From positions 1 through 50,956 of the forward strand of contig WTFW01000066.1 of assembly GCA_011523785.1 (NCBI GenBank): DNA of 50,956 nucleotides. The letters are read 5' to 3'. Under the pieces are notes generated by a model. It made no database searches, was not told where the DNA came from, and saw only the letters and a list, made by a program, of their open reading frames with translations. This document shows positions 1 through 50,956 of the stretch, piece after piece. The translations under genes and the position numbers were made by a program. Positions within the stretch are counted from its first letter, which is position 1; each line of letters opens with the position of its first letter. The DNA is from Chloroflexota bacterium (GTDB taxonomy: Bacteria; Chloroflexota; UBA11872).

Positions 1-43
1 GCCCCAGCCGTACCACCAGGTCGGTTGCGGCAATGGCCGGCAA
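1..43 (-). CDS. Start of a probable ABC transporter ATPase (CcmA-like), cut by the window edge
   Basis: Reading down from a TTG at 43, the first residues are (M)PAIAATDLVVRLG, which resembles the N-terminal strand of ABC ATPases. CcmA, the ATPase of the heme-handling CcmABCD complex, is the natural candidate because ccmE ends 56 bases upstream on the same strand. Only 14 codons are visible and no Walker motif is reached, so the identity rests on this short similarity and on context. The reading frame is open upstream of the TTG, but I see no other start codon in it. Confidence 0.35.
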   Translation of the reverse strand, partial: MPAIAATDLVVRLG

Positions 44-99
44 GGTGGCCTGCGAGCTTCGCGAAGCGTCGAACGCGGGGCCGTCGACTTTGTTCGCCC

Positions 100-546
100 C
101 TACTGTGCCGGGATTTCGCGAGGCTCGAACTCGGGCCCGTGCTTGACGATGAGGCTGCGGGCGCGGAACGCGCCGCTGGGTTCGAGCTGGCCCTCGACGA
201 TGACTTCCTGGTAGCGGTCTTCGGCTGAATAGCCGAACAGGTCGGGCGGCGTGCCGCGGTATTCGACGGGCAGGCGCCCCGAGTCGTCCTGCAGGTCGAA
301 GTTGATTACGTTGCCGTCGGCGGACGTCTGGATCGATCCGTCCGCGACGATGCCGTTGACTCGAATCAGGCGGTAGAACGCCTCAGAGTCCATGGCGCGC
401 ACCTCGCCGACGGTGTGGTAGTAGACCGTGGCGCCCTGGGTGCCGGTCCAGACCAGGAAGCCCACGGCGGCGGTGAGCGCGGCTGCTAGCAGGAGCAGCT
501 TGGCCGGCAGCCGGGGGCGGGGTGACGTCGTGGTCGTGGCGTTCAT
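100..546 (-). CDS. ccmE: Cytochrome c maturation heme chaperone CcmE
   Basis: CcmE holds heme covalently in the periplasm and passes it to the apocytochrome ligation complex. The protein has one N-terminal membrane anchor (residues about 14-34 from the ATG) and then the small beta-barrel domain of the family. The heme-binding histidine is in KHGPEFEP near the C-terminus. In E. coli CcmE the heme His is followed four residues later by a Tyr; here that position is Phe. I chose the ATG at 546, which follows the upstream stop at 563. A GTG at 573 would add nine residues and overlap the upstream gene. It is the last complete gene of the ACIII operon, consistent with supplying heme for the multiheme subunits. 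Confidence 0.88.
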   Translation of the reverse strand: MNATTTTSPRPRLPAKLLLLAAALTAAVGFLVWTGTQGATVYYHTVGEVRAMDSEAFYRLIRVNGIVADGSIQTSADGNVINFDLQDDSGRLPVEYRGTPPDLFGYSAEDRYQEVIVEGQLEPSGAFRARSLIVKHGPEFEPREIPAQ

Positions 547-562
547 GGTGTCCGGGTCCAGA

Positions 563-1036
563 CTAGCCGACACTCCGGAAACTGAGCTCGGCCATTTCGT
601 TCAGGACCAGCGACAGCAGGTAAATCGCGAGTCCCAGGCCAACGATTATGGCCGTGCGGCTTTGCCACCAGGGCTGGCGGTCGGACGTGGCAGCCTGGGG
701 CTCCGATTGTCGGCGGCTGGGAACGGCCAGCCGAAACATGGCCAGGGCCAGCAGCGTCTTGCTCACCAGCACCGCGATGTAGGCGGCATCAATCGATTGC
801 TCCGCGAGACGATTGAAGGTAAGCAGCACGCCGGTGACGACAAAGACGGCGAATCCGGTGCCCACCAGCCGTCCCACTGTTCGTCCCAGGGCGGCACTGG
901 TAGCGCCCGGCAGCGGTGGCATGTTCGCCGCGGCGCGTGCGGCCAGCACCACGATTCCTCCGCCTACCCACAGCGCGGCCGCCAGTACGTGGATGTAGCG
1001 AAGTGCCACCAGCAGGACGATCGGGCTCTCGGCCAT
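563..1036 (-). CDS. CopD-like four-helix integral membrane protein
   Basis: This 157-residue protein has four predicted membrane helices. It begins with an RYIHVLAAALWVGGG segment typical of the CopD/DUF2269 group, whose conserved His and Trp lie in the first helix. Members are linked to copper handling or to cytochrome oxidase and heme protein assembly, but the exact role here is unknown. It lies between actE (15-base gap) and ccmE on the same strand, so it is probably co-transcribed with the respiratory complex and may assist metal or heme insertion. Confidence 0.7.
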   Translation of the reverse strand: MAESPIVLLVALRYIHVLAAALWVGGGIVVLAARAAANMPPLPGATSAALGRTVGRLVGTGFAVFVVTGVLLTFNRLAEQSIDAAYIAVLVSKTLLALAMFRLAVPSRRQSEPQAATSDRQPWWQSRTAIIVGLGLAIYLLSLVLNEMAELSFRSVG

Positions 1037-1050
1037 GGGACCGCTTCCGC

Positions 1051-1605
1051 TCAGGCGTCAGGCGGCGGCGACTCCTGAATCGACCGAATGTACGTGACGA
1101 GCGACCACCGCTCCTCGGCGGTGAGCAACGAACTGAATGACGGCATGCGGTTGACGCCGTTGGTGATCGTCCAGAACAGCGCGCCGTCCTGCTGGTCGGC
1201 TAGTTCGGCTCGGCGCAGCGACGGCGGCGCCTTTTCCTGGTACTGCTCGAACTGCCTGGCCACGAAACTGTCGCCGTCGGCGTTGGCCCCGTGGCACATG
1301 GCACAGTTGGTTGCGAAGACCGCGCGCGCGGCGTCGATCGTCTCTCCCGTGAACGGCATCGGGTTCTCTTTCGCGATCATGGCGACGAAGTCCGTCACGG
1401 GCAGTTCGCCGCCGATTGTCGGAATCGAGCCTTCCGGCGCGCCGGGGTGCGACGGCTCCTGTGTCCGGTAGGACTGCTGGTAGTGCATCTCCGGGAAGAT
1501 GTCCAGCGGGTAGGCGCCCGTTTCGCAGCCGACGAACGTCAACGCCGCCACCAGCCCTACGGCGAGGGCGGCGACGTTGCGGGACCGGACGCGGGGCAGC
1601 GTCAC
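1051..1605 (-). CDS. actE: Alternative complex III subunit ActE, monoheme cytochrome c lipoprotein
   Basis: ActE is the membrane-anchored monoheme cytochrome that carries electrons out of alternative complex III. A signal peptide ends in a lipobox with Cys27 (FVGC). It is followed by a YPLDIFPEMHYQQSY segment characteristic of ActE, which packs against the complex. The heme site is CAMCH at 101-105, and Met154 in NRMPSF is the likely sixth ligand. The start is GTG at 1605, overlapping the actD stop as GTGA, so translation is probably coupled. The length of 184 residues is normal for the family. Confidence 0.92.
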   Translation of the reverse strand: MTLPRVRSRNVAALAVGLVAALTFVGCETGAYPLDIFPEMHYQQSYRTQEPSHPGAPEGSIPTIGGELPVTDFVAMIAKENPMPFTGETIDAARAVFATNCAMCHGANADGDSFVARQFEQYQEKAPPSLRRAELADQQDGALFWTITNGVNRMPSFSSLLTAEERWSLVTYIRSIQESPPPDA

Positions 1606-2153
1606 GTGGTTCCCGGGGCGTGCATCAGGCTGCCCTCCTTGGAGAGCAGGTCGATGGGTGAGGCTTCTTCAAGCGCGATCTGGGCGTCGGGCAATCGGCG
1701 CTCGCGGGCCATGACGGAGATGCCAATGTAGCCCTCGGAGATCCGGTCGTCGTACAGGCCGACGCCGTCGGGCAGGCGTGACTCAAAGAGCACGCCGAGG
1801 ACGGTGAAGAGCACGGCGCCCAACAGGGTGCCCTCGTACAGGATCTGGATTATGGCCGGAACGGCCACGATCGGCTTGCCGCCGGTGATGATCGGCAGGG
1901 AAACCTGCGCACCGACGATCCAGGCGATGCCGACGGCCATGCCGCAGGCTGCGCCGGCGAAGGGGAAGGCAAAAAGCCGGTGCTTGGTGTGCCCCTCGCC
2001 GAAGGCGCCCTCGGGATAGGGCGTGCTGCTGAGGATTTCAATGTCGTTGTCGTCGAATCCCGCGCTTTGCAGGCGCTCGACGGCGTCGGCGGCCTGGTCC
2101 GGCTCCTCGTACAGGGCCAGCAGTTCGCGTTTGGCTTGGGACTGCATTGCCAT
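1602..2153 (-). CDS. actD: Alternative complex III subunit ActD
   Basis: ActD is a two-helix membrane subunit with a cytoplasmic N-terminal domain. Here the N-terminus (ELLALYEEPDQAADAVERL...) has the ferredoxin-like layout of the DUF3341 family. Two hydrophobic hairpin helices follow at about residues 60-85 and 100-125. The ATG at 2153 lies 5 bases after the actC stop and is preceded by GGAGTGAGG, a good ribosome binding site. The frame stays open further upstream inside actC, but that part is shadow. The protein is 183 residues, the usual size for the family. Confidence 0.9.
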   Translation of the reverse strand: MAMQSQAKRELLALYEEPDQAADAVERLQSAGFDDNDIEILSSTPYPEGAFGEGHTKHRLFAFPFAGAACGMAVGIAWIVGAQVSLPIITGGKPIVAVPAIIQILYEGTLLGAVLFTVLGVLFESRLPDGVGLYDDRISEGYIGISVMARERRLPDAQIALEEASPIDLLSKEGSLMHAPGTT

Positions 2154-2158
2154 AGACC

Positions 2159-3532
2159 TCACTCCCGCATGGCGGCCGGCACGTTGGCGCGACCGACTCG
2201 AATGCGGTCGGCCAGGATCTGGCCTTCCTTGATATCCGCGGCCGGCATGATCGGCAGCAGTTTCGAGAACGTCAGGAACCCGAGAATCACCAGGGCAAAG
2301 GATGCGGCTACCAGGATGAACTCGGATAACGAGGGGGCGTAGTCGCCGTACGTGAATGTGAGGCCGCTCTTCCGCTCCAGCGCGGGCACCACCACCATGT
2401 AGCGCTCCAGCCACATGCCGACGTTGACCAGGATCGTGGTCACGAACATCCAGAAGAAGTTGCGGCGGATGGCGCGGAACATCCACATCGGCACCGGGAT
2501 GATGTAGGCGCAGATGATGAAGGTGATTGCGATTATGACCCAGGGCGGTTCGACTAGTCGCCGCTGCCAGGTGTCGACCTCGGCGGGCTCAGTCCCGTAG
2601 AGGCCGAAGAAGAAGTCCAGCAGGAAGAAGAACAGCCAGACGGTGGCGACCACGATCAGCAGGCGGGCCAGCGAGTCAATGTGGTCGCGAGTGATGAAGC
2701 GCTTCAGCCCAAAGGCGTAGCGCATCACGATCATCACCGTCACAACGGCCGACACGCCGGAGTGCACGGCCCCGATGACGAAGTATGGGGCAAAGATGGT
2801 GTTGTGCCAGCCGGGGACCGACGTGACGGCGAAGTCCCAGGACACGATGGAGTGCACCGAGACGAAGATCGGCAGGATGATGGCGGAAAGCAGCAGGCCG
2901 GCCACGGTCTGGATCCGCCACTGGCGGGTGGTGCCCCGGAAGCCCATGGCCAGCACGCCGTAAATCGCGCGGCTGACCGGGTTGGGGGCGCGGTCGCGCG
3001 CCAGCGCCAGGTCGGGCAGCAGCGCCACGTAGACGAAGAGAATCGTTGACGTCAGGTAGGTGAAGATCGCGGACGGGTCCCAGACCAGCGGCGACCGCGG
3101 GTTGGGCCAGGCGCCGCGGTTCCAGTCGTACGGGAACGTCCAGTACATCGTGCGCCAGGGGCGGCCGGAGTGGATCAGCGGGAACTGCACGGCCGTCAGC
3201 AGCGAGAAGATCGTGAGCACCTCGGCGGCGCGGGTGACGGGCCTTCGCCATTCGGCCTGGGTCAGCCGCAGGATGGCCGAGACCATGATTCCGGCGTGGC
3301 TGACCCCGATCCAGAACACGAAGTTGACGATCAGGAAGCCCCAGTAGACCGGGTGCGAGTAGCCCAGGAACTGGAGGCCGAACATCAACATCAGGATGAC
3401 GACCACGAAGGCCGCCACCAGCAGGCCGTTGAGTGCTCCGCCGACAGCGAAGAACCAGGCCGGCCAGGCGAAGACGAAGTCCAGCAGCTCGCGGTTCGAG
3501 GTCTTGGTGTCGGCGACGACCGGTTCTTGCAT
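2159..3532 (-). CDS. actC: Alternative complex III subunit ActC (NrfD-like quinol-binding membrane subunit)
   Basis: ActC is one of two homologous NrfD/PsrC-type membrane subunits of ACIII and is involved in quinol oxidation and possibly proton translocation. The 457-residue protein has about ten membrane helices. It carries recognisable ActC signatures: GVSHAGIMVSAILRLTQ near residue 80, and RPWRTMYWTFPYDWNRGAWP followed by PLVWD near residues 125-150. It starts with ATG at 3532, overlapping the previous stop by one base (TAATG). Assignment to ActC rather than ActF rests on these motifs and on its position immediately before actD. Confidence 0.9.
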   Translation of the reverse strand: MQEPVVADTKTSNRELLDFVFAWPAWFFAVGGALNGLLVAAFVVVILMLMFGLQFLGYSHPVYWGFLIVNFVFWIGVSHAGIMVSAILRLTQAEWRRPVTRAAEVLTIFSLLTAVQFPLIHSGRPWRTMYWTFPYDWNRGAWPNPRSPLVWDPSAIFTYLTSTILFVYVALLPDLALARDRAPNPVSRAIYGVLAMGFRGTTRQWRIQTVAGLLLSAIILPIFVSVHSIVSWDFAVTSVPGWHNTIFAPYFVIGAVHSGVSAVVTVMIVMRYAFGLKRFITRDHIDSLARLLIVVATVWLFFFLLDFFFGLYGTEPAEVDTWQRRLVEPPWVIIAITFIICAYIIPVPMWMFRAIRRNFFWMFVTTILVNVGMWLERYMVVVPALERKSGLTFTYGDYAPSLSEFILVAASFALVILGFLTFSKLLPIMPAADIKEGQILADRIRVGRANVPAAMRE

Positions 3533-4881
3533 TAGTCCGGCTTTCCGATCACGAGCACGTGGGCCTTCATGTATGTGCGCTCTTTACGAAGCATCGAGCC
3601 CTGGCGCATCTCCCAGCCATTCAGCACCGGGATGCGGGAGGCGGCATAGACGAATACGGCAAACATCAGTCCGATGAAGCCGATGATGAAGAGCACGTCC
3701 AGTGCGTTGGGCCAATACGGCGCGGGCAACTCGTGCATGGCGTGTCCGAACGGCGACGGGTTGGCCATGGGCGCAACGAAGAAACGGATGCGGTCAAACA
3801 GGAGGCCCACCACGATGAGCGCCGAAACCCCCGCAATCAGCGAAAGCGACTGGCGGACGCGGTTGAAGATGAGCAAGCCCAAGGGCAGCGCAAACATCAG
3901 CACGGCCGTCAGCACGAACGGCAGTTTGTAGGTGATGGCCACGGTGACCTGCATCGCGGCCACCTCGCTGGGGAGCCGGGCATACCAGATCAGCAGGAAG
4001 TCGGACCAGAAGAAGTAGAACCACATCAGCGTGGCGGCCACCAGGATCTTGCCAAGCGCCGCCGCTTGCTCATCGCCGATAAAGCGTCCGGCTTCGGGTG
4101 AAAACCGGCGCATCAACGCCGCCGTCAGCAGCGTGATGGCGATGCCGGCCTGAATGCCGGTCACGGCGCTGTACACGGGAAAGATGCCCGACCGCCAGCC
4201 TGGCAACAGACTCTGGCCCAGATCGGTGGTCAGCAGCATGTGCACGAAGGCGTAGCCCATCAGGTAGAAGGCTCCGAGCGCCAGGTTGGCGGCGCGCAGG
4301 ACCTTCCACTGGCGCGCCGTTCCCGACCAATTCAGGAAGAGCAGTCGCTGCCAGCGGCTCATGGCCCGTACGCGGCTCGGCGGTCCGGCAAGATCCGGCA
4401 CCGCCGAAAACCACAGTAGCGCCATCCCGGTCAGCAGCAGGATCGCCAGCGCCAGGGCGTCGGTCAGAAATGGAGCGCCGGCGCTGAATCCGAACCAGAG
4501 ATTTGAGCGCCCTTCCAGCGGCGGGAGCGAGGCCATGATCGGAATCAGCAACACGAAGCTGAGCAGCGACGGCACGGCGTACAGCGCTGCGACGCGGCGC
4601 AGGGGGAGGGCCCAGTACCCCTTGGCCATTCGCGAGGCATAGGCGATCAGCGGCGCGGCGGTGGCGGTCGAGAGGATGAACATCAACACGACCGTCGGGT
4701 AGGCCCATTCGGCGCGGTCGCCCCAGGCGGTGATCAGCTTGACCACGTACATCACGATGCCCAACGCGCCCAACGCCGCCAGCAACGCGATCCCCGCCTG
4801 GTTGAGCGAGATTTTCAGCGCCTGCGGCCGGTAGGGCGGGCGCAGGGACAGCTTCAGGCCGGCGGCTTCGGGAGCAATCAT
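3532..4881 (-). CDS. Second NrfD-like membrane subunit of alternative complex III (ActF-like)
   Basis: This 449-residue protein has about ten membrane helices and is a divergent homologue of the neighbouring ActC. ACIII normally contains two NrfD-family subunits, ActC and ActF, with actF usually last in the operon. Here the second copy sits between the iron-sulfur subunit and actC. Role and family follow from its membrane layout and from overlaps with both neighbours (4 bases with the iron-sulfur gene, 1 base with actC). I cannot tell whether it is a relocated ActF or an independent duplicate. Confidence 0.78.
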   Translation of the reverse strand: MIAPEAAGLKLSLRPPYRPQALKISLNQAGIALLAALGALGIVMYVVKLITAWGDRAEWAYPTVVLMFILSTATAAPLIAYASRMAKGYWALPLRRVAALYAVPSLLSFVLLIPIMASLPPLEGRSNLWFGFSAGAPFLTDALALAILLLTGMALLWFSAVPDLAGPPSRVRAMSRWQRLLFLNWSGTARQWKVLRAANLALGAFYLMGYAFVHMLLTTDLGQSLLPGWRSGIFPVYSAVTGIQAGIAITLLTAALMRRFSPEAGRFIGDEQAAALGKILVAATLMWFYFFWSDFLLIWYARLPSEVAAMQVTVAITYKLPFVLTAVLMFALPLGLLIFNRVRQSLSLIAGVSALIVVGLLFDRIRFFVAPMANPSPFGHAMHELPAPYWPNALDVLFIIGFIGLMFAVFVYAASRIPVLNGWEMRQGSMLRKERTYMKAHVLVIGKPD

Positions 4882-5708
4882 GCGTGCGCCTCGGCGTGCG
4901 CGTCTTCGTGAATCTCGGCGTGCGGGTCAACCTTCTTCAGGTAGATGACGCCCGGGTCGGTCCCGAAGTGTTCGAGCAGCGTGAAGCTGCGGCCGGCTTC
5001 GGCTTCCGCCAGCTTGGCGGGATAGCTCGCGGGGTTGTTGAGGTCGGCAAACACCAGCGCGCTGGTCGGGCACGACTGGGCACAGGCGGGCTGGACCTCG
5101 TCCAGGCCAACGTCGCGTCCCTCAGTCTTGGCCGTGACCTGGACGCGGTTGATCCGCTGCACGCAGAAGGTGCACTTTTCGATGATGCCCTTCGTCCGGA
5201 CCGTCACGTCCGGATTGAGCTGGTTGTTCATCGGTTCCGGCCACTCGGGATTCCAGAAGTTGAAGTAGCGCACCGAGTAGGGGCAGCCGTTGGCGCAGAA
5301 GCGCGTGCCGATGCAGCGGTTGTACACCTGGACGTTCAATCCCTCGCGGTTGTGGTAGGTGGCCCAGACCGGGCAGACCGTCTCGCACGGCGCGTTGCCG
5401 CAGTGCTGGCAGAGCACCGGGATAAAGCGCGCTTTGGCGTTCGGGAACTCGCCTTCCCAGTAGCGCTCGATGCGGATCCAGGTCTTGGCCCGGCGTTCCA
5501 GCACCCGCTGTTCTTCGTTGAGGGCGATGTTGTTCTCGGCCTGGCAGGCCACCACGCAGGCCTGGCAACCGGTGCAGCGGTCCAGGTCCACCACCATGCC
5601 CCAGCGCACGCCCTCGGAGTGAGGGACTTCGGCATCCGTGGGGATGGTTCGGCCCATCTCGGAGACGGCGCTTGCGCGGGCGGCGGCTTCGTTGGCTGAG
5701 CTACTCAT
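4878..5708 (-). CDS. actB2: Alternative complex III iron-sulfur subunit (ActB C-terminal half, stand-alone)
   Basis: In most ACIII complexes this ferredoxin-like unit is the C-terminal half of ActB; here it is a separate 276-residue protein. Four cysteine groups are visible: CTGCQACVVAC, CQHCGNAPCETVCP, CIGTRFCANGCPY and CTFC...CAQSCP. The third group has Thr in place of the usual second Cys (CxGTRxC), the pattern associated with the [3Fe-4S] site in ActB. The C-terminus is rich in His and acidic residues. It overlaps the molybdopterin-fold subunit gene and the NrfD-like gene by 4 bases each. Electrons pass through its clusters towards the cytochromes. Confidence 0.9.
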   Translation of the reverse strand: MSSSANEAAARASAVSEMGRTIPTDAEVPHSEGVRWGMVVDLDRCTGCQACVVACQAENNIALNEEQRVLERRAKTWIRIERYWEGEFPNAKARFIPVLCQHCGNAPCETVCPVWATYHNREGLNVQVYNRCIGTRFCANGCPYSVRYFNFWNPEWPEPMNNQLNPDVTVRTKGIIEKCTFCVQRINRVQVTAKTEGRDVGLDEVQPACAQSCPTSALVFADLNNPASYPAKLAEAEAGRSFTLLEHFGTDPGVIYLKKVDPHAEIHEDAHAEAHA

Positions 5709-7924
5709 TTGTGATGGTCACCGTTGCCATTCGTGACTTGCACGATTACTTCCTCGACGTCGTTGCGGGCATTCGGCAAGACCTCGATGGTCGGGAGTTG
5801 CCTATAGTCGCCCGTCGGCCGCACGCGGGCGCGGGTAGCCGCCCAGGCAAGGCCGCCGGCACCGGCCACCGTCAGCGGCGCCAGGCTGGCCAGCACATTC
5901 GAGCCGCGTTCCTCGCGCCAGCGGCCCCCGAAGTCATGGCCCTGGCCGATCGGCACGCCCAGCACGCCCGGCGCGGCGGCCGGCGAGATATACACCCCCG
6001 CCTCGAAGTCGCCGTGCGCGGTTTCTATTCGCACGATGTCTCCGCGGGAAACGTTCAGGGCCGCCGCCGTGGACGGGTTCATTTCAACCCAGGTGGTCCA
6101 GGTCGCGGTAGAAATCGGATCGGGCGTGGCCTGCAGCCAGGGGTTGGCCGTCTCGTCGCCCCCGCCCAGCGCCACGCCCTCGAATGGAATCAGGTGCAAC
6201 GGGTACTCGATCCCGTTATCGCTAAAGGCCGGCTCGGCCAACAGGTTGATGTGCCAGTTCAGCGTGCTGCTGAACTCGGGCGCCCAGTCGTCATTCCAGC
6301 CGCCGCCGTTCTTCAGCAACTCCACCCAGCGCTCCTCGAAATCGCCGCCCCTGAAGACTTCGGCGGCGTTGGCTCGGACCGCGTCGCGCATGGTGTCCCA
6401 GGGCGGCGCGAGGTTCGGCCGCAGGTGGTGCCACAGGGTCAGCAAGATGTCGCCGAAACTCCGTCCCGAGATTGACGGGTTAACCACCGGTTGCTGCAGA
6501 CCCACCACGTGCTGTCCTGGCGCCGGATCGGGCACGTAATCGCCCCACTCCTCGAACGCGTGCGTGGACGGCAGCACCAGGTCGGCGTGACCCAGCGTCT
6601 CGCTCATGATCGTGCCGATGCCGACGACAAACGGAATCTTGCCCAGCGCGTCGGCGAAGCGCGTAGCTTCGGGCATGCCGTACACCGGATCGGCCTCAAA
6701 GACAATTGCCACATCCGGGGGATCACCCTCAAGCCAGGTATTGCCGCGGCCTGCCAGGTCGGCGAAGGAGGTGGGTTCGGTCGGCGGTGTCACGGTGCTG
6801 CGCAGATCGGGGTTCGGCAGCAGGCCGCCCGGTTGCCCCAGGCTGCCCACCATGTGATTCAGGACCATGGCGGCCAGGCCGTTGTCCAGCCCATTGGTGC
6901 TGGCCAGGGCCGGTCCGCCGGCGATGGCAAAGCCAGGCTGATGGCTGGCGAACTCGCGGGCGATTTCCTGGATTCGCTCGACCGGCACGCCGGTTCGCGC
7001 GCTGACGCGGTCGGGCGCATAGGCGTTGAGCGCGTCCAAACCGCCAATATCGCTCACGACGCCGAACCAGTTGTCGGGCGGCGCCAGGCCTTCGGCGGCG
7101 ATGACCTGGGCGATCGACAGTGCCAGCACGCCTTCCTGCCCAGGGTGCACGTACACCCACGAATCGGCGTTGGCGCCGGTCAGCGACATGCGCGGTTCGA
7201 CCTGGATCAGGCGTCCGCGTTCGCCGTGCCCCTGGCGGAATTCGCCGTAGCCGACGCCGTACTGGGTGGGCGAAAGCCAGGTCGACAAGAAATCGGCGCC
7301 AAACGACAGAATCGAATGTGCGTTGGCGATGTCGAGGTACGGCAGCCGCCGGGCGCCCAGCCCGTCCTGCACGGTCTTGCGCCAGACCGTGGACTCCAGG
7401 GTTTCGTACACCAGGTGCTCACCGCCAAAAGCCGTCGCAAAGTCGCGGGCAATGCGCGCCCGCGTCCCGCTGATCGGCCCGGTGATTACCGCGACGCTGC
7501 GCGCCGCCGCCATCCGTTCGGTGAGCAGATCGAGCCCGGCCGGCCATTCCAGGTCCTCGAACTCGTTCGCGCCGCGTAGACCGCGACGGCGCTTGGGAAC
7601 CGTCAGGCGGTCCGGGTGGTACAGCGACTGCACGCCGGCCTGGCTACGAACGTTCAGCTTGCCCTGGTTGACCGGGAAGGCCGGGTTGCCCTCGACCTTC
7701 TTCGCGCGTCCGTCGATCGTGCGTACCACCACGCTGTTTCCGCAGTCGGAATGCGCGCACGTCGTGGCAAACCACAGTTCCTGGCCCGGCAGTGACAGTT
7801 CCGGTTGCAGCACGAAGCTCTGGACCTGCGATTCACGTTCGGGCGCGGCGCAGGCCACGATCGTGGCGCCGCCCGCCAGCGCGGCAGAACCGATGAGGAA
7901 GCGCCGTCGCGCAATGCCGCTCAT
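5705..7924 (-). CDS. actB1: Alternative complex III molybdopterin-fold subunit (ActB N-terminal half, stand-alone)
   Basis: The protein resembles DMSO-reductase-family catalytic subunits but, like ActB1 domains, appears non-catalytic. A twin-arginine signal (ARRRFLIGSAALAGG) ends in a lipobox-like IVAC, suggesting an exported lipoprotein. The usual N-terminal [4Fe-4S] site is incomplete: CAHSDCG is present, but the later Cys positions read NVRSQAG before YHPDRL. It is 739 residues from ATG 7924, which lies 14 bases after the actA stop; an in-frame ATG at 7951 would overlap actA. Its 3' end overlaps the iron-sulfur subunit gene. The split of ActB into two genes is less common than the fused form. 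Confidence 0.9.
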   Translation of the reverse strand: MSGIARRRFLIGSAALAGGATIVACAAPERESQVQSFVLQPELSLPGQELWFATTCAHSDCGNSVVVRTIDGRAKKVEGNPAFPVNQGKLNVRSQAGVQSLYHPDRLTVPKRRRGLRGANEFEDLEWPAGLDLLTERMAAARSVAVITGPISGTRARIARDFATAFGGEHLVYETLESTVWRKTVQDGLGARRLPYLDIANAHSILSFGADFLSTWLSPTQYGVGYGEFRQGHGERGRLIQVEPRMSLTGANADSWVYVHPGQEGVLALSIAQVIAAEGLAPPDNWFGVVSDIGGLDALNAYAPDRVSARTGVPVERIQEIAREFASHQPGFAIAGGPALASTNGLDNGLAAMVLNHMVGSLGQPGGLLPNPDLRSTVTPPTEPTSFADLAGRGNTWLEGDPPDVAIVFEADPVYGMPEATRFADALGKIPFVVGIGTIMSETLGHADLVLPSTHAFEEWGDYVPDPAPGQHVVGLQQPVVNPSISGRSFGDILLTLWHHLRPNLAPPWDTMRDAVRANAAEVFRGGDFEERWVELLKNGGGWNDDWAPEFSSTLNWHINLLAEPAFSDNGIEYPLHLIPFEGVALGGGDETANPWLQATPDPISTATWTTWVEMNPSTAAALNVSRGDIVRIETAHGDFEAGVYISPAAAPGVLGVPIGQGHDFGGRWREERGSNVLASLAPLTVAGAGGLAWAATRARVRPTGDYRQLPTIEVLPNARNDVEEVIVQVTNGNGDHHK

Positions 7925-7938
7925 GTCGTCCGACCGCC

Positions 7939-8499
7939 TCACTTGTGACATGTCGCGCAATCCAGCGAGGCGGAGTTTTCGCGGTGACAACCCTGACAAT
8001 CGCCCATGGCGAGGGAGCGTACCTGCTTGACCTCTTCCATCGAGGCCACGTCGCCGTGACACGTCTCGCAGGCGACCCCGGCCTGGATGTGGGGCGCGTG
8101 GACGAAGCGCACGTGGTCAGGCACCCGGTGCACGCGCGCCCAGTTGACCGGTGTCTTCGTGTCCCAGTGCGCCTGCAGCAATTGAATCTGCGGGCTGTCG
8201 GTCTTCACCACCGAGTGGCAGAACATGCACTGCTCGACCGACGGCACCGTCGCCGCGGCTTGCGTGCCCACGCCCCGGTGGCAGAACTCGCAGGGAATGG
8301 CCGCGTCGCCGGCGTGAACCGAGTGATCGAATGCAATCGGCTGCTCGGGCGCGGGGGTGGCGGTTCCGCCTGCGGCCATCAGGTACAGGAGGATGGCCAA
8401 TACGCCCGCGCCGCCCACCAGCGGGGGCGCCGTGGCGCCACCGACAATGAGCGCCTGCTTGAGCGTGACGCGCGGTAGAAGGGCGGCCAGGTGTTGCAT
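7939..8499 (-). CDS. actA: Alternative complex III subunit ActA, pentaheme cytochrome c
   Basis: ActA is the multiheme cytochrome of ACIII that relays electrons to ActE. One membrane anchor (residues about 16-42) precedes five CxxCH motifs: CEFCH at 70, CMFCH at 91, CETCH at 144, CQGCH at 168 and CATCH at 181. Several extra His residues (such as HSVH, HVRF and HAPH) can serve as distal ligands. The ATG at 8499 is 4 bases after the stop of the upstream small membrane protein. The frame is open further upstream, but that overlaps the neighbour. The protein is 186 residues, a normal size for ActA. Confidence 0.92.
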   Translation of the reverse strand: MQHLAALLPRVTLKQALIVGGATAPPLVGGAGVLAILLYLMAAGGTATPAPEQPIAFDHSVHAGDAAIPCEFCHRGVGTQAAATVPSVEQCMFCHSVVKTDSPQIQLLQAHWDTKTPVNWARVHRVPDHVRFVHAPHIQAGVACETCHGDVASMEEVKQVRSLAMGDCQGCHRENSASLDCATCHK

Positions 8500-8503
8500 T
8501 GGG

Positions 8504-8800
8504 TTAGATCGCCAGCCGCGGGTAAATCTCGGGCAGGATGTCGAGCGCCAGCAGCGTGCCCTTGATCCCGAGCACGACGACCGCCGTGCAGCCCATCGCA
8601 ACTATCAGATAGAGCGGGGCGCGCATGCGCCGGGCCACGGCCGCCGGCAAATCGCCGGTGTCCATCAGCGACGGGATCATGGCGTGCGCCAGCATGTAGG
8701 TGAGGCCGGTGACGATCATCGCCGCGGCGAAGAACCAGAGGTGCGCCACCAGTTCAGAGAGCCTGACCCAGTCAGCCTCCGAGAGTTCGCTCAGTTGCAC
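8504..8800 (-). CDS. Small two-helix membrane protein leading the ACIII operon
   Basis: I do not recognise a named family. The 98-residue protein has two clear hydrophobic helices, about residues 17-42 and 64-88. It ends in a conserved-looking acidic/proline tail (LDILPEIYPRLAI) that resembles the DIFPEM segment of ActE. It is the first gene of the operon, 4 bases ahead of actA, and starts with ATG at 8800. From this position it could be an extra ACIII subunit or an assembly factor. That role is inference only. Confidence 0.65.
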   Translation of the reverse strand: MQLSELSEADWVRLSELVAHLWFFAAAMIVTGLTYMLAHAMIPSLMDTGDLPAAVARRMRAPLYLIVAMGCTAVVVLGIKGTLLALDILPEIYPRLAI

Positions 8801-9143
8801 CCGTGCGTCTCCGTCAGCAACCGGCGCGACACGTTCGGCGGCGCATGGTATCCGACCCGTGCGCCTGATGCGCGGGTGGCGCGTCGTCTATTGGCCCGAC
8901 CTACAGATTGAGGGCAGGGCGGCATCAGGCGAATTTCGTCTCCGGGCCGGGTGACAACGTGAAATGTTTCACAAATCACCCCGAACCGCAAGAAATACCG
9001 ACGCCAGGCCCCCCGCGAAAGCGCCTCAGGCGCGGCCACGGCGGTGCTGTCACAATACGGTCGCGACACGCGATGTCTGGACGTACGGACCCACGCTCTG
9101 ATCTGCTCTCGCTCTAACCCGGTCAGAAAGGACTGAAACCGCA
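8801..9143. other. Divergent intergenic region between the ACIII operon and aldehyde dehydrogenase
   Basis: This 343-base stretch separates two operons reading outward. It contains a Rex-like operator (8957-8974) and a 13-base palindrome GCGCCT-C-AGGCGC (9021-9033). A ribosome binding site AAAGGA (9127-9132) serves the rightward gene. The open frames crossing it look like GC-rich noise, with no domain. I cannot place a convincing -35/-10 pair for either direction. Confidence 0.6.
8957..8974. promoter_or_regulatory. Rex-like (or CRP-like) operator
   Basis: The plus strand reads ACGTGAA-ATGT-TTCACAA. Against the Rex consensus TTGTGAA-N4-TTCACAA it matches 12 of 14 fixed positions, with the right half perfect. 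Rex is a repressor released by high NADH relative to NAD+ and is known to control respiratory genes, which fits the ACIII operon starting at 8800. The same bases also give CGTGA-N6-TCACA, close to a CRP-type site, so the regulator is not certain. It lies 157 bases from the small membrane gene and 170 bases from aldehyde dehydrogenase. Confidence 0.55.
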
Positions 9144-10556
9144 ATGAAGATGTACATCGCCGGCGCCTGGACGAACGGGCAGTCGAGCATGGACGTGCTC
9201 AATCCCTACGACGGCTCCGTCGTGGACACGGTGCCGCGAGGTACGGCGGCGGACGTTGACCGCGCCCTGGACAGCGCGGTCCGCGGCGCGCGCGCGATGG
9301 CCGAACTGACCGGCTTCGAACGTTACGAACTGCTGCACCGCACGGCCGATCTCATCGTGGCCAACACCGAAAGCCTGGCGACCTGCCTCACCCGCGAAGA
9401 GGGCAAGATCATTTCCGAGGCTCGCATCGAGGTTGAGCGGGCCGCGGAGATCGTCTATCTCTCGGCCGAAGAGGCGAAGCGGCTGGACGGCGAGGTGATT
9501 CCGCTCGAAGGCGGCCCGGGCGTCAAGGGCAAGTTCGGCTTCACGATGCGCGTGCCCTGCGGCGTGGTTGCCGCCGTGACGCCGTTCAACTTCCCGCTGC
9601 ACCTGGTCTGCCACAAGGTCGGTCCCGCGCTGGCCGGCGGCAACGCCGTGGTGGTGAAGCCGGCCAGCGACACGCCGCTAATGGCGCTGCGCCTGGTCGA
9701 GTTGCTGCTTGAGGCCGGGGTGCCGGCGGAAGCCGTGCACTGCGTTACCGGCTCGGGCGCCGAAATCGGCGACGCCCTGGTGTCCGATCCGCGCGTCCGC
9801 AAGATCAGCTTCACCGGCAGCCGCGACATCGGCGAACGCATCTGCAAGCAGGCCGGGATCAAGAAGGTCACGATGGAACTTGGTTCCAACGCGCCGGTGA
9901 TCGTGATGCCGGACGCGGACATGGACAAGGTCCGCACGGTTATCCCGCAGACGGCCTTCGCCAATGCCGGCCAGGTCTGCATTTCCACGCAGCGCGTGAT
10001 CGCGCCGGCGCCGGTCTACGACGAACTCGTCGAGACCCTGGTTCCCGCCGTCGCGGCCCTTTCGGCCGGCGACCCGCTCGATCCCGCCACGTCCGTGGGT
10101 CCGATGATCCGCGAGTCGGACGCGGCCCGCGTTGGCGACTGGATCGATGAAGCGGTGGGCCAGGGGGCCGAACTGCTGGTTGGCGGTGGGCGCTCGGGCC
10201 AGCTGTTCGAGCCGACCCTGCTGGCCGGTGTCAACCCCGAGATGCGCGTTTCCTGCGAGGAGTTGTTTGGCCCGGCCATGGGCGTGACCCGCGTGGACGA
10301 CGTGGACCAGGCGATCGAGCTGGCCAACGACTCGATCTACGGGCTCAGCGCGGCGATCTTCACCCAGGACATTGACACGGCGATGCGCTTCGCCCGCAGC
10401 GTGGATTCAGGCAACATCCACATCAACTGGGGCAGCCAGTGGCGCACCGACCTGATGCCCTACGGTGGCCTGAAGGACAGCGGCATGGGCAAGGAAGGCC
10501 CCAAGTACGCGGTCGAGGAGATGACCGAGTACAAGTTGGTGGTTATTCACGACTGA
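9144..10556 (+). CDS. NAD(P)-dependent aldehyde dehydrogenase
   Basis: This is a full-length (470-residue) member of the aldehyde dehydrogenase superfamily, oxidising an aldehyde to an acid in the cytoplasm. The catalytic Cys279 lies in NAGQVCIS and the general base Glu245 in MELGSNAP. The cofactor-binding segment TPFNFPLHLV and the FTGSRDIGE loop are present. ELGSNAP (Ser instead of the common second Gly) and the ending DLMPYGGLKDSGMGKEGP place it nearer the lactaldehyde/phosphonoacetaldehyde/GAPN-like branch. The substrate cannot be assigned. AAAGGA at 9127-9132 supports the ATG at 9144. Its last 10 bases overlap the convergent MFS gene. Confidence 0.9.
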   Translation: MKMYIAGAWTNGQSSMDVLNPYDGSVVDTVPRGTAADVDRALDSAVRGARAMAELTGFERYELLHRTADLIVANTESLATCLTREEGKIISEARIEVERAAEIVYLSAEEAKRLDGEVIPLEGGPGVKGKFGFTMRVPCGVVAAVTPFNFPLHLVCHKVGPALAGGNAVVVKPASDTPLMALRLVELLLEAGVPAEAVHCVTGSGAEIGDALVSDPRVRKISFTGSRDIGERICKQAGIKKVTMELGSNAPVIVMPDADMDKVRTVIPQTAFANAGQVCISTQRVIAPAPVYDELVETLVPAVAALSAGDPLDPATSVGPMIRESDAARVGDWIDEAVGQGAELLVGGGRSGQLFEPTLLAGVNPEMRVSCEELFGPAMGVTRVDDVDQAIELANDSIYGLSAAIFTQDIDTAMRFARSVDSGNIHINWGSQWRTDLMPYGGLKDSGMGKEGPKYAVEEMTEYKLVVIHD

Positions 10557-11749
10557 ATCACGCCGCGCACCCTCAGCCGGCTGATCGCCACAAGGGACGC
10601 GACACCGGCCGCCGCGCCCGCCCAGAACAAAAGGGCGGGCGCGGCGTCGCCGGCGGCAATGGCCAGCAGCGCCGCCAGCGCCACCCCAATCGAATAGGCG
10701 GTGGAGTCGATGGCCATGGCCTGGCCCAGGCGACCGTGCGGCGTGACGTCCGCCGCCAGCGCCACGATCAGCCCCTGGAACACGCTCTGCGTAAACGCGT
10801 AGGGCACCCAGAGCGCCAGCAGCGCGCCAAACGCGTCGATTTGTCCGTAGACCGCCGTGTTGACCGCCCCAACGGCCAGCGCAACGGCCAGGGCTCCACG
10901 TCGCCCCCAGCGGTCTGAGAGCGCCCCCACCGCCACCTGCGCGCTGGCGCCGCCGACGGCTGACAGAAACACCAGCCATCCCACGGCCGTCAGATCGCCG
11001 CCCGCGTCCACCAGCTTCGGCCCGGCCAGGATGATGAAGGCGCCATAAGTCACGGTGGTGCAGGCGCGGATGAAGGCCAGGATCCGGATCGCCGGTACCC
11101 GCGTCAGTTGCAGCAGCTCGCGAATCCTGACCTCGCCGGCGCGCGGCGCCACCGGCACGGCCGGCAGCAGCGTGAGCGCCGCCAGCGCCGCCGCGCCGAC
11201 AATCAGTGCGGCGACCAGCGCAAAGACTCGAAACCCGAAGGCGTTGGCCAGTACGCCCAGCGCCAGCCCGCCGACGCCGGGCGCCACCCCGACCGTGAAA
11301 CTGACCAGTGACGACGCCAGTCCCCGCCGGGCCGCCGGCGCCACTTGCATGGCGTAGGTCTGGGAGGCCGACCAATGCAACCCCAGCGCCAGGCCGCCGA
11401 ACGGGGCGGCCACGATGAACAGCCCCAGGTCCGGCGTGACGATCATCACGGCCACCAGCACGGCCAGCCCCGCAAGCCCCAGGGCATACGTCCGCTGGCT
11501 GCCGAACCGGGCAATGGGAACCGAGGCAAAGATGCCCAGCACGGCTCGCGCCCCGTGCATGGCGACCAGCAGCACGCCGGCGCCGGCTACGCCCCGTCCC
11601 AGGTCGTCGCGCACGAACAACGACAGGAAATTGACGACCGGCAGCCAGCCGGCCACGCCCAGGCCCATGATTGCGATCAGCGTGACGAAGCGGCGCGATC
11701 CCAGGCGCGCCGCGGGATCAGCCGCCTGGCTGGTTACCGCGCTTCTCAA
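10547..11749 (-). CDS. Major facilitator superfamily transporter
   Basis: The 400-residue protein has about twelve membrane helices in two six-helix halves. The loop between helices 8 and 9 carries GALSDRWGRRGAL, the family's motif A repeat. The general layout is that of drug/proton antiporters, but the substrate is unknown. The start appears to be TTG at 11749, preceded by GGAG about eight bases upstream, since no ATG or GTG lies near the N-terminus. It stands alone between convergent aldehyde dehydrogenase and divergent MMPL exporter. Confidence 0.88.
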   Translation of the reverse strand: MRSAVTSQAADPAARLGSRRFVTLIAIMGLGVAGWLPVVNFLSLFVRDDLGRGVAGAGVLLVAMHGARAVLGIFASVPIARFGSQRTYALGLAGLAVLVAVMIVTPDLGLFIVAAPFGGLALGLHWSASQTYAMQVAPAARRGLASSLVSFTVGVAPGVGGLALGVLANAFGFRVFALVAALIVGAAALAALTLLPAVPVAPRAGEVRIRELLQLTRVPAIRILAFIRACTTVTYGAFIILAGPKLVDAGGDLTAVGWLVFLSAVGGASAQVAVGALSDRWGRRGALAVALAVGAVNTAVYGQIDAFGALLALWVPYAFTQSVFQGLIVALAADVTPHGRLGQAMAIDSTAYSIGVALAALLAIAAGDAAPALLFWAGAAAGVASLVAISRLRVRGVIQS

Positions 11750-11915
11750 ATCCGGTCTCCGTCTCTGTCGCCGCCGTCACTCCGGCGCCGACCGCGCTGA
11801 GCGCGCGAACCGTAGCAGCCCCTGCGGTCAAGCGCCCGATACAGCCGCTTCCGGACGGCGGACTGCGACGGTAGCGGAACGCACGTTGACGGTCCGCCGG
11901 CGGCCGTCGCCCGCC

Positions 11916-11921
11916 TAGAAT
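11916..11921 (+). promoter_or_regulatory. Possible -10 element upstream of the MMPL exporter
   Basis: TAGAAT lies about 37 bases before the best ribosome binding site (GGGAG, 11946-11950). A TTGACG at 11886-11891 is too far away (24-base spacer) to be its standard -35, so the promoter assignment is weak. Confidence 0.3.
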
Positions 11922-11981
11922 CCAGGCAGAGCGTCGTGACGCCGCGGGAGTAACGCGCTGGAGGCACTGGGCCGGTTCACG

Positions 11982-14153
11982 GTGCGGTGGCGCTGGCCGA
12001 TCATTGCGGCCTGGCTCCTCGCCGCGTCCCTTTCGCTGGTGGCGCTGCCGCAAGTCGGCTCGATCCTGCGGGCCGGCGGATTCTCCGCTGACGGCATCGA
12101 GGCCGAGGAAGCGTTCGAGCGGTATGAGCAGGACTTTGGGGCCGTCGGCTCGCCTATTCAGATTGCCTTTCACCACGATGAGTGGCTGGTCACGGACGAC
12201 GTCTTCGCGGCGGAGGCGGCTCGAGTCCTGGCCCCATTGGCGGCCTTGCCGGACGTCATGCGGGTCTCGACCTACCAGGAGAATCCAACCCAGATCGCGC
12301 CGGGTGGCCACACGGCCTACGCCACGCTGTTCTTCGACCTGCACCCCGACGTGGCCCACCGCATCGTGCCCGAGCTTCGAGCTCGGCTAGTTGCGACCGA
12401 CCTCGACGTGCACATCGCCGGTTCCCCCGTCTACTACTCCGACATCCAGACCCTGAGCGAGTCCGATCTGCAGCGAGCCGAGACCGTGGGTCTGCCGTTC
12501 GCGCTGATCGTGCTGGTGCTGGTCTTCGGGTCGGTGGTCGCGGCTGGTATTCCGGTGCTGGCGGGTGGCGCGAGCGTCGTAGTCGGCCTGGCGCTGCTCT
12601 GGCTGTTCGGCCAGCAGGTCGGCTTCTCGATCTTCGCCCTGAACGTGGTGACGCTGGTGGGCCTGGGGCTCGGGGCCGACTACTCACTCATCCTGGTCAG
12701 CCGCTTCCGCGAGGAGTTGGCGGCAGGGCGAACGGTCGAGGATGCGGTGCCTCGCACGGTCGCCACCGCCGGCAAGGCCGTGGTGTTCTCGGGCGCGGCG
12801 GTCCTGACGGGGCTGGCGTCGCTGATGGTCTTTGAATTCATGATGCTGCGCTCGATTGGCGCGGGGGGCGCCCTCGTAGTGCTCATTGCGGTCTCGGCTG
12901 CCACGACGTTCGTGCCGGCCCTGCTGGCCGTGCTGGGTCCGCGCGTCAACCGGTGGCGGGTGTGGCGGCCGTCGGTCGGACCGAGCAACGGGTGGGCGCG
13001 GCTGGCGCGTGCGGTCATGCGGCGGCCGTTGCCGATCTTCCTCAGCGTCTCTTTGTTCCTCGTGGTGCTGGGTCTTCCGTTCCTGCATGTCCGCCTCAAC
13101 GCCCCCGACGCCAGGGTGCTCACGCCGGACTCGCCGTCGCGCGTGGCCTACGAGTTTCTGAGGGACGAATTCGGCGAAGGCCACCAGACGCCGCTGTTTC
13201 TTGTGGCGCGCTTTCCGGAGGGCGCGCTGGCCCCCGACGCCGTAGCCGCGCAGCACGCGCTCACCCGCGCGCTTGAAGCCGATCCGCGCGTCGCCAGGGT
13301 GGGCGGCATCACCGCCCTCGACCCGCGAATCACGCTCGAGCAATACCAGCTGCTCTATCGCTACGCACCCGGCATTGGAGACCCCTGGGCCAGGGCGCTG
13401 GCCGAGACGTTCACGCGCGAGAACGCCGCCTTCATGCTGGTTGAGCCCAGCGTGCCGTCAACCTCGCCGGAAGCCGAAGGCCTGGTCGAGGCCATTCGGG
13501 CCTACCGCGACGCCAACGGCCTTGATCTGCTGGTCGGCGGCGGCGCGGCTGGGCTGAAGGACTTTGTCGACCGGCTCTACACCGACTTTCCCAAGGCCGT
13601 GCTGCTGATCCTGGTGATCACCTACGTGGTGCTGGCCGTGCTTTTCCGGTCGGTCGTGCTGCCGCTGAAGGCCGTGCTGCTGAACGTGCTGAGCCTGCTG
13701 GCCAGCTTTGGCGCGCTGGTGCTGGTGTTCCAGGACGGCTGGCTCTCGAACGTGCTGCGCTTCGAACCGCTCGGCTATATCGACTCCCTGCTGCCGGTCG
13801 TCCTGTTCGCCATGCTCTTCGGTCTGAGCATGGACTACGAGGTATTTCTGCTCTCTCGCGTCAAGGAAGCGCACGACGAAGGCCGTTCCAATACCGAGAG
13901 CGTGGCCATCGGCATGGAACGCAGCGGCCGCGTGGTCACCAGCGCGGCGTTGGTGGTGATTGCCGTGTGCCTGGCGTTTGTGACCGCGGACATCGTGCTC
14001 ATCAAGGCGCTGGGACTCGGTGCGGCCATTGCGGTCTTCGTGGACGCCGCCATCGTGCGTGCGCTGCTGGTGCCGGCCACGATGCACCTGCTGGGGCGCT
14101 GGAACTGGTGGGCGCCCTCGCTACGACGGCCACGGCTGCGGAGCGCCGCGTGA
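11982..14153 (+). CDS. MMPL-family RND transporter
   Basis: This is a 723-residue exporter of the MMPL/RND family with the expected layout. There is one N-terminal helix, an extracytoplasmic loop, a five-helix block (about residues 165-315), a second helix and loop, and a second block (about 540-715). GLGADYSLIL and GLSMDYEVFLLSRVKE are the conserved Asp-Tyr motifs of the two halves, used for proton coupling. The GTG at 11982 is the first standard start. The frame continues upstream as LEALGRFT, which matches how MMPL proteins often begin, and a CTG at 11958 has GGGAG seven bases ahead, so the true start may be there. Substrate unknown; family members move lipids and other hydrophobic compounds. 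Confidence 0.92.
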   Translation: MRWRWPIIAAWLLAASLSLVALPQVGSILRAGGFSADGIEAEEAFERYEQDFGAVGSPIQIAFHHDEWLVTDDVFAAEAARVLAPLAALPDVMRVSTYQENPTQIAPGGHTAYATLFFDLHPDVAHRIVPELRARLVATDLDVHIAGSPVYYSDIQTLSESDLQRAETVGLPFALIVLVLVFGSVVAAGIPVLAGGASVVVGLALLWLFGQQVGFSIFALNVVTLVGLGLGADYSLILVSRFREELAAGRTVEDAVPRTVATAGKAVVFSGAAVLTGLASLMVFEFMMLRSIGAGGALVVLIAVSAATTFVPALLAVLGPRVNRWRVWRPSVGPSNGWARLARAVMRRPLPIFLSVSLFLVVLGLPFLHVRLNAPDARVLTPDSPSRVAYEFLRDEFGEGHQTPLFLVARFPEGALAPDAVAAQHALTRALEADPRVARVGGITALDPRITLEQYQLLYRYAPGIGDPWARALAETFTRENAAFMLVEPSVPSTSPEAEGLVEAIRAYRDANGLDLLVGGGAAGLKDFVDRLYTDFPKAVLLILVITYVVLAVLFRSVVLPLKAVLLNVLSLLASFGALVLVFQDGWLSNVLRFEPLGYIDSLLPVVLFAMLFGLSMDYEVFLLSRVKEAHDEGRSNTESVAIGMERSGRVVTSAALVVIAVCLAFVTADIVLIKALGLGAAIAVFVDAAIVRALLVPATMHLLGRWNWWAPSLRRPRLRSAA

Positions 14154-15211
14154 TTCGGCGCGCGCTGTGCCTGGCCCTGGCCGCGCTGCTGCTGGCGGCC
14201 TGCGGCGAAGTCGCGCCACCGCTGCCCGAGCCGCGGCCGCATCGATTTGACGTCGCAGACCTGCCACCCATCGACCTGCCCCGCGACGATGGACCCCACG
14301 CCAACCTGACGGAATGGTGGTACGTCAGCGGCCATCTGCAGACGGCCGAAGGCGACCCCTTTGGCTTTGAGTTCGCACTGTTCCAGTCAATTCGCCAGGG
14401 CGCCCCGCCCGGCTACGCCGCTCATTTCGCGGTCACCGACGTCGGGCGCCAACAGTTCCACTACGGCGAGCGCACCGAGGTGGCCGACCTGTTCGCAGCA
14501 CGGCCAGAACAGCCAGCCGTCCTTGACCTCTCCGTTGACGGCTGGACCCTGCGAACGGTGCCGGGCGGCTTTTCCATCTCCGCCGGTCTCGATACCGTGG
14601 CTCTCCAGGTGGAGCTCATCCCGACAAAGCCGGCCGCCATCCACAACGAGACGGGCATCCTGGATTTCTCGCCGTTCGGCTGGAGCTACTACTACTCCTA
14701 CACGCGCGCCGCCGTCCGCGGCGTGCTGCTGGACCAGGGCCTGCCGCGGCCGGTTACCGGCACGGCCTGGCTGGACCATCAGTGGGGCGACTTCATCTCG
14801 GTCACGTCCGGCGGTTGGGACTGGTACAGCGTGCAGTTGTCGGACGGGCGTGACTTCACGGCGTCGGTCGTTCGCGACGAATTTGGCGCCACGGTTCTGC
14901 AGTACGGCACCCTGGTCGGCCCCGCCGGCCAGACCACGCACTTGCGGGCTGACGAACTGGAGGTGCGCGCCACCGGCCGCTGGACCAGTCCGCACACGGG
15001 GATCGACTATCCGTCCGGCTGGACGATTTCGGTTCCAGCTGAAAGTCTACGCTTGCGACTGGAACCACTGCTCCGTGACCAGGAGCTCGACACCCGCGCC
15101 AGTACCGGCGTCGTGTACTGGGAAGGCGCCGTGCACGTCAGCGGCGACGGTGCCGAGACCGGCCTGGGCTACGTGGAGCTGACCGGCTACGGACCGCCGC
15201 CTTCGGCGTGA
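14150..15211 (+). CDS. Lipoprotein of the CrtC/AttH (carotenoid hydratase-like, lipocalin-like) family
   Basis: The protein begins with a lipoprotein signal (ALAALLLAACGE, Cys at about 17) and then shows family motifs: TEWWYVSGHL near residue 50, GTAWLDHQWGDF near 205, and a WDWYSVQLSDG segment. Related proteins include carotenoid 1,2-hydratase (CrtC) and the AttH-type putative hydrolases. Many relatives are exported and are not carotenoid enzymes. It starts with GTG at 14150, overlapping the MMPL stop (GTGA), so the two are translationally coupled. An export partnership with the transporter is likely, but its chemistry cannot be read from the sequence. Confidence 0.85.
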   Translation: MIRRALCLALAALLLAACGEVAPPLPEPRPHRFDVADLPPIDLPRDDGPHANLTEWWYVSGHLQTAEGDPFGFEFALFQSIRQGAPPGYAAHFAVTDVGRQQFHYGERTEVADLFAARPEQPAVLDLSVDGWTLRTVPGGFSISAGLDTVALQVELIPTKPAAIHNETGILDFSPFGWSYYYSYTRAAVRGVLLDQGLPRPVTGTAWLDHQWGDFISVTSGGWDWYSVQLSDGRDFTASVVRDEFGATVLQYGTLVGPAGQTTHLRADELEVRATGRWTSPHTGIDYPSGWTISVPAESLRLRLEPLLRDQELDTRASTGVVYWEGAVHVSGDGAETGLGYVELTGYGPPPSA

Positions 15212-15266
15212 CGCGGGCGTACGGCGTACCATCGACGGGCGCATTCGTCTGACGGAATCGAAAAGC

Positions 15267-16337
15267 ATGTCCGCTCGCCAGGCTCGCATCGGCGTCATCG
15301 GCGCCGGCTGGTGGTCCACCTACACGCACATTCCGGGACTGATCGAAAACCCACACGCCCACCTGGCCGCGATCTGCGACCGCAGCGAGGAGGCCTGCGA
15401 GCGTGCCACCACGGCCTTCCCCGGCCCGGCCGCCTTCGTGGACGTCGAGACCATGCTCGCCGTGACCGAGCTTGACGGCGTGGTAATCGCCATTCCCCAC
15501 GCCGCCCACTACGACGTGGCGGCGCGCTGCCTGGACGCCGGCCTCAACGTGATGCTGGAAAAACCCATGGTGCTGACGGCCAGGCACGCGGCCGACCTGG
15601 TGCAGCGCGCAGAAGCGCAGGGCGTGGAACTCATCATCGGCTACCCCTGGCATTTCACCCGCACGGCTATCCGCGCCCGCGAGGTCATCGCCTCGGGTGA
15701 GCTCGGCGACATCCAGCATGTCGTATGCACGCAGTCGTCCATGGTCGTCGAGTTCTACCGCGGCAACGACGCCGCCTATCAGCCGGTCTTCGAGTGGACG
15801 GTCGCCGGACCTGGCGACGTCTACGCCCGTCCGGAAGTCTCCGGCGGCGGCCAGGGTCACCTGCAGATCACGCACTCGTCGGGCCTCATGTTCTTCGTGA
15901 CCGGTCTGCGCCCGCAGCGCGTCAGCGCGCTGATGAGCTCGTTCGACGTACCCGTGGACCTGGTGGACGTCATGACTGTCGAGTTCGAAGGCGGCGCCCT
16001 GGGCGTCGTATCCGGGACCGGCAACGTTCCCGTCGGGGACGCCGGCCAGCTGGACGTGCGCGCCTACTGCGAGCACGGCTACGTGTTGCTGGACGCGATC
16101 ACCGGGGCCCTGGAGATCCACCGCCGCGACGGGTCCATCGAGCGCGACCAACTGGCTGCGGACGATACCTACCCCCGTTTCACGACAGCCGCCAACCTGG
16201 TGGACGTTTGCCTGGGTCGTGAGCCCAATGGTTCGCCAGCCGCGTTCGGGCATCGATCCGTTGAGCTGCTGGACGCCGCTTACCGCTCAGCCGCGAACGG
16301 CGGTCGCATGATTGAGGTCAACGATCTCTACGCCTGA
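15267..16337 (+). CDS. Gfo/Idh/MocA family NAD(P)-dependent oxidoreductase
   Basis: The N-terminal Rossmann fold carries IGVIGAGWWS (residues about 8-17), and the family's EKP motif appears in MLEKPMVLT near residue 100. The C-terminal half is the alpha/beta substrate domain. Such enzymes oxidise or reduce hydroxyl groups of sugars, inositols or similar compounds; the substrate is unknown. The ATG at 15267 is preceded by GGAATCG. A TACCAT (15227-15232) could be a -10 element. The IscA-like gene overlaps its end. Confidence 0.88.
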   Translation: MSARQARIGVIGAGWWSTYTHIPGLIENPHAHLAAICDRSEEACERATTAFPGPAAFVDVETMLAVTELDGVVIAIPHAAHYDVAARCLDAGLNVMLEKPMVLTARHAADLVQRAEAQGVELIIGYPWHFTRTAIRAREVIASGELGDIQHVVCTQSSMVVEFYRGNDAAYQPVFEWTVAGPGDVYARPEVSGGGQGHLQITHSSGLMFFVTGLRPQRVSALMSSFDVPVDLVDVMTVEFEGGALGVVSGTGNVPVGDAGQLDVRAYCEHGYVLLDAITGALEIHRRDGSIERDQLAADDTYPRFTTAANLVDVCLGREPNGSPAAFGHRSVELLDAAYRSAANGGRMIEVNDLYA

Positions 16338-16662
16338 ACCGGCCGACGAGCCCACAACCGCTTCCGGCGAACTGACCGTTACGCCCGAGGTCGCCTTGGC
16401 GCTGCACACCGCGCTGCAGGACGCCAACGGGAGCGACGAGCAGTCCCGCGTCATCCGCATCTCACTCGACACGTCCAACCGCATGCGCCTGTCGGTGAGC
16501 GATATCTGGGAGGGCGACCGGAAGGTCGTTTTCGACGGCCGGATTATTCTTGTCGCCGAGCCCGAGGTGTCCGACGCCCTGGCCGGTCGCACGCTGGCCA
16601 TTCAGACCACGGGCGGACGGTCCGCGTTCACCCTCCGGCCGACTCGCGACGCGGACGCCTAG
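16312..16662 (+). CDS. Cysteine-free IscA/HesB-like protein
   Basis: Residues about 20-110 follow the HesB/IscA fold pattern. A helix (TPEVALALHTAL) comes first, followed by strands and a DRKVVFDGRIILVAEPE segment equivalent to the VVVDGKSL region. A glycine-containing turn (QTTGGRSAFTLRP) then matches the EGFKFTNP region. There is no cysteine at all, so it cannot bind an iron-sulfur cluster the way IscA does. The start is TTG at 16312, overlapping the previous gene by 26 bases; I see no later start that keeps the domain. It is probably co-transcribed with the dehydrogenase. Function unknown. Confidence 0.65.
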   Translation: MRSTISTPEPADEPTTASGELTVTPEVALALHTALQDANGSDEQSRVIRISLDTSNRMRLSVSDIWEGDRKVVFDGRIILVAEPEVSDALAGRTLAIQTTGGRSAFTLRPTRDADA

Positions 16663-17303
16663 GCCGGATCGGCGGTCAACACCGGAGCCAGCAGGTTGTC
16701 CAGGTCGTCATCGGTCAGCGGACCCACCCAGCGGCGAACCAGCACGCCCTGGCGGTCAATCACGAAGGTCTCCGGCAGGCCGGTCACACCAAACTCGACC
16801 GGTATCAGGCGCGTGGAGTCTTCGGCATTTGGGTAGGTGACACCTACATCGTCCAGGAACTCGATGGCCGCCGCCTGGTCATCCCAGACGTCGATACCCA
16901 GGATGGTCACGCCGGCGGACTCCAGCCGCACGGCCGCCCGCTGCAGTACCGGCGCTTCCACGCGGCACGGCGGGCACCACGTAGCCCAGAAATTCAACAC
17001 GACGATCCGACCCCGATAGTCCGAGAGTTGAATCCGCCGGCCGTCAAACGACGTCAGCACAAAGTCGGGCGCCGGTCGCGGGCGTACGTCCGTGGCTCGG
17101 CCGATCGAGATGATCCCCAGGCCGCTGCGCTCGGTTCCGCCCCGCATCACCAGCCCGATCACGACGATCAGCGCCACTAGCGTCGCAACGCCGGCGATCG
17201 CCGCCACAAGCTGCGGCGCCGTCAGCCGCTGAGGCTGGGTAGCGTCCACGGACTGGCTGCTCCTGATACGTGATCCCTGCCGACTGTCGGCGAATCCGAG
17301 CAT
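16659..17303 (-). CDS. Membrane-anchored TlpA/ResA-type thioredoxin
   Basis: An N-terminal membrane helix (about residues 30-55) is followed by a thioredoxin domain with NFWATWCPPCRVEAP and a cis-proline loop GLPETFVID. Proteins of this type keep apocytochrome cysteines reduced outside the membrane before heme attachment. I chose the ATG at 17303 (214 residues); GTG codons at 17342 and 17345 would add 13-14 residues. It is divergent from a second thioredoxin and CcdA, the usual electron donor of such proteins. Its 3' end overlaps the IscA-like gene by 4 bases, convergently. Confidence 0.87.
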   Translation of the reverse strand: MLGFADSRQGSRIRSSQSVDATQPQRLTAPQLVAAIAGVATLVALIVVIGLVMRGGTERSGLGIISIGRATDVRPRPAPDFVLTSFDGRRIQLSDYRGRIVVLNFWATWCPPCRVEAPVLQRAAVRLESAGVTILGIDVWDDQAAAIEFLDDVGVTYPNAEDSTRLIPVEFGVTGLPETFVIDRQGVLVRRWVGPLTDDDLDNLLAPVLTADPA

Positions 17304-17376
17304 AGCTGCGCAGCCATCTGGCCGGTGTGTAAGCGATTTCACCACCGCCGGTTCGCGTTGCGCCGCAGAATGCTTG

Positions 17377-17382
17377 GATAAT
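17377..17382 (+). promoter_or_regulatory. Possible -10 element for the thioredoxin-ccdA operon
   Basis: GATAAT lies 31 bases upstream of the ATG at 17414 in a short divergent gap. A TTCGCG about 19 bases before it is a poor -35, so only the -10 is suggested. Confidence 0.3.
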
Positions 17383-17413
17383 CGTCATCAAGCAGTACTC
17401 GGGACGAAACTGA

Positions 17414-18031
17414 ATGCGCGCACGCCGGAGCCACGTCGGACGACGCCGGGTAGTGACCGGTATTGGTGTTGGCATGTTGTTCGCGGCCTGCGGTGAAGCC
17501 GCGGTCTCGGAGACGACGCCGGCCCCAACCACCGAGGCGACTACCGATGCCTCGGGCTTTCCCGCCGGCGAGTCACGTCCCGCGTCCGACTTCACGTTCG
17601 AGGCCTACCAGGGGGCGGACCTGGTTGGCGGCGAAACTGTCCAGTTCAGCCAGATCCTTGCCGCCGGCAAGCCGGTGGTCCTGAATTTCTGGGCCGCGCA
17701 GTGTCCTCCCTGCCGGGTGGAAATGCCGGAGTTCGACCACGCCTGGCAGGCCGCCAAGGATCGCGTGTTGCTGGTGGGACTGGATGTCGGCCCCCTGATA
17801 AACCTTGGTACGCGCGCCGAGGGCCAGGCGCTGGCGGAGGAGCTGGGCGTAACCTATCCCGTGGGAACGACGTCGGATGCCACCGTTATGCAGCGATTCC
17901 AGGTGCTGGGGATGCCCTCCACGATCTTCATCACGGCGCAGTCTCAGATCATGCGCCAGTGGACGGGCCTCCTGGACGAGGCCGCCGTCACCGAATTCAT
18001 GAACGAACTGATCCAGGCGTCAGACGGCTAG
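17414..18031 (+). CDS. Thioredoxin-like lipoprotein (TlpA family)
   Basis: A twin-arginine-like signal (GRRRVVTGIGVGMLFAACG) ends in a lipobox at Cys26, followed by a Thr/Pro-rich linker and a thioredoxin domain. The active site reads FWAAQCPPCRVEMPEF: both catalytic cysteines are kept, but the Trp before the first Cys is Gln. The cis-proline loop is GMPSTIFI. It is 205 residues, starts with ATG at 17414, and is followed after 12 bases by ccdA. It is probably a reductant carrier fed by CcdA, in parallel with the divergent thioredoxin. Confidence 0.88.
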   Translation: MRARRSHVGRRRVVTGIGVGMLFAACGEAAVSETTPAPTTEATTDASGFPAGESRPASDFTFEAYQGADLVGGETVQFSQILAAGKPVVLNFWAAQCPPCRVEMPEFDHAWQAAKDRVLLVGLDVGPLINLGTRAEGQALAEELGVTYPVGTTSDATVMQRFQVLGMPSTIFITAQSQIMRQWTGLLDEAAVTEFMNELIQASDG

Positions 18032-18043
18032 CGTGACCGCGCC

Positions 18044-18877
18044 GTGAGCGCCCGACCGGCGCGCAGCCCATGGGTGGGAACGGCGCTGGGGTACGGCGTG
18101 CCGGGGTTGCTGGTCGCCGTTCTGATTGGCGCCCTCATTTCGGTGCAGGCCAACGCCGAAGCCGCCGTGTCGGGCTTTGCGGGCGCCCTGCCGATCGGCT
18201 TCGCCGCCGCCGCCGGCGTCGTCGCCAGCGTCAATCCCTGCGGCTTCTTCATGCTGCCCGGCTACGTGGCCTACCAGCTGGGTACGCAGGAAGCCGGTTA
18301 CGACCAGCTGTCCGCTTCCCGACGCGTGGCGCGGGCTCTTGGCGTCGGCCTCATGGCCACCCTCGGCTTCGTCCTGATCTTCGCCGCGGTTGGCGCGGTG
18401 ATTGCGGCCGGCGGAACATTCCTAAGCCGCGTGTTCCCGTTCCTGGGCCTGTCGGTTGGCGTCCTGATGGTGGTTTTCGGCGCCTACCTCCTCATCACTC
18501 ACCGCTACATCGGCGTCCTGGCGGCTAGCCGTATCCAGGTCACGCCGCAGCGCAACCTCGGCAATGCGTTCGTCTTCGGACTCGGCTACGCGGTCGGGTC
18601 GCTGAGCTGCACGCTGCCGATCTTCCTGGTCGTCGTCGGTGGCGCGCTGGGCGCGGCCGGCTTCCTGGCCTCATTCAGCCAGTTCCTCGCGTTCGCCCTC
18701 GGCATGGGCGTGGTGGTGATCGCGGTGACAATCGGGGCGGCCATCTTTCGGGACGCCGTGGCCCGTTTCCTGCGCGGCGCCCTGCCGCACGTGCACCGGG
18801 CAAGTTCGCTCTTTCTGGTCGGCGCCGGCGGGTATCTGATCTACTACTGGGTTTTCTTCGCCGGGCTCAACCTCTAG
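18044..18877 (+). CDS. ccdA: Cytochrome c biogenesis protein CcdA
   Basis: CcdA passes electrons from cytoplasmic thioredoxin across the membrane to TlpA/ResA-type proteins. The redox cysteines are visible in SVNPCGFFMLPGY (near residue 65) and GSLSCTLPIFLVVVG (near residue 190). There are about seven membrane helices in 277 residues. The start is GTG at 18044. Genomic pairing with two thioredoxins forms a complete thiol-reduction route for cytochrome c maturation. Confidence 0.9.
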   Translation: MSARPARSPWVGTALGYGVPGLLVAVLIGALISVQANAEAAVSGFAGALPIGFAAAAGVVASVNPCGFFMLPGYVAYQLGTQEAGYDQLSASRRVARALGVGLMATLGFVLIFAAVGAVIAAGGTFLSRVFPFLGLSVGVLMVVFGAYLLITHRYIGVLAASRIQVTPQRNLGNAFVFGLGYAVGSLSCTLPIFLVVVGGALGAAGFLASFSQFLAFALGMGVVVIAVTIGAAIFRDAVARFLRGALPHVHRASSLFLVGAGGYLIYYWVFFAGLNL

Positions 18878-18894
18878 GCCAGGTCGGCCTGGCC
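18877..18894. terminator. Hairpin between convergent genes
   Basis: GGCCAGG-TCGG-CCTGGCC is a perfect 7-bp stem with a 4-base loop, immediately after the ccdA stop and before the convergent acetyltransferase. There is no T-run on either side, so it is a weak candidate for an intrinsic terminator, but it could stop or protect both 3' ends. Confidence 0.35.
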
Positions 18895-18914
18895 GCGGAT
18901 GTGACTGTCGATCA

Positions 18915-19475
18915 CTAGCGGCTCTGCTCCCACTCCTCCCGCAAGACTGCGTAGATGACACCGGCTTCGCGGGACTCCAGGTCTGTTCCTCTGGGCGCGT
19001 GGGGAATCGTCCCTTCGTGGGTCATGCCGAGTCTTTCCATGACGCGAATCGAGGCCCTGTTCCGGGCGTTCGCACCGGCCTGCACCCGCGCCAGCGCCGG
19101 CAGCGCCGCGAACGCCGCGTCAATCACGGCGCGCACCGCCTCCGTCATGTAGCCGTTGCCCCAGTGGCGCCGGGCCAGCGCGTAACCGAGTTCGCCCTTT
19201 CGATGCTGGTGGTCGATCCGCAGGTTGATTCCACCAGACGCGCGTCCGGCTATCTCCATCGCCCAAACCGGGCGGGTCGACCAGTCCTCCAGCACCCACC
19301 GCGCCACCGCCTCGTCAGCGTGACGCCGCTCATACGGTTCGGGAACGGGAAGAAATCTCGACCACTCCGGATCGGCGGCATACGCCAGCAGGTCCTCCGC
19401 ATCCGCCAGCGTCCACCGGCGCAAGACCAGCCTCGCCGTCTCGATTCGTTCCGGCAACAGCGGCAGGCCGTTCAT
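18915..19475 (-). CDS. RimJ/RimL-type GNAT acetyltransferase (second of a pair)
   Basis: A GNAT fold is shown by ARLVLRRWTLADAEDL at the N-terminus, the acetyl-CoA loop region RRHWGNGYMTEAVRAV, and NRASIRVMERLGM near residue 150. RimJ/RimL relatives acetylate protein N-termini or small amines; the substrate is unknown. ATG at 19475 overlaps the stop of the preceding acetyltransferase (ATGA) and gives 186 residues. A TTG at 19499 would overlap that neighbour further and is less likely. Confidence 0.86.
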   Translation of the reverse strand: MNGLPLLPERIETARLVLRRWTLADAEDLLAYAADPEWSRFLPVPEPYERRHADEAVARWVLEDWSTRPVWAMEIAGRASGGINLRIDHQHRKGELGYALARRHWGNGYMTEAVRAVIDAAFAALPALARVQAGANARNRASIRVMERLGMTHEGTIPHAPRGTDLESREAGVIYAVLREEWEQSR

Positions 19476-20050
19476 GCGTCCAGCGACCGCGGCGTCCAAC
19501 CGGTTCGCAACATGCCGTAAACCGCCAGGTCAATCAGTTCGCCCTGGCGTACAAAGGCGCGGCGCATCACGGCCTCCCGCTGCATCCCAACCTTTTCCAG
19601 CACCCGAACCGAGGCGACGTTGGGCGGATCGACGCGACCCCAGACCCGGCCGAGTTGCGTGTCCAGGAACACGCGGTCCACCACCGCTCGAACAGCCTCC
19701 GTCGCCAGGCCCTGGCCTCGAAGGTCAGGTCGCACGGCGTAGCTCAATTCGGCCTGCGCGTGCTCGGCCTCGATGTTCAGCCCAACCCAACCCACCGTCC
19801 GGCTATCGATCTCAATGGCCCAGGTCGGCTCCGTTCGCCAGGGCGCCAGGAAGCGCCGGGCGACCCAGCGCTCCGCGTCACGTCGCTGGTATGGCTGCCG
19901 CGCGTCAGGCAGCAGCCGCATCCAGATGTCCTCGCAGGCAAAACTGAAGACGTCGTCCGCGTCCTCCAGCCGCACCTTGCGCAGCGTGAGGCGGCGAGTC
20001 CGGATCGCGTCGGGCAACTTCGCGACCTGGACTTCGTTAGCAGCGCCCAT
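19472..20050 (-). CDS. RimJ/RimL-type GNAT acetyltransferase (first of a pair)
   Basis: The 192-residue protein shares layout and motifs with the next gene: RRLTLRKVRLEDADDV, RPDLRGQGLATEAVRAV (acetyl-CoA loop) and NVASVRVLEKVGMQRE. The two genes are clearly paralogous and translationally coupled, so they look like a tandem duplication that has diverged. ATG at 20050. The target cannot be predicted. Confidence 0.87.
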   Translation of the reverse strand: MGAANEVQVAKLPDAIRTRRLTLRKVRLEDADDVFSFACEDIWMRLLPDARQPYQRRDAERWVARRFLAPWRTEPTWAIEIDSRTVGWVGLNIEAEHAQAELSYAVRPDLRGQGLATEAVRAVVDRVFLDTQLGRVWGRVDPPNVASVRVLEKVGMQREAVMRRAFVRQGELIDLAVYGMLRTGWTPRSLDA

Positions 20051-20123
20051 CGACTCGTCCCGGGTGCGGAAACACCGGACGCATCCCCAAGTCTGACCGA
20101 TCGGCGCCCTGTCGACCCGCTGC

Positions 20124-20129
20124 TAGCAT
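20124..20129 (+). promoter_or_regulatory. Possible -10 element giving a leaderless def transcript
   Basis: TAGCAT lies six bases before the ATG of the deformylase gene, so transcription would begin at or next to the start codon. No ribosome binding site is visible before that ATG, consistent with a leaderless mRNA. No clear -35 is seen. Confidence 0.35.
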
Positions 20130-20135
20130 CGCGCC

Positions 20136-20669
20136 ATGCCCCGTCGAGTTCTTGAACTCCCCGACCCCGTGCTCCGCGAGGTTGCGGAACCGATATCCCG
20201 GGTAACGCCCGCAGTCGAGGCGCTGGTGGACGACATGTTCGCCACCATGCACGCCAACTTCGGCATCGGGCTGGCCGCGCCCCAGGTCGGGGAACTGCTG
20301 CGGCTGGTTGTGATTGAACTGCCGCCGGACGAGAAAGACCCGCAGGCGGGCGTACCGTACGTGCTGGTCAACCCCGAGCTGCGCCGGCTGGGCGAGCGCG
20401 AGCAAATGACCGAAGGCTGCCTGTCGCTGCCCGGCTTTCGCGCCTTGGTGGAGCGGGCGCGAACCGCAACGGTGACGTACACCGGAATCGACGGCCGGCC
20501 GGCTCGCCTCGACGCCCAGGGGCTGCTGGCCCAGGCCCTCCAGCACGAAATCGACCACCTGAACGGCGTCCTGTTCATCGACCACCTCGACTCCCTCGAC
20601 GAACTCGAACAGATTCCGCCCGACGGCCTTGACTGGGTTCCCGCCGAGGACGCCGAGGACGAGTCGTAG
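20136..20669 (+). CDS. def: Peptide deformylase
   Basis: The enzyme removes the formyl group from new protein N-termini. All three family motifs are intact: GIGLAAPQVG at 43-52, EGCLSLPG with metal ligand Cys95, and QHEIDHLNG with His137, Glu138 and His141. The length of 177 residues is normal. The ATG at 20136 has no obvious ribosome binding site but a -10-like TAGCAT just upstream. It is convergent with moaB, 10 bases away. Confidence 0.95.
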   Translation: MPRRVLELPDPVLREVAEPISRVTPAVEALVDDMFATMHANFGIGLAAPQVGELLRLVVIELPPDEKDPQAGVPYVLVNPELRRLGEREQMTEGCLSLPGFRALVERARTATVTYTGIDGRPARLDAQGLLAQALQHEIDHLNGVLFIDHLDSLDELEQIPPDGLDWVPAEDAEDES

Positions 20670-20679
20670 AGGGACCTGA

Positions 20680-21216
20680 TTAGCGCGAGACTTCGCGAAT
20701 GAGGTGCCGTAGTTCCGGCACCAGCAGTTCGCCCAGTGCCAGCTCCACCGCCGCCGTCGAGCCCGGCGAGCACACCACCAGCGCCCGCCGGTACTTGCCG
20801 GCGACCGCTCGCGACAGGATCGAGGCAGCGCCAATCTGGTCCCAGCTGGCCCGCCGGAACCACTCGCCGTAGCCGTCCAGCACCTTCTCCAGCATCGGCG
20901 TGACCGTGTCCACCGTGATGTCCCGATCTCCCAGCCCGGTGCCGCCCGTACAGAAGACGAACCGGCACCCGGCCTCGATTGCGGCGTCTACCGCGGCCCG
21001 AATGTCGTCGGCCTCGTTGCGAATCAGGGCCTCGTGGATCACCTCGTGGCCGCCGGCCTGGATCAGGGCGGCGGCCGTGCGCCCGGATCGGTCGGTCCGC
21101 TCGGTGCGGCTGTCGCTGATCACGATGACCGCGCACGGCACTGCGCCGATTCCCTCGGCCTCATGCCGGTGCTCGCGAGTTGATGCCGATGCGTCGGGCT
21201 GGTGGTCGTGGCTCAC
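20680..21216 (-). CDS. moaB: Molybdenum cofactor biosynthesis protein MoaB/MogA
   Basis: The MoaB/MogA fold binds molybdopterin and adenylates it before metal insertion. Characteristic segments are AVIVISDSRTE (near residue 28), FCTGGTGLGDRDIT (near 88) and VVCSPGSTAAVELAL (near 150). The N-terminal 25 residues are His-rich and charged and are not part of the fold. Start GTG at 21216. It is divergent from moaD and moaE, 76 bases away, so the three genes may share control. Confidence 0.9.
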   Translation of the reverse strand: MSHDHQPDASASTREHRHEAEGIGAVPCAVIVISDSRTERTDRSGRTAAALIQAGGHEVIHEALIRNEADDIRAAVDAAIEAGCRFVFCTGGTGLGDRDITVDTVTPMLEKVLDGYGEWFRRASWDQIGAASILSRAVAGKYRRALVVCSPGSTAAVELALGELLVPELRHLIREVSR

Positions 21217-21280
21217 GCGGCTCTCGCCTTGGCTACAGCTTGGGACCGGAAATCATACCCAGCGGATGAGCCGCCGCTGG

Positions 21281-21286
21281 TAGGCT
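21281..21286 (+). promoter_or_regulatory. Possible -10 element giving a leaderless moaDE transcript
   Basis: TAGGCT lies six bases before the ATG of moaD at 21293, the same spacing as at def. No ribosome binding site precedes the ATG, which suggests a leaderless message. Confidence 0.3.
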
Positions 21287-21292
21287 CGAATT

Positions 21293-21592
21293 ATGGCCAG
21301 AACCAAGCCCCCGCCGTCCAAATCGCCGCCCGCGTCGCCCGCTGCGATCAGCGTGCGCGTCCTGTTCTTCGCCTCGCTGGCCGACCTGATGGGCGAACGG
21401 CGACGAAGCCTCCGCCTGGCGGTCGGCGCCACCATCGCCGACGCTTTGCGAGACCTGTCTCTTGATGTGCCCGAATTGGCGGCCCGTGCGCCGCACGTGT
21501 CGTTCGCCGTCAACGGGTCCTTCGTGGCCGCGGACGCCGAACTGTCGGACGGCGACGAACTGGCGCTTATCCCCCCGGTTTCCGGCGGATGA
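21293..21592 (+). CDS. moaD: Molybdopterin synthase small subunit MoaD
   Basis: MoaD is a ubiquitin-like sulfur carrier. The sequence VRVLFFASLADLMGERR begins the fold, and the protein ends in SGG, the diglycine tail that is adenylated and thiocarboxylated. About 20 low-complexity Pro/Ser/Lys residues precede the fold. It overlaps moaE by 4 bases (ATGA), so the two synthase subunits are translationally coupled. Confidence 0.93.
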   Translation: MARTKPPPSKSPPASPAAISVRVLFFASLADLMGERRRSLRLAVGATIADALRDLSLDVPELAARAPHVSFAVNGSFVAADAELSDGDELALIPPVSGG

Positions 21593-22020
21593 TCGTCGAA
21601 CTCACGTCGAATCCCATTGACGTGCCCCGGCTGATCGACCACGTCAACAAGCCGTCCAACGGCGGCATCTGCACCTTCCTGGGCGTCGTGCGCGATAACG
21701 CCGAGGGCCGCCCGGTCGTCAAGCTCGGCTACGAGGCCTACGAGTCGATGGCCGTGACGCAAATGCGCACAATCGTCGAGGAAGCCATGCAGCGCTGGAA
21801 CCTTGACGCCGTCGCGCTCTCCCATCGCACCGGCGAGTTGCAGATCGGCGAAGCCAGCGTCGTGATTGCCGTCGGCGCCCCCCATCGCGCCGAGGCTTTC
21901 GAGGCCTGCCGCTACATCATCGACACCCTCAAGACCCGCGTCCCTATCTGGAAAAAAGAGTTCTTCCAGGACGGCGCCGTCTGGGTCGAGCCGGTGTCGT
22001 CGCAACCGTCACCACAGTAA
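21589..22020 (+). CDS. moaE: Molybdopterin synthase large subunit MoaE
   Basis: MoaE converts precursor Z to molybdopterin using sulfur from MoaD. Family motifs include FLGVVRDNAEG, LGYEAYESMA, HRTGELQIGEASV, APHRAEAFEACRYIID and the catalytic-lysine region VPIWKKEFF. The length of 143 residues is typical. The ATG at 21589 overlaps the moaD stop. Confidence 0.94.
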   Translation: MIVELTSNPIDVPRLIDHVNKPSNGGICTFLGVVRDNAEGRPVVKLGYEAYESMAVTQMRTIVEEAMQRWNLDAVALSHRTGELQIGEASVVIAVGAPHRAEAFEACRYIIDTLKTRVPIWKKEFFQDGAVWVEPVSSQPSPQ

Positions 22021-22041
22021 TCCGGCTTCCCGCGCGCAACG

Positions 22042-22264
22042 TCAGCCGTGGCGTTCACGACCTTCGCGGACGGTGGCCACAATCTCATTCGTCGTCACAC
22101 ATAGGTCGACTCCCTCGACGTCCAGCACTGATTCGCGCGCCCTCAGGTTGAACGACGAAGGACTTTCCATGGCGACTGCGGATCATAGCGGCGCCGTCGC
22201 GTTGCGCGGATTCCAGCACCCCGGCCAAGTTTCGAGTGGCTTCTCGGTAGCCAGAGACCTTCAT
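22042..22264 (-). pseudogene. Frameshifted Phd/YefM-type antitoxin, no toxin partner
   Basis: From ATG 22264 (GGAG nine bases upstream) the protein reads MKVSGYREATRNLAGVLESA and then RSRHGKSFVVQPE, the Phd/YefM antitoxin fold. That frame then runs into unrelated residues and stops at 22085. The next frame continues with RESVLDVEGVDLCVTTNEIV and ends REGRERHG at a stop at 22042, which looks like a normal antitoxin C-terminus. One extra base within the G/C run near 22136-22143 would explain the break. No toxin gene follows; moaE is immediately convergent. It is either a decayed solitary antitoxin or carries an assembly error. Confidence 0.6.
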
Positions 22265-22424
22265 GCCTGGTGTCTCCAATTGGCGTCGCTTGCGTCGGCG
22301 TATGCCCCGTCTAACGCCAGCACGACATTCGCTGGCTGTAATGCAAGGTCATTCTGAATCAAGCCTTGGGCAGCTGGCAGGCGCCGCCGGACCCGAGGTG
22401 GGCGCCGAAGCTCGGCTTTCGCCC

Positions 22425-24236
22425 TCAGCTCACATCCTCCGGCGGCTCGTATCCCAGCCGCGCCGCTTCGTCATAGGCAGCTTGCGCCTCGTCTGCGCGC
22501 CCCAGTTCATCCAGGATCTGCCCGCGCGTGTAATGCGCGATGCCCAGTTCCGGATTCGCCGCCACGGCCGCTTCAATGTCCTCCAGCGCCAGGTCCAGAT
22601 CGCCCAACAACATCCGCGCGTCGGCCCGGTTATTCAGGGTTACGGCGTCGCCTGGCCGCAGTACCAGCGCCTGGTCGTAGTCGGCAATCGCTTCCTCGAA
22701 CCGCTCGGCCTGGTGGTGCAGCAGCGCGCGCGCCGCGTAGGCGGAGGCGTCGCTCGGGTCGATCTCAATGGCGGCCGCCAGGTCCTCCAGCGCTCCAGCC
22801 TCATCGTCGAGCGCCATGCGGATGCTGGCCCGTAACTCGTATGCGAGGGGCAGTCCGGGCTCATCCTCGATAAGCGCGCTGGTCACGGCCAGCGCATCGT
22901 CCAGCCGCTGCGCGAACCGCAGCACGTCGGCGTAGAGCAGCCGGACTCCAACTCGCTCGGGCGCAGCCGCCACCGCGCGTTCCAGGTCCGCGAGGGCGGA
23001 CTCGGTATCTTCCAGATCCAGGTGCAGGAGTGCCCGATCTGCCAGGTACTCAGGGTCCTCGCCAACAATATCCAGCGCCCGCGTCAAGGCCTCGACGGCG
23101 CCCTCGGTGTCACCCTGGGCGTCCAGCGCCAGCGCCTGCCCGGCATGCGCCTGCGGGTTGAGAGGATCGATGCGCGCGGCCGCTCCGTAGTCATCGGCGG
23201 CGCCCGTTGCGTCGCCCAGCGCCAGGCGGATGTCGCCGCGTGTGAACAGGGCGGGCAGGTATTCCGGCGCTACGTCCACCGCATACGTCGCCTCGGCCAG
23301 CGCTCGCTCCAGGTCGCCGTTCCCCTGCAAGGTCAACGCCAGGACCAATGCAGGTCGCGGGTCCTCGGGCGAAGCGGCCTTTGCCTGCTCGAGGTCGCCG
23401 ATGGCGGCATCGATGTTCTCCATCGCCAGGTACAGACGCGCTCGCTCGATCAAATGGCCGGCGTTGTCGGCGGAAATGTCAATGGCGCGCGTCAGGGCGT
23501 CAACGGCTCCATCAAGGTCGCCCTGCGCCGCCAGGGCCCGACCGTGCCCGAGGTGCGCCGCGGCGTGAAGCGGATCAATCCGTATGGCCGCCGTATAGTC
23601 CTCGGCGGCGGCGGCGGCGTCGCCCAGCGCCAGGTGAATGTCGGCGCGCGTGATGAGCGCCGGCAGAAACTCGGGCGCCAGGTCTACAGCCCGTGTGGCC
23701 ACGGCCAGGGCGCTCTCCAGGTTGCCGGCGAACTGGTCCGCGAGCGCCATCCCCATCAAGGGGCGCGGATCGTCGGGCGCGGCCTCGGCCGCAGCTTCGA
23801 AGGCTTCCCGCGCCTCCTCCAGATCGCCATTCCGCAAAAGCTCTAACGCACGCTCCAGGTCAGCCTGAATCGAAACCGGCGTGGCCACCGCGTCCGGGGT
23901 ACCTGGCGGTGGGGCAAAGTCCGGTGGCGCCGTAATCACCGGGCTGGTGGTCGGGGTCGCCGTGACACGCCCGATGGGGCCGCCGGCCCGCAGGTCCACG
24001 GTCGGGAGCCGCGGCGGCGCAACCGGAGCCGGATCCGCCGTCACGGTCGGCGGCGCTTCAGTTACGGTCGTGGAAGCCGCGGTTGGCGAAGGGGTGATTG
24101 GCGTCGGGGTGACCGCGGGCGGCTCCGCGGGCGCCTCGCCGCAGGCCAACGCGGCGACTGCCAGGGCCGTCCCCGCGAGTATCGGCCCAAGGACCCTGAG
24201 TGCGAACCGTGCGCGCACCGGCCGTCGAGCGGTCAC
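22425..24236 (-). CDS. TPR-repeat lipoprotein
   Basis: A lipoprotein signal (LAVAALACGE, Cys near residue 26) is followed by about 100 residues rich in Pro and Thr. About 13 tetratricopeptide repeats then fill the rest of the 603 residues. The repeats form a higher-order unit: four TPRs (136 residues, 408 bases) occur three times in a row, the first two copies being the most alike (for example LAPEFLPALITRADIHLALG against VAPEYLPALFTRGDIRLALG). It is likely an exposed scaffold for protein-protein contacts. GTG at 24236 overlaps the stop of the RACo-like gene (GTGA), so it is coupled to that gene; the functional link is unclear. Confidence 0.85.
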   Translation of the reverse strand: MTARRPVRARFALRVLGPILAGTALAVAALACGEAPAEPPAVTPTPITPSPTAASTTVTEAPPTVTADPAPVAPPRLPTVDLRAGGPIGRVTATPTTSPVITAPPDFAPPPGTPDAVATPVSIQADLERALELLRNGDLEEAREAFEAAAEAAPDDPRPLMGMALADQFAGNLESALAVATRAVDLAPEFLPALITRADIHLALGDAAAAAEDYTAAIRIDPLHAAAHLGHGRALAAQGDLDGAVDALTRAIDISADNAGHLIERARLYLAMENIDAAIGDLEQAKAASPEDPRPALVLALTLQGNGDLERALAEATYAVDVAPEYLPALFTRGDIRLALGDATGAADDYGAAARIDPLNPQAHAGQALALDAQGDTEGAVEALTRALDIVGEDPEYLADRALLHLDLEDTESALADLERAVAAAPERVGVRLLYADVLRFAQRLDDALAVTSALIEDEPGLPLAYELRASIRMALDDEAGALEDLAAAIEIDPSDASAYAARALLHHQAERFEEAIADYDQALVLRPGDAVTLNNRADARMLLGDLDLALEDIEAAVAANPELGIAHYTRGQILDELGRADEAQAAYDEAARLGYEPPEDVS

Positions 24237-26140
24237 GACGGCGCCGGGAAGCCCATCGCCACCGCGAATTCGTCCTGAAAGTCCGGAACCGCCGACAGTT
24301 CCACGTACGACACCCGCGCCGGCAGGTCCATGGCCCGAACGCGCGCCGTCAGCGACAGCAAGCACATCCGCGCCCCATGCCCCGCGGCGTTGCCCACCGC
24401 GCGAATGGCCTCGGGTCCCACGTCGGGCACCAGGCCAATGGCGATGGCGCCAGCTGGATCGATGTAGCTGCCGAAGGCACCCGCCAGGATTACCTCGTCC
24501 AGGTCGTCCGCCGTCAGTCCCGCGTGTCGCATCAGCACGTTGACGCCGCAGCGAATGCTTCCCTTGGCGAGTTGCAGCTGCCGGATGTCCTGCGCATGCA
24601 GCTTGATGGCGGAATCCTGATCGTCGGCCGATCCATACAACACGATCGCGCCGCCCGACGTGTCCGGGATGATCCGGTCGGCATGGGCCGGGACGGCTTG
24701 CTCGGCTTCTTCCTGCCAGAGCAAGCGCCCGTTCGGCGTTACGAGTCCGGTTCGCACCAGCTCCGCCACGGCATCGACCAGGCCCGACCCGCAGATCCCG
24801 ACGGGTTCGGCGTTCTCGATTACGTCCACCTCGATCGCGTCAGCTCCGATGCGCACGCGCTCGATCGCCCCCGGCGCGGCCCGCATGCCTTGGGAGATTT
24901 CGGCGCCCTCGAACGCCGGACCCGCAGGCGCGGCCGTGGCGAACAGTTCCCGGCCCTTCTGCAACACAATCTCGCCATTCGTCCCTACGTCGATCGCCAG
25001 CACGTTGCCGCGCCGCCGCCCCAGGTTGGCGCTGAGCATCATTCCCACGATGTCACCGCCAACGTAGCTGGCGACGTTTGGCGAAACCCAGACCGCCGCC
25101 GACGGCAAGACGTCCAACCCAACCTCGGCCGCCGTGGCCGTGATGGGATCGACCATCGTCGGAACGAAGGGCGAATAGGAAATGCGCGAGGGATCCGCGC
25201 CTATCAGCAAGTGTTCCATCACCGTATTGCCGACGAACGTCAGCTCGTACACCTCGTGCCGGTCTACACCGCTGGCCTCCAGGCATCGCTCGATGATGTC
25301 GTTGACCGTCGACCGCACCGCCTGGGTCAGGCGCTCCACCCACTCCGGTCCGCGCATCGTCACGCTCATCCGGCTGATCACGTCGCCGCCGTAGATGTGC
25401 TGTCCGTTCAGACCCGATGCCACGGCCACTTCTTCGCCCGTCACCAGGTTCATCAACGCGCCGACGACCGTTGTCGTTCCAATGTCGAACGCCAGCCCGT
25501 ATCCCCGTCCGGTCGTGTCGCCCGGCTCCGCGGAGACGATGCGGTTTCCGGCAATTACGACGGTGACGCCCTTGCCGATGTCTTCGCCTATCGCCGCCAG
25601 ACGTTGCAGCGCTTCCAGCGACGGATCCAGGTCGCCCGCCACCGCCGCCAGCTCGTCCTGGATGCGCGACCAGTCCGCGCTCTGATCGTGCAGCGTCGGC
25701 TCCGACGGCTTGACATAAATCTTCTGCACGTCCGGGTCCAGCCGGATCCGGCCCAGCCCCGAGCTCTCCACCACCCGCACGGCTCGCACGCCCACCGGGT
25801 GCGTATAGACGGCGCCCTCGTCCACCGGATGCTGGCAGGCCAGCCGCCAACCGTGCGCCAATTGCTGATCGGATAGGCGGCGACGGTCGTGCGCGTTCGG
25901 CCGCGGCGGCGCCGTCTCGCGAATCAGTACCCGGCAGGTGCCGCAGGAGCCCTTACCCGAGCAGACCGTTTCCACCGGAATGTCGTTGGCCTGGGCCGCA
26001 TCCAGAATGGTGACGCCCTCGGACGCGGCGATCTCCCGGTCTTCCGGCAGAAAGCGTGCACGGACGATGGGGTCGAGGTCGATCAAGGATTTCCGCCGGG
26101 ACGGCGCAAGGGAAGGTCGGGCCTGATCTTCGCACGCCAA
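24233..26140 (-). CDS. RACo-like reductive activator of corrinoid proteins ([2Fe-2S] + ASKHA domains)
   Basis: The N-terminus is a plant-type ferredoxin with Cys60, Cys66, Cys69 and Cys102 ([12 protein letters not shown]...LAC). A linker and the DUF4445 ATPase domain follow, with [26 protein letters not shown] and [12 protein letters not shown] as actin-like nucleotide motifs, and IRCGVNVLM and [10 protein letters not shown] near the end. Such proteins use ATP and reduced iron-sulfur clusters to restore inactive Co(II) corrinoid methyltransferase proteins. The first start is TTG at 26140; a second TTG at 26086 is also possible. The protein is 635 residues, the usual size. The corrinoid partner is not adjacent, but a methyltransferase of the matching type lies at 41522. 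Confidence 0.85.
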
Positions 26141-26172
26141 CAGCGCCTACCAATGCTGCCCGCGCACATGGG

Positions 26173-26178
26173 TACAAT
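26173..26178 (+). promoter_or_regulatory. Possible -10 element of nuoB
   Basis: TACAAT (5 of 6 to consensus) lies 37 bases before the nuoB ATG and 22 bases before its ribosome binding site. No good -35 is visible. Confidence 0.35.
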
Positions 26179-26214
26179 GAACCGTCCACGCAAAGGCCCC
26201 AGGAGCAGCACGCC

Positions 26215-26841
26215 ATGGCGGACGCCCCCGATCAGGGCGCAGAACACCGGCACGACTTCGGTCTCGACCAGATTCCGCTGGGCCACCAGCCCTGGGGACG
26301 CGCCGAGTTGGAGCTTGGCGAGGACACCATCCCGCTCGTCCAGGCCACCAACGTCGTTGGCGGCCTCGACATCATCACCACGACCGTGGACAAGATTTTC
26401 ACCTGGTGCCAGGCCAACTCGCTGTGGGCGATGGGCTTCGGGCTCGCCTGCTGCGCCATCGAGATGATGGCCAGCGCCGCGCCGCACTACGACCTTGACA
26501 GGTTCGGGACGGTCTTCCGCGCCTCGCCCCGCCAGTCCGACGTGATGATCGTTTCCGGCACCGTCACCAACAAGATGGCCCCGGTCGTCAAGCGCCTCTA
26601 CGACCAAATGCCCGACCCGAAGTGGGTTATCGCCATGGGCGCCTGCGCCACCTGCGGCGGGCCGTTCCGCAGCTACAGCACCCTGCAGGGTGTCGACCGC
26701 GTGGTTCCGGTTGACATCTACATCGCCGGCTGCCCGCCCCGCCCCGAGGCCCTGATCGACGGCATCATGGCCCTCCAGCGCAAGATCAACAGTGACGGCA
26801 TCATGGGCACCGGCCGCGCGACGGAGCCCGTTCAGGCCTGA
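26215..26841 (+). CDS. nuoB: NADH-quinone oxidoreductase subunit B
   Basis: NuoB carries cluster N2, the last iron-sulfur centre before quinone in complex I. The ligands are visible: the tandem Cys79-Cys80 in [10 protein letters not shown], Cys144 in GACATCGG and Cys173 in GCPPRPE. The protein is 208 residues, with a charged N-terminal extension of about 35. ATG 26215 is preceded by AGGAG at 26201-26205. The other nuo genes are not in the window: the next gene is an unrelated PHP protein. This copy is therefore separated from a nuo operon, or is a paralogue. Confidence 0.92.
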
Positions 26842-26882
26842 CACCTCCTGCTGGCGAGGCCCAAGCCTCGAAGTCCGGACGC

Positions 26883-27554
26883 TTGCGCGTCGAGTTGCAC
26901 TCGCACACGCACGCGTCCCCCGATTCGCGCCTGTCGGCCGAGACCATCACGCGCGTCAACCGCGAGCGCGGAATCGACGTGGTGGCGGTCACCGACCACA
27001 ACACCATGGCCGGCGCCTTCGAGATGGCCGAGCGCCTGCCGTTTCCCGTGATCCTGGGCGAGGAGATCAAGAGCACCGAAGGCGACATCATCGGCCTCTT
27101 CCTCTCGCGCGAAATCCCTCGCGACATGTCGCCTGCCGAAACCGTGGCCGCCATCCGCGAACAAGACGGCCTTGTCCTGCTCCCCCACCCGTTCGACGGT
27201 CTGCGGCGCTCGGCGCTCGGACGCGAGGCGGTCGATTCGATCGTTGCAGACATCGACATTTTCGAAGTCTTCAACGGCCGGACACTCCGTCGCCGGGACA
27301 ACGACGCCGCCGACCGTTACGCGGATGAACACGGTCTGATCAAGTCCGTTGGCTCGGACTCCCATCTCGCCGCCGAGATCGGCCACTGCTGCCAGTCCAT
27401 GCGTCCCTGGGACAGCCCGCGGGACTTCCTGAACTCCCTGCGCGAAGCCGAGCTACACGCCTCCCTGGCCCCCGCCTGGGTCCATCTCGGCAGTTCGCTG
27501 CACGCCTACGCGGCCAAGGTCGAGCGCCGACTTCGACGCCTGACCCGGGCTTGA
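26883..27554 (+). CDS. PHP-domain metal-dependent phosphoesterase
   Basis: The N-terminal motif ELHSHTHASPDS, followed by VVAVTDHNTMAG and LLPHPFDG and then SVGSDSHLAAEIG, gives the His/Asp metal ligands of PHP phosphoesterases. The protein is about 223 residues, the length of the stand-alone PHP family, and has no polymerase domain. The substrate is unknown; relatives hydrolyse nucleotides or sugar phosphates. It starts with TTG at 26883 and overlaps the next gene by 4 bases (TTGA). Confidence 0.85.
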   Translation: MRVELHSHTHASPDSRLSAETITRVNRERGIDVVAVTDHNTMAGAFEMAERLPFPVILGEEIKSTEGDIIGLFLSREIPRDMSPAETVAAIREQDGLVLLPHPFDGLRRSALGREAVDSIVADIDIFEVFNGRTLRRRDNDAADRYADEHGLIKSVGSDSHLAAEIGHCCQSMRPWDSPRDFLNSLREAELHASLAPAWVHLGSSLHAYAAKVERRLRRLTRA

Positions 27555-28918
27555 GCGGCGCGGCCGCGGAACCTGCGGCGTCCAGCACAGCCGGTCCATC
27601 CCCATCGTTCAACAGGCGCGCAACCACCCTCCTCCTGCCGGCGTCCCTGAATCTCGGCATCACCCACGTCCTGGCGCCGGCGCTCAACGGCCTGATGGCG
27701 CGCAGCGTCGAGCCGGAAGCCGCCATCGGCGGTTATGCCATTGCCATGGGCGTCATGGGCCTGGTGGCCCTGCCCCAAATGCGCATCCAGCAGCTGACGC
27801 TGGTCTTTCTGGACGACCAGGGCTCGCTGAGCCGGCTGCGGCGCTTCGTCGCGCTTTTCGCACTGCTCAGCGGTCTCGTGGCCGCCGTCGTGGCCTTCAC
27901 CCCCGTGCTCGACCTGCTGCTGGATGGCGTGTTCGCAACCACCGGCGCCCTCCGATCGGAATCCGCCGCCGCCCTGGTGGCGCTCATGCCCTTCCCGGTC
28001 CTGGCCATCATCCGCACCCACCTCTACGGCGTGGCGTTGCGTATTGGCCGTCCACGGCTCATCTGGTTTGGCACAGGCGCGGGCGCCGTCGCGGTCATTG
28101 TCGTCGCCGCGCTGGTGCTCTGGCTCGACCCGTCGGCCGGCGGGGCCATCGCCGCCATTGCGGTAACCGCCGGCGCCGGCGTTGAGACTGTTGTACTTGT
28201 CGCGGGCACCACAGGACCGTTGCGCCGTGACCTTGCAGCGTCTGCGGGCTTGCCGCCTACCTACGGCGCCCTGCTCCGCTTCTTCGGCCCGCTGCTCGTG
28301 GCCGCCTTCCTGCCCGCCGTCACCCAACCGGTCATCAATGCCATCCTCACGCGCGCCCCCGAACCCGAGGCCAGCGTGGCCGCCGTCTCGCTCACCTTCG
28401 GCGTCAACCAGATCTTCCTCATCGCCCTCTGGGGAGTTCAGCCCACCCTGCTGGCTCTGATGGGCCGGGGCGAGAGTCCGGCTGCCGCCCGACGCTTTGC
28501 CAACATCGTGGGGCTCATCACCGTTGGTCCGGCCGCCGTCATTGCATTCATTCCACCGCTTACCAGCCTGGTCGTGCACGACTGGCTGGGCGCCACCGGC
28601 CGGCTGCAGGAAATGACCGAAGCCGGCCTGCGCATCCTGGCCCTGCTGCCCCCGATCCTCGTTCAGGAAGCCATTTTCACCAGCGCCATCCTGCGCGTCC
28701 GCCGGGCCCATCTGCTCGTGTACGTCAATGCGATCCGGCTCGTCGGTCTGGCGGCCATTCTGCTTATCGGCGTCAGCGTCACCGATCTTTCCGGTGGGGT
28801 GATCGGCGTCGCGGCCATTGGCGGCGCGCTCGTCATCGAGGCAATTGCAACTGTCGCTCTCGGCCTCGGCGCCCAACGTCAGCTCGAACGCGGGTGGCTT
28901 CCTCAAACTTCGCTTTGA
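27551..28918 (+). CDS. MOP-superfamily membrane transporter (MATE/ANK-like)
   Basis: The 455-residue protein has about twelve helices in two related halves, as in MATE and ANK-type (progressive ankylosis) transporters. PASLNLGITHVLAPALN in the first helix and GVNQIFLIALWGVQPTLLAL in the second half resemble that group. The substrate is not evident; ANK proteins export anions such as pyrophosphate or citrate. The start is TTG at 27551, overlapping the PHP stop, so it is translationally coupled. A long open frame on the opposite strand is GC-driven shadow. The gene's last bases contain the -35 element of the next promoter. Confidence 0.75.
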   Translation: MSGAAAEPAASSTAGPSPSFNRRATTLLLPASLNLGITHVLAPALNGLMARSVEPEAAIGGYAIAMGVMGLVALPQMRIQQLTLVFLDDQGSLSRLRRFVALFALLSGLVAAVVAFTPVLDLLLDGVFATTGALRSESAAALVALMPFPVLAIIRTHLYGVALRIGRPRLIWFGTGAGAVAVIVVAALVLWLDPSAGGAIAAIAVTAGAGVETVVLVAGTTGPLRRDLAASAGLPPTYGALLRFFGPLLVAAFLPAVTQPVINAILTRAPEPEASVAAVSLTFGVNQIFLIALWGVQPTLLALMGRGESPAAARRFANIVGLITVGPAAVIAFIPPLTSLVVHDWLGATGRLQEMTEAGLRILALLPPILVQEAIFTSAILRVRRAHLLVYVNAIRLVGLAAILLIGVSVTDLSGGVIGVAAIGGALVIEAIATVALGLGAQRQLERGWLPQTSL

Positions 28919-28942
28919 CAGACGCAAATGCTCGCCTATCCT
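28915..28942 (+). promoter_or_regulatory. Promoter of the ABC exporter leader
   Basis: A perfect -35 TTGACA (28915-28920), a 16-base spacer and a -10-like TATCCT (28937-28942, 4 of 6) form the best housekeeping promoter in the window. The predicted start is near 28949. That gives an untranslated leader of about 215 bases before the exporter ATP-binding gene, containing a short ORF and a terminator. Confidence 0.6.
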
Positions 28943-28996
28943 CAAGTTCGCGGCCCGAGAACCGCTCCGGCCCAAACCACACGTGAGCAAATCCTG

Positions 28997-29065
28997 ATGC
29001 GGATGCGCACCTTCGCTACCCCGGCCATGCCCGGCCGGAGCCACCTGGGTTCCGCCGTGCCCTGA
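28997..29065 (+). CDS. Possible 22-residue leader peptide
   Basis: An ATG-to-TGA frame of 22 codons lies in the leader of the exporter mRNA. It starts MRMRTFATPAMPG and ends SHLGSAVP. A weak GTGA lies about ten bases upstream. The ORF covers a strong hairpin (CCGGCC 29021-29026 with GGCCGG 29033-29038) and ends 23 bases before the terminator stem, the geometry expected for ribosome-controlled attenuation. Three Met codons occur in the first eleven, but no single amino acid dominates. It could also be a chance ORF or a small functional peptide. Confidence 0.4.
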   Translation: MRMRTFATPAMPGRSHLGSAVP

Positions 29066-29088
29066 CTCGCGACTTTCGCACCCCGCTG

Positions 29089-29132
29089 CCGCGGATCAGG
29101 CGCCGAACTCACCGGGCGATCCGCGGTTTTTT
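29089..29132 (+). terminator. Intrinsic terminator in the ABC exporter leader (attenuator)
   Basis: CCGCGGATC (29089-29097) pairs perfectly with GATCCGCGG (29118-29126) across a 20-base loop and is followed by six Ts (29127-29132) and TTT after one G. This is the clearest rho-independent terminator in the window. It lies 30 bases before the ABC gene rather than after a gene, and 140 bases after the predicted transcription start. It therefore probably controls read-through into the exporter. Confidence 0.75.
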
Positions 29133-29162
29133 GTTTGTCGCGAACCTTTGGAAATTGAGGCC

Positions 29163-29990
29163 ATGCAACCCGCTGTATCCATCGACCACCTGGTCAAGCA
29201 ATTCGACCCCGCCGGCTTCGGCGGCGCGTGGCGGCGCGCCCTGGGCCGGCCCCTCAAGGATCCGATCGTGGCGCTCGACGCCATCAACGTGCAGGTCCAG
29301 CGCGGCGAGGTCTACGGCATCGTCGGCTCCAACGGATCCGGCAAGTCCACCCTGGCGCGCGTCGTCGCCACGCTGCTGCTCCCGGACTCGGGCTCGGTCC
29401 AGGTCTTCGGCCACGATGTGGTCCGCGAGGCTCGCACCGTGCGCCGCTTCATGAACCGCGTCTCCGTTGAGGCGTCGTTCTTCAAGAAGCTCAGCCCGCT
29501 CGAGAACCTGACGTTCACCGGCCGCATCTACGGACTGCCGGCTGGAGAAGCTCACCAGCAGATCTTCGAAATCCTCAAGCGCCTGGACATCGAGGAGAAG
29601 GCGATCCGCCGGCCCATGGACCAGATGTCCCGTGGCCAGCAGCAGAAAGTCGCCGTGGCCCGTGCGCTCCTGACGTCGCCGGTGCTCCTGATCCTGGACG
29701 AACCCACCACGGGCCTCGATCCACGCTCCAAGCGCGAAGTCCAGGACTTCGTCCGCGAGGTCTGCGACACCCACGATGCCACCGTGATCCTGATGACCCA
29801 CGACATGGACGAGGCCGAGCAGCTGTGCAACCGCCTGGCCGTGATCGAAAAAGGCCGAATCCTGGTCGAAGACAAGCCCAGCGCCCTGCGCCGCGAGGGC
29901 GAGACCCTGGAAGACGCCTTCATCCGGCTTACCGGCCACGCCGTCGAAGTTCACGAACCCGACGAGGCCGCCGACGGCGGAGGAGGTTGA
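29163..29990 (+). CDS. ABC-2 type exporter ATP-binding protein
   Basis: Walker A is GSNGSGKST (55-63), the signature is MSRGQQQKVAVARAL, and Walker B is LLILDEPTTGLD, followed by the H-loop MTHDMDEAEQL. The signature has Ser-Arg in place of the usual Ser-Gly, common in the DrrA-type subfamily that exports drugs or polyketides. I prefer ATG 29163; a TTG at 29148 is in frame. It is followed after 4 bases by its permease. Expression is probably governed by the upstream terminator. Substrate unknown. Confidence 0.92.
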   Translation: MQPAVSIDHLVKQFDPAGFGGAWRRALGRPLKDPIVALDAINVQVQRGEVYGIVGSNGSGKSTLARVVATLLLPDSGSVQVFGHDVVREARTVRRFMNRVSVEASFFKKLSPLENLTFTGRIYGLPAGEAHQQIFEILKRLDIEEKAIRRPMDQMSRGQQQKVAVARALLTSPVLLILDEPTTGLDPRSKREVQDFVREVCDTHDATVILMTHDMDEAEQLCNRLAVIEKGRILVEDKPSALRREGETLEDAFIRLTGHAVEVHEPDEAADGGGG

Positions 29991-29994
29991 CCTG

Positions 29995-30819
29995 ATGGTT
30001 CCGCTAAGACGTGAAGTAAGCGCCTCGTACGCCTTTGTGGAACGCAACTTCCGCGCCGTGCGCCGCTACTGGGGTTGGGAGGTCGTGTTTCTCTTCCACT
30101 CCATCGTCAGCGCGCTCACCGTCGCCTACATCGCGCCGGGCGGCGTGGTGGTGGCCGGCCAGCAGTTCGATGCCGACCGCCTGATCCTGTTCCTGGTCGT
30201 CGGCACCGTGGTCTGGGCCTACCTCGACAGCGTCTTCGACTCCGTGGCCTTCATGGTCTCGTGGGAGCGCTGGGAAGGCACGATCGAAAGCACCTTCATG
30301 GCCCCCATCCGTCGGGTGACGTTCATTGCCGGCAGCTCCGCCTTCGCCGTGCTCTACTCGTTCGCCCGCGCCGTCGTGATCCTCGTGGTCGTGGCGCTGT
30401 TCTTCAATCTCGATCTGGCCGCGGCCAATTGGGTGGGCGCCTTTGCCGTGCTGGCCATCGGCAGCCTGGGGCTGCTCGGCATCGGCATCATGGCGGCCGC
30501 GTTGCCCCTGCTGTTCCTGGAACGCGGCTCGCAGATGACCGTGGTCGTCCAGGCCTCGCTGCTGCTCGTTTCCGGCGTCTACTACCCCGTGGAAGTCTTG
30601 CCGGACTGGCTGGAGTGGTTCTCCGTGGTCTCGCCCGCCACCTACGTCCTCAACGCCATGCGCGCCGCGGTGCTCGATGGCGTCACCCTGGTCGACCTGC
30701 TGCCCCACTTCGGTCCCCTGATGCTCATCACCGCCGTCACCATGCCCCTCGGCGTCTGGGTCTTCGGCTGGGCCGAACGCTACGCCCTGCGCCACGGCCG
30801 CCTGAAGCGCAGCGGCTGA
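29995..30819 (+). CDS. ABC-2 type exporter permease
   Basis: The 274-residue protein has about six membrane helices with the ABC-2 layout, and the segment GVYYPVEVLPDWLEWFSVVSP is typical for the family. GGAGGAGG lies 10-15 bases before the ATG at 29995. It is the membrane partner of the ATP-binding protein 4 bases upstream. It ends 14 bases from the convergent halogenase gene. Confidence 0.9.
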   Translation: MVPLRREVSASYAFVERNFRAVRRYWGWEVVFLFHSIVSALTVAYIAPGGVVVAGQQFDADRLILFLVVGTVVWAYLDSVFDSVAFMVSWERWEGTIESTFMAPIRRVTFIAGSSAFAVLYSFARAVVILVVVALFFNLDLAAANWVGAFAVLAIGSLGLLGIGIMAAALPLLFLERGSQMTVVVQASLLLVSGVYYPVEVLPDWLEWFSVVSPATYVLNAMRAAVLDGVTLVDLLPHFGPLMLITAVTMPLGVWVFGWAERYALRHGRLKRSG

Positions 30820-30833
30820 GGCTGGTCGTTGGT

Positions 30834-32522
30834 CTACGCGATGTCGACCGCGCCGGTCTTGGCCAGGCGCGTGAGTGTGGCGGCGACCAGGTCGCGCAGG
30901 TCGGCTTCGATCGGAGTGCCTGCGTAGCGGTCCCGCAGGTCGGCCGCGATGTCCAGTCCGCTGCGGCGCCCGTCCAGCCGTTCCAGCACCGCTAGCGCCG
31001 CGATCGGCAACTCGATGTGCTCTGGGCCGGCATTGGGGTGAAGCCGGGTCACCCGCGTTATCGGCCGCAGGATCTCGTCGTGCTCGGCCATGTGCGGGCG
31101 AAAGCTGATGGCATCGCCCAGGCGCGGCCGTCCCAGCAGCACGCTGGTAGCCGTCGGCGCACGCGCCGGCCCAGCACCGAAGCCCGCCTCGGCATCGGAG
31201 ATCTCGGATTGGCTGTCGGAGTCCAGGTCCGTCGCCAGATTGTCGTAGATCAGTTCCAGCTGCCGCGGGCTATAGCCGCCAGCCGAGCGCAGTCGCCCGC
31301 CCGCCCCTTGCGTGCCGGTCACGCCCGCCGACAGGTGAATAAAGGCCTGTCGCATCGAGAAGTTTCTTGTCGGATCGGCCAGCTTCTTGGCCCGCCAGAA
31401 CCAGGCGTCGGCGTCGGCGTGCCCTCCGTACCAGTGCTCCGCCAGGTCGGCGAAGTCCGTGGCGATACTTCGGTACTCCGTCTCGTACCAGTCCATCGCC
31501 AGTCCCCGCAGCCACGGTGCCGCCCGTCCCGTTCGTATCGCCCGTGCGCCTCGCAGCGCACCGTTCACCGCGAGCGTCACGCCGGTTGACAGGATCGGGT
31601 CGATGAAACAAGCCGCGTCGCCTACCTGCATGTATCCGGGGCCGGCGAACCGGCTGCAAAAGAACGACCAGTCGCTCAGCGCCTCAACCTGCTCGCTGAC
31701 CCATTCGCCGCCATCCAGCAGCGCGGCGATCTCAGGACACCCTCGAACCTGCTCCAGGTAGTAGCCGGTTCTGCTGACCGCGCTCAGGTTGGCCACTGCC
31801 TCTGGGTCCGTCACCAGCCCCACGCTGCGCATCGTGTCCGCGATGGGGATGTGCCAGATCCACCCGTCGGGCACCGTCACGATCAGGATGTTCCCGGCGT
31901 CCTTCGTGTCGTCGGATCCGAGCACTTCATCCAGGTCGCGCCCGCCGCTCCAGTGCCCATAGAAGGCCACGTGCCGCAGTGCCGTGTTGTACTGGCGCGT
32001 CCGAAACACCCGCCCGAACAGCGCGTCCTGGCCCGTCGCGTCGATGGTCAGATCGGCCGTCAGCGCGGTCTCGCGCCCGTCCGCCGCTCGAACTCGCGCA
32101 CCCTGCACGTCGTCCGCTGAACCGACCGGCCCCAGCGCCGTGACGCCCTGCCGAACCTCCACGCCTTCCGCCGCCGCGTGGTCCAGCAGCAGGTTGTCGA
32201 ACCGCGCCCGATCAACCTGCCAGGCAAAGGCCTGGTCCGGGTACACCTCGCTGAACTTCACCGTCCAAGGTTCCCGCGTTCGGCCCCAGATGTAGGTCGC
32301 GCCGAACTTCTGCGTGAACCCGGCCTTCTCCACCAGCGGCAGCGCCCCGCTTGCGTCCAGGGCCGGCAGCACGCCCGGAATCAGCGACTCGCCCACGTGC
32401 GGCCGCGGCATGTGCTCACGCTCAACCAGCGCCACCCGCATCCCGTCCTGCGCCAGCAGCGTGGCCAGCGTGGACCCTGCCGGGCCTCCGCCGAGGATCA
32501 GCGCGTCGTAGCCGCTGCTCAC
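30834..32522 (-). CDS. Flavin-dependent halogenase with a PqqD-like C-terminal domain
   Basis: The FAD-binding motif GGGPAG (11-16) and the halogenase signature WIWHIP (221-226) are both present. Lys72 in GFTQKFGATYIWG is at the position of the catalytic lysine in phenol/pyrrole halogenases such as CmlS and PltA. FIDPILSTGV matches the FxDPxxSxGV region. Such enzymes make hypohalous acid from FADH2, O2 and halide and chlorinate or brominate an activated ring. After residue about 490 the protein has LPIAALAVLERLDGRRSGLD and a helical tail, resembling the PqqD winged helix that recognises peptide substrates. GTG 32522 overlaps the upstream gene's stop (GTGA); 562 residues. Confidence 0.85.
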   Translation of the reverse strand: MSSGYDALILGGGPAGSTLATLLAQDGMRVALVEREHMPRPHVGESLIPGVLPALDASGALPLVEKAGFTQKFGATYIWGRTREPWTVKFSEVYPDQAFAWQVDRARFDNLLLDHAAAEGVEVRQGVTALGPVGSADDVQGARVRAADGRETALTADLTIDATGQDALFGRVFRTRQYNTALRHVAFYGHWSGGRDLDEVLGSDDTKDAGNILIVTVPDGWIWHIPIADTMRSVGLVTDPEAVANLSAVSRTGYYLEQVRGCPEIAALLDGGEWVSEQVEALSDWSFFCSRFAGPGYMQVGDAACFIDPILSTGVTLAVNGALRGARAIRTGRAAPWLRGLAMDWYETEYRSIATDFADLAEHWYGGHADADAWFWRAKKLADPTRNFSMRQAFIHLSAGVTGTQGAGGRLRSAGGYSPRQLELIYDNLATDLDSDSQSEISDAEAGFGAGPARAPTATSVLLGRPRLGDAISFRPHMAEHDEILRPITRVTRLHPNAGPEHIELPIAALAVLERLDGRRSGLDIAADLRDRYAGTPIEADLRDLVAATLTRLAKTGAVDIA

Positions 32523-33391
32523 GCGCAGTCGTGCTGCCGGCGTAGTTCCCGGCTCTCCGCTGCTAGCCCGGCGGCAGCCAGCAGATCGGCCGCCTTGGCG
32601 TAGGCAGCTTCGTAGTCCGCGCTTCCGATGATCTCCAGGGCCCGAGCCCGTGCCCGCCATGCCCGGGCAGCCACAAACGGCGCTCGCTCGGCGTCCACGT
32701 CCTTCAGGGCCGTGTCGGCCAGCCCTTGCGCCGCCGGGGCGAATTGCTTCGGGTCTGACTTCGGATGATCCAGCAGCAGCCCACTCAGCAGAAGCTGGCA
32801 GCGCGCATGCGCCGTGGCGTCCTTGTTTGGAGTCAGCGTGGCCGCCGCTCGCCGCGCGTGACCCACGGCGCGCTCGATCAGCGGGGCGCGATCACCGGCC
32901 GGATAGAGCGCAAACACCTCCGCAATCTCCAGGTCGGTCCGCGCCACCGCTTCCGAATCTCCCGCCGCTTGCCGATATTGCGCGGCCGCCAACAGGTCCA
33001 TCGCCGCCGCTTCCAGCATCCGGCCGTAATCCTCATCCCCTGGCGCCGCTGCCAGGCGGCGCGCAACGCCCCGCGCCTCCTGTGCGTCCGCTCGTGCGGA
33101 CTCCTCGGCCGGACTGGCGCTTTCCAGCCAGCACTCCGCAGCTTCGATGGCCTCTCGCGCAACGGCCGGCGTGACCGGCTGCCCGCCCAGCGCCAGTGCC
33201 CGTACGCCCAGCGCCAGCGCCCGCGCGGCGTCGACCGACGCCCGCGGGAACGACTCGGAATCCAGAATCGCCCGGGCACGCCGCGCGGCGGCAACCGCCT
33301 CCGGAGCGCCGGGCGAACGGTCGCCGAGCGCTTCAATTGCGAAGCCCAGCGGATCCGCCGCCAAATCCACGGTCGACGCGTCGGAAGTCAT
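32519..33391 (-). CDS. Helical repeat protein coupled to the halogenase
   Basis: I do not recognise a named family. The 290-residue protein is almost entirely alpha-helical and Ala/Arg/Glu-rich. It has TPR-like pairs of helices, such as GRMLEAAAMDLLAAAQYRQA and RAWRARARALEIIGSADYEA. There is no signal peptide or membrane helix. ATG at 33391. It overlaps the halogenase start by 4 bases and is the first gene of that two-gene unit, so it may be a scaffold or substrate-presenting partner. That is inference from position. Confidence 0.75.
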   Translation of the reverse strand: MTSDASTVDLAADPLGFAIEALGDRSPGAPEAVAAARRARAILDSESFPRASVDAARALALGVRALALGGQPVTPAVAREAIEAAECWLESASPAEESARADAQEARGVARRLAAAPGDEDYGRMLEAAAMDLLAAAQYRQAAGDSEAVARTDLEIAEVFALYPAGDRAPLIERAVGHARRAAATLTPNKDATAHARCQLLLSGLLLDHPKSDPKQFAPAAQGLADTALKDVDAERAPFVAARAWRARARALEIIGSADYEAAYAKAADLLAAAGLAAESRELRRQHDCA

Positions 33392-33434
33392 GACAGCGCC
33401 AACGCTGGCGTGTGGAAGTGTCGCGGAATCATGG

Positions 33435-33440
33435 GATAAT
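33435..33440 (+). promoter_or_regulatory. Possible -10 element of the PhyH-family gene
   Basis: GATAAT lies 69 bases before the ATG at 33509, in the divergent gap from the helical repeat protein. No convincing -35 is visible. Confidence 0.3.
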
Positions 33441-33508
33441 CAGTCTAGCCGCAGGCTCCGCGGCGTCTGTCTGACCAGTAAACGTCGTCTCGACAGAGGG
33501 GGATTTCC

Positions 33509-34300
33509 ATGGCCACCCAAACGCTCGCCCGCCTGACGCCAGCGCAGGTCGACGCTTTCTGGCGCGACGGATACCTTGTCCTGCCGGACTTTCTGAGCGA
33601 CGACGACATCGCCACCCTGCGGACCAGCATGGACGCTCTGGAGAGTTGGGCGCAGAGCCATGAGCACCGCGACTTCCAGCGCGAACCGAATGCGCTCCAC
33701 ACCGAGCGACTCGCGATCCGCAAAATCGACCACATTCACAAATACGGCGGGGTGATCTGGGACGAATTGATGCGCCGCGACGAAGTGCTGGACCTCATGG
33801 AGGATCTGATCGGTCCGGACATCCGATTCCATCACTCCAAGATGATGGTGAAGCCGCCGTTCGAAGGCTCAGCCAAACCCTGGCACCAGGACCTGCCGGA
33901 AGGCTTCATCACGCACGAGGAAGCTGACCGTCTCCGCCCGTGGGGAACCGACTTGCAGCCCGAGCAGGTGCCGGTCGTCGCCATCCAGTACTACCTGGAC
34001 GACTCGACGCTTGAGAACGGCTGCATTCAGGTCGTGCCCGGCAGTCACCGCCGCGGTCTTTTCGAAGATCCCTTGCACGAGTCGCTGATCGACCCGTCGG
34101 AGGTCGTGGCCGCCGAGCTCAAGACTGGCGGCGCGCTGTTGTTTCACTGCCTGACGTACCACTATTCGGCGCCAAACACCTCTCCTAACGGGCGTCGCGG
34201 CGTTGTATACGAGTACATGGCCCCGGCTACGGGCGTGGAGCTCTCCTACGACGTCGAAGCCGACGCTGGCTGGGGCATGCCACTGCGAGTCGCTAACTAA
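33509..34300 (+). CDS. Phytanoyl-CoA dioxygenase (PhyH) family Fe(II)/2-oxoglutarate oxygenase
   Basis: The iron triad is visible: His126 and Asp128 in KPWHQDLP, and His218 in TYHYSAPNTSPNGRR, with Arg230 as the likely 2-oxoglutarate contact. The N-terminal DAFWRDGYLVLPDFLS is typical of PhyH proteins. The 263-residue length fits the bacterial members, which hydroxylate diverse small molecules. ATG 33509 is preceded by AGAGGGGG. The gene is followed by a Gfo/Idh/MocA protein on the same strand, which may act in the same catabolic route. Confidence 0.88.
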   Translation: MATQTLARLTPAQVDAFWRDGYLVLPDFLSDDDIATLRTSMDALESWAQSHEHRDFQREPNALHTERLAIRKIDHIHKYGGVIWDELMRRDEVLDLMEDLIGPDIRFHHSKMMVKPPFEGSAKPWHQDLPEGFITHEEADRLRPWGTDLQPEQVPVVAIQYYLDDSTLENGCIQVVPGSHRRGLFEDPLHESLIDPSEVVAAELKTGGALLFHCLTYHYSAPNTSPNGRRGVVYEYMAPATGVELSYDVEADAGWGMPLRVAN

Positions 34301-34317
34301 ACACAGCCTCACCTCCG

Positions 34318-34336
34318 TCCGCCGGCGGGCGGCGGA
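34318..34336 (+). terminator. Weak terminator-like hairpin after the PhyH-family gene
   Basis: TCCGCCG-GCGGG-CGGCGGA forms a 7-bp GC-rich stem with a 5-base loop, followed by only TTT. It may reduce read-through into the next gene but is not a strong intrinsic terminator. Confidence 0.35.
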
Positions 34337-34399
34337 TTTGCCGACCAGGCCGCCGGCTTGTCAGGCTTGGTCTGACACACCGCCGTAGGAGTACGACCC

Positions 34400-35527
34400 G
34401 TGGGCAACAAGCCGACCTATAAAGTCGCGCTGGTGAGTTGCGCCATGCACCAGCCGCAGCAGTACGCCCCGACGTTCGCCAATCACCCGCGCACCGAGGT
34501 CGTCTGCGTGGCCGACGATCCCAGCGAGATCGACGACTACGTCGTCGAGACCAACCGCTCGGAGGCCGACCTGTACGGCGTGCCTTACATCGAGAGCATC
34601 GACGCGGTGGCGAACGACCCGTCGATAGACATCGTCAGCGTCTGCCCGCAGCTCGAGCGCCGCGGCGGCCTGTCGGCCCGCCTGGCGGATGCCGGCAAGC
34701 ACCTGTTCATGGACAAGCCCAACGCGATTACGGTGGCCGAGGCAAAAGCAATCGCCGACGCCGCCCGCCGGCGCAACGTCCGCACCGTGATCTACGGACG
34801 CCACATGTCCAGCATGATGCGGCAGATCAAGTCTGAGCTGGACGCCGGCTCGATCGGCGAACTCAAGACCATCCACTGGGACCTGATCTTCGCCAAGGGC
34901 CAGGCCGGCACGGTCCCCGACGACTGGACGACCGCCATTTCGCAGGACCTTTCGCGCTTCACGTACCGCGCCGTAAACGCCGATCCCTCCGGCTCCGGAC
35001 ACGACGTCTGGGCCAAGCGCGAACTGCACGAGATCGGCCTCTATCCAGTCGGCCAGGTGCAATACCTGGCTAACTCACCAGTCACCTCGGTCTACGCCCA
35101 ACTCGGACAGTACTGGCTGGGCTCCCACGCCGACCGCGGTCTCGAAGACTTCGCCATCATGCACATGACGTTCGAGAACGGCGTGACGTCCACCATCACC
35201 ACCGGCCGCTACGGTCGCACGACCGACCCGGGAAGCGGGGTCGACAAGGTATCGGTCGTTGGCACAAAGGGCTCGATCGTGGCCGACGGATCGCCGCCCA
35301 CCGCCACGGCTTACGGCGTACCCGGCGACGACGGCAAGGGAGCGACCCGCGTCGACGCCATGGACTCCGGCGGCATTGAGGCGCTCATCGACCAGTTCAT
35401 TACCTGCATTGACGATGGCAGCGAAACCATCAACAACGCCGATTCCGGCGTTGCCCAGGTCGAGACACTGCTGGCCGGCTACGCCTCCTACTTCAGCGGC
35501 CAGCCCGTCGCGCTACCTCTGGACTGA
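34400..35527 (+). CDS. Gfo/Idh/MocA family protein with atypical nucleotide-binding motif
   Basis: The overall layout and the MDKPNAITVAEAKAIADAA segment (EKP-like motif) identify the family, and the C-terminal domain is complete (375 residues). The first loop, however, reads VALVSCAMHQPQQYAPTF instead of the usual GxGxxG, so NAD(P) binding may differ. GTG at 34400 has AGGAG nine bases upstream, which decides the start. It follows the PhyH-family oxygenase by 99 bases. Substrate unknown. Confidence 0.85.
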   Translation: MGNKPTYKVALVSCAMHQPQQYAPTFANHPRTEVVCVADDPSEIDDYVVETNRSEADLYGVPYIESIDAVANDPSIDIVSVCPQLERRGGLSARLADAGKHLFMDKPNAITVAEAKAIADAARRRNVRTVIYGRHMSSMMRQIKSELDAGSIGELKTIHWDLIFAKGQAGTVPDDWTTAISQDLSRFTYRAVNADPSGSGHDVWAKRELHEIGLYPVGQVQYLANSPVTSVYAQLGQYWLGSHADRGLEDFAIMHMTFENGVTSTITTGRYGRTTDPGSGVDKVSVVGTKGSIVADGSPPTATAYGVPGDDGKGATRVDAMDSGGIEALIDQFITCIDDGSETINNADSGVAQVETLLAGYASYFSGQPVALPLD

Positions 35528-35534
35528 GTCCGAG

Positions 35535-36155
35535 CTAGTCGATCGTCCCTTCGTCGGCGGCCGAGCCCTTGTGCCGCTCGAGTTCGCCGTGCACGTGCAG
35601 GATCCGCTGAACCGCGGTGACCTGCGTCACGACGCTCAGCACCCACAGGCCGGCGCTCAACAGCCAGGCCGGTCCAAGCAGCGAGATCCCCAGCAGTAGC
35701 AGTCGCTCCGGCCGCTGCAGGATCCCGATCTCGCAGTCCACGCCCAGGCCCTCGGCGCGTGCCCGCGTGTAGCTGATCAGCATCGACCCGATCATTGTCG
35801 TCACCGCTAAGACGACCTCGATCCGCGCGTCCTGCGCCACAAAATGCCAGACCAGGCCAGTAAAGATCAGCCCCTCGGCCCAACGATCCAGCGTCGAATC
35901 CAGAAACGCGCCGAACTTCGACCCGTTCCCGCTTACTCGCGCCACGGCCCCGTCCAGCATGTCGAAGCCACCGGTCACCAGCACCAGCAGCCCGCCCGCG
36001 AGTGTCCAGCCAAAGCCAATGCACACCGCCGTCAGCGCGCTGACGGCTAACCCCGCCACGGTCAGCGCGTTCGGATCAATCCCGGTCCGCGCCAGCGGAG
36101 TCACCAGTCGTTCCACCGTTCGGCGCGTGCTCGCTTCGATGTGCGCCTTGTTCAC
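35535..36155 (-). CDS. pgsA: Phosphatidylinositol-phosphate synthase (CDP-alcohol phosphatidyltransferase)
   Basis: The enzyme joins CDP-diacylglycerol with inositol 1-phosphate in the membrane. The CDP-alcohol motif is complete: Asp65, Asp68-Gly69, Ala72-Arg73, Gly82, Asp86 and Asp90 (FDMLDGAVAR...GAFLDSTLD). The later segment SYTRARAEGLGVDCEIGIL, followed by QRPERLLLL, closely resembles actinobacterial phosphatidylinositol-phosphate synthases. GTG 36155 overlaps the mannosyltransferase stop (GTGA). It is 206 residues with about six helices. Position in one operon with inositol-1-phosphate synthase strongly favours inositol phosphate over glycerol phosphate as acceptor. Confidence 0.85.
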   Translation of the reverse strand: MNKAHIEASTRRTVERLVTPLARTGIDPNALTVAGLAVSALTAVCIGFGWTLAGGLLVLVTGGFDMLDGAVARVSGNGSKFGAFLDSTLDRWAEGLIFTGLVWHFVAQDARIEVVLAVTTMIGSMLISYTRARAEGLGVDCEIGILQRPERLLLLGISLLGPAWLLSAGLWVLSVVTQVTAVQRILHVHGELERHKGSAADEGTID

Positions 36156-37339
36156 GACGATGAGCCTCCCGCTCGCACCAGGTCCGCGTCGGCTGACCAA
36201 TAGGGCCCGCCAAGCTCGTCCTCATTCAGCAGTTCCTCGTAGTAGGCCAGCACCCGGTCGGCAACCGTGCTCCAGGTGAAGTCGTGGGCGCGTCGACGAC
36301 CGGCGTCCGCCATCCGCTGGCGTTTGTCCGGGTTGTCGGCCACGCGCATCAGGGCGCGTGCCAGGGCCACATGGTCTTTGGGCGGCACCAGGATTGCTTC
36401 CTCCTGGTCGGAGAGCATGGTTCGCGAGGCGGGAATGTCCGAGGCCACCACGGGCGTCCCGGCGGCCATGGCCTCAAGCAGCGTGATGCCCTGGCTCTCG
36501 CCACCCAGCGCCGGCCAGCAGAAGATGTCGGCGGTTTGCAGGTACTGCCGCTTCTCTTCGTCAGAAACAAAGCCCTTGAACATCACGTGCCGCAAGCCGA
36601 ATTGCTGAATCTGCCGCAGATAGGCGCGTCGCTGGCCCGGTCGAAACGCACCAATCACGATCAGTCGCGCCTGCGGGCGCAACTGGCACACCAGCGCCAT
36701 GGCCCTTAGCAGATAGTCCAGGCCCTTGCGCTTTTCCAGCCGGCCCACGAACACAATGTTCAGCTTGCCGTCCCGCAGTTCGCCGGCCGGCGGCTGCGGT
36801 GCGCCGTAAAAGTCCACGTCGATGCCGTTTGGGATGATCCGATAGGCGCCCTTGTACGAGCGAAACACGAGCTCCCTGGCCGCTTCGGAGACCGCGATCT
36901 TCCCGTGCAGACGGCGCTGGAGACGTCGGATCAGGGGTCGCGTCGTCCGGTAGAACAGTGCCGAATTGCGCGCGGCGTGAAACGTCCCAACATTCACGCT
37001 TGTCGAGTACTGAAGCACCGTGAGCGGCAGCGCCGGCACCAGTGGCTCCTGCAAGTGCACGATGTCGAAGTGCTGCTGGCGCAGGTAACGCCGAACCCGT
37101 GGCACCAGCTGTGGCGACAACGTCAGCCGCGCCCGCGACTGGTTGACCGGCAGCGGCACCACGCGCGATCCGATTCGCACGAACCCTGGAAATTTCTCTT
37201 CAACCTGGTTGTCAGTACTCGGCGCCATGATGGCCACCTCGTGGCCGCGATCCCGCAGTTCCCGTTCCAGGTTGAGGATGTGCTGGGTCACGCCTCCCGG
37301 GTAGGGAAAGTCGTACGGCGAGACCTGCAGAATCCTCAC
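36152..37339 (-). CDS. PimA-like glycosyltransferase (GT4), probable phosphatidylinositol mannosyltransferase
   Basis: The N-terminus VRILQVSPYDFPYPGGVTQH is nearly the PimA pattern, with the GGV loop that contacts the acceptor. The donor domain has IVFVGRLEKRKGLDYLLRA and ESQGITLLEAMAAGTPVVAS, the GT4 EX7E motif. In actinobacteria PimA adds the first mannose to phosphatidylinositol on the cytoplasmic face. GTG 37339 overlaps the acyltransferase stop and the 3' end overlaps the synthase start (both GTGA). It is 395 residues. The sugar is inferred as mannose from homology and operon; not shown directly. Confidence 0.85.
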   Translation of the reverse strand: MRILQVSPYDFPYPGGVTQHILNLERELRDRGHEVAIMAPSTDNQVEEKFPGFVRIGSRVVPLPVNQSRARLTLSPQLVPRVRRYLRQQHFDIVHLQEPLVPALPLTVLQYSTSVNVGTFHAARNSALFYRTTRPLIRRLQRRLHGKIAVSEAARELVFRSYKGAYRIIPNGIDVDFYGAPQPPAGELRDGKLNIVFVGRLEKRKGLDYLLRAMALVCQLRPQARLIVIGAFRPGQRRAYLRQIQQFGLRHVMFKGFVSDEEKRQYLQTADIFCWPALGGESQGITLLEAMAAGTPVVASDIPASRTMLSDQEEAILVPPKDHVALARALMRVADNPDKRQRMADAGRRRAHDFTWSTVADRVLAYYEELLNEDELGGPYWSADADLVRAGGSSS

Positions 37340-38202
37340 GTCTCGAGCGCCTCCGGCCACATCGGGCGAAACATGTACCACTGCGCCGGCGCCTTGCGAA
37401 TCAGCGTTTCCAGGTCCCGCATCACCTGCTGCATGGCCTCCTGGACCGCCTCGGCTGCCGGACGATCGCGATCGATCGTGATCGGCGGCATCCCGTGCGC
37501 CGAGTACGTGCCGTCGTGATATCTGATCATCCCGCCCACCAGCAGCGGACTGCCCGTGTGCCGCGCCAGCACCGCCGCGCCTTCCGGCACCCACACGGGC
37601 CGGTCGAAAAACATGACCTGCACGCCCTTGCCCGGCGTCGGCCGGTCCGCCAGCAGCGCCACGAACTCGCCCCGCCGCAACGTACGCAGAATCCCGCGCG
37701 CCGCGTTCCCCAATTGAATCGTCTTCAGGTTCTTGCGCGCCCGGACATCGTCCAGCAGCGCGGTCACCGACCTGCTGCCGAACGTCTCGGCCACCACGTG
37801 CGTGGGCTGGTCGACCGAGACCAGGCTCCCGCAACAGTCCCAGTTGCCGAAATGCGCCGTGATCATGATGCCGCCGCGACCCATGTGCTTGAACGCTTGC
37901 AGGTGCTGCAGGCCCTCAATGCGCACGGTGTGACGCAGCAATTCCTCCTGGGTCATCCGGTATGTGCGCAAAAAGTCCACCGTGAACTCGGCGTAATTCA
38001 CCACCGACCGCATCGCCAGCGCCCGCACGCGCGGATCGGTCGGCGGCAGGCTCAGTACCACCGACATGTTGGCCGTGGTGTTCCGCCGGATTCGCGGAAC
38101 CAGCCAGTAGACCAGCATTCCGAACAGACGGGCCAGGCCGAACTTCACGGGACGGGGCACCCACCGTTCAGCCTGCGCGGCGATGGCGACTAAGGTGATC
38201 AC
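37336..38202 (-). CDS. LPLAT-family acyltransferase (PatA/LpxL-like)
   Basis: The catalytic H-x4-D motif is HFGNWD (His117, Asp122), followed by the LADRPTPGKGVQVMFF and PEGAAVLARHTG segments of the LpxL/PatA group. A hydrophobic N-terminus probably holds it at the membrane. In actinobacteria the equivalent gene, PatA, acylates the mannose of phosphatidylinositol mannoside and lies beside pimA, as here. It starts with GTG at 38202, 3 bases after the inositol synthase stop. An acyl acceptor other than a mannoside remains possible. Confidence 0.85.
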   Translation of the reverse strand: MITLVAIAAQAERWVPRPVKFGLARLFGMLVYWLVPRIRRNTTANMSVVLSLPPTDPRVRALAMRSVVNYAEFTVDFLRTYRMTQEELLRHTVRIEGLQHLQAFKHMGRGGIMITAHFGNWDCCGSLVSVDQPTHVVAETFGSRSVTALLDDVRARKNLKTIQLGNAARGILRTLRRGEFVALLADRPTPGKGVQVMFFDRPVWVPEGAAVLARHTGSPLLVGGMIRYHDGTYSAHGMPPITIDRDRPAAEAVQEAMQQVMRDLETLIRKAPAQWYMFRPMWPEALET

Positions 38203-38205
38203 GCG

Positions 38206-39306
38206 CTATGCATCGCTCCTGGCGCCGGCGGCAATGTCAGCCGTGCGGATGAACTCGTCGGTCATCACGCGCGCCTCTTCGTCCGAGTACTGGATCGGCG
38301 GCGACTTCATCAGGTAGGCCGACGGCCCTTCAACCGCGCCGCTCAACCCTCGGTCCATGGCGATCTTGCAGCAGCGCAGCGCATCGATTACCACGCCCGC
38401 CGAGTTCGGTGAGTCCACCACTTCCAGCTTTAGCTCGGCGTTCAAGGGCTGGCCCCCAAACGACACGCCCTCCATCCGGATGTAGGCCCACTTGCGGTCG
38501 CCCAGCCAGGGCACGAAATCGCTCGGTCCGATGTGGACGTTCTCGGCCCCGATGTCGTATTCCAGCTGGCTGGTCACCGCGTCGGTCTTGGAGATCTTCT
38601 TGGATTCCAGCCGCGAGCGCTCCAGCATGTTCTTGAAGTCCGAGTTCCCGCCCACGTTGAGCTGGTAGGTGCGCAGCACCTTGACGCCCCGCTCGCGGAA
38701 AAGCCGGGTCAACACCCGGTGCGTGATGGTGGCGCCAACCTGCGACTTCACATCGTCGCCGATGATCGGAACGCCGGCATATCGGAAACGTCCCTGCCAG
38801 TATTCCTCGCGCGCAATGAACACGGGCATGCAGTTCACCATCGCGCATCCGGCGTTGAGGACTTGTTCCACGTACCACTTGGTCGCCTCTTCGCTGCCCA
38901 CCGGCAGAAAGTTGACGACTACGTCCGTGTGCGTGTCCTTCAGCAGCTCGACGATGTTGTCGGTCGCGCCCTCGGCCTTATACACCGTGTCGGCCATATA
39001 GGCGCCAATCCCGTCGTGCGTCATCCCGCGCACTACCGGCACGCCCAGGTGTCCCACCTCCGCGAACTGTGGCGTGTTGTTCGGCGGCGCCGTCATCGCC
39101 TCGGACAGGTCCTTGCCCACTTTGCCCCGGTCGATGTCGATAGCGGCCGAAAACTCCACGTCGCCAACGTGATAGGGGCCGAGTTGCGTGTGCATCAAGC
39201 CGGGGATGAATTCGTCGGCTGCGGCATCGCGGTAAAAGGTCACGCCTTGCACCAGCGACGAGGCGCAATTGCCCACGCCAATGATTCCCACTCGAACCTT
39301 GGACAC
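38206..39306 (-). CDS. ino1: Inositol-1-phosphate synthase
   Basis: The enzyme converts glucose 6-phosphate to inositol 1-phosphate using NAD. The nucleotide site is [13 protein letters not shown] near the N-terminus. Conserved segments include [25 protein letters not shown] and [12 protein letters not shown], and the [10 protein letters not shown] lysines lie in the active site. The 366-residue length is that of the short archaeal/actinobacterial type rather than the 500-residue eukaryotic type. GTG 39306 is fixed by a perfect AGGAGG seven bases upstream. It follows the ArsR gene by 19 bases. Confidence 0.93.
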
Positions 39307-39313
39307 GTTTCTT

Positions 39314-39319
39314 CCTCCT
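39314..39319 (-). promoter_or_regulatory. Ribosome binding site of ino1
   Basis: The minus strand reads AGGAGG, a perfect match to the anti-Shine-Dalgarno core, seven bases before the GTG at 39306. It sets the start of ino1 well inside a longer open frame that runs into the regulator gene. Confidence 0.8.
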
Positions 39320-39325
39320 GGATTC

Positions 39326-39685
39326 CTACGCCAGCGCTCGGGCCGGCTCGGGAGATTCGGCGTCCGATCCACGCGCCGAGGACGCCGTTAAGTCGTCGAT
39401 CAGGTCGCTCAGCGCCGCGTGGCGGGCGCTCAGGGTGGCACGGTCAAGCCCGTAGAGCATGCGGCGACCCTGTCGCCGTGCTCGAACCAGCCCGGCGCGA
39501 CGCAAGCGACGAAGGTGCCATGACATCAGCGGCTGGCTGACCCCGACGCGGCGCGACAGCTCGCTCACATCCAGTTCGTCCGCCGATGCCAGTTCGTCAA
39601 GCGTCACCAGTCGGGTTCGCGATGCGAGCGCGCGCGTATAGGCGCGCATTGCGGCCAAATCCGCCTTCACGTCCGCCTCATACAT
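39326..39685 (-). CDS. ArsR-family winged-helix regulator of the inositol lipid operon
   Basis: The winged-helix core is visible as [21 protein letters not shown] followed by [20 protein letters not shown], the recognition helix and wing of ArsR proteins. There is no CxC metal motif, so it does not look like a classical arsenic or cadmium sensor. The ATG at 39685 gives 119 residues; a TTG at 39706 lies inside the upstream palindrome and is less likely. It is the first gene of the inositol lipid operon, and the palindrome just upstream is a natural autoregulatory site. Confidence 0.85.
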
Positions 39686-39690
39686 AAAGC

Positions 39691-39712
39691 AAAGTTTGAT
39701 AAACAAAACTTT
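39691..39712. promoter_or_regulatory. Palindromic operator before the ArsR gene
   Basis: AAAGTTT (39691-39697) and AAACTTT (39706-39712) form a perfect 7-bp inverted repeat around an 8-base AT-rich centre. It lies 6-27 bases before the regulator start and stands out as AT-rich in a GC-rich region. No ribosome binding site lies between it and the ATG, so it probably overlaps the promoter of a short-leader or leaderless message, as expected for self-repression. Confidence 0.6.
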
Positions 39713-39772
39713 AGCACACGCGGCTCGGCCTGACCAGTCCCGCCGTCCGACCGCCTTGCCCGCGCCCCGCGC

Positions 39773-41323
39773 CTAGCGCGCGTAGTCCACCGCGCGGGTT
39801 TCCCGGATCGTCGTGATCTTGATCTGACCCGGGTACTCCATTGACTCCTGGATGCGTTTCGCAATGCCGTTCGCCAGCCGCTGTACGCCGGCTTCGTCCA
39901 CCTGGTCCGGACGAATCAGCACCCGCAGCTCGCGGCCGGCCTGGATCGCGTAGCAGTTGTCGACGCCGTCGAACGACCGCGCAATCTCCTCCAGCTTCTC
40001 CAGCCGTTGGAGGTAGCGGGTGACCGTCTCGCGCCGAGCGCCAGGTCGCGAAGCTGAAATGGCGTCGGCCGCGGCCACGGCAAATGCCTCGAAGCTGCGC
40101 AACTCCACCTCAAAGTGATGCGCCTCGGCGGCATGGGCCACGTCTTCCGACAGCCCGGACCGTCGCAGGAGCGCCCCGCCGATCAACGCATGCGGACCCT
40201 CGATCTCGTGGTCGATCGCCTTGCCGATGTCATGCACGAATCCAGCTCGGCGCGCAACTTCCACGTCGCCACCAATCTCCGCTGCCATGGTCGCCGCCAG
40301 CAGCGAGACTTCCACCGAGTGGCTCAGCACGTTCTGCCCGTAGCTCGTGCGGAACCGCAAGCGACCCATGTAGCGAAGAATGTCGCGCGGCAGCGCCGGC
40401 GTGCCCGCGTCGTAGGCCGCCTGCTCACCTTCCCGCTCGATGATTTCCTCGACCTCGGACCGCGCCTTAGTCACCGTGTCCTCGATCCGCGCCGGATGGA
40501 TCCGGCCGTCTTCCGTCAGCCGCTGCAGCGCCACCCGCGCCACTTCCCGCCGCACCGGGTCGAAGCCCGACAGCACCACCGTTTCCGGCGTGTCGTCGAT
40601 GATGATGTCGATGCCCGTGGCCGCTTCCAGGGCGCGAATGTTGCGGCCTTCCCGCCCGATGATGCGACCCTTCATGTCGTCGCTCTTCAGGTCGACGACT
40701 GACGTCGTGATCTCGGTCGTGTGTGCCGCCGCGACCCGCTGCAGCGAAAGCCCGACCAGCCAGCGCGCCTGCGCCTCCGCGTTTTCCTCGGCCGCTGCCG
40801 TGAGTTCGCGAACGCGCTGATCGCAAATCTCGCGTACTTCGCGTTCGACCGAGGCCAACAGCTCCGTCTTGGCTTCATCACGCGTCAGGCTGGCCGCTGC
40901 TTCCAGCGCGGCTACCTGCTGCTCGCGCAGATCCTCCAGCTCGGTCTCGCGTTGGTCGAGTCCGCGTTTGCGCTGATCGAGTGAGTCGTCGCGCTTCAGG
41001 AACTCGCGTTCCAGGTCGTCAAGACGCTCCGAACGATTGTCCAGCGTTTGCTCACGCTGCTGGAGACGCCGCTCCTGCTGGCGGAGTTCGCGACGGCGCT
41101 CGCGCGACTCGCGCTCCGCGTCCGCACGCTCGTTGCGGATTTTCGCGCTGGTTTCCTTGATACTGGCTCGTTGTCGGGCTTCGACTTCTGCCAGTTCGTG
41201 CTCCACCCGGCGCGCGAATTCGCGCCCGCGCGCCTGGGATAGCCGGACCTGATAGAAGTAGCCCGCCACGAGCCCTACTACGAGCGCCGCCAATCCGGCG
41301 ACGATCGCCAATAGGGCTTCCAC
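39773..41323 (-). CDS. rny: Ribonuclease Y
   Basis: RNase Y is a membrane-anchored endoribonuclease that starts mRNA decay. An N-terminal helix (residues 3-25) is followed by a long charged coiled coil (about 30-190). A KH domain with GRIIGREGRNIRALE comes next, then an HD domain with SHSVEVSLLAATMA and GFVHDIGKAIDHE. The 516-residue length is standard. GTG 41323 has GGAGG six bases upstream. It is a separate unit from the ArsR operon downstream on the same strand. Confidence 0.95.
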   Translation of the reverse strand: MEALLAIVAGLAALVVGLVAGYFYQVRLSQARGREFARRVEHELAEVEARQRASIKETSAKIRNERADAERESRERRRELRQQERRLQQREQTLDNRSERLDDLEREFLKRDDSLDQRKRGLDQRETELEDLREQQVAALEAAASLTRDEAKTELLASVEREVREICDQRVRELTAAAEENAEAQARWLVGLSLQRVAAAHTTEITTSVVDLKSDDMKGRIIGREGRNIRALEAATGIDIIIDDTPETVVLSGFDPVRREVARVALQRLTEDGRIHPARIEDTVTKARSEVEEIIEREGEQAAYDAGTPALPRDILRYMGRLRFRTSYGQNVLSHSVEVSLLAATMAAEIGGDVEVARRAGFVHDIGKAIDHEIEGPHALIGGALLRRSGLSEDVAHAAEAHHFEVELRSFEAFAVAAADAISASRPGARRETVTRYLQRLEKLEEIARSFDGVDNCYAIQAGRELRVLIRPDQVDEAGVQRLANGIAKRIQESMEYPGQIKITTIRETRAVDYAR

Positions 41324-41521
41324 GGCTGGCCTCCAGAAGGGTGTGTTGTACGAATCGTCGAATGAATCGCATTGAGAAAATGGTTCGGCGGCGCCACGCG
41401 ACGCCTCCGCGAGGCGATGCTACTCGGCGCCTCAATTCCCGGTCAAAGACTGGACGCCAATCAGCCGCTCGTCGCGCTCCGCTTATACTTCGGCTGACGG
41501 CGCCCGCCTTGGAGTGTTCGC
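41324..41521. other. Divergent gap between rny and the methyltransferase gene
   Basis: These 198 bases hold the ribosome binding site of rny and a -10-like TATACT (41484-41489) facing right. A small GCCTC-CGC-GAGGC hairpin lies near 41405-41417. A GGAG follows eight to eleven bases before the GTG at 41522. No coding frame of interest is present. Confidence 0.45.
41484..41489 (+). promoter_or_regulatory. Likely -10 element of the methyltransferase gene
   Basis: TATACT (5 of 6 to TATAAT) lies 38 bases before the GTG start at 41522. The -35 region has no clear TTGACA match. Confidence 0.4.
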
Positions 41522-42691
41522 GTGAGTACAACGGAATCAAACGGCTCGATGACCGGTCGCGAGCGCTACCTCAACGCGCTCCAGGGCAAACCCGTGGACC
41601 GCATCTGCGTAGGCAGCCCCACGTCCCTGGCGACCTACGAGGAAATGCGCCGCCTCGGCATCGAATGGCCCGACGCTCACTACGAGGCCGCACCCATCGC
41701 CTTACTGGCCGAGCGCAGCTACACCGAACACGGCTACGACTCGATCATGCCCTACTTCAGCATCATCCTCGGCGCCGCCGCCCTGGGCGCCGACATCGAG
41801 TGGGGCGAGGACCCCTGGGAGTTCGACAAGGGCACCGGCAAGATCATCTCCGGCCCGCGCATGCCCGCCGTCAGTCCGCCCAACCCCTGGACGACGCCTG
41901 ACGAGATCGTCATCCCCGACGACTTCCTGGAACGCCGCGAAACCAAGGCCGTCATCGACTCCATCAAGATCCTGCGCGAACGCCACCCCGACGCCGCCGT
42001 CATCGGCAAAGTCATGGGCCCGTGGACGCTCTCGTATCACATGTTCGGGCCGCAGGAATTCCTCATCAACGTCATCCTCGATCCCGACTACGTGCACGCC
42101 TGCCTCGATCGGCTCATGCCGGCCTCCATCGAATTCGCCAACGCCCAGATCGAGGCCGGGGCCGACGCCATCTGCCTGGCCGACCACTCCACCGGCGACC
42201 TCGTCCGCGCCGAGACCTACCGCGACTTCCTCATGCCGGTCCACCAGAAAATCACGCCGGAGATCAACTCGCCCGTGATCCTCCACTGCTGCGGCAAGAC
42301 CCTCGACCGCATGCAGTACATCAAGGACGCCGGCTTCGAGGCGTTCCACTTCGCCACCGAAAACGACCCGCACGAGGCCAAGGCCGTCGTCGGCGACTTC
42401 AAGCTCGTCGGCAACGTCAGCAACTTCGTCACCCTGCTCAGCGGCCGGCCCGAGGATGTCGCCTTTGAGGTTGAGGACATCGTCTCCGCCGGCATCGACA
42501 TCATCGCCCCCGAGTGCGCCGTCCCGCCTCAGGTCACCAACGCCAATCTGATGGCCGTGCCGGCCGCCGCCCGCGGCGAGTTCCAGGGTGACCCGTCGGT
42601 CACGGACCCCCGAAACATGGCCCACGAGTACCGCGTGGACGTCGCCAAGCAGAGCGCGGCAGCCTCATCTGGACCGGCCCTGAGCCTGTAG
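41522..42691 (+). CDS. Uroporphyrinogen decarboxylase-family protein, probable corrinoid-linked methyltransferase (MtaA-like)
   Basis: The URO-D TIM barrel is clear (MTGRERYLNALQGKPVDRI at the start). The zinc motif HxCxnC of MtaA/MtbA-type methyltransferases is visible: His255-x-Cys257 in LHCCGKTL and Cys332 in PECAVPP. Heme-pathway uroporphyrinogen decarboxylase does not carry it. Members of this branch move methyl groups between corrinoid proteins and thiols or demethylate small substrates. The start is GTG at 41522, after GGAG. A RACo-like activator at 24233 would be a logical partner, but no corrinoid protein gene is in the window. Confidence 0.85.
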   Translation: MSTTESNGSMTGRERYLNALQGKPVDRICVGSPTSLATYEEMRRLGIEWPDAHYEAAPIALLAERSYTEHGYDSIMPYFSIILGAAALGADIEWGEDPWEFDKGTGKIISGPRMPAVSPPNPWTTPDEIVIPDDFLERRETKAVIDSIKILRERHPDAAVIGKVMGPWTLSYHMFGPQEFLINVILDPDYVHACLDRLMPASIEFANAQIEAGADAICLADHSTGDLVRAETYRDFLMPVHQKITPEINSPVILHCCGKTLDRMQYIKDAGFEAFHFATENDPHEAKAVVGDFKLVGNVSNFVTLLSGRPEDVAFEVEDIVSAGIDIIAPECAVPPQVTNANLMAVPAAARGEFQGDPSVTDPRNMAHEYRVDVAKQSAAASSGPALSL

Positions 42692-42795
42692 GCGGCGGAA
42701 TCCGCTGTCCGTCCGCGGGTAGTCCCGATGGGCGCCGCCTCCCGTGCGAGCGGCAGTTGCCGGCTTGATCCGCCAATCTGACGCCGGGCGGCGAA

Positions 42796-44004
42796 ATGGC
42801 TGATCGACGCTCCCGCTGGCGCGAAGTGTCGGGCATTCCGGTCGAAGCCCCCTTTCTTCGCGCCGTTGAAGCTGTGGGCGGACCCGCGGTCCTCGGCTAT
42901 CCCATCACCCCCGGCCTGTTCGCTGGCGACGCGTTGCACCAATACTTCAATCACGGACGCCTTGACGCCCCCGGCCGCTCCAGCGCCCATCAGGTCGGCG
43001 TGCCGCGGCTCGCGAATCTTGGCGAGGCCATGGCCCGGGCGCTCCAGGCGCCCCCCGCCGCGGGCTCCGATGGCCCATTCGCCGATCCCTGGACCGACGA
43101 GTCCCGCCGCGACCGCGCCGGACCGCCAGCCAGCGCGCCCTTCGACTGGCGCGGCTGGCGCATCCGCCTCTACCAGCGCGACCTGGTCCGAATGCTCGAC
43201 CGCTCACCAGTGGACGCCCGGCCGACCCCCGGCCATCTGGGCGACCTTTTCGTCACGCTTGACGATACCGAGCGCACTCGCGGCGCCGAAGGCCCGGCCC
43301 CGGTCCAACGCCTGACCGCTGATCCACCATCCGAGGTACAGGCGCCGATCCTCACCTATCACCGCATCGCCGGCCCCACGGCATTCCAGGCACAGCTTGA
43401 CGGCCTGATGGACGCCGGACTCTCCCCCGTCTCCTTCGAACACCTGGTCGCGGCCATCGAAGGTTGGGCCGAACTGCCCGACAGGCCGTTCGTCGTCTCG
43501 TTCGATGACGGCTGGCTGGACCAGGTCGACGGGGCGCTGCCGGTGCTTCAGGACCTGCGCGTACCGGCCGTCTTCTTTGTCCTGCCGGGGTTTGATCGCT
43601 ACGGCCAGGGGCACATGACGCTGGCCGACATTCAGTCCGTGCGCGCCGCCGGTGTCACGGTCGGCTCCCACACGTTCAACCACGCCGACCTGCCGCCGCT
43701 ATATCGGTCCAATCTGGGCGCTGCCCAGGCCGAAGTCGTCGAGTCGCGTCAATGGCTGGAAGACGAGGTCGACGGCGTCGACTACTTCGCCTATCCCCTC
43801 GGCCGCTTCGACCCTGACGTCAAAGCGCTCGTCGCCGCCGCCGAATACCGGGCAGCTGTTTCAACCGTGCCTGGCATCCTGCACAACCTCGAACGCCTGT
43901 TCGAACTCCGCCGCGTCGGCGTCGAAGCCTGGTGGTCGCTGGCGGACGTCATGCAGAAGATCCGCCAGGCCGCCGCGGTCGACGGGGTTCCATCGCCGGT
44001 CTAG
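42796..44004 (+). CDS. Polysaccharide deacetylase (NodB domain) with an N-terminal repeat-like region
   Basis: The NodB domain at about 190-400 has the metal and catalytic residues: FDDGW (Asp237, Asp238) and SHTFNH (His292, His296). Enzymes of this family remove acetyl groups from cell-wall or other glycans. The N-terminal 190 residues include GGPAVLGYPITPGLF and HQYFNHGRLD, resembling segments found in secreted Chloroflexota proteins. No signal peptide is visible from the ATG at 42796, which is odd for an exported enzyme. It overlaps convergent degV by 4 bases. Confidence 0.85.
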   Translation: MADRRSRWREVSGIPVEAPFLRAVEAVGGPAVLGYPITPGLFAGDALHQYFNHGRLDAPGRSSAHQVGVPRLANLGEAMARALQAPPAAGSDGPFADPWTDESRRDRAGPPASAPFDWRGWRIRLYQRDLVRMLDRSPVDARPTPGHLGDLFVTLDDTERTRGAEGPAPVQRLTADPPSEVQAPILTYHRIAGPTAFQAQLDGLMDAGLSPVSFEHLVAAIEGWAELPDRPFVVSFDDGWLDQVDGALPVLQDLRVPAVFFVLPGFDRYGQGHMTLADIQSVRAAGVTVGSHTFNHADLPPLYRSNLGAAQAEVVESRQWLEDEVDGVDYFAYPLGRFDPDVKALVAAAEYRAAVSTVPGILHNLERLFELRRVGVEAWWSLADVMQKIRQAAAVDGVPSPV

Positions 44005-44843
44005 GCCCGCGCCAGGAACGCGAACCCGAAAGCCCCGGGTCCCGTGTGCGTTCCCACCACCGGGCTGATGGCCAGGTTGGGGATCGTATCGCCCTCGGCG
44101 TTCAGACCGTCGGCCAGGTCGCGCTTCAGGCGATCATGTTCAGCCTGATTGTCCGCGTGCAGAATGGCCCAGCTGGACACCCCGTTCGGCGCCTGCTCGC
44201 TTACCCGGTCCGCAATCGCCGCGTGAGCCTTGCGCATGGTGCGAACTCGCGTCACCGGCGCCACCACGCCGTCAGCCAGTTCAAGCACCGGCTTCACGTT
44301 CAGCAACGACCCCAGAAATGCCTGCGCGCCGCCGATGCGTCCGCCCCGTTTCAAGTACTCCAGCGTCTGGACCACAAAGATCAGGTGCCCTCGTTCCGCG
44401 TGGTCGGCCACGATGCCCTGGATGTCCTCCAGGCTCGCCCCGTCGCGTCCGGCGCGCGCCGCGGCTATCACGCTGAACGCCATCGCCGGGCCCACCAGCC
44501 GCGAGTCCAGCACCAGGATCTCGCGGTCCACCTGCGCCGCGCCCTGCCGGGCCGACTCAACCGTCTTGCTCAGGTCCGTCGACACGTGGATCGAAACGAT
44601 CGGTCCGTCGCCCTCGACTTGCCCATACACCTGCGCGAACTCGGCCGGGTTTGGCTGCGAGGTCATCGGGTGGTCCGGCGATGTTTCGAGCAGCCGATAG
44701 AATTCGTCGGCGTCCAGATCCACGCCGTCTCGGTAACTCGTAGTCCCGAACGTCACGTGCGTCGGGATTACCGTAATCCCCAGTTCCGCTGCAAGTTCGG
44801 GAGGCAGTGATGCAGTGCTGTCGGTAACGACTTGGATTGACAT
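44001..44843 (-). CDS. DegV-family fatty-acid-binding protein
   Basis: Family motifs are VVTDSTASLPPELA at the N-terminus, TSQPNPAEF near residue 62, VSTDLSKTVESAR, and LEYLKRGGRIGGAQAF near 163. The last part contains GTHTGPGAFGFAF. DegV/FakB proteins bind a fatty acid and present it to the FakA kinase. The length of 280 residues is normal. No fakA is present in the window. ATG 44843 is close to a divergent small membrane protein gene. Confidence 0.9.
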   Translation of the reverse strand: MSIQVVTDSTASLPPELAAELGITVIPTHVTFGTTSYRDGVDLDADEFYRLLETSPDHPMTSQPNPAEFAQVYGQVEGDGPIVSIHVSTDLSKTVESARQGAAQVDREILVLDSRLVGPAMAFSVIAAARAGRDGASLEDIQGIVADHAERGHLIFVVQTLEYLKRGGRIGGAQAFLGSLLNVKPVLELADGVVAPVTRVRTMRKAHAAIADRVSEQAPNGVSSWAILHADNQAEHDRLKRDLADGLNAEGDTIPNLAISPVVGTHTGPGAFGFAFLARA

Positions 44844-44875
44844 GTTCTTGGCAGCTTCCGGTCCCGGCGTTTGAC

Positions 44876-45139
44876 GTGGCGAGGATAGTCCCGAGCACCC
44901 TCAAGGGCAAAATCCTGGCGGCCCTTCTGGCTCTGTCGGTCGTCACGATCCTGGGGCTTGTGCTGCTGGTTGTGTTCTGGACCTGGCTGTCGTGGATCCT
45001 GGTCGCTGCGTTCGTGCTGTATGGCGCGGTCGTCATGCTGCTCACCCTCGGTCTGCTGGGCTACCTCGTGTGGAATCGCCAGAAGCTCACGGCCCTTCGC
45101 CTGGACTGGAGCGACAGCGAAGCGCAATCGCGTCTCTAG
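44876..45139 (+). CDS. Small two-helix membrane protein
   Basis: I do not recognise the family. From GTG 44876 (about 87 residues), two or three strongly hydrophobic segments cover residues about 10-60, followed by a charged tail (NRQKLTALRLDWSDSE). The frame is also open upstream to an ATG at 44837, which would overlap degV, so the start is uncertain. It lies between degV and recF on the recF strand. The composition supports a real membrane protein rather than noise. Confidence 0.55.
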   Translation: MARIVPSTLKGKILAALLALSVVTILGLVLLVVFWTWLSWILVAAFVLYGAVVMLLTLGLLGYLVWNRQKLTALRLDWSDSEAQSRL

Positions 45140-45221
45140 TTCTCGGATACCCCGCCGTTCCAGCCTCCCGCATACGTCCCGGACCCCAGCCGTACCGGTG
45201 CGACAATGCCGGCAGATCCCA

Positions 45222-46355
45222 GTGCGCGTCGTTCAACTCCACCTCGCCAACTTTCGCAACTACCGGCGTCTGACGCTGGATGTGCCGCCCGGTCCCAGCG
45301 TGATCGTTGGCGGCAACGGCCAGGGCAAGACCAATCTGTTGGACGGCCTGCACATCCTCGCGTCAGCCCAGAGCCTGCGTCCCGGACCCGAGGCCGCCTG
45401 GGTGCGCTTCGACGCCCCGGCTGCCGAGGGTTTTGCTCGTCTCCGTGCCCAGGTCGAATCCGCCGCCAGCCCCTCCGCAATCGAGATGATCGTCGCCCGC
45501 ACCCGCCCCGACGACGGCGAGTCATCCGGCGTCCGTCGCCGCGCCCGAGTCGACGGCGTCCTCACCCGCCTGGCCGATCTGCCCGGCCGCCTCCTGGCCG
45601 TCAGCTTCGCGCCCGCCGACCTCAATCTCTGGACCGGCGCCCCTTCCGGCCGCCGACGCTGGCTCGACCTGGCCGTGGCCCAGGTCGACCAGACCTACAC
45701 GGCCCATCTCACCACCTACGAGAACCTCCTCACCCGACGCAACGCCCTGCTGCGCCGTCTTCAGGGCGGACTCGGCCGACCCGCTGAGCTCGAGTTCTGG
45801 GACGATCGAATCTCCCAGCCCGCCGTGGAAGTCACCGCCGCCCGGGCTCGCTACCTGGCCCGCGTGCGTGCGCCCGTCAACCTGGGCTTCGAAGCCATGC
45901 GCGGCGGAGCGCGACTCGATCTCGCCTACCGCGCCACGGGACTCGGCCTGGATTCCGCCGGATTCCGCGCCGCGTTGCTGAAACGACGCAACCAGGACGT
46001 CCAGCGTGGAACCTCGGGCCTCGGACCCCATCGCGACGACCTCGAGGCCCGGCTCGATACACGCCCGTTGGCCCACGTCGGCTCTCGCGGCCAGCTTCGC
46101 CTCGCGGCCCTTGCCCTCAAGCTCGGCCAGCACGATGTGGCCTATAGGCAACGCAACGAACGCCCCGTGCTGCTGCTGGACGACATCGCGGCCGAACTCG
46201 ACCCGGCGCACCGCCGGCTGCTCATCGACCAACTGCCTGCCGACGCCCAGGCCCTGGTGACGACCGCCGATCCTGGCCTGCTGAACGAGACGGCGCTCCG
46301 TCACGCGGCCCACTATCACGTGAGAGCCGGTGAAATCGAGCGCGTCCATGGCTGA
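45222..46355 (+). CDS. recF: DNA replication and repair protein RecF
   Basis: RecF loads RecA at single-strand gaps. The start VRVVQLHLANFRNYRRL is typical, Walker A is GGNGQGKTN (near residue 31), the signature region is SRGQLRLAALALKL, and Walker B is VLLLDDIAAELD. It has 377 residues from GTG 45222; the frame is open further upstream through the small membrane gene but without homology. A DUF721 gene follows directly, as in many genomes, but dnaA, dnaN and gyrB are not nearby. Confidence 0.93.
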   Translation: MRVVQLHLANFRNYRRLTLDVPPGPSVIVGGNGQGKTNLLDGLHILASAQSLRPGPEAAWVRFDAPAAEGFARLRAQVESAASPSAIEMIVARTRPDDGESSGVRRRARVDGVLTRLADLPGRLLAVSFAPADLNLWTGAPSGRRRWLDLAVAQVDQTYTAHLTTYENLLTRRNALLRRLQGGLGRPAELEFWDDRISQPAVEVTAARARYLARVRAPVNLGFEAMRGGARLDLAYRATGLGLDSAGFRAALLKRRNQDVQRGTSGLGPHRDDLEARLDTRPLAHVGSRGQLRLAALALKLGQHDVAYRQRNERPVLLLDDIAAELDPAHRRLLIDQLPADAQALVTTADPGLLNETALRHAAHYHVRAGEIERVHG

Positions 46356-46707
46356 TCGACGCGAAGGCCGGCCGCGCAGCATCCGCGATCTGGTCGAAGG
46401 GTTGTCCGTCCGTCCCGACCTGCGCTACGGCGCGCGACGTCTGGATACGGCCGACGCCCTGCGAGAGGTCCTGGGCGAGGTGCTCGGCACCGCCGTTGCG
46501 GCGCGCTGCCGCGTTGGCTCCATCAACGGTACCGAGGCCCGTCTCGAGTGTCGGGATAACGCCACCGCCTTCCGCGCGCGCTTCTACGTCCCCGACATCC
46601 TCCAGGCCGTCGCGGCTCGTCTCGAGGCGGACGATGTGAAGTCCGTTCGGGTCACGGTCTCCGTGCACGGCTGGCCCGTCGAAGGGGAATCTGAGCCTCG
46701 GACTTGA
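46348..46707 (+). CDS. DUF721/DciA-family protein
   Basis: The small KH-like fold of the DUF721 family is suggested by IRDLVEGLSVRPDLRYGARR at the N-terminus and RLECRDNATAFRARFYVPDI in the middle. Family members near recF include DciA, a loader of the replicative helicase. The ATG at 46348 overlaps the recF end by 8 bases; a GTG at 46330 is an alternative. About 119 residues. Function in this organism is inferred from family and location. Confidence 0.7.
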   Translation: MADRREGRPRSIRDLVEGLSVRPDLRYGARRLDTADALREVLGEVLGTAVAARCRVGSINGTEARLECRDNATAFRARFYVPDILQAVAARLEADDVKSVRVTVSVHGWPVEGESEPRT

Positions 46708-46776
46708 TCCGGCCGAAACTCCGGCACGTGGACACCGGTAGACTCGCGCGGCCCCGGAAACCCAGGTCACACCCCG

Positions 46777-48159
46777 ATGCAAATCAGCCGCTCACTTGAT
46801 GTCATAGCCACGCCCGACGTCCTCGTCGTCGGCGCCGGTTGCGCGGGCACCGTGGCCGCCATCTCCGCCTCCCGCGCCGGCGCGTCAACGCTCGTCGTCG
46901 AGCGCGGCGGCTTCGCCGGCGGCTACATCACCGGCGTCGTTGGGGCATCGCTCGACGGTTTCGTTGACCTTCGCTCGGGTTTGCCCGTGGTGGGCGGCGT
47001 TGTATTCGACCTGGCCCGCGCCGCGGCCCACACCACCGCCACGGGAGAGCTCGCCTCCACGCGATTTCGCTTCAACGCCGAAGTCGGTCAGTCCCTGGCC
47101 AACCTTGATCGCCACGTCATCCACTTCGACATTGAGCGATTCAAGCTCGAAGCCGACCGCCTCATGCAGGAATCCGGCGCCCAACTCCTCTATCACTCCG
47201 TCGTGGCCGACGTCGTCCGCGAAGGCGACCGGGCCACCGGCGTTGTGGTCGCCAACAAGGGTGGGCTTGGCGTCATCAAGCCGAAGGCCGTAGTCGACGC
47301 CAGCGGCGACGCCGATGTCGCCGCCTTCGCCGGCGCTCCCTACGACCAGGACCTGGACACCCAGCAGCCTATGAGCCTGCATTTCCGCGTCGGCGGCTTC
47401 GATGCCACCCCAGAAGTCCGAGCCCACTGCAGCGCCCTGCTCAAGCAGGCCGTCGCCGACGGCCGTCTCAAGCTCTACGGCGGCCCCTGGATGGCGCCTT
47501 ACGCCGAGCGCGACTACTACTTCAACGCCACCCGCTTCGCCGGCAACGGCACCGATCCGCACGACCTCTCGGCCGCCGAAATCCAGGGCCGCAAAGATGC
47601 TCGCCTGATGTTCGATCTATTCAAGGAACACATCCCGGCCTTCAAGGACGCCTACTTCGTCACCTCGGGCCCGGTCGTCGGCGTGCGCGAAACTCGTCGG
47701 ATCCGCGGCGACCGCGTGCTCACTGCCCACGACATCCAGAAGGCCGTTGCCCAAGACGACGCCGTCTCGCTCGGCGCCTGGTGGCTGGACCGCCATCCCG
47801 TCGACTCGTCCGGCTACCACGAGCACGTCATCACCCGCCCCTACGACATCTCGTACGGCACGCTGACGCCGCAGGAACTTTCCAACGTCTGGGTCGCCGG
47901 CCGCTGCCACTCGGCCGAGTCGGCCGCGCTCGCCTCCAGCCGCGTCACCGTCACCTGCATGGGCATGGGCCAGGCTGCCGGCACCGCCGCCGCAATCTCG
48001 GCCGCGAGTGGCCTGGGCAGCCGAGAACTTGACATAACGCGGCTTCAGCAGCGGCTCCTCGACGACGGCGCCATCATCGGCCACCGCGCCGACGACGTCC
48101 GCGCCGTCGGCGATGCCATGCGCCCCGAGGAGATGCCCTCAGCCGCCGCCAGCCACTAA
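46777..48159 (+). CDS. FAD-dependent oxidoreductase
   Basis: An FAD-binding motif VLVVGAGCAGTVAAISASRAG (shown here as VVGAGCAGTVAA) lies near residue 17. FAGGYITGVV follows, and VVDASGDADVAAFAGAP lies near residue 180. Near the C-terminus are NVWVAGRCHSAE and CMGMGQAAGTAAA. These are features of the PF12831 group of flavin oxidoreductases, which oxidise unknown organic substrates and are numerous in some Chloroflexota. It has 460 residues, ATG 46777. Neighbouring isomerase and beta-propeller genes on the other strand suggest a catabolic island. Confidence 0.87.
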   Translation: MQISRSLDVIATPDVLVVGAGCAGTVAAISASRAGASTLVVERGGFAGGYITGVVGASLDGFVDLRSGLPVVGGVVFDLARAAAHTTATGELASTRFRFNAEVGQSLANLDRHVIHFDIERFKLEADRLMQESGAQLLYHSVVADVVREGDRATGVVVANKGGLGVIKPKAVVDASGDADVAAFAGAPYDQDLDTQQPMSLHFRVGGFDATPEVRAHCSALLKQAVADGRLKLYGGPWMAPYAERDYYFNATRFAGNGTDPHDLSAAEIQGRKDARLMFDLFKEHIPAFKDAYFVTSGPVVGVRETRRIRGDRVLTAHDIQKAVAQDDAVSLGAWWLDRHPVDSSGYHEHVITRPYDISYGTLTPQELSNVWVAGRCHSAESAALASSRVTVTCMGMGQAAGTAAAISAASGLGSRELDITRLQQRLLDDGAIIGHRADDVRAVGDAMRPEEMPSAAASH

Positions 48160-48172
48160 GCGCGTACGAGTC

Positions 48173-49039
48173 TCAGTTCACGTTCGTTGCCGGTCGCGGA
48201 TTGCCCGTCGCGTCCAACATTGCCAGTACCACGTCCCGTGCCTCTCGGAACAGGTCCAGGCCGTCGCGTCCCTTGCCGTACGCCGAGTTATGCAGGTGCG
48301 GCTCCAGCGCCAGGTCTTCCACTTTTTCGGGATCCACGGCCTTCATGATCTGCGGCCACTGCCCGTCGCCCTGCCCGATCGGCACGATCGTGCCCGTCGC
48401 CGCCACATAGTCCTTCAGGTGCAGCACCCGTACCCAAGGTTCGACCTTGGACCAGGCCTCGTCGAAGGGCTGCGTTTCGCTCGCCACGTAGGCGTGCGCG
48501 TCGAACGCCAGCGCCACTTCACCGGGGTCGTAGTCCGACAGGATGTCCAGCGTTGAATCGCCGTCCAGGGTGTACATGCGGTAGTTGTTCTCCAGCAGCG
48601 CCACCGCCCCGTCCCCGTCGGTTTCGATCCGCCGTACCAGCCGCTCGAATGCGCCCTTCACGGCGTCGCGGTCTTCGGCGGCCGTCACGCCGTCGCGCGG
48701 CGCGAACGAAAAGACGCGGATCCACCGCGAGCCCAGCACGTTCGCCGCCTCGATCGACCGCGAAAGCTGCCGTTCAACCTTGGCTTCGTCCGTGTCCACC
48801 GCGTACTTGGCCACCGGCGAAGTCACGCAATAGCAGCCAATCCCGCTCCCATCCAGCCGCCGGCGTAGCTCGGCCAGCTGCTCGTCGCTCAGCTCATCGA
48901 TCGAAAGCGCCGGCCCGTCCGCCGTCAGGCGCAGCTTCGTCAGGTTTGCCCGGGGAACCCCCAGTACCCGCAGACCGGCGATCTGCTCATCCAGCGGCTC
49001 CGCGATCTCCCCGCACATTCCGGACATGCCCCAACTCAT
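48173..49039 (-). CDS. Sugar phosphate isomerase/epimerase-like TIM-barrel protein
   Basis: The sequence follows the xylose-isomerase-like TIM barrel (AP endonuclease 2 family). Metal-site segments are VALLENNYRMYTLDGDST, VALAFDAHAYVAS, VRVLHLKDYVA and LALEPHLHN. Such proteins isomerise or epimerise sugars or inositol-derived ketones. It has 288 residues. The start codon is ATG at 49039. It is followed on the same strand, 42 bases upstream, by the beta-propeller gene, so the two may form one unit. Substrate unknown. Confidence 0.87.
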   Translation of the reverse strand: MSWGMSGMCGEIAEPLDEQIAGLRVLGVPRANLTKLRLTADGPALSIDELSDEQLAELRRRLDGSGIGCYCVTSPVAKYAVDTDEAKVERQLSRSIEAANVLGSRWIRVFSFAPRDGVTAAEDRDAVKGAFERLVRRIETDGDGAVALLENNYRMYTLDGDSTLDILSDYDPGEVALAFDAHAYVASETQPFDEAWSKVEPWVRVLHLKDYVAATGTIVPIGQGDGQWPQIMKAVDPEKVEDLALEPHLHNSAYGKGRDGLDLFREARDVVLAMLDATGNPRPATNVN

Positions 49040-49081
49040 GAACGCTCTCCTGACCTTCCGGCGATGTCGCCGGCGCGCATT

Positions 49082-50287
49082 CTAGGCGTCGACCCGCGCC
49101 TCCACTGGAATCGCCGCCGCGGCAGCCAGTGCCGGCCGCAGGTCCACCGTGTACATCTGCCGCGTCCCCTCGTGCGCGGAATCGATGCAAAGCGCCGTTC
49201 CGTCCCGGTTCCAGCGCGGATGCAGGTCCACCCGCAACGGACCGTCGAACTCAGGCGGCGCATGCAACGCCGCCAGGTCCACCCGCAACCCGTCCGCCGT
49301 CCGCACGATCATCAACCGCCGCAGGTTCTCGCTGTCCGGATACGTGTCGTTCGCGATCCACAACCGGTCCGGCGAATACGAACAGTGCCCGTCCTCGGTC
49401 AGCACGTCCCGCGCAAACGCCTGCGGTTCCGCCCCGACGTCGCTCACCGCCCAGAACGCATTCGGTGCCGTCGGCGCTCCGCCCCAGGCGAGAATCTCGT
49501 CCGCGCTCCGCCAGTCGTAATGCGATACCAGCCGCGCGCCCCAGATCACCCGCGCGTCCGACCCGTCCGGCGCCAGCGTCACCAGCCGCGTTTGCCGAGG
49601 CCCGTCGGACGGCTGCCACCGGTGCAGCACCGCCACCCGCGACCCGTCCGTGTTGATCTGCGCATGATTCAGCCAGTGAATTTGCCCGGCCATGCTCGCG
49701 TCCGGGTCCATGCCCACGATCTCCGCCAGCGAGAGCACAAGCTCGGCGTCGCCACTATCCAGATCGATCCGCCACACCCCGTCCTCACGGGGCGCGCCCT
49801 CGTCCGCCCATGGATCCGCCACGCCCTCGTAGCCATACCCCGGCCGCTGCGTCGCCAGCCGTGCAAAGTTCAGCCCGATCGCGTATCGCCCCACCGGGTC
49901 CACCGCATACACGGCCCGCTCCAACTCCCGCCGGTCCCCGCTCGCCAGGTCATGCACGACGCCCTCAAAACGCCCCGCCCGCCGCCGGTTATAGACCACG
50001 CAGTCGGCCGTTCTTGGCACCCACTGCAGCATCGTCCCCTGCTGCCAGCACCAGGCCTTAGTCGTTGCGAACGGCTCGAAGGGCTGCATGCCCTCCGGAT
50101 CGATCAGCCCCAGCTCGATCTCGTCCTTGGGACCCGGCTGCCGGTCGCGGAACCCAACCCGCATCCCCAGCACCCGCGTGCCCCACGGCGACCACGGCGT
50201 CTTCTCGTAATACCCGAAGAAATGGTCCCCCGGCGGATGCGTCACCCGCCGCACGGACACATCGGGCGCGGTCAGAATCTTCGACAT
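49082..50287 (-). CDS. Beta-propeller protein resembling oligogalacturonide lyase-type WD40-like repeats
   Basis: The 401-residue protein has repeated strand-rich blades, with segments such as HFFGYYEKTPWSPWGTRVL, DGHCSYSPDRLWIANDTYP and LHPRWNRDGTALCIDSAHEG. This SPD...D pattern occurs in TolB-like propellers and in oligogalacturonide lyases. There is no signal peptide, so it appears cytoplasmic. Catalytic activity cannot be claimed from sequence alone. ATG 50287; the adjacent isomerase gene is probably co-transcribed. Confidence 0.8.
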   Translation of the reverse strand: MSKILTAPDVSVRRVTHPPGDHFFGYYEKTPWSPWGTRVLGMRVGFRDRQPGPKDEIELGLIDPEGMQPFEPFATTKAWCWQQGTMLQWVPRTADCVVYNRRRAGRFEGVVHDLASGDRRELERAVYAVDPVGRYAIGLNFARLATQRPGYGYEGVADPWADEGAPREDGVWRIDLDSGDAELVLSLAEIVGMDPDASMAGQIHWLNHAQINTDGSRVAVLHRWQPSDGPRQTRLVTLAPDGSDARVIWGARLVSHYDWRSADEILAWGGAPTAPNAFWAVSDVGAEPQAFARDVLTEDGHCSYSPDRLWIANDTYPDSENLRRLMIVRTADGLRVDLAALHAPPEFDGPLRVDLHPRWNRDGTALCIDSAHEGTRQMYTVDLRPALAAAAAIPVEARVDA

Positions 50288-50375
50288 TCGGTGAGTCTAG
50301 AGTCCCAACGCGGCCCTGGTCTCCGGTATCCTCGCCCGCCTACCTCTACGCGGCCGCAATCGGCCAGGGCGCCCC

Positions 50376-50956
50376 GTGCATCGCATAGCTGTTATTGCCG
50401 GCGACGGAACCGGACCCGAAGTCACCGCCGAAGCTCTCAAGGTTCTCGAGGCCGCCGCCGCCTCGGAAGGCTTCGCCTACGACCTCACCGAACTTGACTT
50501 CGGAGGTGAACGCTACCTTCGCACCGGCGAGACCCTGCCCGACTCGGCTCTCGAAGACCTCCGCGGCTTCGACGGCATCTTCCTCGGCGCCATCGGCCAC
50601 CCCGACGTCGCTCCCGGCATCCTCGAGAAGGGCATCCTGCTCAAGGCCCGCTTTGAGCTGGACCAGTACATCAACCTCCGCCCGGTCAAGCTCTACCCCA
50701 ACGTCGATACGCCGCTCAAGGACAAGGGCCCGGACGAAATCGACTTCGTCGTCGTCCGCGAAAACACTGAAGGCATGTACACCGGCATGGGCGGCGTGCA
50801 ATACGAGGGGACCGACCACGAGATCTCCACCCAGATTCACTGCACCACGTATCGCGGCGCCGCCCGCGCCGTGCGCTACGCGTTCGAGCTCACCCGCCGC
50901 CGCAACGAGCGCAAGCAGTTGCACCTCGTGGCCAAGACCAACGTGCTCACCAACGT
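50376..50956 (+). CDS. Isopropylmalate/isocitrate dehydrogenase family protein, cut by the window end
   Basis: The visible 193 residues begin VHRIAVIAGDGTGPEVTAEA. They include FLGAIGHPDVAPGILEKGIL, YINLRPVKLYPNV and DFVVVRENTEGMYTGMGG, which are hallmarks of the beta-decarboxylating dehydrogenase family that includes LeuB and tartrate dehydrogenase. The enzyme oxidises and decarboxylates a 2-hydroxyacid with NAD(P). GTG 50376 is the start. Distinguishing 3-isopropylmalate from other substrates needs the missing C-terminus. Confidence 0.88.
   Translation, partial: MHRIAVIAGDGTGPEVTAEALKVLEAAAASEGFAYDLTELDFGGERYLRTGETLPDSALEDLRGFDGIFLGAIGHPDVAPGILEKGILLKARFELDQYINLRPVKLYPNVDTPLKDKGPDEIDFVVVRENTEGMYTGMGGVQYEGTDHEISTQIHCTTYRGAARAVRYAFELTRRRNERKQLHLVAKTNVLTN

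Follow-up and report, generated by a model that had tools for sequence, protein, structure and literature searches.

A predicted flavin-dependent halogenase with a PqqD-like tail is paired with a putative TPR-type partner protein in a genus of Chloroflexota

On which substrate does a halogenase act whose gene overlaps that of a helical protein and whose C-terminus resembles PqqD? This question is raised by a gene pair in a stretch of 50,956 nucleotides from a Chloroflexota bacterium (contig WTFW01000066.1, here called the window). The gene of P0002, a protein of 290 amino acids (32519..33391, minus strand), is located upstream of the gene of a predicted flavin-dependent halogenase (FDH) of 562 amino acids with a GTG start (30834..32522, minus strand). 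Both genes are arranged head to tail on the same strand, and the stop codon of P0002 overlaps the start of the halogenase by 4 nt in the sequence GTGA (32519..32522). An earlier note on this locus had suggested a halogenation system for a peptide or protein-bound substrate, with a tail of the kind known from RiPP pathways. In the following, the halogenase of the window and its counterparts in other genomes are called paralogue A.

Judged by its sequence, the gene should encode a CmlS/CndH-type FDH whose active site is of the lysine and WxWxIP type, and halogenation would be its reaction. FDHs form hypohalous acid from a flavin hydroperoxide, and the lysine delivers the hypohalous acid. The predicted catalytic domain comprises residues 1-400 (31323..32522, minus strand) and matches Pfam Trp_halogenase (PF04820, group F) with an E-value of 2.4e-33 and 116.2 bits, above the gathering cut-off of 21, as well as Pfam FAD_binding_3. 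The best solved relatives align up to residue 402-410, namely 8zop (residues 4-402), CndH as the second best (3e1t, 227.9 bits over residues 5-402) and CmlS (3i3l, 182.7 bits over residues 8-410), which shares the FDH core with the lysine and the WxWxIP motif. All three hallmarks of true halogenases that the earlier note had read from the protein are present and aligned: the FAD motif GxGxxG at residues 11-16, the lysine K72 at the catalytic position (32307..32309, minus strand) and the WxWxIP motif at residues 221-226 (W221-I-W223-H-I225-P226; 31845..31862, minus strand). K72, both tryptophans W221 and W223 and also E45 (32388..32390, minus strand) are identical in 24/24 aligned FDHs, and E45 is aligned to E44 of CmlS, which we take to have the role of an acid. 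The alignment contained ten members of the family (A, its paralogues B and C and the protein of genome G020), 11 other Chloroflexota FDHs, a CmlS homologue of Rhizobium, the FDH of the Streptomyces globisporus C-1027 plasmid and a Staphylococcus plasmid protein. Because the rows were picked as homologues, this conservation is expected, though no decay is visible in it. Furthermore, the F-P-S-G motif (F306-P309-S312-G314) has the same spacing as in PltA and is complete in the aligned A, C and G020 rows; S312 is replaced by alanine in 3/3 aligned B rows. The enzyme gene is under purifying selection with a dN/dS of 0.07-0.21 over six pairs.

The top-scoring family model is NCBIfam CmlS (NF033113). 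As its 217.5 bits stay under the cut-off of 900 and the tail has no CmlS_C match at E 10, we rejected the assignment as a CmlS equivalog. A grouping with the geranylgeranyl reductases, which the earlier note had raised against its own assignment, was rejected as well, since the GG-red-SF model (TIGR02032) reaches 105.9 bits, below its cut-off of 158.8 and below the CmlS score, and the halogenase motifs are present. More attention is due to the maturases of quinone cofactors. QhpG, a peptidyl tryptophan dihydroxylase (7ctq), is a related flavoprotein whose structure is described as closest to CmlS, with a C-terminal winged helix that lies over the catalytic domain, and it acts on protein-bound tryptophan (PMC7876137). 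In analogy, the enzyme of the window could be a monooxygenase similar to QhpG or LodB that hydroxylates a residue in a partner protein, and the QhpG (NF049967), LodB and GoxB models indeed match 10/10 family members scanned at E 1e-10. For the window protein, however, the scores of 186.4, 94.9 and 81.6 bits are all below the respective cut-offs of 240, 400 and 400 and below that of the CmlS model, so that membership in these families was not accepted. Moreover, the lysine and the WxWxIP motif of halogenases are kept in 24/24 rows, which would speak against this reading if QhpG lacks that lysine, and LodA_N was not found in the genome of the window, which is 91% complete, whereas a Caulobacter control was positive. 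A hydroxylase or maturase therefore seems improbable to us.

The region behind the catalytic domain, residues 480-562 (30837..31085, minus strand), had been described as PqqD-like, and at the level of profiles this description is supported, most clearly in the FDH family of the window. An HMM-HMM comparison of the family tail with PqqD (hhalign) gave an E-value of 3.6e-8 and a probability of 95% for residues 512-559 and positions 22-67 of the 67 PqqD positions, compared to 0.052 for the reversed control and 0.034 for the best of 20 column shuffles; the PqqD profile was built from 30 PqqD domains of other Chloroflexota. The Pfam model (PF05402) has a cut-off of 23.4 bits and stays just below it: the complete protein scores 19.3 bits, its C-terminal piece alone 21.7, and the whole-genome search gave 23.1. 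The G020 protein (E 0.048) and one C paralogue (E 0.11) have weak Pfam PqqD matches at the corresponding position, and the one B paralogue scanned has none. An AlphaFold2 model of the halogenase, made with 13 sequences, is of low confidence (mean pLDDT 38), with block means of 76-83 only across residues 521-550 and C-terminal helices at 507-513, 522-532 and 537-555. As PqqD was the sole winged-helix profile compared, "PqqD-like" could in part mean "winged-helix-like".

The earlier note had treated the tail as a special fusion, and this claim is not supported. Tails of other Chloroflexota FDHs also match the PqqD profile, though less well: group g47 with an E-value of 1.1e-4 (best shuffle 0.065) for the first half of PqqD only, and, weakly, groups g55 (1.9e-4, best shuffle 0.0039) and g46 (0.0029, best of 20 shuffles 0.015). 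For this reason the PqqD-like tail seems to be shared more widely within this branch of FDHs and not to stem from a fusion made at this locus. The argument has to be based on the PqqD profile, because direct tail-against-tail comparisons of the family with the three other FDH groups are weak (E 0.02, 0.002 and 0.014; reversed controls of the direct comparisons 0.19-0.49). What had been said about CmlS-type enzymes, namely that their C-terminal region is different, agrees with what was observed: the tail of the Rhizobium CmlS homologue belongs to Pfam CmlS_C and the tail of the window halogenase matches PqqD instead, the single CmlS-type tail gave nothing against the PqqD profile (E 0.13), and the direct comparison of family tail and CmlS tail reached an E-value of 0.43. 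The CmlS structure itself is reported to have a winged-helix C-terminal domain, and CmlS is not known to have a TPR partner.

PqqD-like tails by themselves do not show peptide binding. Conceivably, the enzyme is a RiPP halogenase proper, in which the tail functions as an RRE for a leader peptide whose gene is located at another site of the genome. Peptidyl halogenases such as MibH, SrpI, MppI and ChlH are described as FDHs acting on tryptophan in peptides (PMC12424672), a likeness to our enzyme at the level of description. Besides the HMM-HMM match, a PDB sequence search with the tail at E 10 gave one match, the PqqD structure 5sxy, albeit with an E-value of only 0.74. On the other hand, the genome of the window has no other PqqD match at E 0.01, and the RiPP setting implied in the earlier note is not seen in the surroundings: the 14 proteins scanned between 24233 and 39291 contain neither a biosynthetic cluster nor a RiPP enzyme, and 14 and 117 bases remain on the two flanks of the pair. 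No carrier, precursor peptide, protease, NRPS or RiPP gene, including RiPP maturation genes, was found beside it. In addition, carrier-dependent enzymes can retain an RRE-like domain as a remnant. This is described for BmdC of the bacillamide NRPS, a flavin enzyme whose substrate is tethered to the NRPS and whose winged helix is a remnant of the RRE type (PMC8795117). Taking these points together, we regard a RiPP halogenase in the strict sense as very improbable.

The wider neighborhood adds little to the pair. The order of 15 genes is kept in the 12 other A-type loci, all from metagenome-assembled Chloroflexota, as far as the contigs reach, with the exception of two ABC exporter genes that are unmatched in the divergent locus L030 (its P0002 was detected separately). 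As the exporter is encoded on the opposite strand and L030 has the pair, it was rejected as part of the unit. Likewise, a PhyH gene adjoining the pair was not accepted as a functional partner, because the genome of the window has 24 PhyH matches and such a neighbor is therefore expected. Elsewhere this genome has two Flavin_Reduct and three PP-binding matches.

For the helical protein encoded upstream, the earlier note had found no recognized family. This holds true for sequence families, as P0002 is matched by none of the Pfam and NCBIfam models at E 0.1, lacks a TPR motif by Pfam and has just two PDB sequence matches that are not credible (E 0.36-0.43), but it does not hold for the fold. According to a confident AlphaFold2 model (pLDDT 91.4, 13 helices), P0002 is a TPR-type superhelix: the first 17 Foldseek matches are all TPR structures of LGN, Pins and Gpsm2 with a probability of 1.00 (best E 3.2e-4, 15 matches at E <=0.001, TM 0.47-0.62, identity 12-15%), and the model is thus similar to peptide-binding TPR domains. 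P0002 is also not without relatives, since it is homologous to the longer partner proteins of the paralogues C and B (hhalign E 1.8e-5, probability 78%, 117 N-terminal columns of P0002). One of three such longer partners has a TPR_1 match of 25.6 bits compared to a cut-off of 27.8, and two have none. With a dN/dS of 0.19-0.51 over six pairs P0002 is under purifying selection, yet it evolves faster than the enzyme. A defence system was rejected, as PADLOC gave no match for three proteins including P0002. Outside the genus we observed a weak match to P0002 in genome G054 (E 5.5e-4) that contains two internal stops.

To what extent are enzyme and partner linked? The FDH family was found at E 1e-60 in 14 of the 41 genomes of the class examined, with 13/13 in the genus of the window, 0/6 in the sister genus and 1/5 in other genomes of the order. 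In a sample of 400 genomes across the phylum, 43 match the FDH at E 1e-20; of the 29 matches outside the genus and G020, 27 end at residue 437 or before it, and the other two (G233, G320) extend to residue 531. Within the genus there are three paralogues, A in 13/13, C in 13/13 and B in 11/13 genomes (FDH-B of the window's genome is split over two contig ends and that of G010 is cut by a contig end). In the tree, A, B, C and G020 are on one side with a support of 88/98 (not starred), and A is joined with G020 at 98/96.

A search for the pair in other Chloroflexota genomes bore out the coupling to a helical-repeat protein that had been read from the single locus. Paralogue A and P0002 occur together in 13/13 genomes of the genus; their genes overlap by 4 nt in the window and in 10/12 other loci as called, and the two exceptions (L028, L030) show the same overlap if their start is moved to the nearest in-frame start codon upstream, which gives 13/13 overall. 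Next to paralogue C, a homologous TPR-like protein of ~610-630 amino acids is encoded in 13/13 genomes, with a 4-nt overlap in 3/3 loci with genes called (L062, L070, L072). The partner of B is present in 12/13 genomes (52-61% identical to the G002 partner), and in five of them its gene shares a contig with FDH-B, overlapping in G002 and separated by ~66 bases in G011, ~176 bases in G009, ~3 kb in G005 and ~4.5 kb in the window's genome. In six genomes the two genes are on different contigs. They are clearly apart in G001 and G004, where no partner lies within ~8 kb upstream of FDH-B, and in G012, where there is a remnant only; for G006 and G010 the separation may be due to a contig break, and the view in G007 is 1.5 kb. 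Genome G008 has the partner and FDH-B was not found, and G003 is without both. Hence, A and C are strictly linked to their partners, and the link of B is loose. In G020 the enzyme is present, but none of the called genes beside it encodes a TPR protein and the profile of the C/B-type partners has no match. The association was nevertheless kept through duplication, with three paralogous enzymes and homologous partners, which counts in favor of a substrate that is presented by another protein.

A comparison with known FDHs points to both kinds of substrate. CndH is described as a variant B FDH that acts only on carrier-bound substrates, and the proposed docking site of the carrier is a groove, which in RadH is occupied by the C-terminus of the enzyme itself (PMC10377541). 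PltA also acts on a carrier-bound substrate, and the same source, which separates free-substrate from carrier-bound FDHs, places the chloramphenicol halogenase among the latter with a footnote (PMC6165268). The likeness to CndH was seen in a comparison of the core, and the window halogenase differs by its coupling to a TPR protein and by its surroundings, in which no adjoining PKS or NRPS gene was found. BmdC differs from it by an unrelated FMN oxidase fold and an N-terminal position of the winged-helix domain, and no TPR partner is mentioned in the accessible part of its description. A TPR protein (AmmC2) and an FDH (Amm3) also share one gene cluster in the ammosamide pathway, but the accessible accounts do not describe them as a coupled pair, and the substrate of Amm3 is a free tryptophan-derived quinone. 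A literature search that covered mainly open-access papers gave, in the accessible texts, no description of an FDH with a PqqD or RRE tail paired with a TPR protein.

Based on the carrier-bound FDHs including CndH, on BmdC and on the TPR partner, we favor a TPR-assisted halogenase that acts on a substrate presented by another protein, either tethered to a carrier or part of a peptide, with P0002 as adaptor, although we rate this reading at somewhat less than an even chance. It is in line with the active-site motifs, the 4-nt overlap in 13/13 loci, purifying selection on both genes, the TPR likeness, the relatives with carrier- or protein-bound substrates and the Flavin_Reduct and PP-binding matches in the genome. 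The missing carrier, precursor or RiPP gene next to the pair, the G020 enzyme without a TPR neighbor and the B partner, which is often apart, count against it. The first two of these points speak for a halogenase of a free, small soluble aromatic compound similar to RadH, in which the tail would be a lid and the TPR protein would stabilize the enzyme or link it to a pathway. RadH, a solved relative, acts on free substrates with its own C-terminus in the carrier groove, and CmlS is tabulated as variant A, the free-substrate kind (PMC10377541). As this explanation leaves the homologous TPR-like partners of three paralogues unexplained, we consider it possible but doubtful.

For the favored protein-presented substrate we infer a two-protein halogenation module of P0002 and the halogenase. 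A flavin reductase would supply FADH2 in trans, and the enzyme would make hypohalous acid from O2 and halide and hand it to K72. The group to be halogenated is expected to be electron-rich (phenol, pyrrole, indole or enolizable) and would not be free, but an acyl group tethered to a carrier or a side chain of a peptide or protein. P0002 is probably co-translated with the enzyme and may act as adaptor that binds the enzyme, the substrate-bearing protein or both. The PqqD-like tail may be located near the groove where carriers are thought to dock in CndH and may help to hold the partner; it is placed there by analogy because of the low confidence of the halogenase model.

The two or three FDH/TPR pairs in this group of Chloroflexota thus hint at the halogenation of a protein-held substrate. 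Should the scaffold determine the choice of substrate, the pair would offer a tractable handle on the specificity of halogenases, and pull-down would be a direct test of the identity of the substrate. A more far-reaching version is a dedicated halogenation of proteins or peptides outside of recognizable clusters, in which TPR scaffold and PqqD-like tail select ribosomal or carrier-bound targets and the genus runs two or three such systems with their own scaffold each. We consider this unlikely; the same principle would be realized in a second form by BNR-type propeller scaffolds, which adjoin FDHs in another Chloroflexota family. Judging from the isolate names, the genus probably lives in sponges. 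The makers of the brominated compounds of sponges are mostly unknown; correlative data have put forward Chloroflexi as candidates, and a diversity of halogenases is known from Aplysina sponges with Chloroflexi as suspected source (PMC6644159). In each of the 13 genomes of the genus analyzed here, two or more FDH paralogues are present together with conserved partners.

Among the other Chloroflexota loci with a flavin-dependent halogenase (FDH) that were examined, 4 of 13 (L047, L049, L054 and L056; Chloroflexota family f21) carry a gene encoding a BNR-type beta-propeller protein (e.g., L054:1-1482) upstream of the FDH gene, and in all four the propeller gene ends at most about 40 bases from it. 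The L054 protein, the only one of the four scanned, matched Pfam PSII_BNR with an E-value of 2.7e-15, and the propellers of L047, L049 and L056 were assigned by repeats resembling those of L054. This propeller is a further repeat-protein neighbour of a halogenase with a PqqD-like tail. At the C-terminal end of the Chloroflexota FDH in locus L048, a SEC-C motif was found (E-value 4.5e-11).

FDH-like genes also occur as a tandem pair on the Methylothermaceae contig L032 (about 10001-12490) and on the IMG/VR viral contigs L077-L082. Over roughly residues 1-336, the viral frames, which comprise 442 aa in five loci and are split in L082, share 30-31% identity with the window enzyme.

Within the window, a row of minus-strand genes (35535-39291) looks like phosphatidylinositol mannoside synthesis, a pathway that is generally unusual outside Actinomycetota. 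The row contains a glycosyltransferase gene and genes resembling PI-phosphate synthase (159.5 bits, cut-off 170), a PIM-acyltransferase (127.1 bits, cut-off 209) and inositol-3-phosphate synthase (509 bits, cut-off 638); all of these matches remain under their cut-offs. A gene for an AcsV-like corrinoid activation protein (24233-26086, minus strand; 424.7 bits, cut-off 800) is adjoined by NuoB. The PhyH dioxygenase family, present in the window at 33563-34201, has 24 matches in the single 3.3-Mb genome to which the window belongs (G000).
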